Assembly: GCF_024220515.1 (NCBI RefSeq)
Contig: NZ_JAMXOT010000134.1
Coordinates: 1-45,252, forward strand
DNA: 45,252 bases
DNA from: Oscillatoria sp. HE19RPO
GTDB lineage: Bacteria > Cyanobacteriota > Cyanobacteriia > Cyanobacteriales > Laspinemataceae
Direction of reading: 5' to 3'
The notes beneath the pieces were generated by a model, which was given only the letters and a program-made list of their open reading frames with translations, ran no database searches and had not been told where the DNA came from. The stretch's first letter is position 1, and the number at the start of each line of letters is the position of its first letter. The translations under genes were made by a program, and so were the position numbers. Of this stretch, positions 1-45,252 are shown piece by piece.

Positions 1-217
1 CAGATTGTTGAAAGAAACCCGGTTTCTAACCCTTTGCTGGGGGACAAGAAGCGGGACAAGAAACCGGGTTTCTGCAATCACTTTTGGAAATTATCCCAGA
101 TTGTTGAAAGAAACCCGGTTTCTAACCCTTTGCTGGGGGATTTAAGACTATTAAGAGAACGACTGAAGTCGGGACGTTGAACTTAAGAAAGAAACGACTG
201 AAGTCGTTACTACGAAC
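1..217. repeat. Upstream repeat cluster
   Basis: A unit of about 44 nt occurs at 1-44 and again at 97-140 (period 96). Each copy carries the palindrome AGAAACCCGGTTTCT, and a further copy in the other orientation lies near 57-73. At 158-171 and 192-217 there are copies of the window-wide 25-nt repeat in minus orientation, the first truncated. No gene is visible before copA. The same AGAAACC/GGTTTCT palindrome recurs near 19920 and at 41242-41412. Confidence 0.75.
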
Positions 218-259
218 ATCGGAGGGGACGGGGGAAATGTGAAGTTTTGTTAAAATAGG

Positions 260-291
260 TAGACTCTCCAGTTTAGGGGAAGGTTTATACT
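260..291 (+). promoter_or_regulatory. Candidate MerR/CueR-type copper promoter of copA
   Basis: A -35-like TAGACT at 260-265 and a -10 TATACT at 286-291 are separated by 20 bp. This over-long spacer is typical of promoters activated by MerR-family metal sensors. Between the boxes lies an imperfect dyad, ACTCTCC (263-269) and GGAAGGT (278-284), which resembles CueR operators. The position 44 nt upstream of the copper ATPase start supports copper-induced expression. The regulator gene is not in the window. Confidence 0.5.
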
Positions 292-334
292 GAAGTCAGC
301 AACCTCTAACAACCCTTGTAACGAGAGAGTTTGA

Positions 335-2596
335 ATGATGGAAACGGTTAATTTGAGATTAAAAGGGATGAGTTGTGCCTCTTGTGCAACTCGCATCGAA
401 CAGGTGATCCAAGGGGTTCCTGGGGTGGAAGAATGCAGCGTCAACTTTAGTGCGGAACAAGCGCAGGTGAAGTATAATCCGCGAAGGACGGAACTCGATC
501 GCATCCAAACTGCTGTCTCTGATGCGGGATATACCTCTGAACCCCTGGAAGAATTGGGGATGCGGGATATCGATGCGGAACAACAATCCCGACAGGCGGA
601 ACAACAAGAATTACAACGTAAGGTAATTTTTGGGGGAATCATTAGCACAATTTTGGTGGTGGGTTCTCTGCCGATGATGACGGGAATTGATTTTCCCTTT
701 ATTCCCGCTTGGTTGCATCATCCTTGGGTGCAATTTGCCCTAACGACTCCGGTTTTTATCTGGTGTGGCAAGTCCTTTTTTGTGGGCGCATGGAAATCCT
801 TTAAACATCATCATGCGGATATGAATACCCTGGTGGCGTTGGGAACGGGTTCTGCTTATCTCTATTCTTTGGTTCTCTCCATTTTTCCCGGATTTTTTAC
901 CATTCAAGGGGTAATGCCGGAAGTTTATTATGAAATTGCGGCAGTAATTATTACCCTAATTTTGCTGGGTTTGTTGTTTGAAAATAGAGCAAAAGGGCAA
1001 ACTTCTGAAGCAATTAGAAAATTAATGGGATTGCAGGCGAAAACAGCGCGAGTGATTCGCGAGGGTCAAGAAATGGATATTCCCATTCAAGAGGTAGGGG
1101 TCGGGGATGTGATTTTAGTCCGTCCCGGGGAAAAAATTCCGGTGGATGGGACAGTTTTGGAGGGGTCTTCCTTAATTGATGAGTCAATGGTGACGGGAGA
1201 ATCGGTGCCGGTGAAGAAAGAAACCGGAGATGAAGTGATTGGCGCGACGATGAATAAAACCGGGAGTTTTAAGTTGAAAGCGTTGCGGGTGGGTAAGGAT
1301 ACGGTGTTGGCGCAAATTGTCAAGTTGGTACAAGATGCACAGGGAAGTAAAGCGCCGATTCAACGGTTAGCCGATCGCGTGACTGGATTTTTTGTGCCGG
1401 TAGTGATTGCGATTGCGATCGCCACCTTTGTAACCTGGTTCGCCATCATGGGAAATTTCACCCTCGCCATTATTACAACGGTGGGCGTTTTAATTATTGC
1501 CTGTCCTTGTGCATTAGGATTAGCAACACCCACTTCTATCATGGTGGGAACCGGAAAAGGTGCAGAAAATGGCATTTTAATCAAAAGTGCCGACAGTTTA
1601 GAACTCGCTCATAAAATCCAAACCATTGTCTTAGATAAAACTGGCACTTTAACCCAAGGTAAACCGACGGTAACTGATTATGTCACTGTTGGGGGAACTG
1701 CTCATAGTAATGAGATAAAGTTATTACGATTAGCGGCAGCAGTAGAAAGTAATTCTGAGCATCCCTTAGCCGAAGCGGTGGTAGACTATGCCAAAGCGCA
1801 GGGAGTAGAAATGCCCCTGCCAGCGGTTACGAATTTTGAAGCAGTTGCCGGGATGGGAGTTCAGGCGATCGTCAGCAGCCGCCTCGTTCAAATCGGCACT
1901 CCACGCTGGATGCAAGAATTAGGCATTGACACCAAAGCCTTACAAACCTATCAAGAAAAATGGGAATCTGAAGCTAAAACTAGCCCTTGGATTGCTGTAG
2001 ATGGACAAATTGAAGGAGTCTTCGGAATAGCAGATGCTTTAAAACCTTCTTCTGCCACAGCCATTCGAGGATTGCGCCGCTTGGGATTAGAGGTGGTGAT
2101 GTTAACGGGAGATAACCAACAAACCGCCCAAGCGATTGCTCAGGAAGTGGGAATTCATCGCGTGTTTGCGGAAGTTCGTCCCGGGCAAAAAGCGGATAAA
2201 GTTAAAGAGTTACAAGCTGAAGGTAAAATTGTGGCAATGGTGGGGGATGGGATTAACGATGCTCCCGCCTTGGCGCAAGCGGATGTGGGAATTGCCATCG
2301 GGACGGGAACGGATGTCGCCATTGCTGCCAGCGATATTACCCTGATTTCGGGGGACTTACAAAGCATTGTCACCGCGATTCAACTCAGTCAAGCCACGAT
2401 TCAAAATATCCGCCAAAATCTGTTCTTTGCCTTTATTTACAATACGGCCAGTATCCCCATTGCCGCAGGTATTCTCTATCCATTAACCGGATGGTTACTC
2501 AATCCCATCCTCGCCGGTGCTGCAATGGCGATGAGTTCAGTTTCCGTCGTCACCAATGCCTTGCGCTTACGCAAGTTTAACGCCCATCATTCCTAG
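335..2596 (+). CDS. copA: Copper-translocating P1B-type ATPase
   Basis: The 753-residue product is an inner or thylakoid membrane pump that uses ATP to move Cu(I) across the membrane. An N-terminal heavy-metal-associated domain (about residues 4-70) has the metal motif GMSCASC with Cys14 and Cys17. The core shows the actuator TGES motif, the transmembrane CPC triad (about 390-392), the phosphorylated Asp in DKTGTLT (about 434), the SEHPLAEA nucleotide-domain motif and GDGINDAP (about 638). YN in the penultimate helix and MxxSS in the last helix are the Cu(I) subgroup signature. Tandem ATGs lie at 335 and 338 behind a GAGAGAG sequence. Length is normal for one HMA domain. A small membrane protein follows 53 nt downstream. 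Whether it acts as CtaA or PacS (import or thylakoid delivery) cannot be decided. Confidence 0.95.
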
Positions 2597-2649
2597 GTGA
2601 AACACTCGGAAATGAACCCTGTAAAATCTCTTGACAATAGGCTAATACT

Positions 2650-2916
2650 ATGTTAAAAATATCCAGACTTTGGATGCCTTTACTGGCAGTTACCACCGTC
2701 TTGGCAACGGGGACAACTGTAACCGCCCAAGAAATGTCAGAAATGCCCGGACATCAAGCAAACCCATCCCCGGGATTGCAAAAAATTGAACAACCCTTAC
2801 CTGTAAAAGCTGGCGTGATTGTAGGAGGCGTCGCCTTAATTGGATTAGAACTCTGGTGGTTTTTATTCAGTAAAAAGAAAACCCAACCGGCAATCGAGGA
2901 GCAAGAAAGTTCCTAA
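2650..2916 (+). CDS. Small copper-locus membrane protein, possible cupredoxin-less variant
   Basis: The 88-residue protein has an N-terminal signal-like segment ending near ...VTAQ (about residue 26), a short Met/His stretch (MSEMPGH), one strongly hydrophobic segment (about 51-72, ending in LELWWFLFSK) and a charged tail. It starts 53 nt after copA, so co-transcription is likely, and Met/His residues next to a copper pump suggest metal handling in the periplasm or lumen. From memory, the segment KIEQPLPVKAG...ELWWFLF resembles the N-terminal part of cyanobacterial cupredoxin-domain proteins, in which a copper-binding domain follows the membrane helix. Here translation stops where that domain would begin, and no cupredoxin-like reading frame was seen downstream. 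Function is inferred from context only. Confidence 0.65.
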   Translation: MLKISRLWMPLLAVTTVLATGTTVTAQEMSEMPGHQANPSPGLQKIEQPLPVKAGVIVGGVALIGLELWWFLFSKKKTQPAIEEQESS

Positions 2917-3040
2917 TCTTTAATCAATTCAGCGCCCATCGCTTCCCTCTGGACACGGCACCCCCGTGTCCTTTCCTATTTTAACCCCAAAACTCACCGC
3001 AATCCTTTACCATAAAATATTCTGACTCCTTCCCTCTTAA

Positions 3041-3101
3041 GTTCGTAGTAACGACTTCAGTCGTTCTCTTGTCTTGGTTCGTAGTAACGACTTCAGTCGT
3101 T
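3041..3101 (+). repeat. Two tandem copies of the 25-nt palindromic repeat
   Basis: Full copies lie at 3041-3065 and 3077-3101, with a degenerate third beginning at 3110. Each contains AACGACT-TC-AGTCGTT, a 7-bp dyad with an asymmetric TC centre that gives the repeat an orientation. Confidence 0.85.
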
Positions 3102-3128
3102 CCCTCTTAGTTCGTAGGAATGACCTTT

Positions 3129-3185
3129 AGGAGTGGGAGCATCTTGCTCCCTTATCGGAGTAGGGAGCAAGATGCTCCCACTCCT
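3129..3185. repeat. Perfect 23-bp-stem inverted repeat
   Basis: The arm at 3129-3151 is exactly complementary to 3163-3185, with an 11-nt loop. The stem contains GGGAGCATCTTGCTCCC, itself a hairpin. A relative with compensated base changes lies at 45001-45055. There is no T-tract, so this looks like a dispersed palindromic repeat rather than an intrinsic terminator. Confidence 0.85.
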
Positions 3186-3237
3186 GAATTGGATTGCCAT
3201 CATGATTTAAACTCGCTCTATCAATCCATGAACAATC

Positions 3238-3518
3238 ATGCCTATCAATCAAGTCCGATTACGGAAACTGCACCGAATCCTGGCCCCGATCGCCATTTTA
3301 CCCCTGCTCTTGACCGCCAGTACCGGAATTTTGTATCACAGGGCTGTAGTTGCCGGAAACCGAGCCCAATTTCTGGGGTTACAGACCTCCATCCGGGTAT
3401 ATTTGGACCCGTAAACTTAGCCCCCGTTTATCCCCTTTTAAACGGATGAGGATTAATCACCCTTGCCGTTACTGGAATTATGATAGGCTTTCAAGCTCAT
3501 CTAAAACGACAAAACTGA
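3238..3518 (+). pseudogene. Decayed PepSY-associated membrane protein gene
   Basis: From the ATG at 3238 the frame reads MPINQVRLRKLHRILAPIAI and then a hydrophobic stretch with TASTGILYHRAV, stopping at 3412-3414. The frame one position back continues with NLAPVYPLLNG, hits TGA at 3447-3449, and continues as GLITLAVTGIMIGFQAHLKR to a stop at 3516-3518. Joined, these give two membrane helices in the order seen in short cyanobacterial PepSY-associated proteins (LRKLHR...LLLT..TG...; then PLLNGLGLITL..TG). One frameshift and one internal stop are needed, so the gene is most likely inactive. It lies downstream of the copper genes, but nothing shows a functional link. From 3519 to 3946 I see no gene. 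Confidence 0.7.
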
Positions 3519-3946
3519 GTCTAAAAAACTCAGCATCATTCCTTAAAATGATAAAAGAAAAATTAAAATAGGAAACCAGCTAGACATAAATCTAACTTAA
3601 TCAACCCGAAAACACGATTAACAAATGAGAAAAACCTAAAAATTAAAACAACTCCACTCGAATCCTTGAAAAAACTCCGCTAAAATTAAACCTGCAACTC
3701 AGGAACCCGATTGTGCGTCAATCACCGGAATATCAGGAGCGCAGGGGAAAATAAAACCACTTATCTTTGCCAGCACAGCCTTGATCCCCAGATTGCGATC
3801 GCCCGAGCCAATTCCAATCCGGTGCATCTTCAGCCGTTTAGTCATGTCGATGAAATTTCATCCCAAAGATCGCGATCTGCTATACCTTAAAAAATGGTGA
3901 CCTGAACCTGGAAGTCTTATTAAATTGCACGCCGAATCAAAAACTT

Positions 3947-5506
3947 ATGGGAACTTTTCGATATCTGATGACTGTGGGTATGGGAACGCTAATCGCCTTA
4001 AGCGATATCGGCGCAAGTCTTGGACAGACTGAAGCATCAGGCGATCGCCTCCCCAGTCCAACCCCAGAACCCGCCTCTTCCTCCGGGGAAACCCAGGACA
4101 AAACTGCCCCCAGAGCGGGTTTACAAGCCCAGGGAGTAACCCCCACCGTAGAAAACGTACCGGAGTACCTGACGCCGAACTCCAACCCCCTCCAGTTTCC
4201 GACAGAAACCGATGAAGTTGAGATTGTCGGCACCCAACCCTTAACCTTGGAACAGGCCCTGCAAATTGCGGAACAGAACAGCCAGCAACTGCAAGAAGCC
4301 CTGCTTACAGTAGAACGAAATCGTGCCGCCTTACAAGAAGCTCGTGCCGCCTTGTATCCCAACTTGAGCGTGCAATCGAGCCTATCGCGATCGAGTTCCA
4401 CCGGGGCCGATTTAGCCAATCAGCGACAAAGACAACAGTTAGGAGACAATGCCCCACCCCCAGAAGGCGGGAACACCAGCTTAGATGGTGGCGTGGAATT
4501 AAGCTATAACCTGTACAATTCCGGTCGGCGATCGGGTCAGATTGGCTTGGCCGAAACTCAGTTGCTCGTGAGTGAATTAGACCTGGAACGGGTGCTTGCG
4601 GACTTGCGCTTAGAGGTTCGCGAGGCTTATTACAACCTCCAAGAAGCCGATGACCAAATTGAAATTAGCCTCTCTGCGGTGGAAAGTTCTGAACGGAGCT
4701 TACGAGACGCCGAAGCCTTGGAACGAGCGGGATTGGGGACGCGGTTTGATGTGTTGCGGGCTAGGGTGCAGTTAGCTGATGCCGCCCAATCCCTCACCCA
4801 GGCGCGGGCACAGCAGCGGATTCGTCGCCGGGAAATTGCCCGGATTTTAAACGTTTCGCAAGTGGTGGATATTTCCGCTGCTGAACCTGTGGAAATTTCG
4901 GGACTTTGGAATTTGTCCCTAGAAGAGAGCATCGTCCTGGCGTTGAGAAATCGAGCCGAGTTAGAGCAGTTGTTGTTACAGCGGGAACTCACGGATTATC
5001 AACGTCAGATTGCCTTGTCTGCCCTGGGTCCTCAAGTCAATTTGTTTGCCAGTTATAACGCGGTGGAAGTCTTTGGGGATGATTTGAATTTCGCCGATGG
5101 CTACAACTTGGGGGGTCGGGTGCAGTGGAATTTATATGATGGGGGGGCCGCTAGAGCGCGGGCGGTTCAAGAGGAACGGAATATTGAGATTGCGGAAACG
5201 CGATTTGGGCAGTTTCGCAACCAAGTTCGCTTACAGGTGGAGCAAGCCTTTTTTAACTTGCGATCGAACTTCGAGAATATCCAAACCTCGAATATTGCCG
5301 TGGATCAGGCGCGGGAAAGTTTGCGTCTGGCGCGGTTGCGGTTTCAAGCTGGGGTAGGGACTCAAACCGACGTGCTGACAGCGGAAACGGAACTGACTCG
5401 GGCTCAGAATAACCGCCTGCGGGCGATCGTGACCTATAATCGGGCATTAGCGTCGATGGAACGGGCGATCGGGAATGTGAATGAGGGACTGATTTCTACG
5501 CCCTAA
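3947..5506 (+). CDS. TolC-family outer membrane efflux protein
   Basis: The 519-residue protein has a signal-like N-terminus (about 1-27, ending ...GASLGQ), then a Pro/Ser-rich linker to about residue 85. Two outer-membrane-efflux repeats follow, each starting with a LTLEQAL or LSLEESI segment (about 97 and 325). Long Glu/Gln/Ala/Leu-rich helices are typical of the TolC periplasmic barrel; examples are LARLRFQAGVGTQTDVLTA near the end and LERAGLGTRFDVLRA in the first half. Such trimers form the exit duct for RND, MFS or ABC pumps and type I secretion. The gene stands alone between repeat-rich spacers. An RND pump and adaptor are encoded at 10.5-16.0 kb, so it could serve that system, but this is inference. 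Confidence 0.9.
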   Translation: MGTFRYLMTVGMGTLIALSDIGASLGQTEASGDRLPSPTPEPASSSGETQDKTAPRAGLQAQGVTPTVENVPEYLTPNSNPLQFPTETDEVEIVGTQPLTLEQALQIAEQNSQQLQEALLTVERNRAALQEARAALYPNLSVQSSLSRSSSTGADLANQRQRQQLGDNAPPPEGGNTSLDGGVELSYNLYNSGRRSGQIGLAETQLLVSELDLERVLADLRLEVREAYYNLQEADDQIEISLSAVESSERSLRDAEALERAGLGTRFDVLRARVQLADAAQSLTQARAQQRIRRREIARILNVSQVVDISAAEPVEISGLWNLSLEESIVLALRNRAELEQLLLQRELTDYQRQIALSALGPQVNLFASYNAVEVFGDDLNFADGYNLGGRVQWNLYDGGAARARAVQEERNIEIAETRFGQFRNQVRLQVEQAFFNLRSNFENIQTSNIAVDQARESLRLARLRFQAGVGTQTDVLTAETELTRAQNNRLRAIVTYNRALASMERAIGNVNEGLISTP

Positions 5507-5726
5507 CTTCCCCTCATGGGCAACCTGGATGATGAATCTAGGGGTTCTAGGGGCAATTGTGAATTGCCCCTACCGAATGCGGCCAGTATTTACAGAAGTT
5601 AACATTACGGTCTAAAATTTGAGAGGACCTAACATCGGCCCTGAGTCAGGGGAAAGGCTTGGCCTAATCCTGGACGACTCATCGGCCCCAATCGGTATCG
5701 CTCGATCGCAACTATGGAGAAGAGAA

Positions 5727-6023
5727 GTGCCTAATATCAAATTTGTGGATGAAAACAAGGAAGTCGTCGCGGCAGATGGAGCCAACTTGCGGCTTAAAGC
5801 CTTAGAAAATGGAATCGAACTCTACAAGTTTGTCGGGAAATTGATGAACTGTGGCGGTTACGGTCAATGTGGTACCTGCATCGTCGAAGTCGTCGAAGGC
5901 ATGGAAAATCTCTCCGATCGCACTCCAGCAGAAAATCAAAAACTCAAGAAAAAGCCCCCCAGCTATCGTTTGGCTTGTCAAACCCTGGTGAATGGGCCGG
6001 TGAGCGTCAAAACCAAGCCCTAA
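5727..6023 (+). CDS. 2Fe-2S ferredoxin-like protein
   Basis: A 98-residue soluble electron carrier. The start is taken as GTG at 5727, preceded by GGAGA at 5716-5720; the reading frame extends further upstream but that part lacks family features. The cluster ligands are the three Cys in [11 protein letters not shown] plus the Cys in YRLACQT. The spacing of the first pair is C-x5-C, not the C-x4-C of photosynthetic PetF, so this belongs to one of the minor cyanobacterial ferredoxin groups rather than the main photosystem I acceptor. psbM follows 136 nt downstream on the same strand. The redox partner is unknown. Confidence 0.85.
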
Positions 6024-6159
6024 CCCCCGCCCAGAATATAGGGTCCCCTGACCGAGGATGTGGGTTTAAAGAATTTAGGCAAATCACCCTCACCGTAATC
6101 AAGCAATAATGATATTCTGATCTTATTGAATTTTAAGATTGAAAAAATAGTGGGGTTCT

Positions 6160-6270
6160 ATGCAAGTTAACGACCTAGGATTTGTGGCCAGCCTTCTGTT
6201 TGTGCTCGTCCCAGCCGTGTTTCTGTTGATCCTCTACATTCAAACCGCCAGCAAAGGCAAACAGAGCTAA
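6160..6270 (+). CDS. psbM: Photosystem II reaction centre protein M
   Basis: A 36-residue single-helix thylakoid membrane protein, [20 protein letters not shown] followed by [16 protein letters not shown]. The MQVN start, the FVLVP helix and the ILYIQT end match PsbM, which sits at the PSII dimer interface. Length is exactly that of the family. A terminator hairpin follows at 6390-6425. Confidence 0.96.
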
Positions 6271-6389
6271 ATTAACCAGCGGCTTTGTCTGGCACTCGGA
6301 ACCGTTCCGGGTGCTTTCTTCAAGTTCTAACTCCGACCTTTGCCGGAAAGGGATGCGATCGCATCCTTTCCCGGGGAGAGTCTCCTTAT

Positions 6390-6425
6390 AAAAGGTGTCA
6401 AACATTGCGTTTTGACACCTTTTTT
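6390..6425 (+). terminator. Rho-independent terminator after psbM
   Basis: The stem AAAGGTGTCAAA pairs with TTTGACACCTTT around a short loop and runs directly into a T-tract. It lies about 120 nt after the psbM stop. Confidence 0.8.
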
Positions 6426-6439
6426 CGTCCGAATCTCAT

Positions 6440-6541
6440 AAAAAAACCCGCACCCTCAAGGGTGGGGCTATACAAACAAAGCCTGCCTCCGCAGGCTATT
6501 GAGAAAACGGACTGTTTTTAACCGGATTGGGGCTTATACCA
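6440..6541. repeat. Partial MITE-like palindromic element
   Basis: Contains the CCGCACCCTCAAGGGTGGGG hairpin half, the GCCTGCCTCCGCAGGC hairpin and an AACCGGATT end, in the opposite orientation to the fuller copy that abuts it at 6535. The left terminal repeat is not recognisable. Confidence 0.6.
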
Positions 6542-6662
6542 AATCCGGTTGGTCAAAGTAGGTTTTCGCTTTTAGCCCGCGCAGGCACCGCTTCGTCCTG
6601 TGAGCCTCCACCATGCACGGGTGCGGGCTTTTACAGACCTTGAGCAACCGGATTTGGGCTTA
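6535..6662. mobile_element. MITE-like element with terminal inverted repeats
   Basis: About 128 nt, bounded by ATACCAAATCCGGTT and AACCGGATTTGGG as imperfect inverted ends. Inside are an AGCCCGCGCAGGC hairpin region and a GCACGGGTGCGGGC region. The same order recurs at 22047-22169, with a half copy at 41112-41173. It carries no protein. Its right end overlaps the TAA stop (6660-6662) of the stress protein gene on the minus strand. Confidence 0.65.
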
Positions 6663-7487
6663 GGTCGAAGTCCGACCTAATAACACCGGACAGTTGGCAT
6701 AAACCCGTACATAGTCGGAGAGAGACCCTCCTAAGAGGCGATCGAGGTCCACAAAGCTTTTAGCAATGTTCGGACGGCGATCGGGAGACCCCAACATCAC
6801 CAAATCCGCATTCAAATCATCCGCCAAACGACAGATTTCTTCTCCCGCTTTGCCAGTTGGGGTGTGGCAGCGATAGGAAACGCCATATTTCTTCGCCTGC
6901 GCCACCGCTGCGGCTAATACCGGGTCCTGTTCCGGGTTGTCCACGGCTTTTGAAGCCACATGGACCAACTCCAACTGTCCCCCATCAATATCTTTGACCA
7001 TCATCAGGGCCAAATCCAGGCACTGCTTGGCGGAGTCCGATTTATCCACGGCCACGATCACGCGCCGGATTTTCTTAACGTACACATCATCTTTGACCAG
7101 CAACATCGGACGGGAAGCAAGCTGGAAGACGTACTGACTCACGGATCCTTCTAAAATCGCTTGCAAACGTCCCAAGGCCCGGGACCCCATCACAATCAGG
7201 TCGGCATTTTCTTCCTCGGCCACTTCACAAACCACGCTTTTTGGGTCTCCCTGCTTCAAACGGGGATTGACTTTGCTCGGGTCGATGTTCAAAAATTTGA
7301 CCGCATCAGCGAGGATTTTGCCACCTTCTGCCAACTTATCCGACATGGCATCAGCGGTGACTTCTGGGGCCACCACGTGCAGGACCGTCACTGAGGCAGT
7401 TTGAAACGAGGGGATGTCCATCAACATCTTAACCATCTCTTCACAGAGTCCTCGTCCGGCCACTGCCACTAATATTTTTTGGATCAT
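6660..7487 (-). CDS. Universal stress protein with two UspA domains
   Basis: A 275-residue cytosolic protein built of two UspA folds (about 1-135 and 140-275). Both begin with a beta strand of the MIQKILVAV / IRRVIVAVDKS type and end with CPVLL-like or RPMLLV strands. The phosphate loop of the first domain reads VMGSRALGRLQAILEGSVS and that of the second LGSPDRRPN...LGGSLSDYV, both close to but not exactly the ATP-binding consensus G-x2-G-x9-G(S/T). ATG at 7487 has AGGAG 8 nt upstream. The 3' end is defined by a MITE-like repeat. The specific stress role is not predictable. Confidence 0.9.
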   Translation of the reverse strand: MIQKILVAVAGRGLCEEMVKMLMDIPSFQTASVTVLHVVAPEVTADAMSDKLAEGGKILADAVKFLNIDPSKVNPRLKQGDPKSVVCEVAEEENADLIVMGSRALGRLQAILEGSVSQYVFQLASRPMLLVKDDVYVKKIRRVIVAVDKSDSAKQCLDLALMMVKDIDGGQLELVHVASKAVDNPEQDPVLAAAVAQAKKYGVSYRCHTPTGKAGEEICRLADDLNADLVMLGSPDRRPNIAKSFVDLDRLLGGSLSDYVRVYANCPVLLGRTST

Positions 7488-7682
7488 AAGTTTAGCTCCT
7501 GGCTACAACAGCATACTATGTAGGGATGAATCCCTGAATGGATTCCGTTTCGGGGAACGCTCTATGGGTCGAGGTCAACGACCCCAGAGATTGCTCGATT
7601 TAGGGATTTCATCTTTAATAATGTAAGACTTATTACTTACTGAAAATTTGTAGAAATGTAGAGTTTTGGATCGATTTGTAAC

Positions 7683-8171
7683 ATGGCTGAGGAAAAAGAG
7701 ACACAACCCCAACTCCCCCCCACCCAGGCGATCGCCCGTCTTGGCGAAAAATCCCCGGAAGGATGGTTTGAGTACCCCGTCCGGGCTTATCCCCATCATA
7801 CGGACTATGCGGGGATCGTTTGGCATGGCACCTACTTAATCTGGATGGAAGAGGCGCGAGTCGAATCCTTGCGGGCGATCGGGGTCAATTTTGCCGATTT
7901 AGTCGCCCTGGGGTGCGATTTACCCGTGGTGGAGTTAGCCTTGCGCTACCACAAACCCATGAAACTCGGCACCGAAGCCGTTGTCCGAACCCGGATGCTA
8001 GAAATGGATGGGGTCCGCCTCAATTGGGAATATCAGATTCAGTCCCTCAATGGACAAGAGTTGTACCTCACCGGAGTGGTTACTCTAGTCACCGTGGATA
8101 TCGAAAAAGGCCGCATCATGCGCCGCTTACCTGAATCCGTCAAAGATGCCCTAGTTAAATTATCTCGGTAG
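7683..8171 (+). CDS. Hotdog-fold acyl-CoA thioesterase (YbgC/FadM-like)
   Basis: The 162-residue protein hydrolyses acyl-CoA or acyl-ACP thioesters if it follows its family. The signature HTDYAGIVWHGTYLIWMEEA begins at residue 39, with Asp41 as the expected catalytic residue and His48 nearby. The rest (LRYHKPMKLGTEAVVRT, VTLVTVD) fits a single hotdog domain. It does not resemble the cyanobacterial DHNA-CoA hydrolase of phylloquinone synthesis, so substrate is unknown. ATG at 7683 has no clear ribosome-binding site. The reading frame ends exactly where a GGGAGAT-type purine repeat starts. Confidence 0.85.
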   Translation: MAEEKETQPQLPPTQAIARLGEKSPEGWFEYPVRAYPHHTDYAGIVWHGTYLIWMEEARVESLRAIGVNFADLVALGCDLPVVELALRYHKPMKLGTEAVVRTRMLEMDGVRLNWEYQIQSLNGQELYLTGVVTLVTVDIEKGRIMRRLPESVKDALVKLSR

Positions 8172-8458
8172 GGGAGATGGGGGAGATGGGGGAGATGGGG
8201 GAGATAGGGGAGATGGGGGAGATGTTCGTAGTAACGACTTCAGTCGTTACCGCGTGACGTAAGCTACCGCTTACGTCACGCCCCTTTGGATGCTCTGCCT
8301 CCAGTCCCCAAGCAGGCACTTCAGCCACCAATTTTGCGTGTCACGGCTTCCGCAGTGACACGAGAGCAACGACTGAAGTCGTTACTACAAACTATCTCCC
8401 CAATCCTCCCCATCTTCCCAATCCTCCCCATCCTCCCAATCCTCCCCATCTCCCCAAG
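8172..8458. repeat. Nested inverted-repeat block between thioesterase and unknown gene
   Basis: From outside in: a (GGGGGAGAT)n purine tract at 8172-8223 opposed by a CTCCCCATC-type pyrimidine tract at 8393-8458; then the 168-nt element described separately. The pyrimidine tract resembles the reverse complement of the purine tract, so the whole spacer could form one very long hairpin. No gene is visible in it. Confidence 0.75.
8224..8392 (+). mobile_element. Two-hairpin element bounded by inverted 25-nt repeats (copy 1)
   Basis: The ends are the 25-nt repeat at 8224-8248 and its reverse complement at 8368-8392. Inside is hairpin A (CGTGACGTAAGC at 8253-8264 pairs perfectly with 8269-8280), an 18-nt linker, a 22-nt core at 8299-8320 (CTCCAGTC...CAGG..CT), a 16-nt linker and hairpin B (CGTGTCAC at 8337-8344 with 8355-8362). 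Copy 2 at 17159-17326 has the same plan in reverse. It has no coding capacity. Confidence 0.75.
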
Positions 8459-8515
8459 GTGATAAAATTTGGGTTAGCCAATCCGACTAAACCCAACCTG
8501 ACTGACCCCAACATC

Positions 8516-8968
8516 ATGACTCGTTTACTTTACGAATATTCCATCGCCGATTGCGGTCACTTGATCATTCCTTATGTGTTTGGCACCGTTGATACGGACC
8601 GAATCTATTCCTATCACTTACTCTCCGAATTAGGACATCGGGGGAACCTCCATAAAGCCCATAATCCCGCCGGAATTCATTCCAGTAGCCTCGAAGGGAT
8701 TATTGCGATCGCCAAAGAACATCTGGATCTTCATTCTGATGTCGAAGAAACTCTGGATATGTTTAAACGTCGCTATACTTATCGCGAAAATTTAATTATT
8801 ATTTATCAAATGGCCGACAAGTTTTTTTATGACCATTATAAGCCCGATAATTTACAAAATGTCGCCGCGCCTAAAATCTTCAAATCAGAACAAGCCTGTA
8901 TTCACTGGGTTAAATCAGGACTCGATCGCCCCAATCAAGGCTCTAATGTTTTAGATTTTAGACGATAG
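8516..8968 (+). CDS. Conserved-looking protein of unknown function
   Basis: I do not recognise this 150-residue protein (MTRLLYEYSIADCGHLIIPY...). It is soluble, without signal or membrane segments, and rich in His, Tyr and Asp; one stretch reads SELGHRGNLHKAHNPAGIHS, another RRYTYRENLIIIYQMADKFF. ATG at 8516 is preferred over an upstream GTG at 8459 because the intervening residues are low in complexity and begin inside a repeat tract. Codon use, including a GCGATCGCC site, is like the neighbours, so recent transfer is not indicated. Confidence 0.7.
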   Translation: MTRLLYEYSIADCGHLIIPYVFGTVDTDRIYSYHLLSELGHRGNLHKAHNPAGIHSSSLEGIIAIAKEHLDLHSDVEETLDMFKRRYTYRENLIIIYQMADKFFYDHYKPDNLQNVAAPKIFKSEQACIHWVKSGLDRPNQGSNVLDFRR

Positions 8969-9005
8969 AAAATTCCCGTATAATTAATTATTATTTCAGG
9001 GGGAG

Positions 9006-9113
9006 AACGACTGAAGTCGTTACTACGAACGAGAGAAATGAAGTATTTCTCCCCTGTTTGTAGTAACGACTTCAGTCGTTTCAGGCATTTCCAGGCTCGG
9101 CCTGGGAATGCCT
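9006..9113. repeat. Outward-facing 25-nt repeat pair plus hairpin
   Basis: A minus-orientation 25-nt repeat at 9006-9030 and a plus-orientation one at 9056-9080 flank 25 nt. This is the opposite arrangement to the inward-facing ends of the elements at 8224 and 17159. A separate hairpin follows, 9083-9096 pairing with 9100-9113 with one G-T pair, of the GGCATT-CCAGGC type common in cyanobacterial spacers. Confidence 0.75.
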
Positions 9114-9175
9114 AATCAAAATACTAGGCATCCGGTGTGAGAAATAACTAACTCCCCAAATCACCCCTAAACTCG

Positions 9176-10099
9176 TTAGGACAAACGGGTTATTTCATCT
9201 TTCCCAAAATCCGGCTCAAACACCATTTTCGGCACTAACACCCAGTCGTCATCGGATGATTCAATCTCGCTCATCCCCAAAAAAGTGCCATCTTCTGCAT
9301 AAATACGCAGGGGTGACACACTTTCCCCTAACTCCTTTAGAGGAATCCGCTGACCTTGGCACCAGCGACGGCCATCAGTAGAATTTAAAGGAATCTGACT
9401 TAAATGGGCTAACACCTTATCCGGTGGGATGAGTTGAAATGTCCCTTGACTGGTTTGAGTTTCGATGTCTTCAAAGGTTAAACTCTCCTTCAGGGGTAAC
9501 CCACAGCTTTCGGTGCGGGTGAGATGTGCGAGGGTTCCGCCAGTTTCCAAAACTGCACCGAGGTCCCGGGCGATCGCCCGGATATAGGTCCCAGGTCCAC
9601 AGGCGATCGCCAGGTCGATTTCTGGAAAATCCCCCTCTCGCCACTCCAACACCTGGATATTATGGACCTCTACCACGCGACTCGGCACTTCGACGGTTTC
9701 CCCTGCTCTTGCTAAGTCATACAACCGCTTCCCTTGCACCTGAATCGCACTGTAGGCAGGGGGAATTTGGGTAATTTTCCCCAGAAATTGCGGTAATTGC
9801 GCCTCAACCTGTTCCCGGGTGAGTTGGGGAACTGCTGCCGAGGTGACGGTTTCCCCTTCTAAATCATCGGTGGTGGTGGTGACCCCCAGACGCACGGTTG
9901 CTTGATACGCTTTATCTTGACGCAGGTATTGCAGCAGGCGCGTTGCCTTACCCACGGCGATCGGTAAGACTCCCGTTGCTGCGGGATCTAAGGTGCCACC
10001 ATGTCCCACCCGCTTGGTTCGCAACAGTCTGCGAATCCGGGATACGCAGTCATGAGAGGTCATGCCAGGGGGTTTGTTGAGATTCAGAAATCCTTCCAC
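9176..10099 (-). CDS. truB: tRNA pseudouridine(55) synthase
   Basis: A 307-residue enzyme that converts U55 of the tRNA T-loop to pseudouridine. N-terminal [13 protein letters not shown] is the family start, and the catalytic Asp38 lies in [24 protein letters not shown] and [12 protein letters not shown] are further TruB signatures. A PUA-like C-terminal region (about 245-307) is present. The start is GTG at 10099 with AAAGG 5 nt upstream. The gene appears monocistronic, with repeat-filled spacers on both sides. Confidence 0.95.
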
Positions 10100-10251
10100 A
10101 GTACCTTTAAAACATTCGGGAGTTCTGTTGCATTTTATCCAGATCAGGACGCTTTGATTCGTCTACTTTTTGATTGGGGAATCGCGCCTCAAGGGAATCG
10201 AAGGATATGATAACCGGACTTACGCAGATTTTGAGAATCCACCATAAATAA

Positions 10252-10504
10252 TAATGTAGAGGCGATTCGCGAATCGCCTCTACATTATTTCGGGGTTCAT
10301 GTTAAATATTGCGGAATTCCGGGATAATCGGATGATGGGAGTCAATTGTAGGGTGGGCACTGCCCACCTTAATGTCGGTGGGCAGTGCCCACCCTACACT
10401 TGCTACACTTGCTTAAATAATAATGTAGAGGCGATTCGCGAATCGCCTCTACATTATGTCGGGGTTCATGTTAAATATTACGGAAGTCGTGGATAACCGG
10501 ATGA
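10252..10504. repeat. Duplicated perfect palindromes and a 21-bp-stem hairpin
   Basis: A perfect 36-bp palindrome (TAATGTAGAGGCGATTCG and its complement) occurs at 10252-10287 and 10421-10456. Each is followed by a near-identical flank of about 47 nt (10288-10335 and 10457-10504), so the palindrome and flank are duplicated together. Between them lies a different inverted repeat, 10348-10368 pairing with 10377-10397 (GTAGGGTGGGCACTGCCCAC type). No gene is visible between truB and the RND gene. Confidence 0.85.
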
Positions 10505-10525
10505 GGGGTTGCTATATTTGCGCCT

Positions 10526-13500
10526 TTATTCCAAATGTTCTGCTGCCACCGAGGGTTTTGGGGTGAGCAGTAAATATAATGCCGGAACTACCAGTAAGGC
10601 GATCGCTGTCGAAGCAGTTAACCCAAAACCGATCGCCGCACAAAGGGGAAACCACACCGGGTCACTAAATGCCAAGGGAACAACTCCACCAATGGTAGTT
10701 AAACTGGTGGATAAGACCGGACGGAGGCGATCGGCAGCACCTTGAACCGCTGCCATTTGAATCGTCATGCCGCGATCGCGATAGGTATTCATAGTTTCCA
10801 CCATGACGATCGCATTATTCACCACAATTCCCACTAAGGAAATAATCCCAATTACTGCCGGAAACGAAATCGGAATCCAAGCTAAGAAAAACCCGCCAAA
10901 CGTGCCAATTAACCCAAAGGGAATCGTCAGCATAATAATAAACGGTTGGGTAAATGATCCAAACTGAATCACCAACACCGCAAACACTAGGAAAATCGCC
11001 ACTCCGGCCATTTGTTGCGCTGAACCAAAGGTCTCACTCTGAGTCTGTGCTTCTCCGGCAAATGTATAGTCATATCCTTGGGGCCATTGACGGCGCATTT
11101 CATCAATTTTCGGCTGTACATCTGCTAAAATTTCTCCCACAGTCCGGTTGTCTGTTTTTGCCAAAACCGTGACGGTGCGCTGAGTATCTTGGTGAACAAT
11201 GGATAAGGGCGCTTCCCCGAATTCCGATTCTAGCACTTGAGCGGCAGACAAGGTGCGATCGCCTGCAAATAAGCGAATCGTCTGGAGTTCGTCCTGGCGC
11301 GTCGGACCACCGACGGCACCCCCACGCGAGGGCCAAGCCATACTCAGCCTGATTTCTAGGTCTTCCTCCCCGCCGCCAATGGGGAAACTGCCGATTTCGT
11401 TGTCGGTCATGGTATAGCGGCCTTGCTGCGCCAAATCCTCGGCATTTAAGCCATAAAAATTCATCGCTTCCCGTCGGGGTCGAAACTTGATATCCGGACG
11501 CAAGGCCCCGAGGTCATCTCGCACATCGGTTGTGCCAGGAATTTGGCGCAGTGCCAATTGCACTTCCCCCGAAATCCGGCGCAATTCGGTCATATCCCGG
11601 CCCTGAATTTGAATGGCGATCGGGTCTCCCCCTTCCCCGGTACTTTCGGTATTGACCACCAGGGAGGCCCCGGGATATTTGCGAATCAGTTGGTCTAATT
11701 CCTGGCGCAATAGGCGATCGTATTCAAAGGAATAAAGTTCACGTTCGGTTTTCGGTGTAAACATAGCGGAAAACCCAAGCAAATAGTTCCCTTGATTCGG
11801 TTTCATCCCACTTTCAGTCACCAAATTACTTCGCTGTCCCACGAATTTAATCGTGTTGCTGAGGTAGTCTTTTTGGCGCAGCACTTCTCCGATTTCGTCT
11901 GCCACCTGTTGGGATGTATCCAGGGTTGTGGTAGGCGGTAGTTCCACATTGATACTCATTTTCAGATTGTCCGAGTTAGGAAATAAGGTCCCCGGAACAT
12001 TTCCCACTAAAATTAGAGTACAGACAAATAAACTGACTGCACCCAAAACCCACAATCGGGCGGTAGTTTTGTTACGAACTGTGGTTTTTAAACTCCATTT
12101 TGCATAGCGTTGGGCGGTGGATTCGTTGAGGCGGTCAATAAAGGTTTTTTTGCCATGACCCTTGACATTTCCGAGTAAAAATCGAGAGAGAGGAACGTCA
12201 ATGAATAAAGCAATAATATAGCTGAGAATCAGACAAGTAATGGCACTAATGGGAATAAATCTAATAAATTTACCCATTGTCCCGCTAATTGCCATTAACG
12301 GGGCCATTGCTAAAATGGTGGTCAACTGGCCGGAAAAGGCGGGTAAAGCGTAGGTTTTGACCGTGGAGAGGGCGGCTTGATTAAAGGTGAGTCCGCGCAC
12401 GAAAATGCCTTCGTGCAATCCTTCCATCATCAAAATGTAAACATCAACGAGCAAACCCAAGGCCAAAATCATGCCGATGGTGACCATTGTATTCAGGGTT
12501 TGACCGCCGATCCAGAGAATGGCAGTCGCCCCAATAAAGGTCAGGGGAATGGACAATCCAGCAATTAACGCTTCCCGCCAACTCAGGGCAAAAAACAGGA
12601 TGACAAATACCACAAGAATTCCTTGCCAGCAGTTATTAAACAGGCGCAGTAAGTCTTCTGTGATGATTTCGGCGTCGGAGTTGATGACGCGGTATTCTAG
12701 GCCATAAGGCCAGAGATTGGGGTTCTGTTGCGCTAAATCTAAAGCAGCAATGGAGTCTTCGACGACTTTAATCGTATCGGACCCAGGAACTTTGACCACA
12801 TCAACGTTAATCACGGGTTCAAATTCCCCGCCATTCCAACTAAGAAAAGCGCGATTTTTTTCTCGTTCTAAATCCCGTCGCACTTCGGCAATTTCTTTGA
12901 GACGAACCACTCGACCATCGGACCCACCTAACCGCGCTACAGGCAAATCTTGGAGGTCTTCCACGGAGCGAAATCGGCCATATAATCGCACTTGAGTACC
13001 AATGCGATCGCTCTCCACCTGTTCCCAAGGCATATCAATATTGCCTTGTTGAATCGCGCTGCTGACTTGGGTAGGAGAAATCCCCAGAGTCGTCAGGCGT
13101 GAAGGAATTAACTGCACATGAATGACTTCTTTACGTTCTCCCCCCAGGTCCACCTTTCGCACGTTGGGAACTTTTTCTAAAATATCTTTGATATCTTCCC
13201 CAGCGCGACTCAACACCGCCATATCAAGATTCCCAAATAAGCCAATCGTGAGAACAGGCGTATCTTGGACGGAGATTTGTTCGACTTTCGGCTGTTCCGC
13301 ATCCCGGGGGAGTTCCGGTTTTGCTTCATCGACTTGAGCGCGCAGCAAGGCGATCGACTCATTAACGGGCGCTTCTGCGCGAAATTCAACGACAATTCGC
13401 GATCGCCCATCATAGGAGGCACTACTAATTTCTTTTAACCCCTTCAGGGATTTAAGCTCTTTTTCAATTTTGTCCGTAATCTGATTTTCAATGGTTTCAG

Positions 13501-13747
13501 GGTCTGCACCGGGCCATATTGTTTCAATACTGGCGATCGCTACATTAATATCCGGATCCCCTTCCTTCACCATCGAAGCGGCACCAATCAACCCGCCAAT
13601 CAACAGTAATAAACACAGCAAAATCCCAAATACTGGCTTTAAAAAGAAGAATTTGGTCACCGGAGATGCCTTCCGAACATCAGGAATCTCATGTTGTTGG
13701 GAGTCGTCATCTTCAGGCGGTTGCGGTGGTAAAAGGGTATTTGTCAT
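10526..13747 (-). CDS. RND-family efflux pump (AcrB/HAE1-like)
   Basis: A 1073-residue inner-membrane exporter with the RND plan: a helix after a cytosolic N-tail, a large periplasmic loop (about 60-365), helices 2-6, a second set of helices and periplasmic loop, and a C-terminal bundle. In helix 4 the motif is GLLVDVYILMMEG: Asp435 is kept but the next residue, usually a second Asp, is Val. In helix 10 the motif is VGIVVNNAIVMVET, with Asn977 where AcrB has the relay Lys. It is downstream of, and probably co-transcribed with, the adaptor gene, although a 311-nt repeat array separates them. Substrate is unknown. Confidence 0.93.
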   Translation of the reverse strand: MTNTLLPPQPPEDDDSQQHEIPDVRKASPVTKFFFLKPVFGILLCLLLLIGGLIGAASMVKEGDPDINVAIASIETIWPGADPETIENQITDKIEKELKSLKGLKEISSASYDGRSRIVVEFRAEAPVNESIALLRAQVDEAKPELPRDAEQPKVEQISVQDTPVLTIGLFGNLDMAVLSRAGEDIKDILEKVPNVRKVDLGGERKEVIHVQLIPSRLTTLGISPTQVSSAIQQGNIDMPWEQVESDRIGTQVRLYGRFRSVEDLQDLPVARLGGSDGRVVRLKEIAEVRRDLEREKNRAFLSWNGGEFEPVINVDVVKVPGSDTIKVVEDSIAALDLAQQNPNLWPYGLEYRVINSDAEIITEDLLRLFNNCWQGILVVFVILFFALSWREALIAGLSIPLTFIGATAILWIGGQTLNTMVTIGMILALGLLVDVYILMMEGLHEGIFVRGLTFNQAALSTVKTYALPAFSGQLTTILAMAPLMAISGTMGKFIRFIPISAITCLILSYIIALFIDVPLSRFLLGNVKGHGKKTFIDRLNESTAQRYAKWSLKTTVRNKTTARLWVLGAVSLFVCTLILVGNVPGTLFPNSDNLKMSINVELPPTTTLDTSQQVADEIGEVLRQKDYLSNTIKFVGQRSNLVTESGMKPNQGNYLLGFSAMFTPKTERELYSFEYDRLLRQELDQLIRKYPGASLVVNTESTGEGGDPIAIQIQGRDMTELRRISGEVQLALRQIPGTTDVRDDLGALRPDIKFRPRREAMNFYGLNAEDLAQQGRYTMTDNEIGSFPIGGGEEDLEIRLSMAWPSRGGAVGGPTRQDELQTIRLFAGDRTLSAAQVLESEFGEAPLSIVHQDTQRTVTVLAKTDNRTVGEILADVQPKIDEMRRQWPQGYDYTFAGEAQTQSETFGSAQQMAGVAIFLVFAVLVIQFGSFTQPFIIMLTIPFGLIGTFGGFFLAWIPISFPAVIGIISLVGIVVNNAIVMVETMNTYRDRGMTIQMAAVQGAADRLRPVLSTSLTTIGGVVPLAFSDPVWFPLCAAIGFGLTASTAIALLVVPALYLLLTPKPSVAAEHLE

Positions 13748-13789
13748 GATAGTTTTTATACTTAAATAGGTTAGTCTGTCATTTCAATC

Positions 13790-14054
13790 CCTCCAGTCCC
13801 CTCCCCTTAGCAAGGGGAGGGCTAGGGTGGGGTTCCGCCATCCAAAAGTGAGAAACCTCCAGTCCCCTCCCCTTGCTAAGGGGAGGGCTAGGGTGGGGTT
13901 CCGCCATCCAAAGGTGAGAAACCTCCAGTCCCCTCCCCTTAGCAAGGGGAGGGCTAGGGTGGGGTTCCGGCATCCAAAGGTGAGAAACCTCCAGTCCCCT
14001 CCCCTTAGCAAGGGGAGGGCTAGGGTGGGGTTCCGCCATCCAAAGGTGAGAACC
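13790..14054. repeat. Four-copy 66-nt tandem repeat inside the efflux operon
   Basis: Units begin at 13791, 13857, 13923 and 13989, each starting CTCCAGTCCCCTCCCCTT and containing a CCCTCCCCTT/AAGGGGAGGG hairpin. Copy 2 has TTGCTAAG where the others have TTAGCAAG, a base-paired inversion of the loop. Because 66 is a multiple of three, reading frames stay open across it on both strands, but the translations are pure repeat and I do not call them genes. Confidence 0.9.
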
Positions 14055-14058
14055 GGCG

Positions 14059-15993
14059 TCAATCCAAACCTTCCACAATCTCCACCGGCGCACCATCCAC
14101 CAACCGATTACTCCCTTCCGTTACCAGTAACTCTCCGGGGTTAACCCCTTCAACAATTTCCCGGGTAGAAATTCCTTCAATACCAAGGGTAATTTCCCGT
14201 TGTTCCACCCTTCCCGTTTCCGGGTTAACCACAAATACATGAGGTTGGCGATCGCGAAAAACAAACGCTTCAAACGGTGCAATAGTGGCATTGGGATTTT
14301 CCTCCACCGCAATCCATGCCGACACTCGGGACCCATGCCGCAGATTCTCACTCCCTTGCTTAATTCGCATCGTAACAGACATCGCTCGCCCTCCCGGTGT
14401 CACCGAAGGACTGACGGAAAACACCTGTCCCTCTGCTCTAGCGAGTTTCGTCAGTTGATCGCTGGTCATTTGTCCCGCAGATGCAGCACTCATATCTTCA
14501 TCCAAAACAATATAAACCCGTTGTCCCGGTCTCACCCGATCGCCTTCAAACGCGGGGAGTTCTACATTGACCTCAAATTCCCCTGGATCAATGATAATCA
14601 TCGGCACTCGTTCGACAATGTTCTGATATTCCCCACTCGCTTGGACCCGCTGAGGTGACCAATAATCTCCCTCGGTGATATTCAGATAGGCCAAAACGCC
14701 ATCAAATGGGGCATAAATCGCACTATCTTCCAAGTTGACATCCGCCCGGGTCACCTGGGTTTGAGCCGAGGCAATCCCCGCATCTGCCGAATAAATTTGA
14801 GCTTGTGCGGACTGAACTTGTCCGGCTACTGCCTTGACTTGGCTTTCGGCAGCGCTGATTTGACTGTGAGCGACGGTGACTTGACTTTGAGCGACGGCAA
14901 TTTCTTGTTCCCCAGCAGTGACTTGGCTTTTCGCCACTTCTACATCCTGGAGGGCGGCGCTCACTTGGCTTTTGGCGGCTTCCACTTCTTTTTGAGCGGC
15001 GATAATTTGACTGTTGGCGGCTTCGACTTCTTGCTCGGCGGCTTTCACTTCATTTTGGGCGGCATTCAAGCCAGATTCAGCGTTTTGGCGTCGATTCGTA
15101 TAAACATCCAAATCGCTTTGAGAAATTACCCCTTCTTGATATAATGTTAGACGTCGCTCCTGTTCTTTGATGGCGAGGTCGAGGTCGGCTTGGGCTTTTT
15201 GGAGATTGGCCTGGGAACGGGCTAAATTAGCGAGGCTTTGTCCCTGTCGCGCTTGAGTTTGGGCGACGTTGGCTTGAGCTTGTTCCACTTTGGCTTCGGC
15301 TTGTTGCACCCCCACTTGGGCTTGTTGCACTCGGGATTGGATTTGTGCCAGATTCGCTCGCGCTTGTTCCACTTTAGAGCGGGACTGTTCTAACAAGGCT
15401 TGGTTTTGTTCCACTCCGGCTTTTGCCTGTTGGAGATTGGCTCTAGCTTGTTCGAGGTTAGCCACGGCAACACTGCGCTGGGTTTGGGCTTCAGCGGTTC
15501 CGGCTTGAGCTTGGGTGATGTCTGCCGCGAGTTTGCGATCGTCTACTTTGGCGAGTAATTCCCCTTCCCGCACGCGATCGCCTTCTCGCAAATCTCGCCC
15601 TTCTATTTTTTTGATATAAGTAATCGTTCCCGGCACTTCAAAAGTGAGGTGCTTACTTCGCACGGCAGAGGCAAACCCATCACTAAACACCCAGGCTTGA
15701 ATGGGGGCCGACTGCGCCGGAACCACTCGCACGGGTAGTCCCGCTGGTTGTACCTCAGTCGGGGTGGCTTCTTCGGTTTCGGCTTGAGGATTCAACCGCA
15801 TGGCTCCCACGGTCCCAATCCCTGCGATCGCCGCGAACAACATCATGAATCCTACGCTTTTTTTAAGCCAAGATAGCGGTAATTTTCGTCTGGATTTATC
15901 CGACTTCTTGCGAGTGGGTTGGGCAATTGCTCCGGACTGGGAAACGGGGAGCGACAAGTTCAGCCCGTCCATATTTTCTAAGCGATCAATCAT
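14059..15993 (-). CDS. Periplasmic adaptor (HlyD/AcrA-type) of the RND pump
   Basis: A 644-residue membrane fusion protein. One helix near residues 48-66 anchors it in the inner membrane. A lipoyl-like half follows (KVDDRKLAADI), then an unusually long alpha-helical hairpin region of Ala/Gln/Glu heptads (about 155-430, repeated AQAxVxxA and SQVxxA blocks). The second lipoyl half (SAIYAPFDGVLAYLNITEGDY) and beta-barrel and membrane-proximal domains complete it. It couples the pump to an outer-membrane channel. The helical part is longer than in typical AcrA. It is the first gene of the minus-strand operon; the start at 15993 is preferred, with an ATG at 15972 possible. Confidence 0.92.
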   Translation of the reverse strand: MIDRLENMDGLNLSLPVSQSGAIAQPTRKKSDKSRRKLPLSWLKKSVGFMMLFAAIAGIGTVGAMRLNPQAETEEATPTEVQPAGLPVRVVPAQSAPIQAWVFSDGFASAVRSKHLTFEVPGTITYIKKIEGRDLREGDRVREGELLAKVDDRKLAADITQAQAGTAEAQTQRSVAVANLEQARANLQQAKAGVEQNQALLEQSRSKVEQARANLAQIQSRVQQAQVGVQQAEAKVEQAQANVAQTQARQGQSLANLARSQANLQKAQADLDLAIKEQERRLTLYQEGVISQSDLDVYTNRRQNAESGLNAAQNEVKAAEQEVEAANSQIIAAQKEVEAAKSQVSAALQDVEVAKSQVTAGEQEIAVAQSQVTVAHSQISAAESQVKAVAGQVQSAQAQIYSADAGIASAQTQVTRADVNLEDSAIYAPFDGVLAYLNITEGDYWSPQRVQASGEYQNIVERVPMIIIDPGEFEVNVELPAFEGDRVRPGQRVYIVLDEDMSAASAGQMTSDQLTKLARAEGQVFSVSPSVTPGGRAMSVTMRIKQGSENLRHGSRVSAWIAVEENPNATIAPFEAFVFRDRQPHVFVVNPETGRVEQREITLGIEGISTREIVEGVNPGELLVTEGSNRLVDGAPVEIVEGLD

Positions 15994-16502
15994 CCTTGGT
16001 TCTCCATTATTTTTTTTAAATTTGTCTTTGGAAACAGTAGAGTTTTTATTTCTTTTTACTAACGGTTAACTTGAATAATTCATGAGTAATATTTTGCTTC
16101 TTGCAGAGCTAAATTTTTGAAAAAATCTGGAGAATTTTACCGATTCAGTGGGTGGAGGATGAATGTCCTCTATTGGAAATTGGGTAAGAATGGGTAAAGT
16201 TGAGTCCGAGTTATCGAGATTTGGGGTAAACTCAATCCGGTTAATTTTTATATCCGTGGGCAATTCAGGCTTTTGTTCTTTAAATGGCAACCGCAAAAAT
16301 TACTCAGGTTTGGGAAAGTCAGTATCTGGACAGATGCCGACTCTAACTCCTGGGACACTTGCTGCGCGATCGCCTGGGGTGAAATCCCTATCTAGTGGGG
16401 GTTCCTGCCACGGGTTGGCGATGCCTGTGAACACGCGAGTTGATGCTCATGTTTATAATATACGAGTAACTGCTCATGTTTGTCAATGCTCTAGGGGGAA
16501 AA
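15994..16502. promoter_or_regulatory. Divergent control region of efflux operon and TetR gene
   Basis: This 509-nt gene-free stretch must hold the promoters for both directions. Just upstream of the TetR start are two direct repeats, 16436-16454 and 16463-16481 (CGAGTTGATGCTCATGTTT and CGAGTAACTGCTCATGTTT), 27 bp apart. Each contains a GAG-N6-CTC dyad. They are candidate operator half-sites for autoregulation. The remainder shows no gene. Confidence 0.4.
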
Positions 16503-17135
16503 ATGGAAGAAGAATTCTCAAAAGTAGAAGGGATGAGGCGTCAACCGCAGCAGATGCGGGCGATTAAGCGAGTCAATCAGATTCTCGATGCCGCAGAGGG
16601 ATTATTTGCCGAAGTCGGATATGAGGGGGCCACCACCAATGCGATCGCCGCCCGCGCCGGGACCTCGATTGGATCCCTGTATCGCTTTTTTCCCGATAAA
16701 GAATCCATTCTCAAAGCACTCGCGACGCGCTATCTGGAGCAAATGCATGAAATGTTTTTTCAGTTACATTCCCTAGAAATGGCAACCTTACCCCTAGAGG
16801 TTTATATTGATCGAGTAATGAGTGCATTTGATGAATTAATCACGGCACATCCCGGGTATCGAGCCGTTTTTTTCACGTCCCGCGCCGCTTGTCAAGAAGT
16901 GCAAGACATGGATGCCGATTTATGTGCTCAATTTGCCGGTAAATTAGCAGAGTTTTATCGATTAAAAGCGCCTAACCTCGACCCATCCACCTGCGAACTC
17001 ATCGCACTGGTTGTCGTAGAAGCAGTCCGCAATTTGCGGAGACTCTCCCTCAGCCGAGATGAAACATTTCAGTATCGAGTCACAAAGGAAATTAAAAAAC
17101 TATTATTGGCGTATTTGCAGCCTTATTTAAGTTAA
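16503..17135 (+). CDS. TetR-family transcriptional regulator
   Basis: A 210-residue DNA-binding repressor. Residues about 20-66 form the TetR helix-turn-helix (RVNQILDAAEGLFAEVGYEG then TTNAIAARAGTSIGSLYRFF). The rest is a ligand-sensing helical domain. The ATG at 16503 is chosen because AGGGGG sits 6-11 nt upstream and the reading frame before it is featureless. Divergence from the adaptor/pump operon suggests that it represses efflux until a substrate binds. Confidence 0.9.
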   Translation: MEEEFSKVEGMRRQPQQMRAIKRVNQILDAAEGLFAEVGYEGATTNAIAARAGTSIGSLYRFFPDKESILKALATRYLEQMHEMFFQLHSLEMATLPLEVYIDRVMSAFDELITAHPGYRAVFFTSRAACQEVQDMDADLCAQFAGKLAEFYRLKAPNLDPSTCELIALVVVEAVRNLRRLSLSRDETFQYRVTKEIKKLLLAYLQPYLS

Positions 17136-17449
17136 AAGATAGGGGAGATGGGGTCCATGTTTGTAGTAACGACTTCAGTCGTTGCTTTCTGTCATGGCAT
17201 CCGCCATGACAGTTACCCTTCTGGGATTCAGCACCTGTTTGGAGACTGGAGCGATCGCCTACTTTGAGCGCGTGACGAAAGCTGACGCCAAGTCACGCGG
17301 TAACGACTGAAGTCGTTACTACAAACAGGAACCTCATCCTCCCCATCTCCCCCATCCTGTTTCCTTAAGAAAAATTTTCAACTCAGGGCATCCCAAAAGG
17401 AGGCGATCGCGATTAAAATCTTGGTAGATCTACCCGAGGAGTTAACGCA
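17136..17449. repeat. Repeat-filled spacer with purine and pyrimidine outer tracts
   Basis: The spacer begins right after the TetR stop with a GGGGAGATGGGG tract and has a CCTCCCCATCTCCCCCATCC tract near 17337. The 168-nt element (copy 2) lies between them. This is the same layering as at 8172-8458. The last 60 nt hold the ribosome-binding site GAGGAG for the next gene. Confidence 0.75.
17159..17326 (-). mobile_element. Two-hairpin element bounded by inverted 25-nt repeats (copy 2)
   Basis: Ends are the 25-nt repeat at 17159-17183 and its complement at 17302-17326. Hairpin B is CTGTCATGGC (17189-17198) pairing perfectly with 17203-17212; the core is 17230-17251; hairpin A is CGCGTGAC (17269-17276) with 17292-17299. 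Read on the minus strand the order matches copy 1, the cores agree at 18 of 22 positions and linkers are 17 and 17 nt. The stems differ in sequence but stay paired. Confidence 0.75.
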
Positions 17450-18058
17450 ATGGAGTCTCTTGCATACATCCATCTTGCTGAAGCCTATAATCAACCCTTA
17501 GAAATCCCCTCAGTCCAGGTCAACTGGCCTAAAAAAGGCTGGGGAAAACGGATCGGAGCATTTGCCCTGGGTGCTGTCACCTCCTTCCTGGCGATGGGTT
17601 CTCCCGCAGTAGCGCTGATTCGTCCTGGAGATGCCGGTGCAGAAATTACCCAACTGCAATATCGTTTGCAGGAACTGGGCTATTTTACCCCGGAAAAATC
17701 CGGTTACTATGGCGACTTTACCAAACACGCCGTCATGGAGTTTCAAGAAAAAAATGGATTAACTCCCGATGGAATTGTCGGTCCACAAACGAAAGCTGCC
17801 CTTGAAAAAGACTATCCTCAAACTCCAGAACCGAAAACTCAGCCAACGGTCCGACTCGGAACTACTGGCGGAACGGTTTTAAGAGTTCAGCGGCAGTTAA
17901 GCTCATTAAAATACTTCGATTATCAGAAAATGAATGGGGTTTTTAATGAAGAAACTGAAGCGGCTATCAAACAGTTCCAAAAAGACTACGGTTTAGAAGC
18001 GGATGGTGTTGTGGGGTTAAAAACTCACACGGCCCTTCGCAACTATACTGGGTTATAA
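17450..18058 (+). CDS. Protein with two peptidoglycan-binding domains
   Basis: The 202-residue protein has a short N-terminal cytosolic part, a hydrophobic signal-like segment (about 43-60) and two PG_binding_1 repeats. The first (about 63-122) contains ITQLQYRLQELGYF and FQEKNGLTPDGIVGPQT. The second (about 136-200) contains VLRVQRQLSSLKYF and FQKDYGLEADGVVGLKT. No catalytic domain follows, so it probably tethers to the cell wall rather than cleaving it. ATG at 17450 has GAGGAG about 8 nt upstream. Confidence 0.88.
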   Translation: MESLAYIHLAEAYNQPLEIPSVQVNWPKKGWGKRIGAFALGAVTSFLAMGSPAVALIRPGDAGAEITQLQYRLQELGYFTPEKSGYYGDFTKHAVMEFQEKNGLTPDGIVGPQTKAALEKDYPQTPEPKTQPTVRLGTTGGTVLRVQRQLSSLKYFDYQKMNGVFNEETEAAIKQFQKDYGLEADGVVGLKTHTALRNYTGL

Positions 18059-18072
18059 ATTAGTTTGGAGGA

Positions 18073-18091
18073 GGGTTTGGAGACCAAACCC
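18073..18091. repeat. GGTTTGG palindrome between convergent genes
   Basis: GGGTTTGG pairs with CCAAACCC across AGA. It lies between the stops of two convergent genes and may help end transcripts, but no T-tract follows. Confidence 0.5.
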
Positions 18092-18159
18092 CTACCTGAA
18101 ACGGTGATGGCGCACTACCCTGTGCGCCCAATTTTTCAACGATTCAGGACTGGCTGTTT

Positions 18160-19668
18160 CTAAGTGGAATGCTTGTGAAGATAGGAGGGACTGTAATACC
18201 CACAGCGTCCTTGAATAGAGGCGATCGCATCCAATAAATATAAATCTCCCGTGGTGAATAAATCCTCCCACAACAGCGGCACAATTTCTCCTTTGCCGAC
18301 CTGGGCTAACACTTCCGCCACCTGTTGACGCACCAAGCTATTTCCTGCATTCAAGGTATAGATTAATGCTTCGACTGCTACAGAAGTACCCAGGTTTCCT
18401 AATGCCTCTATTGCCGTTTTTCGCACAGAATAAGTATTATCCGTTAAAGCGACATTTAGCAAAGATTCTACGGCGCGATCGGAGCCAATTTGGCCTAATA
18501 TTTTAGCTGCTTTTTCCCGAACAAAGCTAGAATTATCTGACAAATTTTCGAGGATTTCATCTAGGGGTTTAGATAGCTCGATCGCTGAGTTTTGGTCGTT
18601 CCCACAGGCGGGAGCAATCATCGCGGCATGGATGCGATCCAACCCTTGTTGGGCGCGGAGTTTCACCCATTCATTCGGGTCCGTTAAGGCGGCAGTGAGG
18701 GCATTTTCCGCCGCAGTCGTGCCAATTTCCCCCAGGGCGATCGCTGCACTTTCTCGGACTAAATATCGGGGATGATTTAATGCCAAAATCAGTTGTTCAA
18801 CCACTGGATCTTGACCAATTTTAGCTAATCCATAGGCGGCGCGAGTGCGAACAAATTCGTGAGAGTCGCCTAGCGTATTCAGCAATGCCGCAATGGTTTC
18901 TTCATTGCCAATTTCTCCTAAGGCATCCGCTGCTGCAATTCGGGTATTGGTGGCAGAATGATTTAATGCAGCCAAAAGAGTATCAATGGCTCGCCGATCG
19001 CCCAGTTTCCCCAAGGCGATCGCCACACTCCACCAGGTAGGCGAATAATCTTGCTTATAAAACACCCGTTTAAGCGCCGTAATCGCCACTGGCGTGGCAA
19101 TTTTTCCCAGAGCTTCCGCCGCACTTAAGGGCACCGTGCGATCCGAGTCTTCTAAGGCTAAAATCAGCGCATCAATTCCCGTATTGTACCCCAAATTCCC
19201 CAGAATTTCTGCGGATTTTTGGCGAATGCTGGGCATTTTATCCTGCATCCCTTGAATCAGGGGAAATACCACCGCTAATGAGGCGATCGCCCCTAACGCT
19301 TCTACCGCATTTTCTCTGATCCGATAATCCGGCTCATTTAAAGCTTGTTCTAAATAGGGAATTGCATAATTAGAACCACTGATTCCAAACATTCGGATCT
19401 TGAGCTTGGGTGGCAATACCTGGCGATCGAGCAATTCTAATCCTTCCTCCTGAAACCGAGTTTGAACCGACCCCGCTAGTTTTGTCCCCAGTTTCAAATC
19501 AATTTCAAAGCCTAATTTCACCATCCGAATGGCTGCCGCGCGATCGGTCACCTTTGCCAGCATATTCGCAATGGAATCAGTCCATTGCAAGCGGTTGAGA
19601 TAGTCGCGTTTTAGAGTCTCATCACTCAAATACGGGAGCTGGCTTAGGAGGGTTTGAGCAGATGGCAT
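18160..19668 (-). CDS. HEAT-repeat protein
   Basis: A 502-residue all-helical protein with about ten HEAT/PBS-lyase-type repeats from residue 70 onward, such as VRENAVEALGAIAS, IRQKSAEILGNLGY and VRESAAIALGEIGT. In cyanobacteria such repeats occur in phycobilin lyases (CpcE-like) and in general protein-binding scaffolds. The length and the repeat array without a recognisable lyase core favour a scaffold. I chose ATG at 19668; an upstream TTG at 19728 would add 20 residues but lacks a good ribosome-binding site. It is convergent with the peptidoglycan-binding gene. Confidence 0.8.
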   Translation of the reverse strand: MPSAQTLLSQLPYLSDETLKRDYLNRLQWTDSIANMLAKVTDRAAAIRMVKLGFEIDLKLGTKLAGSVQTRFQEEGLELLDRQVLPPKLKIRMFGISGSNYAIPYLEQALNEPDYRIRENAVEALGAIASLAVVFPLIQGMQDKMPSIRQKSAEILGNLGYNTGIDALILALEDSDRTVPLSAAEALGKIATPVAITALKRVFYKQDYSPTWWSVAIALGKLGDRRAIDTLLAALNHSATNTRIAAADALGEIGNEETIAALLNTLGDSHEFVRTRAAYGLAKIGQDPVVEQLILALNHPRYLVRESAAIALGEIGTTAAENALTAALTDPNEWVKLRAQQGLDRIHAAMIAPACGNDQNSAIELSKPLDEILENLSDNSSFVREKAAKILGQIGSDRAVESLLNVALTDNTYSVRKTAIEALGNLGTSVAVEALIYTLNAGNSLVRQQVAEVLAQVGKGEIVPLLWEDLFTTGDLYLLDAIASIQGRCGYYSPSYLHKHST

Positions 19669-20077
19669 ATTTGTCAACACTGATGGTGGGGCCTGGAGTG
19701 AATGGAAAAGAATAAGAGAAGACTTCAAAAAAAGTGATTAAAGTTAGCTGATTAAGTCTATCCCTTTTTCGGATCTAACCGCCGCTAAATAGAACACAAA
19801 ATTGGTTAATTAAGCCGAACGTTTTAAGCATAGGGCATCCGGGTATCTATTAAATAATTGGACAAGCCACCGGGTTGGGGTACCCGAATGCTTGCTAATT
19901 GGGTATTTCTTGGTGAAGAAACCCGGTTTTTAACCTTGAAGCGACTGACCTTATTAGGGATAAACAGAAAAGACTCCCACCTTAAACTTGAGCGTGAAAG
20001 CCTTGGGCTGCAATTGCAGGTATCCTAGAAAGTTGATGGCGATCGCCGCGCTGGAAACGAACCCGAGGAAAAAATTA
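19669..20077. other. Divergent spacer between HEAT-repeat gene and surE
   Basis: About 400 nt without a gene. It contains an AGAAACCCGGTTTTTAACC remnant near 19918-19936 and a GGGTACCCGAATG stretch near 19876. Promoters for both genes are expected here, but no convincing boxes were identified. Confidence 0.5.
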
Positions 20078-20758
20078 ATGACCCTGATTTTAACCAACGA
20101 CGATGGAATAGAGGCCCCTGGTATTCAAGCCCTTCTGAATGCCGTGGGCGATCGCAAAACCATGATGGTGGCCCCCCGAGAGGGATTATCGGGATGTGGT
20201 CATCAGGTGATTACCGATCGCCCCATTCACGTCGATCGCCGGTCCCCAACCGAATATGCGATCGGTGGAACCCCTGCCGATTGTACGCGCATCGCCCTGT
20301 CTTGTCTCTGTCCCGATGCCGCTTGGGTCCTCTCTGGGATCAACAATGGCGGTAATCTCGGCATCGATGTTTACCTCTCGGGAACCGTTGCCGCAGTCCG
20401 AGAAGCTGCCATCCACGGCATTCCCGCCATCGCCATTTCCCAATATCGCAAAGGCGGACGCCTGGTGGAGTGGGAACGGACCACCCAATTGGCGATCGCC
20501 GTCTTGCAGGAATTATTCGATCGCCCGCTTGAACCCGGCACCTTTTGGAACGTGAATCTCCCCTTTCTCGAACCCGACGAACCGGACCCAAAAATTGTAT
20601 TTTGTCAACCCTCAACTCAACCCTTGCCGGTTAAATATCGCATCGAAGACGAGTATTACTATTATGAAGGGGTTTACAGCTTACGCGATCGCACCCCCGG
20701 TACCGATGTCGATGTCTGCTTTTCCGGGAATATTGCCGTTACCCTGTTGGGATTGTAG
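20078..20758 (+). CDS. surE: 5'/3'-nucleotidase SurE
   Basis: A 226-residue metal-dependent phosphatase that removes phosphate from nucleoside monophosphates. The metal-binding motif NDDG is at residues 7-10, followed by MMVAPREGLSGCGHQVITDR and the Asn loop in LSGINNGGNLGIDVYLSGTV. These are family-defining. The start is set at ATG 20078 (GAGG upstream) because SurE proteins begin within a few residues of NDDG; an upstream in-frame GTG at 19988 would add 30 uncharacteristic residues. The next gene starts 75 nt downstream on the same strand. Confidence 0.93.
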   Translation: MTLILTNDDGIEAPGIQALLNAVGDRKTMMVAPREGLSGCGHQVITDRPIHVDRRSPTEYAIGGTPADCTRIALSCLCPDAAWVLSGINNGGNLGIDVYLSGTVAAVREAAIHGIPAIAISQYRKGGRLVEWERTTQLAIAVLQELFDRPLEPGTFWNVNLPFLEPDEPDPKIVFCQPSTQPLPVKYRIEDEYYYYEGVYSLRDRTPGTDVDVCFSGNIAVTLLGL

Positions 20759-20833
20759 GACGACTGCAAACAAAAAAAGGTCAGTGTCCTTCTACGGTAC
20801 AATAAGCCTTGACAACAAAAAAGAGTAACAATC

Positions 20834-21766
20834 ATGCGGATATTAATGATGGGCGGCACCCGGTTTATCGGGGTTTATCTCACTAAAATTTTAGTTGAAC
20901 AAGGGCATTCTGTTGTTCTTTTCAATCGCGGCAATAAACCCGCCCCTGTGGAGGGAGTCGAGCAAATTCACGGCGATCGCACCGATGAATCTCAACTCAA
21001 AGAGAAACTCGCCTCCGAACAATTTGATGCCATTTTCGACAATAACGGACGGGAACTCAGCGACACCAAACCCCTGGCTGATTTGTTTAACGGCAAAATT
21101 AAACATTTTGTATATATGAGTTCGGCAGGGGTCTATCTCAAGTCCGACCAAATGCCCCATCGAGAAGGGGATGCCGTTGACCCGAAGAGTCGGCATAAAG
21201 GCAAAAACGATACGGAAACCTATTTATCTCAGCAGGGATTACCGTTTACATCCATTCGTCCCACCTATATTTATGGGCCCCAGAATTATAATCCCTTAGA
21301 AGGGTGGTTTTTTGACCGGATCGTGCGCGATCGCCCCATCCCGATTCCTGGAAATGGGTTTCACATTACCCAACTCGGACACTGTTACGATTTAGCCAAT
21401 GCAATGGCAGCCGTCCTGGGTAATGAAAAGGCGATCGGGCAGATTTATAATATTTCCGGCGATCGATATGTCACCTTTGACGGATTAGCCCGCGCCTGTG
21501 CAGAAGCCGCCGGAAAATCGGATGTAAAGCTGATCCATTACGACCCCAAACAATTTGATTTTGGCAAACGCAAAGCCTTTCCCATGCGGGTCCAACAATT
21601 CTTTGCTGATGTCCATAAAGCCATGCAAGACTTGAATTGGCAACCCAAATTTGACCTAGTTTCCGGGTTAAAAGATTCTTTTCAAAATGATTATTTAGCC
21701 AAAGATTCAGACAAAGCAAAAACAGACTTTTCGGTAGATGATGAAATTATCAAAACCCTCGCTTAA
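20834..21766 (+). CDS. CSP41-like NAD-dependent epimerase/dehydratase
   Basis: A 310-residue short-chain dehydrogenase-type protein. The nucleotide-binding motif is MGGTRFIG near the N-terminus, followed by FNRGN, FVYMSSAGVYLKSDQMPH and SIRPTYIYGPQNYNPLEGWF. The spacing and wording match cyanobacterial homologues of the chloroplast stem-loop RNA-binding protein CSP41, which often lack a proven sugar substrate and may act on RNA. The conventional YxxxK active site is not clear. It probably follows surE in one transcript. A four-copy 25-nt repeat array begins 16 nt after its stop. Confidence 0.85.
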   Translation: MRILMMGGTRFIGVYLTKILVEQGHSVVLFNRGNKPAPVEGVEQIHGDRTDESQLKEKLASEQFDAIFDNNGRELSDTKPLADLFNGKIKHFVYMSSAGVYLKSDQMPHREGDAVDPKSRHKGKNDTETYLSQQGLPFTSIRPTYIYGPQNYNPLEGWFFDRIVRDRPIPIPGNGFHITQLGHCYDLANAMAAVLGNEKAIGQIYNISGDRYVTFDGLARACAEAAGKSDVKLIHYDPKQFDFGKRKAFPMRVQQFFADVHKAMQDLNWQPKFDLVSGLKDSFQNDYLAKDSDKAKTDFSVDDEIIKTLA

Positions 21767-21781
21767 TTCTTAGTTTCTGAC

Positions 21782-21911
21782 GTTCGTAGTAACGACTTCA
21801 GTCGTTATTTTCTTAAGTTCGTAGTAACGACTTCAGTCGTTATTTTCTTAAGTTTGTAGTAACGACTTCAGTCGTTTCTTTCTTAAGTTCGTAGTAACGA
21901 CTTCAGTCGTT
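21782..21911 (+). repeat. Four-copy 25-nt repeat array, exact 35-nt period
   Basis: Repeats start at 21782, 21817, 21852 and 21887. The 10-nt spacers are nearly the same (TATTTTCTTAA-like), so the whole 35-nt unit has been duplicated. This is not CRISPR, because spacers are short and alike. Confidence 0.9.
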
Positions 21912-21969
21912 TCCGGGTTCGGAGTATCGAGTAAACTGTAAACTGGGGGAGCATTTCAATTTGGCAAAG

Positions 21970-22013
21970 AGACCTAACCCCCCAGGCCCCCTTCCCTACG
22001 AGGGAAGGGGGAG
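21970..22013. repeat. GC-rich palindromic repeat
   Basis: CCCCCTTCCCT-ACG-AGGGAAGGGGG forms a strong hairpin and resembles the CCCTCCCCTT/AAGGGGAGGG family of 13790-14054. No gene surrounds it. Confidence 0.65.
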
Positions 22014-22046
22014 CAAGACGTATAAATTCCCCTTTGAGGCGAAATT

Positions 22047-22169
22047 GATACCAAATCCGCTTGTCAAAAGTCTGTTTTCTCTTCAGCCCGCGCAGGCGGG
22101 CTTCGTCTGTGTAGCCCCACCCTTAAGGGTGTGGGTTTTTATAGACCTTTTAGAACCGGATTCCGTATG
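22047..22169. mobile_element. MITE-like element with terminal inverted repeats (second copy)
   Basis: About 123 nt, with ends ATACCAAATCCGCTTG and AACCGGATTCCGTAT. Two internal hairpins, AGCCCGCGCAGGCGGGCT and CCCACCCTTAAGGGTGTGGG, occur in the order seen at 6535-6662. No coding capacity. Confidence 0.65.
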
Positions 22170-22237
22170 AGATGCTCCCGTAAACTGGCGAGAATTTAAA
22201 GGAGTTTTTAACAATGCCGGTTGTGGCTACTGGAAGT

Positions 22238-22330
22238 AACGACTGAAGTTGTTACTACGAACACCGGAGATAACGACTGAAGTCGTTACTACGAACACCG
22301 GAGATAACGACTGAAGTCGTTACTACGAAC
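22238..22330 (-). repeat. Three-copy 25-nt repeat array, 34-nt period
   Basis: Minus-orientation repeats start at 22238, 22272 and 22306, separated by ACCGGAGAT-like 9-nt spacers. The first copy has one substitution (AAGTTG for AAGTCG). Together with 21782-21911, inverted arrays flank the element at 22047. Confidence 0.9.
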
Positions 22331-22341
22331 GGGGAATAAAT

Positions 22342-22372
22342 AAAAAAATAGAGGTGTAACAAATACACCTCT
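22342..22372 (-). terminator. Rho-independent terminator of the DUF4168 gene
   Basis: On the minus strand AGAGGTGTA pairs with TACACCTCT across a 5-nt loop and is followed directly by a run of seven T. It lies 47 nt beyond the gene's stop. Confidence 0.8.
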
Positions 22373-22418
22373 CTTACCGAATTATTAATCATAACTCAGT
22401 CTATATACGCCGAGCATT

Positions 22419-22940
22419 TTATGGCTCCATGAGTTGTTCTAAGCGGGTTCTGACTTCTTGTTGAAGTTCGGGATTTTGTTGAATAGCACTCCCGATTTCA
22501 TTCAGGCGGTCCATATTGAGTCCGAGACTGGCGATCGCCTGCTCTTGTCTCGCCTGGGACTCCTCTTGAATTTGCTTTCCTTCTTCCATGATTTGAGCAA
22601 ATTTTTGCTGTTCTTCTGGAGAAATATTGAGTTCAGCTTGAGCAGCAGGATTCTCTTGTGCTTGAACGGTTGCTTGATAAATTTCTGCAAACCGTTCTTG
22701 ACTAAATCCTTGACCTTCGATGGTTTGTACTATTCTTTCTTGAAACTGTTGCTCAATCGTCAACATTTGGAAAATCGCCAGGGAAAACTTATCCAGTTCC
22801 TCGTCACTAATTTGAGCTTGAGCCAAAATTTCAATCGGACTCTGTTGCGTTCTTTCCTGGGTTTGTGCGATCGCTGCCGGTGTCATTCCGATCAGCAGCA
22901 ATACCAGTACGGAACTCGCGGTTAAAAGTCGTTTTAACAT
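22419..22940 (-). CDS. Secreted DUF4168-family protein
   Basis: A 173-residue exported protein with a clear signal peptide (MLKRLLTASSVLVLLLIG..., cleavage near AIAQ at residue 26). The mature part is entirely helical, Gln/Glu-rich and carries the DUF4168 pattern: ISDEELDKFS, then MDRLNEIGSAIQQNPELQQE near the end. Biochemical function is unknown; family members are periplasmic or surface-located. It has its own terminator and a long 5' region. Confidence 0.85.
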   Translation of the reverse strand: MLKRLLTASSVLVLLLIGMTPAAIAQTQERTQQSPIEILAQAQISDEELDKFSLAIFQMLTIEQQFQERIVQTIEGQGFSQERFAEIYQATVQAQENPAAQAELNISPEEQQKFAQIMEEGKQIQEESQARQEQAIASLGLNMDRLNEIGSAIQQNPELQQEVRTRLEQLMEP

Positions 22941-23720
22941 TTAAAATTTCTCCATTATCACTGTTGCTTGTACTGTGTCAGGGGGATTCAGGCTTTACAA
23001 AGCTAGACCTGTCACAGGTTAAGGTGTTGAGTTCGGTCTCAACTACTGGGTGCGGCCAACTTAGGACAGCCCTAAAAAACAGGATTACTAACAGATTGTA
23101 AATATCTGCTGCTGTAGTACAAGCGGAAATCGGGGCTTGCAGGGTATGGTGAGCTTAATGGGGTCAAGTTCCCAGACGTGGGGAATCACGCAAACGAGCC
23201 GACCCTCAAAGAAGCGAATGAAATACCCAAACAACACAAGATACCAGCTTAAATAGGTTGCCTTTTTAACGCGCTCAACCAGTACAGGTTAAACTTTATT
23301 TTGGGAAACTGTCAAGTCTATCCTAATGGGGTTAGAAATCGATGACAGAGCACACCTCCAAATGCCCAGTCCCCTGCCTATCTTAGATAGCATCCCCTGT
23401 GGGGGAGCAACTTTCAAGGGATGTTGTAACGTGCCATTGCAGGAAGCGTTGGGTCATTCGATGGGAGGAAAATATCGAACTGCCACTTGCATCGGCTGAA
23501 TTTATTCCTTAGTTTAGCGATGATCAAAATAAAGCTAATCCCTCTCTCGATAGATCGTTTCCCTATCCGATAGATCGGGTCTCGATCGCCCTGGACTCGT
23601 TTGAACAGAGTTGAACAGATTGATGGAATCAGGGCAGACCTTGTTCCATTTTTGCTCACTGGATCTATATCTATAGGAATATAGGAATAAAATTCCCCCG
23701 CATTAAAACATGATTAAGGA
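22941..23720. other. 780-nt gene-free stretch with many predicted stems
   Basis: No reading frame is convincing. Short perfect hairpins cluster here: GCTTT/AAAGC near 22991, ACCTGT/ACAGGT near 23006, GTTGAG/CTCAAC near 23027 and CAAGC/GCTTG near 23121. A nested set follows in about 23141-23230: GGGTAT/ATACCC outside, GGGTC/GACCC inside, TTCCC/GGGAA innermost. This could be a structured RNA on either strand or the long leader of the DUF4168 gene. No known RNA family was recognised. Confidence 0.35.
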
Positions 23721-24248
23721 TTAAGAGTCACTCGGTTGAGGCCAGAGGTAAATCACACCAGAAATCCAGGTCAGGGCCACAGAAATCCAGAAGGCAACTA
23801 AGGCGATCGCGGACCATTCCCCAGGCAGGGGCGAAATCAACAGAGCGATCGCCAGGATTTGACTGACGGTTTTTAACTTCCCCCATAGATTGGCACCGGC
23901 GATCGCTGCATTCCCCGTTAAAGCGGGATTGATGCGCCATCCGGCGATCGCCAATTCCCTAAACAAAATCAAAAATACCCCCCAAGCAGGCAACTGTCCC
24001 AGTTCCACCAGGGACATCAAGGGAGCCAAAACCAATAACTTATCAACTAACGGATCGAGAAACTTCCCCAACTCCGTCACTTGATCCAGTTTTCGAGCTA
24101 AATAGCCATCTAACCAATCCGTTCCTGCCGCCACCAAAAAAATCACCAAGGAGATCCATCGCAACCTCGGCGTGGGGTCTGACAGGAAATACAGTAAAAA
24201 AGGCACCCCCAATAAACGGGAGAAAGTAATCCAAGTTGAGAGCGTCAT
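23721..24248 (-). CDS. pgsA: CDP-diacylglycerol-glycerol-3-phosphate 3-phosphatidyltransferase
   Basis: A 175-residue membrane enzyme that makes phosphatidylglycerolphosphate, the precursor of PG, an essential thylakoid lipid. The CDP-alcohol phosphatidyltransferase signature D-x2-DG-x2-AR-x8-G-x3-D-x3-D is complete: DWLDGYLARKLDQVTELGKF followed by LDPLVDK. Four or so hydrophobic segments surround it. Length is normal. ATG at 24248. PgsA is the best match; the related phosphatidylserine synthase group is less likely given the N-terminal LSTWITFSRLLGVP. Confidence 0.92.
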   Translation of the reverse strand: MTLSTWITFSRLLGVPFLLYFLSDPTPRLRWISLVIFLVAAGTDWLDGYLARKLDQVTELGKFLDPLVDKLLVLAPLMSLVELGQLPAWGVFLILFRELAIAGWRINPALTGNAAIAGANLWGKLKTVSQILAIALLISPLPGEWSAIALVAFWISVALTWISGVIYLWPQPSDS

Positions 24249-24270
24249 AAATGGCTCACGAGAACAGAAT

Positions 24271-24306
24271 AAAAAAACCTAGGGCCGACCAAAGGATTGG
24301 CCCTAG
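24271..24306 (-). terminator. Terminator between sugar transferase and pgsA
   Basis: CTAGGGCC (24279-24286) pairs perfectly with 24299-24306. Read on the minus strand the stem is followed by a run of seven T (24277 to 24271), so it ends the sugar transferase transcript before pgsA. Confidence 0.85.
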
Positions 24307-24356
24307 ATTAACATAATTTTGATCTGAATGTTTTGCTCTATCCCCGGAAACTACTT

Positions 24357-25070
24357 TTAGCAGGCTCCTTTTTGGTTGAAAATAACCTGGAACGTTTTCA
24401 CAATCAGCAGGAGGTCATAAAAAACCGACCACTTGCGCTGATACTCCAAATCCAGGTGAATCACTTGTTCAAAATCTTTAATACTAGAGCGTCCATGAGT
24501 CTGCCATTCTCCAGTTAGACCGGGTTTAACGTTCAAACGGTCTAAATGGTGAGGTTGGTAGTCTTTCACTTCCCCGGGGGTGGGTGGACGAGTGCCGACT
24601 AAGCTCATTTCCCCGCGCAGAACGTTCCAAAATTGAGGCAGTTCATCCAGACTGGTGCGACGTAGAAACCGCCCAACTCGGGTGATGCGAGGGTCATTTT
24701 CGTTTTTAAATAGATGTCCTTGGACCTCGTTTTTGACCAGATGCTGGAGATGTTCAGCATTGACGACCATCGAGCGGAATTTCCACATCCGGAAATGACG
24801 GCCCTTATAGCCGCAGCGGATTTGGCTATACAGGAGGGGTCCTGGATTGTCCAACTGCATGGCGATGACGAGGGGAATCGCAATCACTGCGGTGAGCGCC
24901 AACCCGACTAATGCTCCGACAATATCAATAAGCCGCTTTGTCTTACTCTCAAGGGAAGGATGACATTCTTGCCGAATCGTTTGATCAGAATAAGTCTCTT
25001 GAATAGTGGATCTAGTGGCTTGATGAAGTGTAAAGGGAATAGATATATCAATTTTATTAGCAGTTAACAC
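24357..25070 (-). CDS. Initiating sugar-1-phosphate transferase (WcaJ/ExoY family)
   Basis: A 237-residue monotopic phosphoglycosyl transferase that loads the first sugar phosphate onto undecaprenyl phosphate in exopolysaccharide or O-antigen synthesis. One re-entrant hydrophobic segment (about 47-72) is followed by the family core: GPLLYSQIRCGYKGRHFRMW, FRSMV, then the catalytic Asp-Glu in TSLDELPQFWNVLRGEMSLV and GTRPPTP. LNVKPGLTGEWQ is also typical. The start is GTG at 25070 with GGGAGA upstream. The ~50-residue N-terminal tail is not conserved. No other polysaccharide gene is adjacent. Confidence 0.92.
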   Translation of the reverse strand: MLTANKIDISIPFTLHQATRSTIQETYSDQTIRQECHPSLESKTKRLIDIVGALVGLALTAVIAIPLVIAMQLDNPGPLLYSQIRCGYKGRHFRMWKFRSMVVNAEHLQHLVKNEVQGHLFKNENDPRITRVGRFLRRTSLDELPQFWNVLRGEMSLVGTRPPTPGEVKDYQPHHLDRLNVKPGLTGEWQTHGRSSIKDFEQVIHLDLEYQRKWSVFYDLLLIVKTFQVIFNQKGAC

Positions 25071-25423
25071 GATCTTCTCCCGTGGGCTTTTGGGGTGGTT
25101 ATCCTGATTCTTTACTGACTCTAGTCAATTTTTGGAAAATTGGGGATGGGGTTCTCCGGATATTTACTTAAACTTTGAAATGTGGGTTAGTTTTGTAAAG
25201 TTTTCGTGTTGTTTAAAATGAAGCCCAAGTCTCCATCAACCCCTGCGCCCTGCTGTGTGACTGCCTAAACTGATTTTTAGAGATTAAGGTCAACTGGCGC
25301 GACCCCACTCTCTGGCGATCGCTCCCTTGAGATGGGGCCGAGGCTCAATTCTGTCCTCGGGCTTCCCTCACTTATCCGATTATTTAAAATTTGTCTGTGT
25401 TTTTTAATACAATTATCCGAAAT
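25071..25423. other. Spacer between the actin-fold gene and the sugar transferase
   Basis: About 350 nt without a gene. It presumably carries the sugar transferase promoter. A perfect 10-bp dyad (ATACCGAAAA/TTTTCGGTAT) overlaps the end of the neighbouring coding region at 25427-25447. Confidence 0.5.
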
Positions 25424-27409
25424 TTATACCGAAAAATTTTCGGTATGATGGCGTGGAGGCGTTAAAAATTCACTTAAATAAAGAAGTAGAGGGTCTTCAA
25501 AATGTTGATGAGTCGTGGTGGCGATCGCCTCCAAATATTGTAACAATCGCCCAGACTGTTCCAAATTAACCCGATAAGTGCCATCAACCTGCTCAAACAG
25601 AGGAATGTCCGGCGTGAGAGGATATTCCGTCGTCGCCGCCACCTCCGGCATGGGGACTGCCGAGTTTCCCGTTGAACTCAACCCTGGAGGCAAATCCCCC
25701 TCCAGGAACCCTTGAATCCGACTCCCCAGCGATCGCCCGTGAATTCCGCGACGTTCCACCAATGCCACAATTTCCCCCAAGGACCGGGGGCCCTCATCCG
25801 TAATTGCACGTAGCAACTCCGCCAATAAAAAATAATCCCCATACTGCTGCCGGTTCAAGTCCAGAACCCGAGGATACAAAGGCAACGCCGCCAACCCAAA
25901 GGCAATCCGACTCGAACCCGACCCGCGATTTCCTCGCGGTGGATCAGCAATTAACGTTGCATTCGGGAGTTTTTGCCGCATCCAACCCCTTAACGAGAGG
26001 GATTGTGCCGTCCCCCCAGTACAGACTGCGCGCTCAATGGCGATCGCCGAGAGACCCGTTTCAATCAACAACCCATTCAGTGCTTGATTCAAAAAGTTGA
26101 GAAATGGCTCAACAACTAACGTTTGTAACTCCCGGTGAGCGATCGTCCAACGAAACTCCCCCACCGTAACCGGATATACATCTCGCTCTTGCAGCGCTAA
26201 CTTGACCTCTTCCGCTGCCGCTAACAGTTCTCTTCCGGCGGGATGTTCAAGTAATCGCTGCTGTAACTGCATTCGTCGCACCCCATCCGGCTCTCCCGGA
26301 CGGGGTAATTCCAAATCGCACCCCAGATACCAATATCCCCGATTCTCCCGACGGACTGCTTCGGTCCAAAATAGCTGACAAATGATATCTTGATCTAACC
26401 CGTGACCTGCATAAGGAAAACTGCGAGTTTTAAAGTGAGATTGACTGAGTTCCTCCAGATTTTCGGGTACTGCAACTAACGCCAACTCTGTCATCGTGGC
26501 ACCGGAATCGATCGCCAACCCATAGCGCGTCCCCACCGCCCGAGAGCGATGCCAACTGGCTCCCGGTCCTTCCTGGGGGTGAAATTGGCGAGATAAGACC
26601 GAAGGAATCGTTACCCGTTCTCCACCGACGCCCGGAAGGACCGAGAGCCATGCGGCGACTGCATTTTCTACAAATAAAACTTGAGCCGGTTCTTGAACCA
26701 ATTTCGCACTTAATATAGATTCGCGAATATTAAAACAATAACTATCCGGCCAACTGCCAGGAAAACTCACAATTGCCCCGCGCAACTGAGCGATCGCCTG
26801 GGGAAACAGGTCCGATTCTAACCCCGCAGCGCCACCAATCGCAGCAGAAGGCGTCGCCATCGTCAGGGCGGAGGACAGGGTAGCAACGGCGTGACTGCGA
26901 TCAGAGGAAGCAGAGGGAAACCTCAGCGATCGCCCAGAACCCGATGCCACTTCCACCACCGGCAACCCATCCGCCTGAGCATAAGGAGCCACCCCAGCAG
27001 CAGCGATCGTTGCCAACAGCGCACTCAAGGCATCCAGCAAGTCGCTTAATCCGAGGGACCGTCCATGGGACTGTAACACCACCTCGCGTTTTGCGCGTTT
27101 GCGATTCAGCAACTCCAAGGGGACAACCGTCGGGTGCATTCCCGAGTCCCAAAGCTTGTCCTTCCCTTTCGTTCCTGCAATCCCCGGCAACAACAGCGGT
27201 TTAAACTGATGTAACCACCATCCCTGGGACCGGAGATAAACTTGGGAAGGCAAACGAAACGTCGGATCAGCACCTTGAGAACCGAGGGGATGCCAATAGA
27301 GCGGATATAACTGACAGGTGAGGCGATCGAACAAAGCTGCCGAAAGGTGAGTCGTCCCGAGATCAATACCCAAATACCAGAACCCTGCCGATTCGTTTGG
27401 CACTGCCAT
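25424..27409 (-). CDS. Divergent actin/Hsp70-fold (ASKHA) protein
   Basis: The 661-residue protein shows the nucleotide-binding motifs of the ASKHA superfamily. Phosphate 1 is YLGIDLGTTHLSAALFD near residue 12. Phosphate 2 is LAIDSGATMTELALVAV near 300. An adenosine-type motif AVCTGGTAQSLSLRGW lies near 470 and is followed by DPPRGNRGSGSSRIAFGLAA. It lacks the conserved substrate-binding domain of DnaK, and its middle and C-terminal parts match nothing I know. It is therefore an actin-like or Hsp70-like ATPase of unknown partner. No signal peptide. It is the last of five minus-strand genes, 280 nt below the three-gene cassette. A role with the large coiled-coil protein upstream is possible but unproven. 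Confidence 0.75.
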   Translation of the reverse strand: MAVPNESAGFWYLGIDLGTTHLSAALFDRLTCQLYPLYWHPLGSQGADPTFRLPSQVYLRSQGWWLHQFKPLLLPGIAGTKGKDKLWDSGMHPTVVPLELLNRKRAKREVVLQSHGRSLGLSDLLDALSALLATIAAAGVAPYAQADGLPVVEVASGSGRSLRFPSASSDRSHAVATLSSALTMATPSAAIGGAAGLESDLFPQAIAQLRGAIVSFPGSWPDSYCFNIRESILSAKLVQEPAQVLFVENAVAAWLSVLPGVGGERVTIPSVLSRQFHPQEGPGASWHRSRAVGTRYGLAIDSGATMTELALVAVPENLEELSQSHFKTRSFPYAGHGLDQDIICQLFWTEAVRRENRGYWYLGCDLELPRPGEPDGVRRMQLQQRLLEHPAGRELLAAAEEVKLALQERDVYPVTVGEFRWTIAHRELQTLVVEPFLNFLNQALNGLLIETGLSAIAIERAVCTGGTAQSLSLRGWMRQKLPNATLIADPPRGNRGSGSSRIAFGLAALPLYPRVLDLNRQQYGDYFLLAELLRAITDEGPRSLGEIVALVERRGIHGRSLGSRIQGFLEGDLPPGLSSTGNSAVPMPEVAATTEYPLTPDIPLFEQVDGTYRVNLEQSGRLLQYLEAIATTTHQHFEDPLLLYLSEFLTPPRHHTENFSV

Positions 27410-27688
27410 TCTCCTGTTTCCCCCTTAGCTGGTTGCCGTCCCAAAATGAGTTTAACCGTTAACTATGCTAAACGCGCAGGTGTTCCCCGGAAAAACTCAG
27501 GCGGGGCATTTTTGAGCCTGCTGACGGATCTGCAATCCCGAGACTAGGTTTTGAGACTTAGCCTTTACCCCGTCTGGGTTTCGGGTTCGATTGAGATGGC
27601 TCGGTCCTCCCTAACCTCTGATTATTCTACAGCACCCCGATGATGATAAGGGGCCTATGCTGGTGCAAAACTGTTCCCGGATTGTTCT

Positions 27689-28258
27689 CTAGCTAGAACG
27701 AGGGCGATCGGGAATCGGTAACCCATACAAAAATAGATGTAAAATTTCTAAGGGACACAGGGGAGGGCTAGGAATCATCAAATCATCATGTCCGGGATGA
27801 AGATGAAATCTGATTCCTCGCTTATCATTATCATGACCAGGGGTATTGAGGTCAAAACGGAGAAATTTAACCGAAAAATCGTCAGGAAAGCGAAATTCAA
27901 AGTTAAATCCCAGAACTTGCGCCTGTTTGGGATTTTCGTCGATGAGAATGGCAAAATCAAACCAACAGCGATCGGCTCGTTCAAAATGAGGAAGGTCTCG
28001 AATGCGCTTAAAGTTTCTCTGCCCTCCCATAATCTCAGAGACTCCCTTACCATGCTGTCCGGATTTTTCTAATTTTAGTAACTTGTAAATTTCATGAGGT
28101 TTGGTTTTTAAAAGCTGTTCATCCGAGGCTTTAGTCAGTGTTTTTAATATTTGATTCTTAAAGATTTTAGCACTTTTAATATCAGTTTCTGGGGTAGCCT
28201 GCCCGAGTCTCTCTTGAATCTCCTGACCCATTTTTTCCCAACCACTGTTACCGCTCAA
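27689..28258 (-). CDS. Third gene of NTPase cassette, unknown
   Basis: A 189-residue soluble protein I cannot assign. The C-terminal half carries FLRFDLNTPGHDNDKRGIRF, then HLHPGHDDLMIPSPPLCPLE and ILHLFLYGL, a His/Asp-rich pattern similar in style to several small accessory proteins of toxin or defence loci; this is resemblance only. The start is TTG at 28258: GGGAGG lies 6 nt upstream inside the preceding gene, and the 11-nt overlap with that gene's stop (28248-28250) implies translational coupling. An ATG nine codons later is the alternative. The N-terminal half (about 1-75) is charged and helical. Confidence 0.7.
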   Translation of the reverse strand: MSGNSGWEKMGQEIQERLGQATPETDIKSAKIFKNQILKTLTKASDEQLLKTKPHEIYKLLKLEKSGQHGKGVSEIMGGQRNFKRIRDLPHFERADRCWFDFAILIDENPKQAQVLGFNFEFRFPDDFSVKFLRFDLNTPGHDNDKRGIRFHLHPGHDDLMIPSPPLCPLEILHLFLYGLPIPDRPRSS

Positions 28259-28862
28259 TGAGGTCCTCCCGATCTAGAAGAACAAGCCATTCCCCATATT
28301 CAGGTTCTGTGGGTAATTCTTTAGCTTCTGCAAGGGCAATCACTTCGGCATCTGACTGTCCAGACCATTCTCGCAGTGCAGATAATCGCCCTTCTCGTTC
28401 GGCATCGGTGAGCAAGTCTGCACCATGATTTAATGCATAAACTCTAGGACTCAACCAACTAAAAAAATTTGGAGCATTGGTCCCGATCACCCGAAGAGAT
28501 TGCGAAGATAAAATGACCACTCCTCCCCGCCCTTTGTGGTTTAACCGGCTTCTGAGACTGTCGAGATGACGCCAATCATTAGGGTTCCAAGTTTCCAAAT
28601 TCCACAGCAGTAGATAATCAGCCACGGAGTTATGAATGCGCTCAAAGACTGCACTCACTCCACTCTCCCCAGAAATGCTATCGACTTCGCACTCCACCAA
28701 AATTTCAATCCCCGCTTGTAGATCTTCCAGAACTTCATCAACATTTGAATTGGTCACTACAAGACTCGACCAAATATTACTGTCAGGCTGGGATCTAACT
28801 CTCTGCAAAAATTCATCCAGAGAAACTGAAGTAATTTCATTATCCGATACTAATTTTGCCAT
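28248..28862 (-). CDS. Second gene of NTPase cassette, NTPase-like partner without P-loop
   Basis: The 204-residue protein has no Walker A motif. Its middle reads ADYLLLWNLETWNPNDWRHL, then LRSRLNHKGRGGVVILSS and APNFFSWLSPRVYAL. From memory this resembles the distal half of STAND-type NTPase domains, where a strand after a Walker-B-like region precedes an APxFWSW motif. A possible reading is a nucleotide-free partner of the upstream NTPase. It begins 12 nt after that gene stops and overlaps the next gene. Nothing indicates export. Confidence 0.65.
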   Translation of the reverse strand: MAKLVSDNEITSVSLDEFLQRVRSQPDSNIWSSLVVTNSNVDEVLEDLQAGIEILVECEVDSISGESGVSAVFERIHNSVADYLLLWNLETWNPNDWRHLDSLRSRLNHKGRGGVVILSSQSLRVIGTNAPNFFSWLSPRVYALNHGADLLTDAEREGRLSALREWSGQSDAEVIALAEAKELPTEPEYGEWLVLLDREDLIER

Positions 28863-28873
28863 CCAAGCTAATT

Positions 28874-30085
28874 CTATACTGTACTTTTTATGATTAAAGG
28901 TGAAAGTGCCGGATGAACAGCATGGCGCAGTTCTGGATATATATATTCTAAAATCTTTCCTTCGACCAGTAATTTAATATCTTCCTCAGTTCTGGGAAGA
29001 AATTTGCCTTCTTTTGAAACTCGCTCCATCTTATCAAGCGCTTCATCTGATATTCCAAACACTTTGGCTCGCCCAAATGACTGAGCAGCAGCCTCAACAT
29101 GAGCTTCGTTCAAATTATCGATACCGGATAAATAAGCTTCCTGAATAGCAGATTGAGTTAGGTTCATCAAGTCCCGCAACATTCCCCCAGAATAAAGAAT
29201 AAGGCGTTCTACTGAAGATTGATCCAGAAACCCTTCTGATGCGCGAACGGCCAGAATTTTGGCAAAAAAATCACGAGCATCTGGGTCCTTGGTAACATCA
29301 AAACACGGTTGATAATAAACGGAGTTAACTAAACTCTCAAAACGGGTTTTATATTGGCTGTAAGCCGCCTGTATTGGGCCAACTAAAACTACTCCTATTC
29401 CCTGGTCAGATAAAACTTTAATATCTTGAATAAGTTCCAAGAAAAGTTTATCTTCATAGAGGCGATCTAACCCATCCAACAATAGCACGATTGTCCCATA
29501 CTTTTCGGATAAAATTTGTTTTATCGAATTTATGGCGGCTAGTAATTTTTGAATTTCTTCAGGTACTTTTGGTCCAACTGGAATAATTCCTTTACGTTCT
29601 ACTACCCTAACTCTCTCTCCAGAGGAATCGTAGCCCTCATCAGAATCATCCAACAGACTCTCATAAATATTCTCCTTATAACCATAAGCCAATTTGCGAA
29701 TGGTTGCTATAGATTTATGCATATTTTCCTTGTCACTGTCTGATACAAGTTCAGATATAGCCACCCCAGCCATTGCAATTAGCACTCCGGGCTTCATCTG
29801 AGAAATATCGGCTTCCAAGCTGACATCAAGATAATGAGCGTAGGTATCTTCTAATTCGTTGATGCGATCGCGAGCGATTAATAGCTCAGTTGTTTTCCCT
29901 GATCCAATGCCACCAATTAACAAATGGGTAGAAGCAGGGCGAATCGCAATTCGTCCAGCGATCGTGTCTGCCAGGGATTTTTTTGGATGGGGTACATAGT
30001 GACCCCGTTCGACCGATCGCGCTGGATCTGCTGAACCCTCAAAAGCAGCCATTTCTTTTCTAAACCGCTCAAGTCTATTAGACAT
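28874..30085 (-). CDS. P-loop NTPase, first gene of a three-gene cassette
   Basis: The 403-residue protein has Walker A in LLIGGIGSGKTTELLIARDR (about residues 55-74) and Walker B in TIVLLLDGLDRL (about 200-211). A sensor-like strand GIGVVLVGPIQA follows. It fits the broad AAA/STAND or Orc-like group used in regulatory and defence systems, but no exact family is recognised. The C-terminal part (about 290-403) is helical and may bind a partner or DNA. The start region MSNRLERFRKEMAAFEGSAD is followed by HYVPHPKKSLADTIAGRI, typical of a pre-P-loop segment. It leads a compact minus-strand operon with two unknown partners. Confidence 0.82.
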   Translation of the reverse strand: MSNRLERFRKEMAAFEGSADPARSVERGHYVPHPKKSLADTIAGRIAIRPASTHLLIGGIGSGKTTELLIARDRINELEDTYAHYLDVSLEADISQMKPGVLIAMAGVAISELVSDSDKENMHKSIATIRKLAYGYKENIYESLLDDSDEGYDSSGERVRVVERKGIIPVGPKVPEEIQKLLAAINSIKQILSEKYGTIVLLLDGLDRLYEDKLFLELIQDIKVLSDQGIGVVLVGPIQAAYSQYKTRFESLVNSVYYQPCFDVTKDPDARDFFAKILAVRASEGFLDQSSVERLILYSGGMLRDLMNLTQSAIQEAYLSGIDNLNEAHVEAAAQSFGRAKVFGISDEALDKMERVSKEGKFLPRTEEDIKLLVEGKILEYIYPELRHAVHPALSPLIIKSTV

Positions 30086-30253
30086 ATATAATACGGCGAG
30101 TGCTTGATGTTGGATTAAATATTATTCTAGCTTAACAGTGCGATGAATAGATTTAGTTTGAAGAGACCCTCTCTATCTCCCTCTTGCCAAGAGTAAGCCT
30201 CAGAGGGGAACAAGAAGCCTAACAGGACTTAAGCAGATTTTGAGAATTCACCG

Positions 30254-30291
30254 TAAATGTAGAGGCGATTCGCGAATCGCCTCTACATTTA
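30254..30291. repeat. Perfect 38-bp palindrome
   Basis: TAAATGTAGAGGCGATTCG and its complement, the same core as at 10252 and 10421. It is preceded by about 30 nt (GGACTTAAGCAGATTTTGAG...) that also precede the copy at 10252, so the unit is larger than the palindrome. Confidence 0.85.
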
Positions 30292-30363
30292 CCGGAACTG
30301 TTAGAGGCTTAATGCCACTACTTCAACAGTTTTGCTGAGATTAACGTTCCGCTTCCAAAAGGT

Positions 30364-33300
30364 CTATTTAGAGACATTTGGAGCATCGGACCAACTTTCA
30401 AAGAAATTATCCAGGGTGGGATTGGCGAGGTCATCATCGGGGGAGATGGGGACCTCGGGCTGTTCTGGCTCAGGTTCGGGAGCTGCTGGTGTCATGGCCT
30501 CATCCATATCATCCATGAAGTCAGCGAAAAAATCTTCAACTGTCTCATGGTTGACATCTTCCTCCGCTGTGACTTTGACCACTGGAGGAGGATTGGTTGC
30601 CATTAGTTCGGCAAAAATATCATCTAAGGTGGGCAAAACATTGTTCGATCGCCCCGTTACCTCGGATTTACTGTCACCGTTGGGACTAGAAGACCCAGGG
30701 GTTGGTCTAGAGACGGTTTTCTGGGAGTTTGACTGAGTTTTAGAATTTCCAGTCGGTTTCCGCCCGGTTTCACTGGGGGAGGGGGGTTCCTTCTCCGGGG
30801 TCAAGTCGGATGCGAGTCCGATCGCATTCTGGTCCAGGTCCCCTGCCTCCCAGAGTAAGTCTCCTCCATCGGTATCTAAGGGGTCTGTTGGTGCATCCGT
30901 GGAAGAGACCTCTCCCCAAACCCCTCCCCTTGGAGGGGAGGGGCTTTGAGGGTCTTTCGGTTGGGGGTCTGTTGGTGCATCCGTGGAAGAGACCTCTCCC
31001 CAAACCCCTCCCCTTGGAGGGGAGGGGCTTTGAGGGTCTTTGGGTTGGGGGTCTGTGGGTGAATCCGTGGAAGAGACCTCTCCCCAAACCCCTCCCCTCC
31101 CAGGGGAGGGGCTTTGAGGCTCTGCGGGTTGGGGGGTTAGGTCCGATTGACCCACAAAATCATCTAAGGAAGCTTCTCCACTTTCTTCCCAAGGCAGGGT
31201 GCTATCCAACTCCTCTAAGCTGCTTGACTCGGATAACGGGGGTTCAGCAGCGAGGTCCTCCAGCCATTGTTCGGCGCTTAACTCGGTCTCCGGCAAGTCC
31301 GAGGGGTCCGGACTTGCGCTTTTGGCTTCTGCTTCCTCTAATTTAGAAAGGTCCTCATCTAAGCGTTTAATGCCGGTATTACTCAGCCAAAGATTATCGA
31401 GGTCCTCCTCTAGGTCCTCGTCGGGCAGTAAATCTTCTTGAGGGGAAGCCTGGATATAGGCGTTTTCGTCCCAGTCTCCTTCTAAATCTAGGTCCGAGGC
31501 AGTCGCCTCTTCCTCAAATTCGGGCAGCCAATCCTCCATCAAGGAAGCGGCTGTCTCCTCGACCATTTCCGGGTCTGGGTCCGGTAACGCTGCCGGTTCT
31601 GGGGAGACTGCGGTTGCCTCGGAAACCGTTTTAAAATCAGCAAATAAATCGTCTGTGGGTTCCTCGGTTGAGGTGCCTGGGGGTTCGGGTTCCTTGGGGG
31701 GTTCGGTCTTCTGGGGTGGAGGAGGGGAGTTGGTTTCTGAAGCCGATCGCGGATTAGTAATTTCTTCGGGAATAGCAGGGTCCGACTCGGTGAGTAGGGA
31801 CTCTAGGCGATCGCCAAACAGAAACTCATCCATATAGTCTTCTGAATACTCGCCCCCCATTCCTGGGGCATCCGTGCGACTCTCCAGGTCCGCAAATAAG
31901 TCATCCTCGCCATAGGGGGAGGTTTCCTGAGTCTCATCCCTGTTCGATTCTTCACTGAGGGCAAATAAATCCCCATCCCCCGACTCCGGGATCAAATCCG
32001 ATGGGGGAGGGAGATTTTCTTCGAGTTCCAAACCCTCGGACAACTCCCAATTTTCGGGCAAGTCATCATCTGGCGTAACCCACCCCTCCATGTCTAATTC
32101 CGGCAGGTTCTCGAAGTCCAGATCCGACGTAGCATTTGGGGGATTTTCCGGAGCGATCGCCTCGGACAACTCCTCTTGCTGAGAACTCTCGGCCCATTGT
32201 GCAGCCAGTTCAAAGTTGTCTTGAGACATTTCCAACCGAGACTTAGGGACTATTTGAGGGGCTATCTCCGTTGCCCGATCGGGTTCCGGGGATGCCTCTG
32301 GGGTTTCATCCTTTTCTACCTCCATTGGCGGGGTTAATTCTGCTCCAGCAAAGGGGAAGGTAAGCAGTTCAGGGCTCTCTTCCAGGGAGAGTTCAGATGC
32401 GGAGGGTGGGGCAGAAACTTGGGGGGTTTGAGGCGGCTTTTGGCGGGGAGATCCAGGCTGGGTTTTACTCTGAGGTTCGGGTTGGACAGAGGGTTTAGAG
32501 TCTGATTTTGGAGGGTTCGGTGGAGTGGGAGGGGATTTGATGCCATCGCCCGCAGAGTCTAGGTTAGAGGGTTCGGGGTCTGATTTCGGGGGGGAATCCT
32601 GCTCCTTTGCGATCGCCGCTTGAGTCGAAGAAAGCAGTCGCAGGGATGATTTTAAATAGGAGGAGGTCTCTTGACCTAAGAGTTGGGCCAGGTGATTGAC
32701 CAAGGCACTAAACATCAGTTCCCCTTGCTGTCCGAGGCGATGCATCTTGTCTAAGCCTTGACCCAGGGAGTCATTGTAACTGTTAACGTTGCGTTCGAGG
32801 GCTTCAAAGACAACGCGCAGAGTAGAGTCGAGGGACATCAACAGGCGATCGGATTCCCCCTGTAACCGCTGCAACTGTTCTAATCGAGCTTCCGGGGATA
32901 ACAGTCCAGAATTCTCTATTGTGAAGGCATTGAGTTCTTCGCGGAACCTAGATTCGAGAGCGCTTGGTTCGAGGCGATCGCCAGTCCCCTCCGTTAAGAG
33001 TTGGGTTTCTATTTGGCCGATCGCCTGAGAAACCTGTTGGGAAAGGCGCTCTTGCAGGGGGCCGAGTAAGGCTTGGAGAAACTCGGCGATCGCTTGCTGT
33101 TGATGAGCCTGTTGTCCCGCGATCGCCTGGTAATGCTGTTGTCTTTGCTCCAACTGCCGGACTTCTTCCATCAGGGAATACCGCTCTTGTCGTAACGTGG
33201 CGATTTCTTCCTGTAACGGCTGCATCAGGTTAGTCCGTAACCCGCTTAAATCTTGCATCAGGGCTTGCAAAACCGCTTGAGCTTCAGCCGCTTCACTGAC

Positions 33301-33516
33301 AGCGCCAGGGGCGATCGCATAAGGCGGCATAGCACTCACCGCCCCCCCCGGGTTACTCTGGGAGGTTAGCTGGGAATCCAGATAGAGACGAACTCGCTCC
33401 AAAACCCGACGAGTCTCTCCTGAACTCCACCACGCGAGGCGAGAGTTCATTTTTCGCAGAATTCCATCAATGTCTGCAATCAGTGCTTGTAGTTGATCCC
33501 GATTAGAACTCACCAT
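30364..33516 (-). CDS. Large coiled-coil and acidic low-complexity protein
   Basis: A 1050-residue protein. Residues 1-60 are a conserved-looking head (MVSSNRDQLQALIADIDGIL, RRVLERVRLYLDSQL). Residues about 85-300 are helical coiled coil. From about 310 the chain is Glu/Asp/Pro/Ser-rich and likely disordered, with scattered short motifs such as DDLFADL. Near residues 800-878 lies a three-copy 28-residue repeat encoded by an 84-nt tandem array. The head resembles, from memory, the cyanobacterial motility coiled-coil protein HmpF, which is shorter; this is a hypothesis. No signal peptide or membrane helix. It lies upstream of the NTPase cassette, with 278 nt between. Confidence 0.75.
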   Translation of the reverse strand: MVSSNRDQLQALIADIDGILRKMNSRLAWWSSGETRRVLERVRLYLDSQLTSQSNPGGAVSAMPPYAIAPGAVSEAAEAQAVLQALMQDLSGLRTNLMQPLQEEIATLRQERYSLMEEVRQLEQRQQHYQAIAGQQAHQQQAIAEFLQALLGPLQERLSQQVSQAIGQIETQLLTEGTGDRLEPSALESRFREELNAFTIENSGLLSPEARLEQLQRLQGESDRLLMSLDSTLRVVFEALERNVNSYNDSLGQGLDKMHRLGQQGELMFSALVNHLAQLLGQETSSYLKSSLRLLSSTQAAIAKEQDSPPKSDPEPSNLDSAGDGIKSPPTPPNPPKSDSKPSVQPEPQSKTQPGSPRQKPPQTPQVSAPPSASELSLEESPELLTFPFAGAELTPPMEVEKDETPEASPEPDRATEIAPQIVPKSRLEMSQDNFELAAQWAESSQQEELSEAIAPENPPNATSDLDFENLPELDMEGWVTPDDDLPENWELSEGLELEENLPPPSDLIPESGDGDLFALSEESNRDETQETSPYGEDDLFADLESRTDAPGMGGEYSEDYMDEFLFGDRLESLLTESDPAIPEEITNPRSASETNSPPPPQKTEPPKEPEPPGTSTEEPTDDLFADFKTVSEATAVSPEPAALPDPDPEMVEETAASLMEDWLPEFEEEATASDLDLEGDWDENAYIQASPQEDLLPDEDLEEDLDNLWLSNTGIKRLDEDLSKLEEAEAKSASPDPSDLPETELSAEQWLEDLAAEPPLSESSSLEELDSTLPWEESGEASLDDFVGQSDLTPQPAEPQSPSPGRGGVWGEVSSTDSPTDPQPKDPQSPSPPRGGVWGEVSSTDAPTDPQPKDPQSPSPPRGGVWGEVSSTDAPTDPLDTDGGDLLWEAGDLDQNAIGLASDLTPEKEPPSPSETGRKPTGNSKTQSNSQKTVSRPTPGSSSPNGDSKSEVTGRSNNVLPTLDDIFAELMATNPPPVVKVTAEEDVNHETVEDFFADFMDDMDEAMTPAAPEPEPEQPEVPISPDDDLANPTLDNFFESWSDAPNVSK
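30883..31134. repeat. Three-copy 84-nt tandem repeat inside a coding region
   Basis: Units start at 30883, 30967 and 31051 and contain CCCCTCCCCTTGGAGGGGAG, the palindromic core seen in noncoding repeats. Translation on the minus strand gives PSPPRGGVWGEVSST repeatedly. The period is a multiple of three, so the frame is kept. Confidence 0.9.
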
Positions 33517-34959
33517 AGAACCTCTGGCGATAAGAACAGCACAGACTTCCCCTCTGCCCCGAAAATACTGGTACTTTTAACGTATCGTAGCTTGTGCCGA
33601 GGCAATTTTTTGATTCATTTTCCGACGATTCCAATCGATGGGTCTCGAATCTAGGCCAGGGCGACGGAGTGGGGTTGTTGCTACTAGAGTAGGGGTACAG
33701 TTTGAGATTCCTGGGACAAGAAACCGAGTTGTTGGCCCAAATTGGTCGCTGTCAAAAGCCCAGATTTTGTCACAAACCCGGTTGGTTTTCCCAATACTGC
33801 AAGGGCATCCTCAAAGCCCAAACCGATTAGGCTTGATTGCTAACGGTTTCGGCTCAATTGATTTTTTGGCGGAGGCTTCACGGACAACAGCTCTTAGGCA
33901 TGGGTTAGCCGATGGCAGTCCCGGGTTGGGGGACAGATTCATCCCGGATAGAAGCACGAAGAAACGGTCAGAAACACCGTTGCCGATTCCTGCCACCTTT
34001 GATCGCGATGCCCTAAGCACATTTTATTACAAATACCACGGTTGCTCTGTGTAGGGGCGATTCTCGAATCGCCTGCCATTATTTGTAGGGGCGGTTCGAG
34101 AATCGCCTTTACAGGTAGGGTTCTGTCTGCAAAGCAAGCATAAGTCCTGTCCTGAACTTGATGGAGGGTAAAAGAGCCGCCCCCAGGGATCTGATCGAGG
34201 GTCTGTGGGGTCATACTCCCGAATAGGTTATTATGGCTAAGTGTTTTCTGGGATCTTATTAAAAAAGGATGTTTCTAGTCGAGTCTGGCTCGATGGTTAT
34301 CTGGGAGCCTTAAAACTAGGGTTCCTAAATTGGGGATGCCTACCTTCGTCATTCCTGAGTCCACTAGGCGGGTGGGAGCTGAAACTGCGCCGGATCACCC
34401 CGAGAAACGGCTTAAAATTCCTGTAGTAGAGGCCCCCAATCCAGATATAGTTAAAGTAGTCAGTACACTACTTTGAACAGACAAGGCGATCGCCCTGTGA
34501 TGTTGACAGTTCCGAACCCCGATTGTCCGTTGAGGACCTAACCTACCCCGGCACAAGGACTTCAGGAATCAATCCCTTGTCCAGGCCAGTGAGCGAGAGG
34601 CGATAAATTAGGGGGAGAAAACACCCAGTCTACTCTCAGTGCAACATCGGTGGCGGTTTATCCCAGAGGTCCGCATAATTTCAGCAGGAAAAGGCGCAGG
34701 TTCTTCTCCTTTGCCCATTGACAACAACAGCCAACCCCTAAACTTCTAAACTCCTAAAAGTACAAATTGGTTTATGTTTTATGTTGTCTCTAAATAGGGT
34801 TGCAGACAGTATCCAGGCAATGCCAACGGTCTGGTCTATCTGTAGCCAGTCCCTAAAAGAGTCCCTAAAAGAATGTAATCGGTCATCTCTTGATTCAATA
34901 CAACCCGATTTATGAAAAACATCGATCTACCCCTGGCGCGTTTATAAGAGGATGGCCTA
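33517..34959. other. 1.4-kb gene-free region upstream of the CRP gene
   Basis: I see no convincing gene, tRNA or known RNA. Features are imperfect GGCGATT/AATCGCC palindromes at about 34053-34112, a GTCGAGTCTGGCTCGA hairpin near 34277, and a perfect dyad at 34453-34474. It is one of the longest silent stretches in the window. Confidence 0.6.
34453..34474. promoter_or_regulatory. Perfect 8-bp dyad, candidate operator
   Basis: AAAGTAGT and ACTACTTT are exact complements around CAGTAC. The internal GTA-N10-TAC resembles an NtcA site with a longer spacer than the usual N8. It lies about 490 nt upstream of the CRP-family gene, so it may serve a distal promoter or an unannotated transcript. Confidence 0.35.
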
Positions 34960-35667
34960 ATGGATGAAAGATTTACCTCTCGCGATTCTGTACCCAACGT
35001 TGAAGAATTAATTCGCGCAACGCCGTTTTTTAATGGATTACCGGAGTCCGTTGTAGAACGGGCAACGGCGCATATTGTGAGCCGCACCCATCCCCCGAAT
35101 CAAGTCATTTTGTTGGAAAATGACTGGGGAAGTTCTGTTTATTTTTTATTAGAGGGATGGGTCAAAATTCGCACCTACAACCTGGATGGCAAGGAAGTTA
35201 CTCTGAATATTTTAGGATCCGGTGAAATCTTTGGCGAAATGGCCGCCTTGGATGAAGTGCCGCGATCGACTGATGTGATTACCTTGGCCCCCACCACGAT
35301 TGGCAATCTCCCCGCCCAGGATTTTGTGCAGTTAATTCACACCGAACCCTTAGCTGGCATTCGGTTAGCCCAGTTGATGGCACGACGCCTGCGCCAAGTC
35401 AACCGTCGATTGCGGTTGCGAGAATCCGATAGCACCTCTCGGGTGGCGGATATTATCTTATTTTTAGCCGAGGGACAAGGAAAAGAATCTCCCCAAGGGA
35501 TCGAAATTCCGAATTTACCCCATCGGGAATTAAGCAGTCTGAGTGGATTGGCTCGCGAAACGGTCACTCGGGTATTGAGTAAACTAGAGAAGAAGGGTTT
35601 GATTAAGCGCGATCGCGAGACCCTCTGTATCCCAGATGTCAACGCTCTGGAACGTCTCATGGTCTAG
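34960..35667 (+). CDS. CRP-family cAMP receptor protein (SyCRP1-like)
   Basis: A 235-residue transcription factor. The cyclic-nucleotide domain (about 20-135) has the phosphate-binding cassette GSGEIFGEMAALDEVPRSTD, whose Arg-Ser pair is the cAMP type. The winged helix (about 165-230) contains LPHRELSSLSGLARETVTRV and LEKKGLIKRD. Overall wording is close to Synechocystis SyCRP1, which controls motility and pilus-related genes with cAMP; I have not aligned it. ATG at 34960 follows GAGG. Nearby genes have other functions, so it likely acts genome-wide. Confidence 0.9.
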   Translation: MDERFTSRDSVPNVEELIRATPFFNGLPESVVERATAHIVSRTHPPNQVILLENDWGSSVYFLLEGWVKIRTYNLDGKEVTLNILGSGEIFGEMAALDEVPRSTDVITLAPTTIGNLPAQDFVQLIHTEPLAGIRLAQLMARRLRQVNRRLRLRESDSTSRVADIILFLAEGQGKESPQGIEIPNLPHRELSSLSGLARETVTRVLSKLEKKGLIKRDRETLCIPDVNALERLMV

Positions 35668-35800
35668 GACCCTAAGAGCGCGATCGCCATTCCCTTTCCC
35701 AAGGGGCGATCGCAGTCTTGACCCCTTTTCCCAGACCCAAATTCAACCGTTAATGCTTCTTTTCTAAATCGTTAACGGTTAACTGATTGGACAAAATTTG

Positions 35801-36598
35801 ATGGTTGATTTTGCAGATAGTAACCCGAATTCCTCTTCCCCGTCTCCTAATGCCGGTCGCCATTCAGAACCCCTCGGTCCTCCCGATTCTTCTCCAGTAC
35901 CGGACTCCCTGAATGCAGATCTTCGGGAACCCTCAGCCCCTCGGGGCACCTCTGCTCCCTCGGTTGCCCCAGGCCGACTCCCAAATAATGCCTTAATTCT
36001 GGTTGAAACTGCCTTTTTTGCCAGTACCGCCAGCTTGATTTGGCTGATCAATTATTACTTCCCCCTCGGTCCCGTGCTGCGGATTTTTTTTCCAGTCCCG
36101 ATCGCCCTGCTGTACCTCCGCTGGGGGAATCGCGCCGCTTGGATGGGTGCGGTAGTCTCGGGTTTGTTACTCTCGGTTCTCATGGGACCCACGCGCAGCA
36201 TTCTCTTTGTGGTCCCGTTTGGTCTTCTCGGGGTTTTGCTCGGATGTCTCTGGAAGCGTCGCGCCAGTTGGGAAGTGGCTATTCTTCTCGGTTCTCTCCT
36301 CGGTGCTTTTGGCTTCTTCTTTCGTCTGTGGCTCTTAGGAATTCTCGTCGGGGAAGATCTTTGGGTTTACCTAACGATTCAAATTACCGAAATTGCCGAC
36401 TGGCTATTTCTCAGATTGGGATTGCTGGTTGAGCCAAGTCTCTATGTCATTCAAGCCTTAGCCGCAATTTTAGTCTGGGTTCAGAATCTCATCTACCTAT
36501 TTGCCGTCCATTTAGCTGCCTCTCTCCTCCTAGAAAAGATTGGCAATCCCATTCCACCTCCGCCACCTTGGGTACAAGTATTACTCGATGAAGAATAA
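35801..36598 (+). CDS. DUF2232-family membrane protein
   Basis: A 265-residue integral membrane protein. The first 65 residues are Pro/Ser-rich and likely cytosolic. Then come about six hydrophobic segments (ALILVETAFFASTASLIWLI, FPVPIALLYLRWG, SVLMGPTRSILFVVPFGLLG and later). These match the DUF2232/YybS-like group. ATG at 35801 directly follows an in-frame TTG. The CobT-like gene starts 75 nt downstream, so a common transcript is likely. A transport role is plausible but unproven. Confidence 0.82.
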   Translation: MVDFADSNPNSSSPSPNAGRHSEPLGPPDSSPVPDSLNADLREPSAPRGTSAPSVAPGRLPNNALILVETAFFASTASLIWLINYYFPLGPVLRIFFPVPIALLYLRWGNRAAWMGAVVSGLLLSVLMGPTRSILFVVPFGLLGVLLGCLWKRRASWEVAILLGSLLGAFGFFFRLWLLGILVGEDLWVYLTIQITEIADWLFLRLGLLVEPSLYVIQALAAILVWVQNLIYLFAVHLAASLLLEKIGNPIPPPPPWVQVLLDEE

Positions 36599-36673
36599 AC
36601 TGGCGATCGCCGGGTCTTCAATTCAGCCTCAACCCCACCCCAATCCCTGAAGTCTTCCCCTCTTTTGCCGCTC

Positions 36674-37813
36674 GTGATCCGAATTTACACCCAACTTCAA
36701 CAGGGACAACAGTGGCTCGATCGCTATCGCGCACAGCAACCCCACTTCGCCTGCATTCTCGGTTTTACAGACACCGGGTTAATCCCCGGCATTTCCGCTG
36801 CCGGTGCGACCCCGCGCGATCGCCAATACACCGCGATCGCCGATGCGGAATTTCTCTACTCCGGTCCCCGTCCCCATCCTCAATATCCCCTCCCCCCGCT
36901 CCAAGCTGGAGCCTCTCCGGTCCTGATTTCTCGTGCTGTTTTAGAAGCTCAAGGCATTCCCCTCTCGGTTTTTAATGCGGGTTTACCCCACCCTCCAGGG
37001 GTCCCCACAGTGGACTTGGGGGGGACTCCTGCACGCTGTCTAAGTACCGGCAAGGCTTTGGAATTATCAACAGTGCAACGGTTATTTGAAGCGGGACTCC
37101 ATTGGGGTCAGAAACTCGCCGAAGCCCATCCAGAGGGCTATCTGATTGTGGCGGAATGTGTCGTGGGCGGGACCACCACGGCCCTCTCGGTGTTGATGGA
37201 TTTAGGAATTGATGCCAACGGCAAGGTGAATAGTTCTCATCCCCTGTGCAATCATCAGCAAAAGTTGGCCTTGGTACAGGCGGGTTTGGCAGCGGCGCAC
37301 CGGAATCGCACCCCTTTGAGGCCGCTTGGTCGGGAAATCACCGGCTCAGATTTAGACCCGTTGATGACGATCGCAGCGGTGGGAGACCCGATGCAAGCGG
37401 TAGCAGCAGGCATGGCGATCGCCGCCAGTCGTCTCTGTGGTGTCCTGTTGGCCGGGGGGACGCAAATGCTGGCGGTCTATGCTTTAATTCGGGCGGTGGC
37501 CTCTTATCATGCCCTCCCTTGGAATGGCGATCGCATTGTGGTCGGAACTACCCGCTGGGTTGCTGAAGACCCGACTGGAGACACGGTGGGACTCGCTCAA
37601 GCGGTCGGCCCTGTCCCTTTATTGGCAACTCAACTCAGTTTTGCCGATTCTCGTTATCCTCAACTGAGTGCTTATGAGCGCGGATTTGTCAAGGAAGGAG
37701 TCGGTGCCGGAGGTTGCGCGATCGCTGCCCATCTTTACCAAAACTGGAATCAATCTCAACTCTTACAAGCCATTGAAGCGCTCACCATGCGGTATGCTCG
37801 CCTGAGTCTTTAA
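36674..37813 (+). CDS. cobT: CobT-like nicotinate mononucleotide phosphoribosyltransferase
   Basis: The 379-residue protein fits the cyanobacterial/archaeal CobT-like family that activates the lower-ligand base of cobamides. Motifs include FTDTGLIPGISAAGATPRDR, YLIVAECVVGGTTTALSVLM and HRNRTPLRPLGREITGSDLD, ending with VGAGGCAIAAHLY. The start is set at GTG 36674, as homologues begin VIRIYTQ or MIRIYTQ; a TTG at 36665 is possible. It lies 75 nt after the DUF2232 gene. Confidence 0.85.
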   Translation: MIRIYTQLQQGQQWLDRYRAQQPHFACILGFTDTGLIPGISAAGATPRDRQYTAIADAEFLYSGPRPHPQYPLPPLQAGASPVLISRAVLEAQGIPLSVFNAGLPHPPGVPTVDLGGTPARCLSTGKALELSTVQRLFEAGLHWGQKLAEAHPEGYLIVAECVVGGTTTALSVLMDLGIDANGKVNSSHPLCNHQQKLALVQAGLAAAHRNRTPLRPLGREITGSDLDPLMTIAAVGDPMQAVAAGMAIAASRLCGVLLAGGTQMLAVYALIRAVASYHALPWNGDRIVVGTTRWVAEDPTGDTVGLAQAVGPVPLLATQLSFADSRYPQLSAYERGFVKEGVGAGGCAIAAHLYQNWNQSQLLQAIEALTMRYARLSL

Positions 37814-37834
37814 CGGTTTGCCTCTACTTACGCG

Positions 37835-38251
37835 CTAAGAATGCACTCTTTTAGCCATCAACTGTTCTTCTAACTCCGCTATCCGCTGGTAGGCAGCGGT
37901 TAATTGTGCCGTCAATCGCCGGATTTGAATTTCTGGGGTTAATTCTGACTGAATATTATTTTGAACGGGTTTCTCCGGTTCATGGCGCTCATTTTTCTCC
38001 TTAAGCACATCTTTATGCTCTAACTCTTCCCACTCTTCCACCTCTTCTAAGGTGCTTGAGACCAAATTCCCGATCGCATAAGCATACCGCTTTCGCAGGA
38101 GGGCTTCCGGGGATTCACTGGCCGGAGGAGGAACCTTCAAACTCTGCTGTCCCAAACACAGAGAGATTTTTCTATTAAGCTGTTCGATGGTTTGATATAA
38201 GTCTTCGACTTTATGGTTTAAGACATACACCTGCTGTTCTAATGATTCCAT
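37835..38251 (-). CDS. Small coiled-coil protein, unknown
   Basis: The 138-residue protein has coiled-coil heptads at both ends (LEQQVYVLNHKVEDLYQTIE and IRRLTAQLTAAYQRIAELEE) and a charged middle with EEVEEWEELEHKD. No domain is recognised. It is convergent with the CobT-like gene, 21 nt apart. The 370-nt gap upstream is shared with the lyase promoter. Confidence 0.6.
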   Translation of the reverse strand: MESLEQQVYVLNHKVEDLYQTIEQLNRKISLCLGQQSLKVPPPASESPEALLRKRYAYAIGNLVSSTLEEVEEWEELEHKDVLKEKNERHEPEKPVQNNIQSELTPEIQIRRLTAQLTAAYQRIAELEEQLMAKRVHS

Positions 38252-38572
38252 ATTTAGATCCCTATTTTTAGGGCGGCTTTTTTCTCCTCAATCTTAGATA
38301 GGGTTTGGCTCCAAATAGGAATTCTTTTTAGATTATTTAAGGTTTAAAGATATTTGCCTCAAAACCTGATGAAAATTTAGGTTTTGTGACCTTGATCTGA
38401 ATTTCACCTTTGCCCCTTATGGACCGTCGATCGGGTTGGGGCGCTATGGAACTAAGGGTCGTTTTATTTTTAATCTCTCCCCGGTGGAAAATCCATCCCC
38501 GGTTTGATGGCATCCCCAATTTGTGAATATATATTAAGAAAAGTAACAAAATTGACAACAACTTTCCGGGTC

Positions 38573-38593
38573 AGATTGATAGGCTATCAATCT
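38573..38593. promoter_or_regulatory. Perfect 10-bp-arm dyad before the phycobilin lyase
   Basis: AGATTGATAG (38573-38582) and CTATCAATCT (38584-38593) are exact complements around one G. A TTGACA-like -35 lies at 38552-38557, and GGAGGAGG begins at 38600. The site is placed to act as an operator over the promoter or as a hairpin in the leader. The rest of 38252-38572 shows no gene. Confidence 0.55.
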
Positions 38594-38618
38594 ATAACCG
38601 GAGGAGGTAAAAATACTG

Positions 38619-39158
38619 ATGACTTCGATAAACCTAGCCCAATCGACCCAGAAATCGCTGATTGCTGATTTTTTCCAAAAATCCCAGGGCCGATGGCATT
38701 CCGATCGCCGGTACTATACCTTACCCGAGGGGAAAACCCAAGAAATGGTGAGCTTAATTACCGTGCGGTTTTTAGAACCCGGGAGTCCAGAACTGGTGGC
38801 CCTGGCAAAACGCCATCAACTGCCGGAACAGAATGTGCTCACCTGCGGCAGTGAAGTCTCCTGGGAAAGTAGAGACTCGGTTTCCGGCAAAAAGAAATCG
38901 GCAGGAAGTACCCTGTTTGGCGCAAGCGGAAATATCCTCTATCGCGATCGCGGCTTTTTAACTCGGGACCCAGTACAGGCAACCTTCTACTTTGCCAATC
39001 CTCAAACCTTGTGCCTGAAAACCGAATATAATGGATCCGTTTTTGAGGAAGAATTAAAACTGATTGGCGATCGCTACCGTACCCGACAAACCATTATCTC
39101 TCGCGCCGGAGAACAACAAACCATCGGTCAGTATTTAGAAACGCGCATCGAGGAATAG
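38619..39158 (+). CDS. CpeS/CpcS-family phycobiliprotein lyase
   Basis: A 179-residue lipocalin-like protein of the family that attaches phycocyanobilin or related bilins to phycobiliprotein cysteines. Signs are ADFFQKSQGRWHSDRRYYTL near residue 16, LTCGSEVSWES, LYRDRGFLTRDPVQATFYF and LCLKTEYNGSVFEEELKLIG, then RTRQTIISRAGEQQTIGQYL. Which Cys/bilin pair it serves, or whether it is a non-catalytic relative, cannot be decided. A strong GGAGGAGG precedes ATG 38619. Confidence 0.88.
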   Translation: MTSINLAQSTQKSLIADFFQKSQGRWHSDRRYYTLPEGKTQEMVSLITVRFLEPGSPELVALAKRHQLPEQNVLTCGSEVSWESRDSVSGKKKSAGSTLFGASGNILYRDRGFLTRDPVQATFYFANPQTLCLKTEYNGSVFEEELKLIGDRYRTRQTIISRAGEQQTIGQYLETRIEE

Positions 39159-39261
39159 GATGTGACCGCTAAAATAGGAGAGCATCGGGAAACGGGAAGG
39201 GCTTAATTTCTAACCCTTCCCTCAGATGAGAGTCGTCCAGTTTCCCCCAGGGACGAGTTTG

Positions 39262-40473
39262 ATGGCACAAAATCCTATTATTAAGCGCGTGAATCGAAGA
39301 TCTTTTTTAATGAGTCTCAGTACCCTCGCCCTTGCTCAAGTGTTGAGCGGATGTGGGACGGTCGATCGAGAAACTCTCAAAGTTCGGCTGTTGAAAAGTT
39401 CCATTCCCGCCCAATTGATGGGAGTATTTCGTAAGCAACTGGATAACCGGGCCGTTTTAAACTTTTCCCCTGCCGCGCAGTTAGACGAGTTGTTTCGACT
39501 CCTGCAACAGTGGAAAAAACCCTTATCAAACAACTCGGGTCGCCGATGGAATCTCCCTGGGATTAGTCAGGATGCTGAACCCTCAAACTTGGCGGATTTG
39601 GTGACGTTAGGCAATTACTGGTTAGAACGGGCGATCGCCCAAGACCTGATTCTCCCCCTGGACCCCACCACTCTTGAGCAATGGGACAACCTTCCCTCCC
39701 AATGGCAAACCTTGGTCCGACGAAATGCTGAGGGAAAACTAGACCCCGAGGGACAGGTTTGGGGCGCACCCTATCGTTGGGGAACCACAGTGATTGCCTA
39801 TCGGGCGGATAAATTCAGCGATTTAGGCTGGACCCCCCAAGATTGGAGTGATTTGTGGCGTCCTGAACTGCGCGATCGCCTCTCGTTACTCGACAGTCCC
39901 CGGGAAGTGATTGGCTTAACCCTCAAAAGTCTGGGTTACTCTTACAATCGCGATCGCCTCGATGATCTCCCCGAACTCAAAGAGAAACTCCTCGCACTCC
40001 ATCGCCAAGTTAAACTCTATAGTTCTGATGCCTATCTCCAACCTTTAGTGCTCGGGGATACTTGGGTTGCTGTGGGATGGTCCACGGATATCCTGGCAAC
40101 CATGCAGCGCAATCCTAAAATTCGCGCCGTGGTTCCTTCTGCTGGGACCGCGTTATGGTCGGAATTGTGGGTTCGACCGGCTGGACCCAATCCGGTGAAC
40201 ACCGAAACAGCACCCCCCGCCTCCTCTTTAGTAAAACAATGGATTAATTTTTGCTGGAACCCGGAAATAGCGGTTCAACTGTCCCAATTGAGTAAAGCTG
40301 CCTCTCCCCTGCTATTAACCCGGGACCGAGGGGAGTTACCCAATGCCTTGCAAACGGATGGGATACTCTTACCCACTGCTGAGGCGATCGCCAATAGCGA
40401 ATTTATCGAACCCCTCACCCCCGAGATTGCAGAAACCTATGAAGCCCTCTGGCGGGAAATCCGCCTGAGTTAA
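39262..40473 (+). CDS. Solute-binding lipoprotein of an ABC-type transporter
   Basis: A 403-residue exported lipoprotein. The twin-arginine-like RRSFLMSLSTLALAQVLSGC places Cys31 in a lipobox (LSGC). The mature part looks like a periplasmic substrate-binding protein: LKVRLLKSSIPAQLMGVFRK, WGAPYRWGTTVIAYRADKFS, WVAVGWSTDIL. The resemblance is to the polyamine/iron PotD-like cluster. I chose ATG 39262 since it gives a normal signal peptide; ATG 39226 is in frame. Transporter permease genes are not in the window. Confidence 0.82.
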   Translation: MAQNPIIKRVNRRSFLMSLSTLALAQVLSGCGTVDRETLKVRLLKSSIPAQLMGVFRKQLDNRAVLNFSPAAQLDELFRLLQQWKKPLSNNSGRRWNLPGISQDAEPSNLADLVTLGNYWLERAIAQDLILPLDPTTLEQWDNLPSQWQTLVRRNAEGKLDPEGQVWGAPYRWGTTVIAYRADKFSDLGWTPQDWSDLWRPELRDRLSLLDSPREVIGLTLKSLGYSYNRDRLDDLPELKEKLLALHRQVKLYSSDAYLQPLVLGDTWVAVGWSTDILATMQRNPKIRAVVPSAGTALWSELWVRPAGPNPVNTETAPPASSLVKQWINFCWNPEIAVQLSQLSKAASPLLLTRDRGELPNALQTDGILLPTAEAIANSEFIEPLTPEIAETYEALWREIRLS

Positions 40474-40493
40474 GGGGTGGAATGGGGCAAGGT

Positions 40494-41069
40494 TTACGGC
40501 GCTTGACTATCTAATCCCTGGGAATCCAGCCACAAATTGCAGGCGACTGGTTGCGAGGTACAGGTATAACTCCCTAACAGTCTTTGCTGACGAGTAAACA
40601 CCCGGATGTTGTACCCGTAATCCTTCGCCACTTGGCCGAAATGATTCAAAAACTCATAGCGTTGCAGGTAATCCAACAAACTCCAGCTTTGACGGTTGAC
40701 AATCAGATCCACTGTGCCTGTATCATCTGCATTCCGAGGGTAAGCTAACCAGTTCTCGACCAGTCTATACCCAAACTGTTCGTTAACCCACCATAAAGAA
40801 GGAACCGTCACCCCCGTTTGAGAAATCGTGGTTGCCGTGGTGATATTAAATTCGGCTGGATCGATTTCTGGTGGGATAGTCAGGAACTGTAAGGGGGGTT
40901 TTTCCGGAGGCATCTGCTGGAGTTCTAAAACCGGGAGTTCGCGATCGTCTGGGGGTACCAGGTCCTCCACGGCTTCTAATGCCGGGGTAGCAGTTTGAGT
41001 CAACCCGACTCTCGCCCAAAGTGGAATTAACCCCAGTAGGAGTAAAGATAGAAGGCAGGATTTCCGCAT
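40494..41069 (-). CDS. Secreted protein of unknown function
   Basis: A 191-residue protein with a signal peptide (MRKSCLLSLLLLGLIPLWAR, cleavage near LTQ) and a Pro-rich segment. A folded-looking part follows (SLWWVNEQFGYRLVENWLAY, VDLIVNRQSWSLLDYLQRYE, YNIRVFTRQQRLL) and ends in a short Cys pair (YTCTSQPVAC). I do not recognise a family. The start is ATG 41069 with GAGAGG just upstream; the frame extends to 41204 but that part runs through a palindromic repeat. It is convergent with the solute-binding gene. Confidence 0.75.
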   Translation of the reverse strand: MRKSCLLSLLLLGLIPLWARVGLTQTATPALEAVEDLVPPDDRELPVLELQQMPPEKPPLQFLTIPPEIDPAEFNITTATTISQTGVTVPSLWWVNEQFGYRLVENWLAYPRNADDTGTVDLIVNRQSWSLLDYLQRYEFLNHFGQVAKDYGYNIRVFTRQQRLLGSYTCTSQPVACNLWLDSQGLDSQAP

Positions 41070-41081
41070 TACCTCTCTAAA

Positions 41082-41173
41082 TGTAGGGGCGATTCGCGAA
41101 TCGCCCCTACAGGGACGAAGCCTGCCTACGCAGGCTAATAGAGACAACCGACTTGAGACAACCGGATTGGGTA
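41082..41173. repeat. Palindrome and half MITE-like element upstream of a secreted-protein gene
   Basis: A perfect 30-bp palindrome (TGTAGGGGCGATTCG and complement) at 41082-41111 starts 12 nt before the start codon at 41069. It is followed by GCCTGCCTACGCAGGC and an AACCGGATT-type end (41112-41173), which match half of the element at 6535. Confidence 0.75.
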
Positions 41174-41241
41174 TTCGATTATTTTTATCTCGTTCCGAAG
41201 TCATAATTTTAATTTTAAATCCCTTCCAGGGTGGTCGAAAT

Positions 41242-41412
41242 AGTAACGGTTAGAAACCGGGTTTCTTCACAAAATTTGGGCTTTTTTCAGCCAATTTGGG
41301 CGAGAAACCCGGTTTCTGGTCCTAGGTAACAGTAACGGTTAGAAACCGGGTTTCTTGACAAGATTTAGGCTTTTTTCAGCCAATTTGGGCGAGAAACCCG
41401 GTTTCTGGTCCT
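41242..41412. repeat. Two-copy 89-nt direct repeat
   Basis: Units start at 41242 and 41331, each with AGAAACCGGGTTTCTT, GGCTTTTTTCAGCC and AGAAACCCGGTTTCT. The outer pair of palindromes can fold over the middle. The same AGAAACC palindrome occurs at the start of the window. Confidence 0.85.
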
Positions 41413-41435
41413 TCGGTTTAACAATCTCCACCGGA

Positions 41436-42599
41436 TTACTCCCATAACCGCCGACCGGATTTACCTTTGAGGCGATCGTGAGTATCTGCTAAGAGTGCGG
41501 GGATATTCAGTTGTTCCGGACATCGGGGTAAACAATCTCCACAATCGGTACATCGATTTCCTTTCATGCCGGGAAACCAATGTCCGGCATTTTCAAACAT
41601 GGAATATCGGTATTGACCATAATCGGTCATGGAGTAAGCAACAGCGAGATTTCTTAAGCGTAAAATTTCGGGAATATGAATGGTTTCCGGACAAGGCAAA
41701 CAGGCATAACATTGACTGCATTGCTCTGAACCTAGAACTTGGGTGGCATGAGTTTCTAAACTGTTGATGGTTTCTTGGGGGAGGGGGATAGCTGTGCTGT
41801 TGTTTTTGTCTATAGGATTGTTCAGAAGGGACAGGCGATCGAGTAGGGTGAGTTCTTCGGGGTTGGCGGCACCAAAACTTAAGGTGGTAATGCGCGGGTC
41901 ACTTAACAAAAACTGATAGTTAAATTCTAGGGGGGTTAAGGGATGACAGAGTTGGGAAAGTTGTTCGGGTGGGGTATGTAATTTTCCCCCTTTGTCTGCC
42001 GGAGAGATAATAAAAATGCCTAAATCTTTTTGATGAGCTAAGGCGATCGCCTCGGCATTGCGTTGGAAGAAATAGTAATAATGCAGATTGATAAATTCAA
42101 ATAAATCGGTGTTAAGGGTGGCTAAAATCAAGTCTAAACTGCCATGAGTAGAAAATCCGAGATGTCGAACTCGACCATCGCGCAGCGCTTGGTTAATTCC
42201 CTGCATTCCCCCCTGAGCATCTAACACCCATTCTAAATGTTGGCGAGTATTGATTCCATGAAGGGTCAACCCATCCAGATAATTCACTTTGAGCCGGTCT
42301 AATGATTCATCAATGCACCGTTCCACTTCTTTCGCATTCCCTGTCGGGGGGAGTTTAGTGGTGATGTACAATTGTTCTCGGTGAACAGGAGAGTTCCCCT
42401 GCAACAATTCCAGGAGAGCTTGGCCGAGGTATTCTTCACTGTGGCCATACCCTCGGGCGGTTTCGAGATGATTGATTCCCCGCTTCACCGCTGCTTGCAC
42501 TGTGGCGATCGCATTTTCCGGGGAAGCCAAATATCGCATCGTGCCCAGGGAAAAAACAGACAGATGCAAATTGGTTTTTCCAAATCGGCGGTAGTACAC
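41436..42599 (-). CDS. Aldo/keto reductase with C-terminal 4Fe-4S motifs
   Basis: A 387-residue NADPH-type oxidoreductase with a TIM-barrel AKR domain (about 1-270) and a ferredoxin-like C-terminus. AKR catalytic residues are visible in TARGYGHSEEYLG (Tyr), YITTKLPP (Lys) and LDGLTLHGI (His). Two Cys clusters follow: CSQCYACLPCPETIHIPEI and CTDCGDCLPRCPEQLNIP. The start is GTG at 42599. The substrate is unknown; such fusions probably couple electron donors to a carbonyl reduction. It is divergent from nothing nearby, with repeats downstream. Confidence 0.9.
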   Translation of the reverse strand: MYYRRFGKTNLHLSVFSLGTMRYLASPENAIATVQAAVKRGINHLETARGYGHSEEYLGQALLELLQGNSPVHREQLYITTKLPPTGNAKEVERCIDESLDRLKVNYLDGLTLHGINTRQHLEWVLDAQGGMQGINQALRDGRVRHLGFSTHGSLDLILATLNTDLFEFINLHYYYFFQRNAEAIALAHQKDLGIFIISPADKGGKLHTPPEQLSQLCHPLTPLEFNYQFLLSDPRITTLSFGAANPEELTLLDRLSLLNNPIDKNNSTAIPLPQETINSLETHATQVLGSEQCSQCYACLPCPETIHIPEILRLRNLAVAYSMTDYGQYRYSMFENAGHWFPGMKGNRCTDCGDCLPRCPEQLNIPALLADTHDRLKGKSGRRLWE

Positions 42600-42732
42600 G
42601 ATTTACATTTTTTCCTCAGATTTTGTTACGGGGAGGAAGGCTGGGAATTGAGGAATTAGAATGCACAGATCCTAGGGTTTCTCCTGATTCTAAATTCTTG
42701 ATTCCCCTTGCTTCCAAGTCCCCAGGAACGCG

Positions 42733-43251
42733 CTACGACTCTTGAACTTCTCCACTACCCGAACCAAATTCCTTACGCTGAATGAAATCTTCCGGGCTAA
42801 TATTAGAAACAAAATCACGGAACGCTTGCCGTTCGGCTTCATCCGCTTCTCGGTCCACGGGAATCGAGGCATCCGCCACCACTTCTTCCATCACCCAGAT
42901 CGGGCTGTTGGTCCGCAGTGCTAAGGCGATCGCATCCGAAGGACGGGCATCTATTTCCTTGAGCACTTCTCCGTGACGAAGCTTCAGGACTGCATAGAAC
43001 GTATTGTCTTGTAAAGCATGAATAATAATCCGGTCTAAACCGATCTCATATTCTTCTAAGATATTCACCATGAGATCGTGAGTCAAGGGCCTAGGCGGTT
43101 TTTGGCTTTCGAGGGCGCTAATAATTGACCTAGCTTGGTCTTGACCTATATAGATCGGCAGAGCTCGTCGATCTCCGGCGTCTCTGAGCAGCACTATGGG
43201 ACTCCTTGTTGCTGCATCCAATGCAATTCCAGCGACTTTCATCTCAATCAT
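42733..43251 (-). CDS. Bifunctional nuclease family (BFN/DUF151) protein
   Basis: A 172-residue protein. The BFN core (about 5-125) contains PIVLLRDAGDRRALPIYIGQ and RPSDAIALALRTNSPIWVME. In plants a relative has nuclease activity; the bacterial role is unclear. The start is ATG 43251, with AGAGG about 9 nt upstream; the frame extends to 43299. It is divergent from ribE. Confidence 0.88.
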   Translation of the reverse strand: MIEMKVAGIALDAATRSPIVLLRDAGDRRALPIYIGQDQARSIISALESQKPPRPLTHDLMVNILEEYEIGLDRIIIHALQDNTFYAVLKLRHGEVLKEIDARPSDAIALALRTNSPIWVMEEVVADASIPVDREADEAERQAFRDFVSNISPEDFIQRKEFGSGSGEVQES

Positions 43252-43574
43252 CAGCTCGGCCTCTTTAGAACACGCTATGGGGGATAATGAACTCGACACT
43301 TCTGAAGCAAGTCTCGTTCTCTGGTTTTAGGCAGGTCCATGCTTCACTATAACGTTAAGGCAAACGGGTTAGGTTCAACCCAAAGAAGTGCAACCGCATG
43401 GTCCCTACCTCGGCTCGGCCACGGTGCTTTTTTTAGCTTGACAAATTCCAGTATGCCTTTTTCTTTGGCCGCTTAGATCCCTCTTTTGCCAGGAATTTAA
43501 TCAAAATTTGGACAGGGGATTGGCAAAAATGGTAACAAACTGTCGAGAATTTATGCAATTTCAAGGAAAACGCC
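43252..43574. promoter_or_regulatory. Divergent region between the BFN gene and ribE
   Basis: About 320 nt. It should hold both promoters. No FMN-riboswitch-like sequence was seen, so ribE is probably not riboswitch-controlled. No gene is visible. Confidence 0.5.
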
Positions 43575-44294
43575 ATGTTTACCGGATTAATTCAGGGATT
43601 AGGCACGATTGAGGCGACTGGGACAGAAAATTTCAAAATTTCCTGTCATTCCGGTGTTGAGGCAGTGCTCACGGATTTAGCATTAGGGGATAGCGTCGCC
43701 GTCGATGGGGTCTGTTTGACCGTCGTCGAGATTCTGCCGCGAGGTTTTGTGGCGATCGCCTCCCCGGAAACTCTCGATCGCACCACCCTCGGAAGGGTCT
43801 CCCATACCTACGTCAACCTCGAAACCTCTCTGCGCGTCGGCAGCAAATTAGGCGGTCATTTTGTCACAGGTCATGTAGATGCGATCGCCTGTCTGCAACA
43901 GTCCATCCAAACCGCCAGTTCCTGGGAAATGACCTTCACTGCACCCCCTGCTTTCCAACAGCTCTGGCAGCGCCAAATTGCCCCCTATATCGTTCCAAAA
44001 GGGAGCATTGCTGTCAATGGCATCAGTCTCACCATCGCCGACTGTGATGAACAAGGCACTCACTTTACCGCTGCCGTCATCCCCCACAGCTATGCCGAAA
44101 CCAATCTGCGCTATCTCCAACTCGGTCACTGGGTTAACCTAGAAGCTGATATCTTAGGCAAATATGTCGGTAAATTCATCCGTTCGAGTTTCGGTTCTCC
44201 GTCTTCTGACATCTCCTCCGATGATGTCACTCCCTCCCTTTCCGGTTTTGACCAGATTTCCCCCGCTTTTCTGGCTGAACATGGCTATCTGTGA
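43575..44294 (+). CDS. ribE: Riboflavin synthase (alpha subunit)
   Basis: A 239-residue cytosolic enzyme that converts two molecules of 6,7-dimethyl-8-ribityllumazine to riboflavin, the last step of riboflavin synthesis. It has two lumazine-binding halves. The first starts MFTGLIQGLGTIEATG and carries VAVDGVCLTVVE; the second carries GGHFVTGHVDAIACL and IAVNGISLTIAD. These are family-defining. The C-terminal 30 residues (SSDISSDDVTPSL) are an extension. ATG at 43575 has GGAAA upstream. Confidence 0.95.
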   Translation: MFTGLIQGLGTIEATGTENFKISCHSGVEAVLTDLALGDSVAVDGVCLTVVEILPRGFVAIASPETLDRTTLGRVSHTYVNLETSLRVGSKLGGHFVTGHVDAIACLQQSIQTASSWEMTFTAPPAFQQLWQRQIAPYIVPKGSIAVNGISLTIADCDEQGTHFTAAVIPHSYAETNLRYLQLGHWVNLEADILGKYVGKFIRSSFGSPSSDISSDDVTPSLSGFDQISPAFLAEHGYL

Positions 44295-44369
44295 ATAATG
44301 GTGAATTTCACCATCACCCCGGCGCATTTTTTTTCCTTCAGGGGTTGCATTTGTTTCTGGGGTTTGATA

Positions 44370-44436
44370 TATTATGTTATAATGGGAATATAATCACTTT
44401 TTTTATTAGAGTCAAACCTCCCATTATCACATAATA
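44370..44436. repeat. Inverted repeat downstream of ribE
   Basis: TATTATGTTATAATGGGA (44370-44387) pairs with 44419-44436 at 17 of 18 positions, with a 31-nt loop. It contains TATAAT (44378-44383), so it could also carry a promoter. The function is unknown. Confidence 0.6.
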
Positions 44437-44440
44437 CGGC

Positions 44441-44480
44441 ATCGGGTGCAACAACACAACCCCCGATACCTATTTTTTTT
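44441..44480 (+). terminator. Candidate terminator after ribE
   Basis: ATCGGG (44441-44446) pairs with CCCGAT (44462-44467), followed by ACCTA and a run of eight T. It lies about 150 nt after the ribE stop, behind the inverted repeat at 44370. Confidence 0.55.
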
Positions 44481-44527
44481 AGGCGCGGCTGTAAAGAATT
44501 GTTAAGCCAAAACCAGTCATTCTCTGA

Positions 44528-44709
44528 GTTCGTAGTAACGACTTCAGTCGTTCTCTTAGTTCGTAGTAAAGACTTCAGTCGTTCTCTTAAGTTCGTAGTA
44601 ACGACTTCAGTCGTTCTCTGAGTTCGTAGTAAAGACTTCAGTCGTTCTCTTAAGTTCGTAGTAACGACTTCAGTCGTTCTCTGAGTTCGTAGTAACGACT
44701 TCAGTCGTT
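44528..44709 (+). repeat. Six-copy 25-nt repeat array with a 63-nt super-period
   Basis: Repeats start at 44528, 44559, 44591, 44622, 44654 and 44685, with spacings 31, 32, 31, 32, 31. Copies 2 and 4 have AAAGACT where others have AACGACT, so pairs were duplicated together. A minus-strand frame across it gives a 21-residue repeat, which I take as spurious. Confidence 0.9.
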
Positions 44710-44766
44710 CTCTTAGGGGATTGCAAAATATAAATCCTCCAAAGGTTGAACTAAAAGGAAGGTATG

Positions 44767-44817
44767 TGTAGGGGCGCAATGCTTGCGCCCCAGGGGCGCA
44801 ATGCTTGCGCCCCTACA
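44767..44817. repeat. Double GGGGCGCAATGCTTGCGCCCC hairpin
   Basis: Two hairpins with stem GGGGCGCAA/TTGCGCCCC lie in tandem and are enclosed by TGTAGGGG/CCCCTACA ends. It is a variant of the TGTAGGGGC palindrome family. Confidence 0.8.
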
Positions 44818-44886
44818 TTGACGGGACTACTCCGTTGAGCCGTCAATACGAACGTTTTGGAGATTTTATTTTTTGGAGTTCTCTTA

Positions 44887-44911
44887 GTTTGTAGTAACGA
44901 CTTCAGTCGTT
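44887..44911 (+). repeat. Single 25-nt repeat
   Basis: One copy in plus orientation with GTTTG instead of GTTCG at the start. Confidence 0.85.
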
Positions 44912-44983
44912 GCCGGGAGTTCGAGGGAAAATCAACCCAGTTTTGTGGGGCGATCGCCTTTGAATATAGCGCTACCCAGTGTT

Positions 44984-45076
44984 ATGAGGTACATTTTTTG
45001 GGAGTGCGAGCATCTTGCTCGCTTTCTTTAATAGCGAGCAAGATGCTCGCACTCCGTAATAGCATTTGTACCTCAT
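44984..45076. repeat. Nested inverted repeats
   Basis: Outer arms ATGAGGTACA (44984-44993) and TGTACCTCAT (45067-45076) enclose a perfect 23-bp-stem hairpin (45001-45023 with 45033-45055). The inner stem matches the one at 3129-3185 with compensated G-to-C and C-to-G changes. Confidence 0.8.
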
Positions 45077-45099
45077 GACTCCAGGAACTGAAGAAAGAT

Positions 45100-45252
45100 A
45101 ACGACTGAAGTTGTTACTACGAACTGGGAAAGATAACGACTGAAGTCGTTACTACGAACTGGGAAAGATAACGACTGAAGTCGTTACTACGAACTGGGAA
45201 AGATAACGACTGAAGTCGTTACTACGAACTGGGAAAGATAACGACTGAAGTC
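45100..45252 (-). repeat. 25-nt repeat array running off the window
   Basis: Minus-orientation repeats start at 45100, 45135, 45170, 45205 and 45240, an exact 35-nt period, and the last is cut by the window end. Spacers read TGGGAAAGAT. Confidence 0.9.

What the first reader, a model, noticed from the sequence alone, without database searches (positions are those of the whole stretch)
27689..30085. Compact three-gene NTPase cassette of unknown function
Three minus-strand genes are joined by a 12-nt gap and then an 11-nt overlap with a TTG start that has GGGAGG 6 nt upstream. The first encodes a P-loop NTPase (GGIGSGKTT, LLLDGLDRL). The second is a P-loop-less protein resembling the distal half of an NTPase domain (APNFFSWL). 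The third is a small His/Asp-rich protein. The design (NTPase sensor plus two small partners) is that of many defence or signalling cassettes, yet none of the three matches a system I know.
Basis: partly seen in the sequence, partly recalled or inferred. Interest (0 to 1): 0.75.

Follow-up and report, generated by a model that had tools for sequence, protein, structure and literature searches.

The report
Three-gene ATPase-gated cassette of cyanobacteria
Three tightly packed genes, one encoding a working ATPase, one a dead copy of the same general fold and one an unknown protein with a weak toxin-like motif, travel together between cyanobacteria as a unit; they look like an undescribed toxin-type defence cassette, though what they do has not been tested.

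Summary
The trio is real. Gene 1 is an AAA-type ATPase. Gene 2 is predicted to have an AAA+ fold but lacks a P-loop in 19 of 19 relatives. Gene 3 is an unnamed family whose C-terminal half weakly resembles TumE toxins. All 19 gene 3 loci found in species genomes are cyanobacterial; in 17 the three genes, or remnants, lie in the same order. Gene 3 starts at a TTG inside gene 2 in 20 of 21 loci. Three of eight same-genus genomes lack the 2.87-kb block cleanly. Where gene 1 is intact (25 genomes), gene 3 is intact in 16, broken or missing in 8, unreadable in 1; the reverse was not seen. One phage contig encodes a stand-alone 58-aa copy of gene 2's C-terminal domain. No Pfam, NCBIfam or PADLOC model names genes 2 or 3. 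Best reading: an ATPase-gated toxin cassette, probably antiphage, in logic like PARIS and toxin-antitoxin modules. Order, coupling, conservation and block-wise presence are shown; complex formation, toxicity and antiphage function are inferred.

The parts
28874..30085 (-). Gene 1, 403 aa: AAA-type P-loop ATPase. Walker A GGIGSGKTT, Walker B LLLDGLDRL, SGG.LRD motif that looks like AAA+ sensor 2 (label recalled)
   Evidence: ORF; weak Pfam AAA_22/AAA_16/KAP, E 4e-4 to 4e-3, all below the curated cut-offs; residues 61-66, D204, L206, D207, R208, G300, G301 and R304 identical in 18 of 18 relatives
28248..28862 (-). Gene 2, 204 aa: P-loop-less AAA+ domain, probable inactive partner of gene 1 and likely holder of gene 3 (roles inferred)
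   Evidence: Model mean pLDDT 84, pTM 0.66; best Foldseek hits Hda (E 2.3e-4) and E. coli clamp loader (5.8e-4), the 50 listed hits being AAA+ or other P-loop ATPases, TM to query 0.35-0.48; no GxxxxGK[ST] in 19 of 19; R140 in 18 of 19
28248..28415 (-). C-terminal helical domain of gene 2 (residues 150-204); a phage contig encodes a stand-alone copy
   Evidence: hmmsearch E 8.4e-13 in phage locus L091, alignment A8; of 254 cyanobacterial genomes found in 5, all trio genomes
27689..28258 (-). Gene 3, 189 aa, TTG start: candidate effector; helical, winged-helix-like N-terminal part (inference from the model) and a C-terminal R-D-N-P-H-N...R-F-H-x-H-P motif
   Evidence: 15 of 15 identity at R134, D136, N138, P140, H142, N144, R150, F151, H152, H154, P155; no Pfam/NCBIfam/PADLOC hit, only scattered single-member Pfam hits among 15 relatives; no PDB or viral fold match at E 0.001; weak profile match to TumE
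28248..28270 (-). Coupling element: GGGAGG inside the 3' end of gene 2, then the TTG start of gene 3, 11-nt overlap
   Evidence: TTG at this place in 20 of 21 loci with the junction (exception L039), also in G389
27501..30371 (.). Extent of the 2.87-kb block present or absent as a whole
   Evidence: In G387, G388 and G391 the sequences outside 27500 and 30372 lie 10-12 nt apart

Best explanation
A horizontally exchanged, translationally coupled three-gene cassette working as an ATPase-gated toxin module, most likely against phages. Gene 1 is the active AAA+ ATPase. Gene 2 is an AAA+ domain that has lost its P-loop; it assembles with gene 1, much as the catalytically dead delta subunit does in the clamp loader, and docks the effector. 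Gene 3, made in step with gene 2 from a weak TTG start, is the effector and is held inactive by the gene 1/2 complex. A signal of infection or stress changes the nucleotide state of gene 1 and frees gene 3, which stops growth, probably by attacking RNA or translation as TumE-type toxins are proposed to do. Shown: genes, order, overlap and conserved TTG, conservation, predicted folds, block-wise presence or absence, losses that spare gene 1. Inferred: translational coupling as a mechanism, complex formation, gating, toxicity, RNA target, antiphage role.
For: Trio order in 17 of 19 gene 3 loci; the other two are L039 (contig begins inside gene 2) and L043 (gene 2 and the start of gene 3 missing). 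Distance matrices of the three proteins agree, Mantel r 0.86-0.91, p at or below 5e-4, 14 loci. TTG start kept in 20 of 21 loci, in two overlap registers. Patchy presence: gene 1 at E up to 1e-20 in 12 of 386 genomes of the phylum sample and in 5 of 8 same-genus genomes; clean empty site in the other 3. Several different chromosomal sites. Gene 2 predicted AAA+ fold without P-loop. Losses: with intact gene 1 (25 of 29 genomes), gene 3 intact 16, broken or absent 8, unreadable 1; no intact gene 3 with a broken gene 1. Gene 3/TumE profiles: P 0.0017 with 27 TumE sequences, 1 of 400 column shuffles as good, reversed control P 0.089, genes 1 and 2 as controls P 0.28. Phage-borne 58-aa copy of the gene 2 tail with its own ribosome-binding-like sequence.
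Against: No experiment. The flank scan shows no recurring defence system. The TumE link is weak: PF20126 is not among the hits of the 15 gene 3 members; a first hhalign with 4 TumE sequences gave P 0.012, Prob 3.6; 13 sequences gave P 0.03 with 5 of 300 shuffles as good, and single TumE sequences were barely separated from 326 decoys, AUC 0.62. No fold match for gene 3. The phage fragment is one contig of unknown host. Of the 8 genomes that lost gene 3 but kept gene 1, gene 2 is intact in only 4 (L026, L027, L041, L044); in G064 it is cut, in L043 and G199 it is missing, and in G133 it was not found, so part of the pattern may simply be loss of the distal end of an operon. L026 and L027 rest on in-frame stops in fragmented assemblies, and across these copies dN/dS is still 0.28-0.72: recent breaks or assembly errors. 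The genomes are related, so the 8 are not independent.
Confidence: 0.42

Rival explanations
1. A three-component toxin-antitoxin or addiction module without a dedicated antiphage role: gene 2 is the antitoxin of gene 3, and gene 1 an ATP-dependent regulator or recycler.
For: Overlap of gene 2 with a downstream gene 3 and the TumE-like motif copy the layout described for TumA-TumE (section 8 of PMC10584680). No recurring defence neighbours.
Against: Addiction predicts selection to keep the module, yet gene 3 is broken or lost while gene 1 stays in 8 of 25 genomes. The AAA+ pair is a large apparatus for a simple antitoxin. No match on 72,556 plasmid records for any of the three proteins, where addiction modules are common (recalled).
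Confidence: 0.23
2. A non-toxic regulatory or nucleic-acid-handling AAA+ machine, for example a loader or stress-response complex in which gene 3 is an ordinary subunit.
For: The gene 2 model is closest to Hda and clamp-loader subunits; gene 3 has a helical N-terminal part that could be a winged helix (inference); the trio or its remains sit downstream of proA in several Nostocales, as if inherited vertically there.
Against: No gene 1 match at E 1e-20 in 374 of 386 genomes, empty site within the genus, losses that spare gene 1.
Confidence: 0.22
3. A branch of the iSTAND/ternary conflict systems described by the Aravind group.
For: Inactive NTPase partner, and those systems are concentrated partly in cyanobacteria (passages of PMC7159879).
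Against: No vWA or MoxR gene in the trio; gene 1 gives no MoxR hit in Pfam; those systems are defined by the MoxR-vWA couple.
Confidence: 0.04

Closest known systems
TumE-TumA toxin-antitoxin (DUF6516, PF20126)
   Same: Toxin gene predominantly downstream of its partner in a bicistron, translation-targeting toxin (PMC10584680, section 8); C-terminal R-[FYW]-D ... H ... H-x-H ... P ... EIL-like motif in the same order
   Different: Gene 3 gives no PF20126 hit, has an extra N-terminal region of about 80 aa, and its partner is an AAA+ domain with an ATPase upstream
PARIS (AriA ATPase + AriB Toprim nuclease)
   Same: ATPase holds a toxic effector and frees it on a phage signal (commentary PMC11455837, whole text read)
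   Different: AriA is an ABC ATPase and AriB a Toprim nuclease; here an AAA-type ATPase, a dead AAA+ subunit and an unrelated effector candidate
P-loop ATPase Sll1717 family (NF047389) and KAP/AAA_22 ATPases
   Same: Distant relatives of gene 1 (NF047389 E 0.0013; further cyanobacterial ATPase ORFs)
   Different: Scores below curated cut-offs. In the 12 such loci looked at (L008-L019, mostly about 1.5 kb either side) no gene 2- or gene 3-like neighbour was seen by eye, and the gene 2 profile found none there at E below 0.05
Clamp-loader delta subunit / Hda
   Same: AAA+ fold; delta lacks a working P-loop (recalled) as gene 2 does
   Different: Sequence identity in the structural alignments 7-17 percent; different operon
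iSTAND ternary conflict systems
   Same: An inactive NTPase works with an active one
   Different: MoxR-vWA pair absent

Membership tests
TumE (PF20126) | Match to the family profile above cut-off | tested here: not met
   0 of 15 gene 3 proteins in the Pfam scan at E up to 10
TumE (PF20126) | Conserved C-terminal Arg/Asp/His motif and following EIL helix | tested here: inconclusive
   hhalign P 0.0017, 1 of 400 shuffles as good; weaker with smaller sets
TumE (PF20126) | Toxicity, neutralised by the upstream partner | not testable with these tools
   Needs expression tests
AAA+ ATPase (gene 1) | Walker A and Walker B | tested here: met
   18 of 18 have GxxxxGK[ST]; D204, L206, D207, R208 18 of 18
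AAA+ ATPase (gene 1) | Match above a curated family cut-off | tested here: not met
   AAA_22, AAA_16 and KAP all below cut-off; no structure was predicted for gene 1
AAA+ fold, inactive (gene 2) | AAA+ fold | tested here: met
   Predicted model; the 50 listed Foldseek hits are AAA+ or other P-loop ATPases, best E 2.3e-4, TM to query 0.35-0.48; only 2 of 1339 hits pass E 0.001
AAA+ fold, inactive (gene 2) | Loss of the P-loop | tested here: met
   0 of 19 have GxxxxGK[ST]
Known defence systems (PADLOC 2.0) | Profile match | tested here: not met
   Gene 1 only GajB at E 0.03; genes 2 and 3 none; 0 of 19 gene 2 proteins
BREX BrxA | Shared C-terminal WL-x-L-x-R-x-DLI segment | tested here: not met
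   One solved BrxA matched (E 0.022); the best of 16 cyanobacterial PF08849 loci examined (of 20 returned) scored 1.4 bits
iSTAND ternary system | MoxR-vWA couple | tested here: not met
   Not among the three genes; no such conserved pair noticed by eye among the neighbours listed

The most novel reading that the evidence does not exclude
A new antiphage system built from an active AAA+ ATPase, a dead AAA+ adaptor and a TumE-like effector, to which at least one phage answers with a 58-aa stand-alone mimic of the adaptor's C-terminal domain that blocks effector release or assembly.
Probability: 0.2. Interest if true: 0.8.

Novelty: new variant of a known kind. Interest (0 to 1): 0.6.

Why it matters
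Known ATPase-gated toxins such as PARIS pair one ATPase with one effector. Splitting the gate into an active and a dead AAA+ subunit, with the effector coupled to the dead one, would be a different way to control a lethal protein. The trio is small (2.9 kb), has natural empty-site strains, natural gene 3-less variants and a phage-borne fragment to test against it, so function is directly testable. It might also link the TumE toxin superfamily to AAA+ control.

Tried and rejected
BrxA link: one solved BrxA matched the gene 2 tail, but the 16 cyanobacterial PF08849 loci examined, of 20 returned, do not share the motif; rejected. A TALE-repeat chain at E 5.7e-9 sums many weak repeat matches; ignored. 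A Rhodococcus plasmid match to the phage fragment at E 0.9 and Aeromonas phage matches to gene 2 at E 0.2 are not significant. Plasmids: no match for any of the three proteins. Viral contigs: none for genes 1 and 3. Gene 2 as paralogue of gene 1: hhalign P 0.07, no support. Armadillo-repeat hits for gene 1 (E 0.002) come from weak repeated stretches; ignored. Acetyl-CoA decarboxylase epsilon (1ytl, E 0.0012) for gene 2 was not followed, since the fold search points to AAA+. Promoter and terminator scan of the block: not above shuffles. PHROGs: only weak hits for the three proteins, E 0.03 or worse.

Limits: the gene 3 genome scan used two peptide patterns and the viral scans one or two each, so more distant relatives, also outside Cyanobacteria, may be missed; phylum samples were 117 to 386 genomes. 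Only 25 of 122 Pfam families of the flank scan were shown. Rows merged as the same genome: L049=L029, L002=L036, L006=L041, L092=L036; L115=L028, L116=L027, L117=L026, L119=L030. Other pairs were told apart by sequence only for the pairs named in those calls, otherwise by differing tblastn identities. The flank scans used 88 of the 185 ORFs listed: the trio genes were left out, and the flanks of L026, L027, L035, L036, L042 and L043 were dropped as repeats of sites already in the set, judged by eye. The script picked unrelated TTGs in L030, L035 and L043; the TTG count uses the junctions printed for L030 and L035, and L043 has no junction. L039 gene 3 is open but has no ATG/GTG/TTG at the junction. 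Gene 1 of G133 is open to the end of its contig (residues 1-398 matched), where the contig breaks; it is counted as intact.
Full report
The finding describes three minus-strand genes at 27689-30085. The ORFs are as stated. Gene 1 (28874-30085) carries GGIGSGKTT and LLLDGLDRL; 11 nt separate its stop from the ATG of gene 2 (28248-28862); gene 3 (27689-28258) starts at a TTG inside gene 2, 6 nt after GGGAGG.

Profile searches. Gene 1 matches AAA_22, AAA_16 and KAP only weakly and below cut-off, NF047389 (Sll1717-type ATPases) at E 0.0013 and GajB at E 0.03. Genes 2 and 3 match nothing in Pfam, NCBIfam or PADLOC at E up to 1. Scanning 15 gene 3 and 19 gene 2 relatives member by member gave only scattered weak Pfam hits (best E 0.0089 and 0.0069, each in 1 to 4 members), and none for gene 2 in PADLOC.

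The trio is a unit. Gene 1 was found in 17 of 194 genomes of the phylum at E up to 1e-3, seven of them strong (E below 1e-80, window included), the rest distant ATPases; gene 3 in 5 of 194. A four-row gene 2 profile was found in 9 of 386 genomes, one of these a weak match (E 0.005) full of stops, and an 18-row gene 1 profile at E up to 1e-20 in 12 of 386. A scan of 84,980 species genomes with gene 3 gave 19 loci, all cyanobacterial by record title: Laspinema, Phormidium, Oscillatoria, Calothrix, Dolichospermum, Cuspidothrix, Cylindrospermum, Acaryochloris, Chamaesiphon, Elainella and others. In 17 of the 19 the three genes or their remnants lie in the same order and strand; L039 begins inside gene 2, and in L043 gene 2 and the start of gene 3 are missing. 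Pairwise distances of the three proteins over 14 complete loci correlate at 0.91, 0.86 and 0.91, so they move together. dN/dS for the window against L029 and L030 is 0.16-0.25; closer pairs are noisier, 0.16-0.69, with one unstable ratio of 1.75 for gene 3.

Coupling. Gene 3 starts at TTG behind a purine-rich, ribosome-binding-like sequence inside the end of gene 2 in 20 of 21 loci that show the junction, and also in G389. The overlap is 11 nt in most, 4 nt in L032, L034, L036 and L005, 14 nt in L044 and 32 nt in L038; the 4-nt overlaps are in another register, yet TTG is kept. In the four loci of the 4-nt type an ATG lies 33 nt further upstream in the same frame, so TTG is not proven there.

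Mobility. The genes flanking the trio differ between lineages: in the window a long acidic protein and an Hsp70-like protein; proA upstream in several Nostocales; elsewhere near cysS, purA/gyrA, ligA, miaB-like or hisD-like genes (most of these names are my reading of the translations). Of 8 same-genus genomes 5 carry gene 1. In the other three (G387, G388, G391) the sequences outside window positions 27500 and 30372 lie 10-12 nt apart, a clean empty site; I saw no target duplication by eye, and no integrase in the block. Of 88 flanking proteins from 13 loci, 17 PADLOC models were hit, each by at most two proteins; they include TPR, VakA, CARF, Pycsar-cyclase, SduA and candidate PDC models, which I read as generic domains rather than a recurring system. 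Of the 25 Pfam families shown (of 122), most are housekeeping or TPR, but two proteins carry CHAT domains and two are PD-(D/E)XK transposase-type nucleases, so a defence link of single neighbours is not excluded.

Losses. I counted 29 distinct genomes: the window, the 19, and G389, G382, G074, G048, G064, G133, G199, G262 and G385. Gene 1 is intact in 25 (not in L042, G262, G385; off the contig in L039; in G133 open to the contig end). Among these 25, gene 3 is intact in 16, broken or absent in 8 (L026, L027, L041, L043, L044, G064, G133, G199) and unreadable in 1 (G048, contig end). No genome has an intact gene 3 with a broken gene 1. Of the 8, gene 2 is intact in 4 (L026, L027, L041, L044), cut in G064, missing in L043 and G199, and not found in G133. 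In L044 gene 3 is split by a transposase-like gene. This is what a costly effector would show, but gene 3 is also last in the operon, the genomes are related, and L026 and L027 rest on in-frame stops in fragmented assemblies; across those two copies dN/dS is still 0.28-0.72, so the breaks are recent or are assembly errors.

Gene 2. AlphaFold2 on 19 sequences gave pLDDT 84, pTM 0.66. The 50 Foldseek hits listed are Hda, clamp-loader subunits, DnaA, PspF-type, Clp and other AAA+ or P-loop ATPases, best E 2.3e-4, TM to query 0.35-0.48; only 2 of 1339 hits pass E 0.001. None of 19 sequences has a P-loop, whereas all 18 gene 1 sequences do. R140 (18 of 19) and R104-S105 (19 of 19) are candidates for an arginine finger acting on gene 1 (role inferred, by recalled analogy with the SRC motif of clamp loaders). 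A profile comparison gives no support for gene 2 being a copy of gene 1 (P 0.07).

Gene 3. The model (pLDDT 77, residues 1-22 below 50) has two helices and two strands near residues 30-78, then a strand-rich half with invariant R134, D136, N138, P140, H142, N144, R150, F151, H152, H154 and P155 (15 of 15). No PDB or viral fold match at E 0.001. The motif order resembles TumE toxins. I first noticed this by eye, then tested it: four sequences gave P 0.012, thirteen gave P 0.03 and 5 of 300 column shuffles as good, twenty-seven gave P 0.0017 and 1 of 400. The RWD-type subset, chosen after it scored best, gave P 0.001 (1 of 400) and the RYD-type subset P 0.0035 (2 of 400). Reversed profiles and genes 1 and 2 as controls gave P 0.09-0.73. 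Single TumE sequences barely outscore 326 decoy ORFs (AUC 0.62; at least two of the decoys, from L087 and L067, were themselves TumE proteins missed by my filter). I call this a lead, not homology. TumE is described as a translation-targeting toxin with unproven RNase activity, predominantly downstream of its partner (section 8 of PMC10584680).

Phage fragment. A scan of 2.9 million viral contigs with gene 2 (one peptide pattern, 17 stretches) gave one contig, IMGVR_UViG_3300037119_011606. It encodes a 58-aa ORF (L091 5052-5228, with GGAGG upstream) between two DNA-polymerase genes. The open stretch matches the gene 2 profile at E 8.4e-13 among 8495 translated segments; the match (profile positions 128-196) begins some residues before the ATG. 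In alignment A8 the ORF is 36 percent identical to the window, and 14 columns are invariant over all 20 rows, phage included. In 254 cyanobacterial genomes this domain was found only in five trio genomes; no phage or plasmid record has a significant match. The host is unknown: the listed best relatives of its polymerase and terminase infect other bacteria or haloarchaea, or have no named host. It may be a decoy against the trio, a relic, or a domain with a wider distribution that I could not see.

Literature. Searches in open PubMed Central papers for TumE/TumA, iSTAND conflict systems, PARIS, cyanobacterial/tripartite toxin-antitoxin/AAA ATPase/defence island terms, Sll1717/DUF6516, and cyanobacterial antiphage terms (52 of 397 found papers were listed) showed no paper whose title or abstract start describes such a trio. 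I read the whole of PMC11455837, section 8 and passages of PMC10584680, and passages of PMC7159879; the others only as search listings.

Verdict. A real, mobile three-gene cassette that I found described in none of the libraries or listings searched; most likely an ATPase-gated toxin system and plausibly antiphage. Novel as a combination, built from known kinds of parts.

Noticed in passing
L091:5052-5228 (IMGVR_UViG_3300037119_011606): Phage-borne 58-aa ORF resembling the C-terminal domain of gene 2, between two genes matching two parts of a phage DNA polymerase; the next ORF of 77 aa overlaps its stop by ATGA.
   Followed up: partly
L091:3435-6851: The DNA polymerase of this phage is in two ORFs (462 and 463 aa, both matching phrog_17) with the small ORFs between them.
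   Followed up: no
L100 (G262): Gene 1 is cut after about 86 residues and followed on the other strand by a PIN-like toxin and antitoxin-like pair (my reading of the translations).
   Followed up: no
L044:4950-5939: Transposase-like gene (IS630-like by eye) inserted inside gene 3.
   Followed up: no
L030:1077-3773 and 6580-9099: In the flank scan two proteins carry CHAT domains; by length and TPR-like sequence I take them to be the two large neighbours of the trio in L030, not checked one by one.
   Followed up: no
window 30250-30290: Palindromic GAGGCGATTCGCGAATCGCCTC upstream of gene 1, present with one change in L026 but not in the stretches printed of L028 or L027; looks like a small dispersed repeat.
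   Followed up: no
window 30770-31087: The neighbouring 1050-aa acidic protein carries three near-identical repeats around QSPSPPRGGVWGEVSSTD.
   Followed up: no
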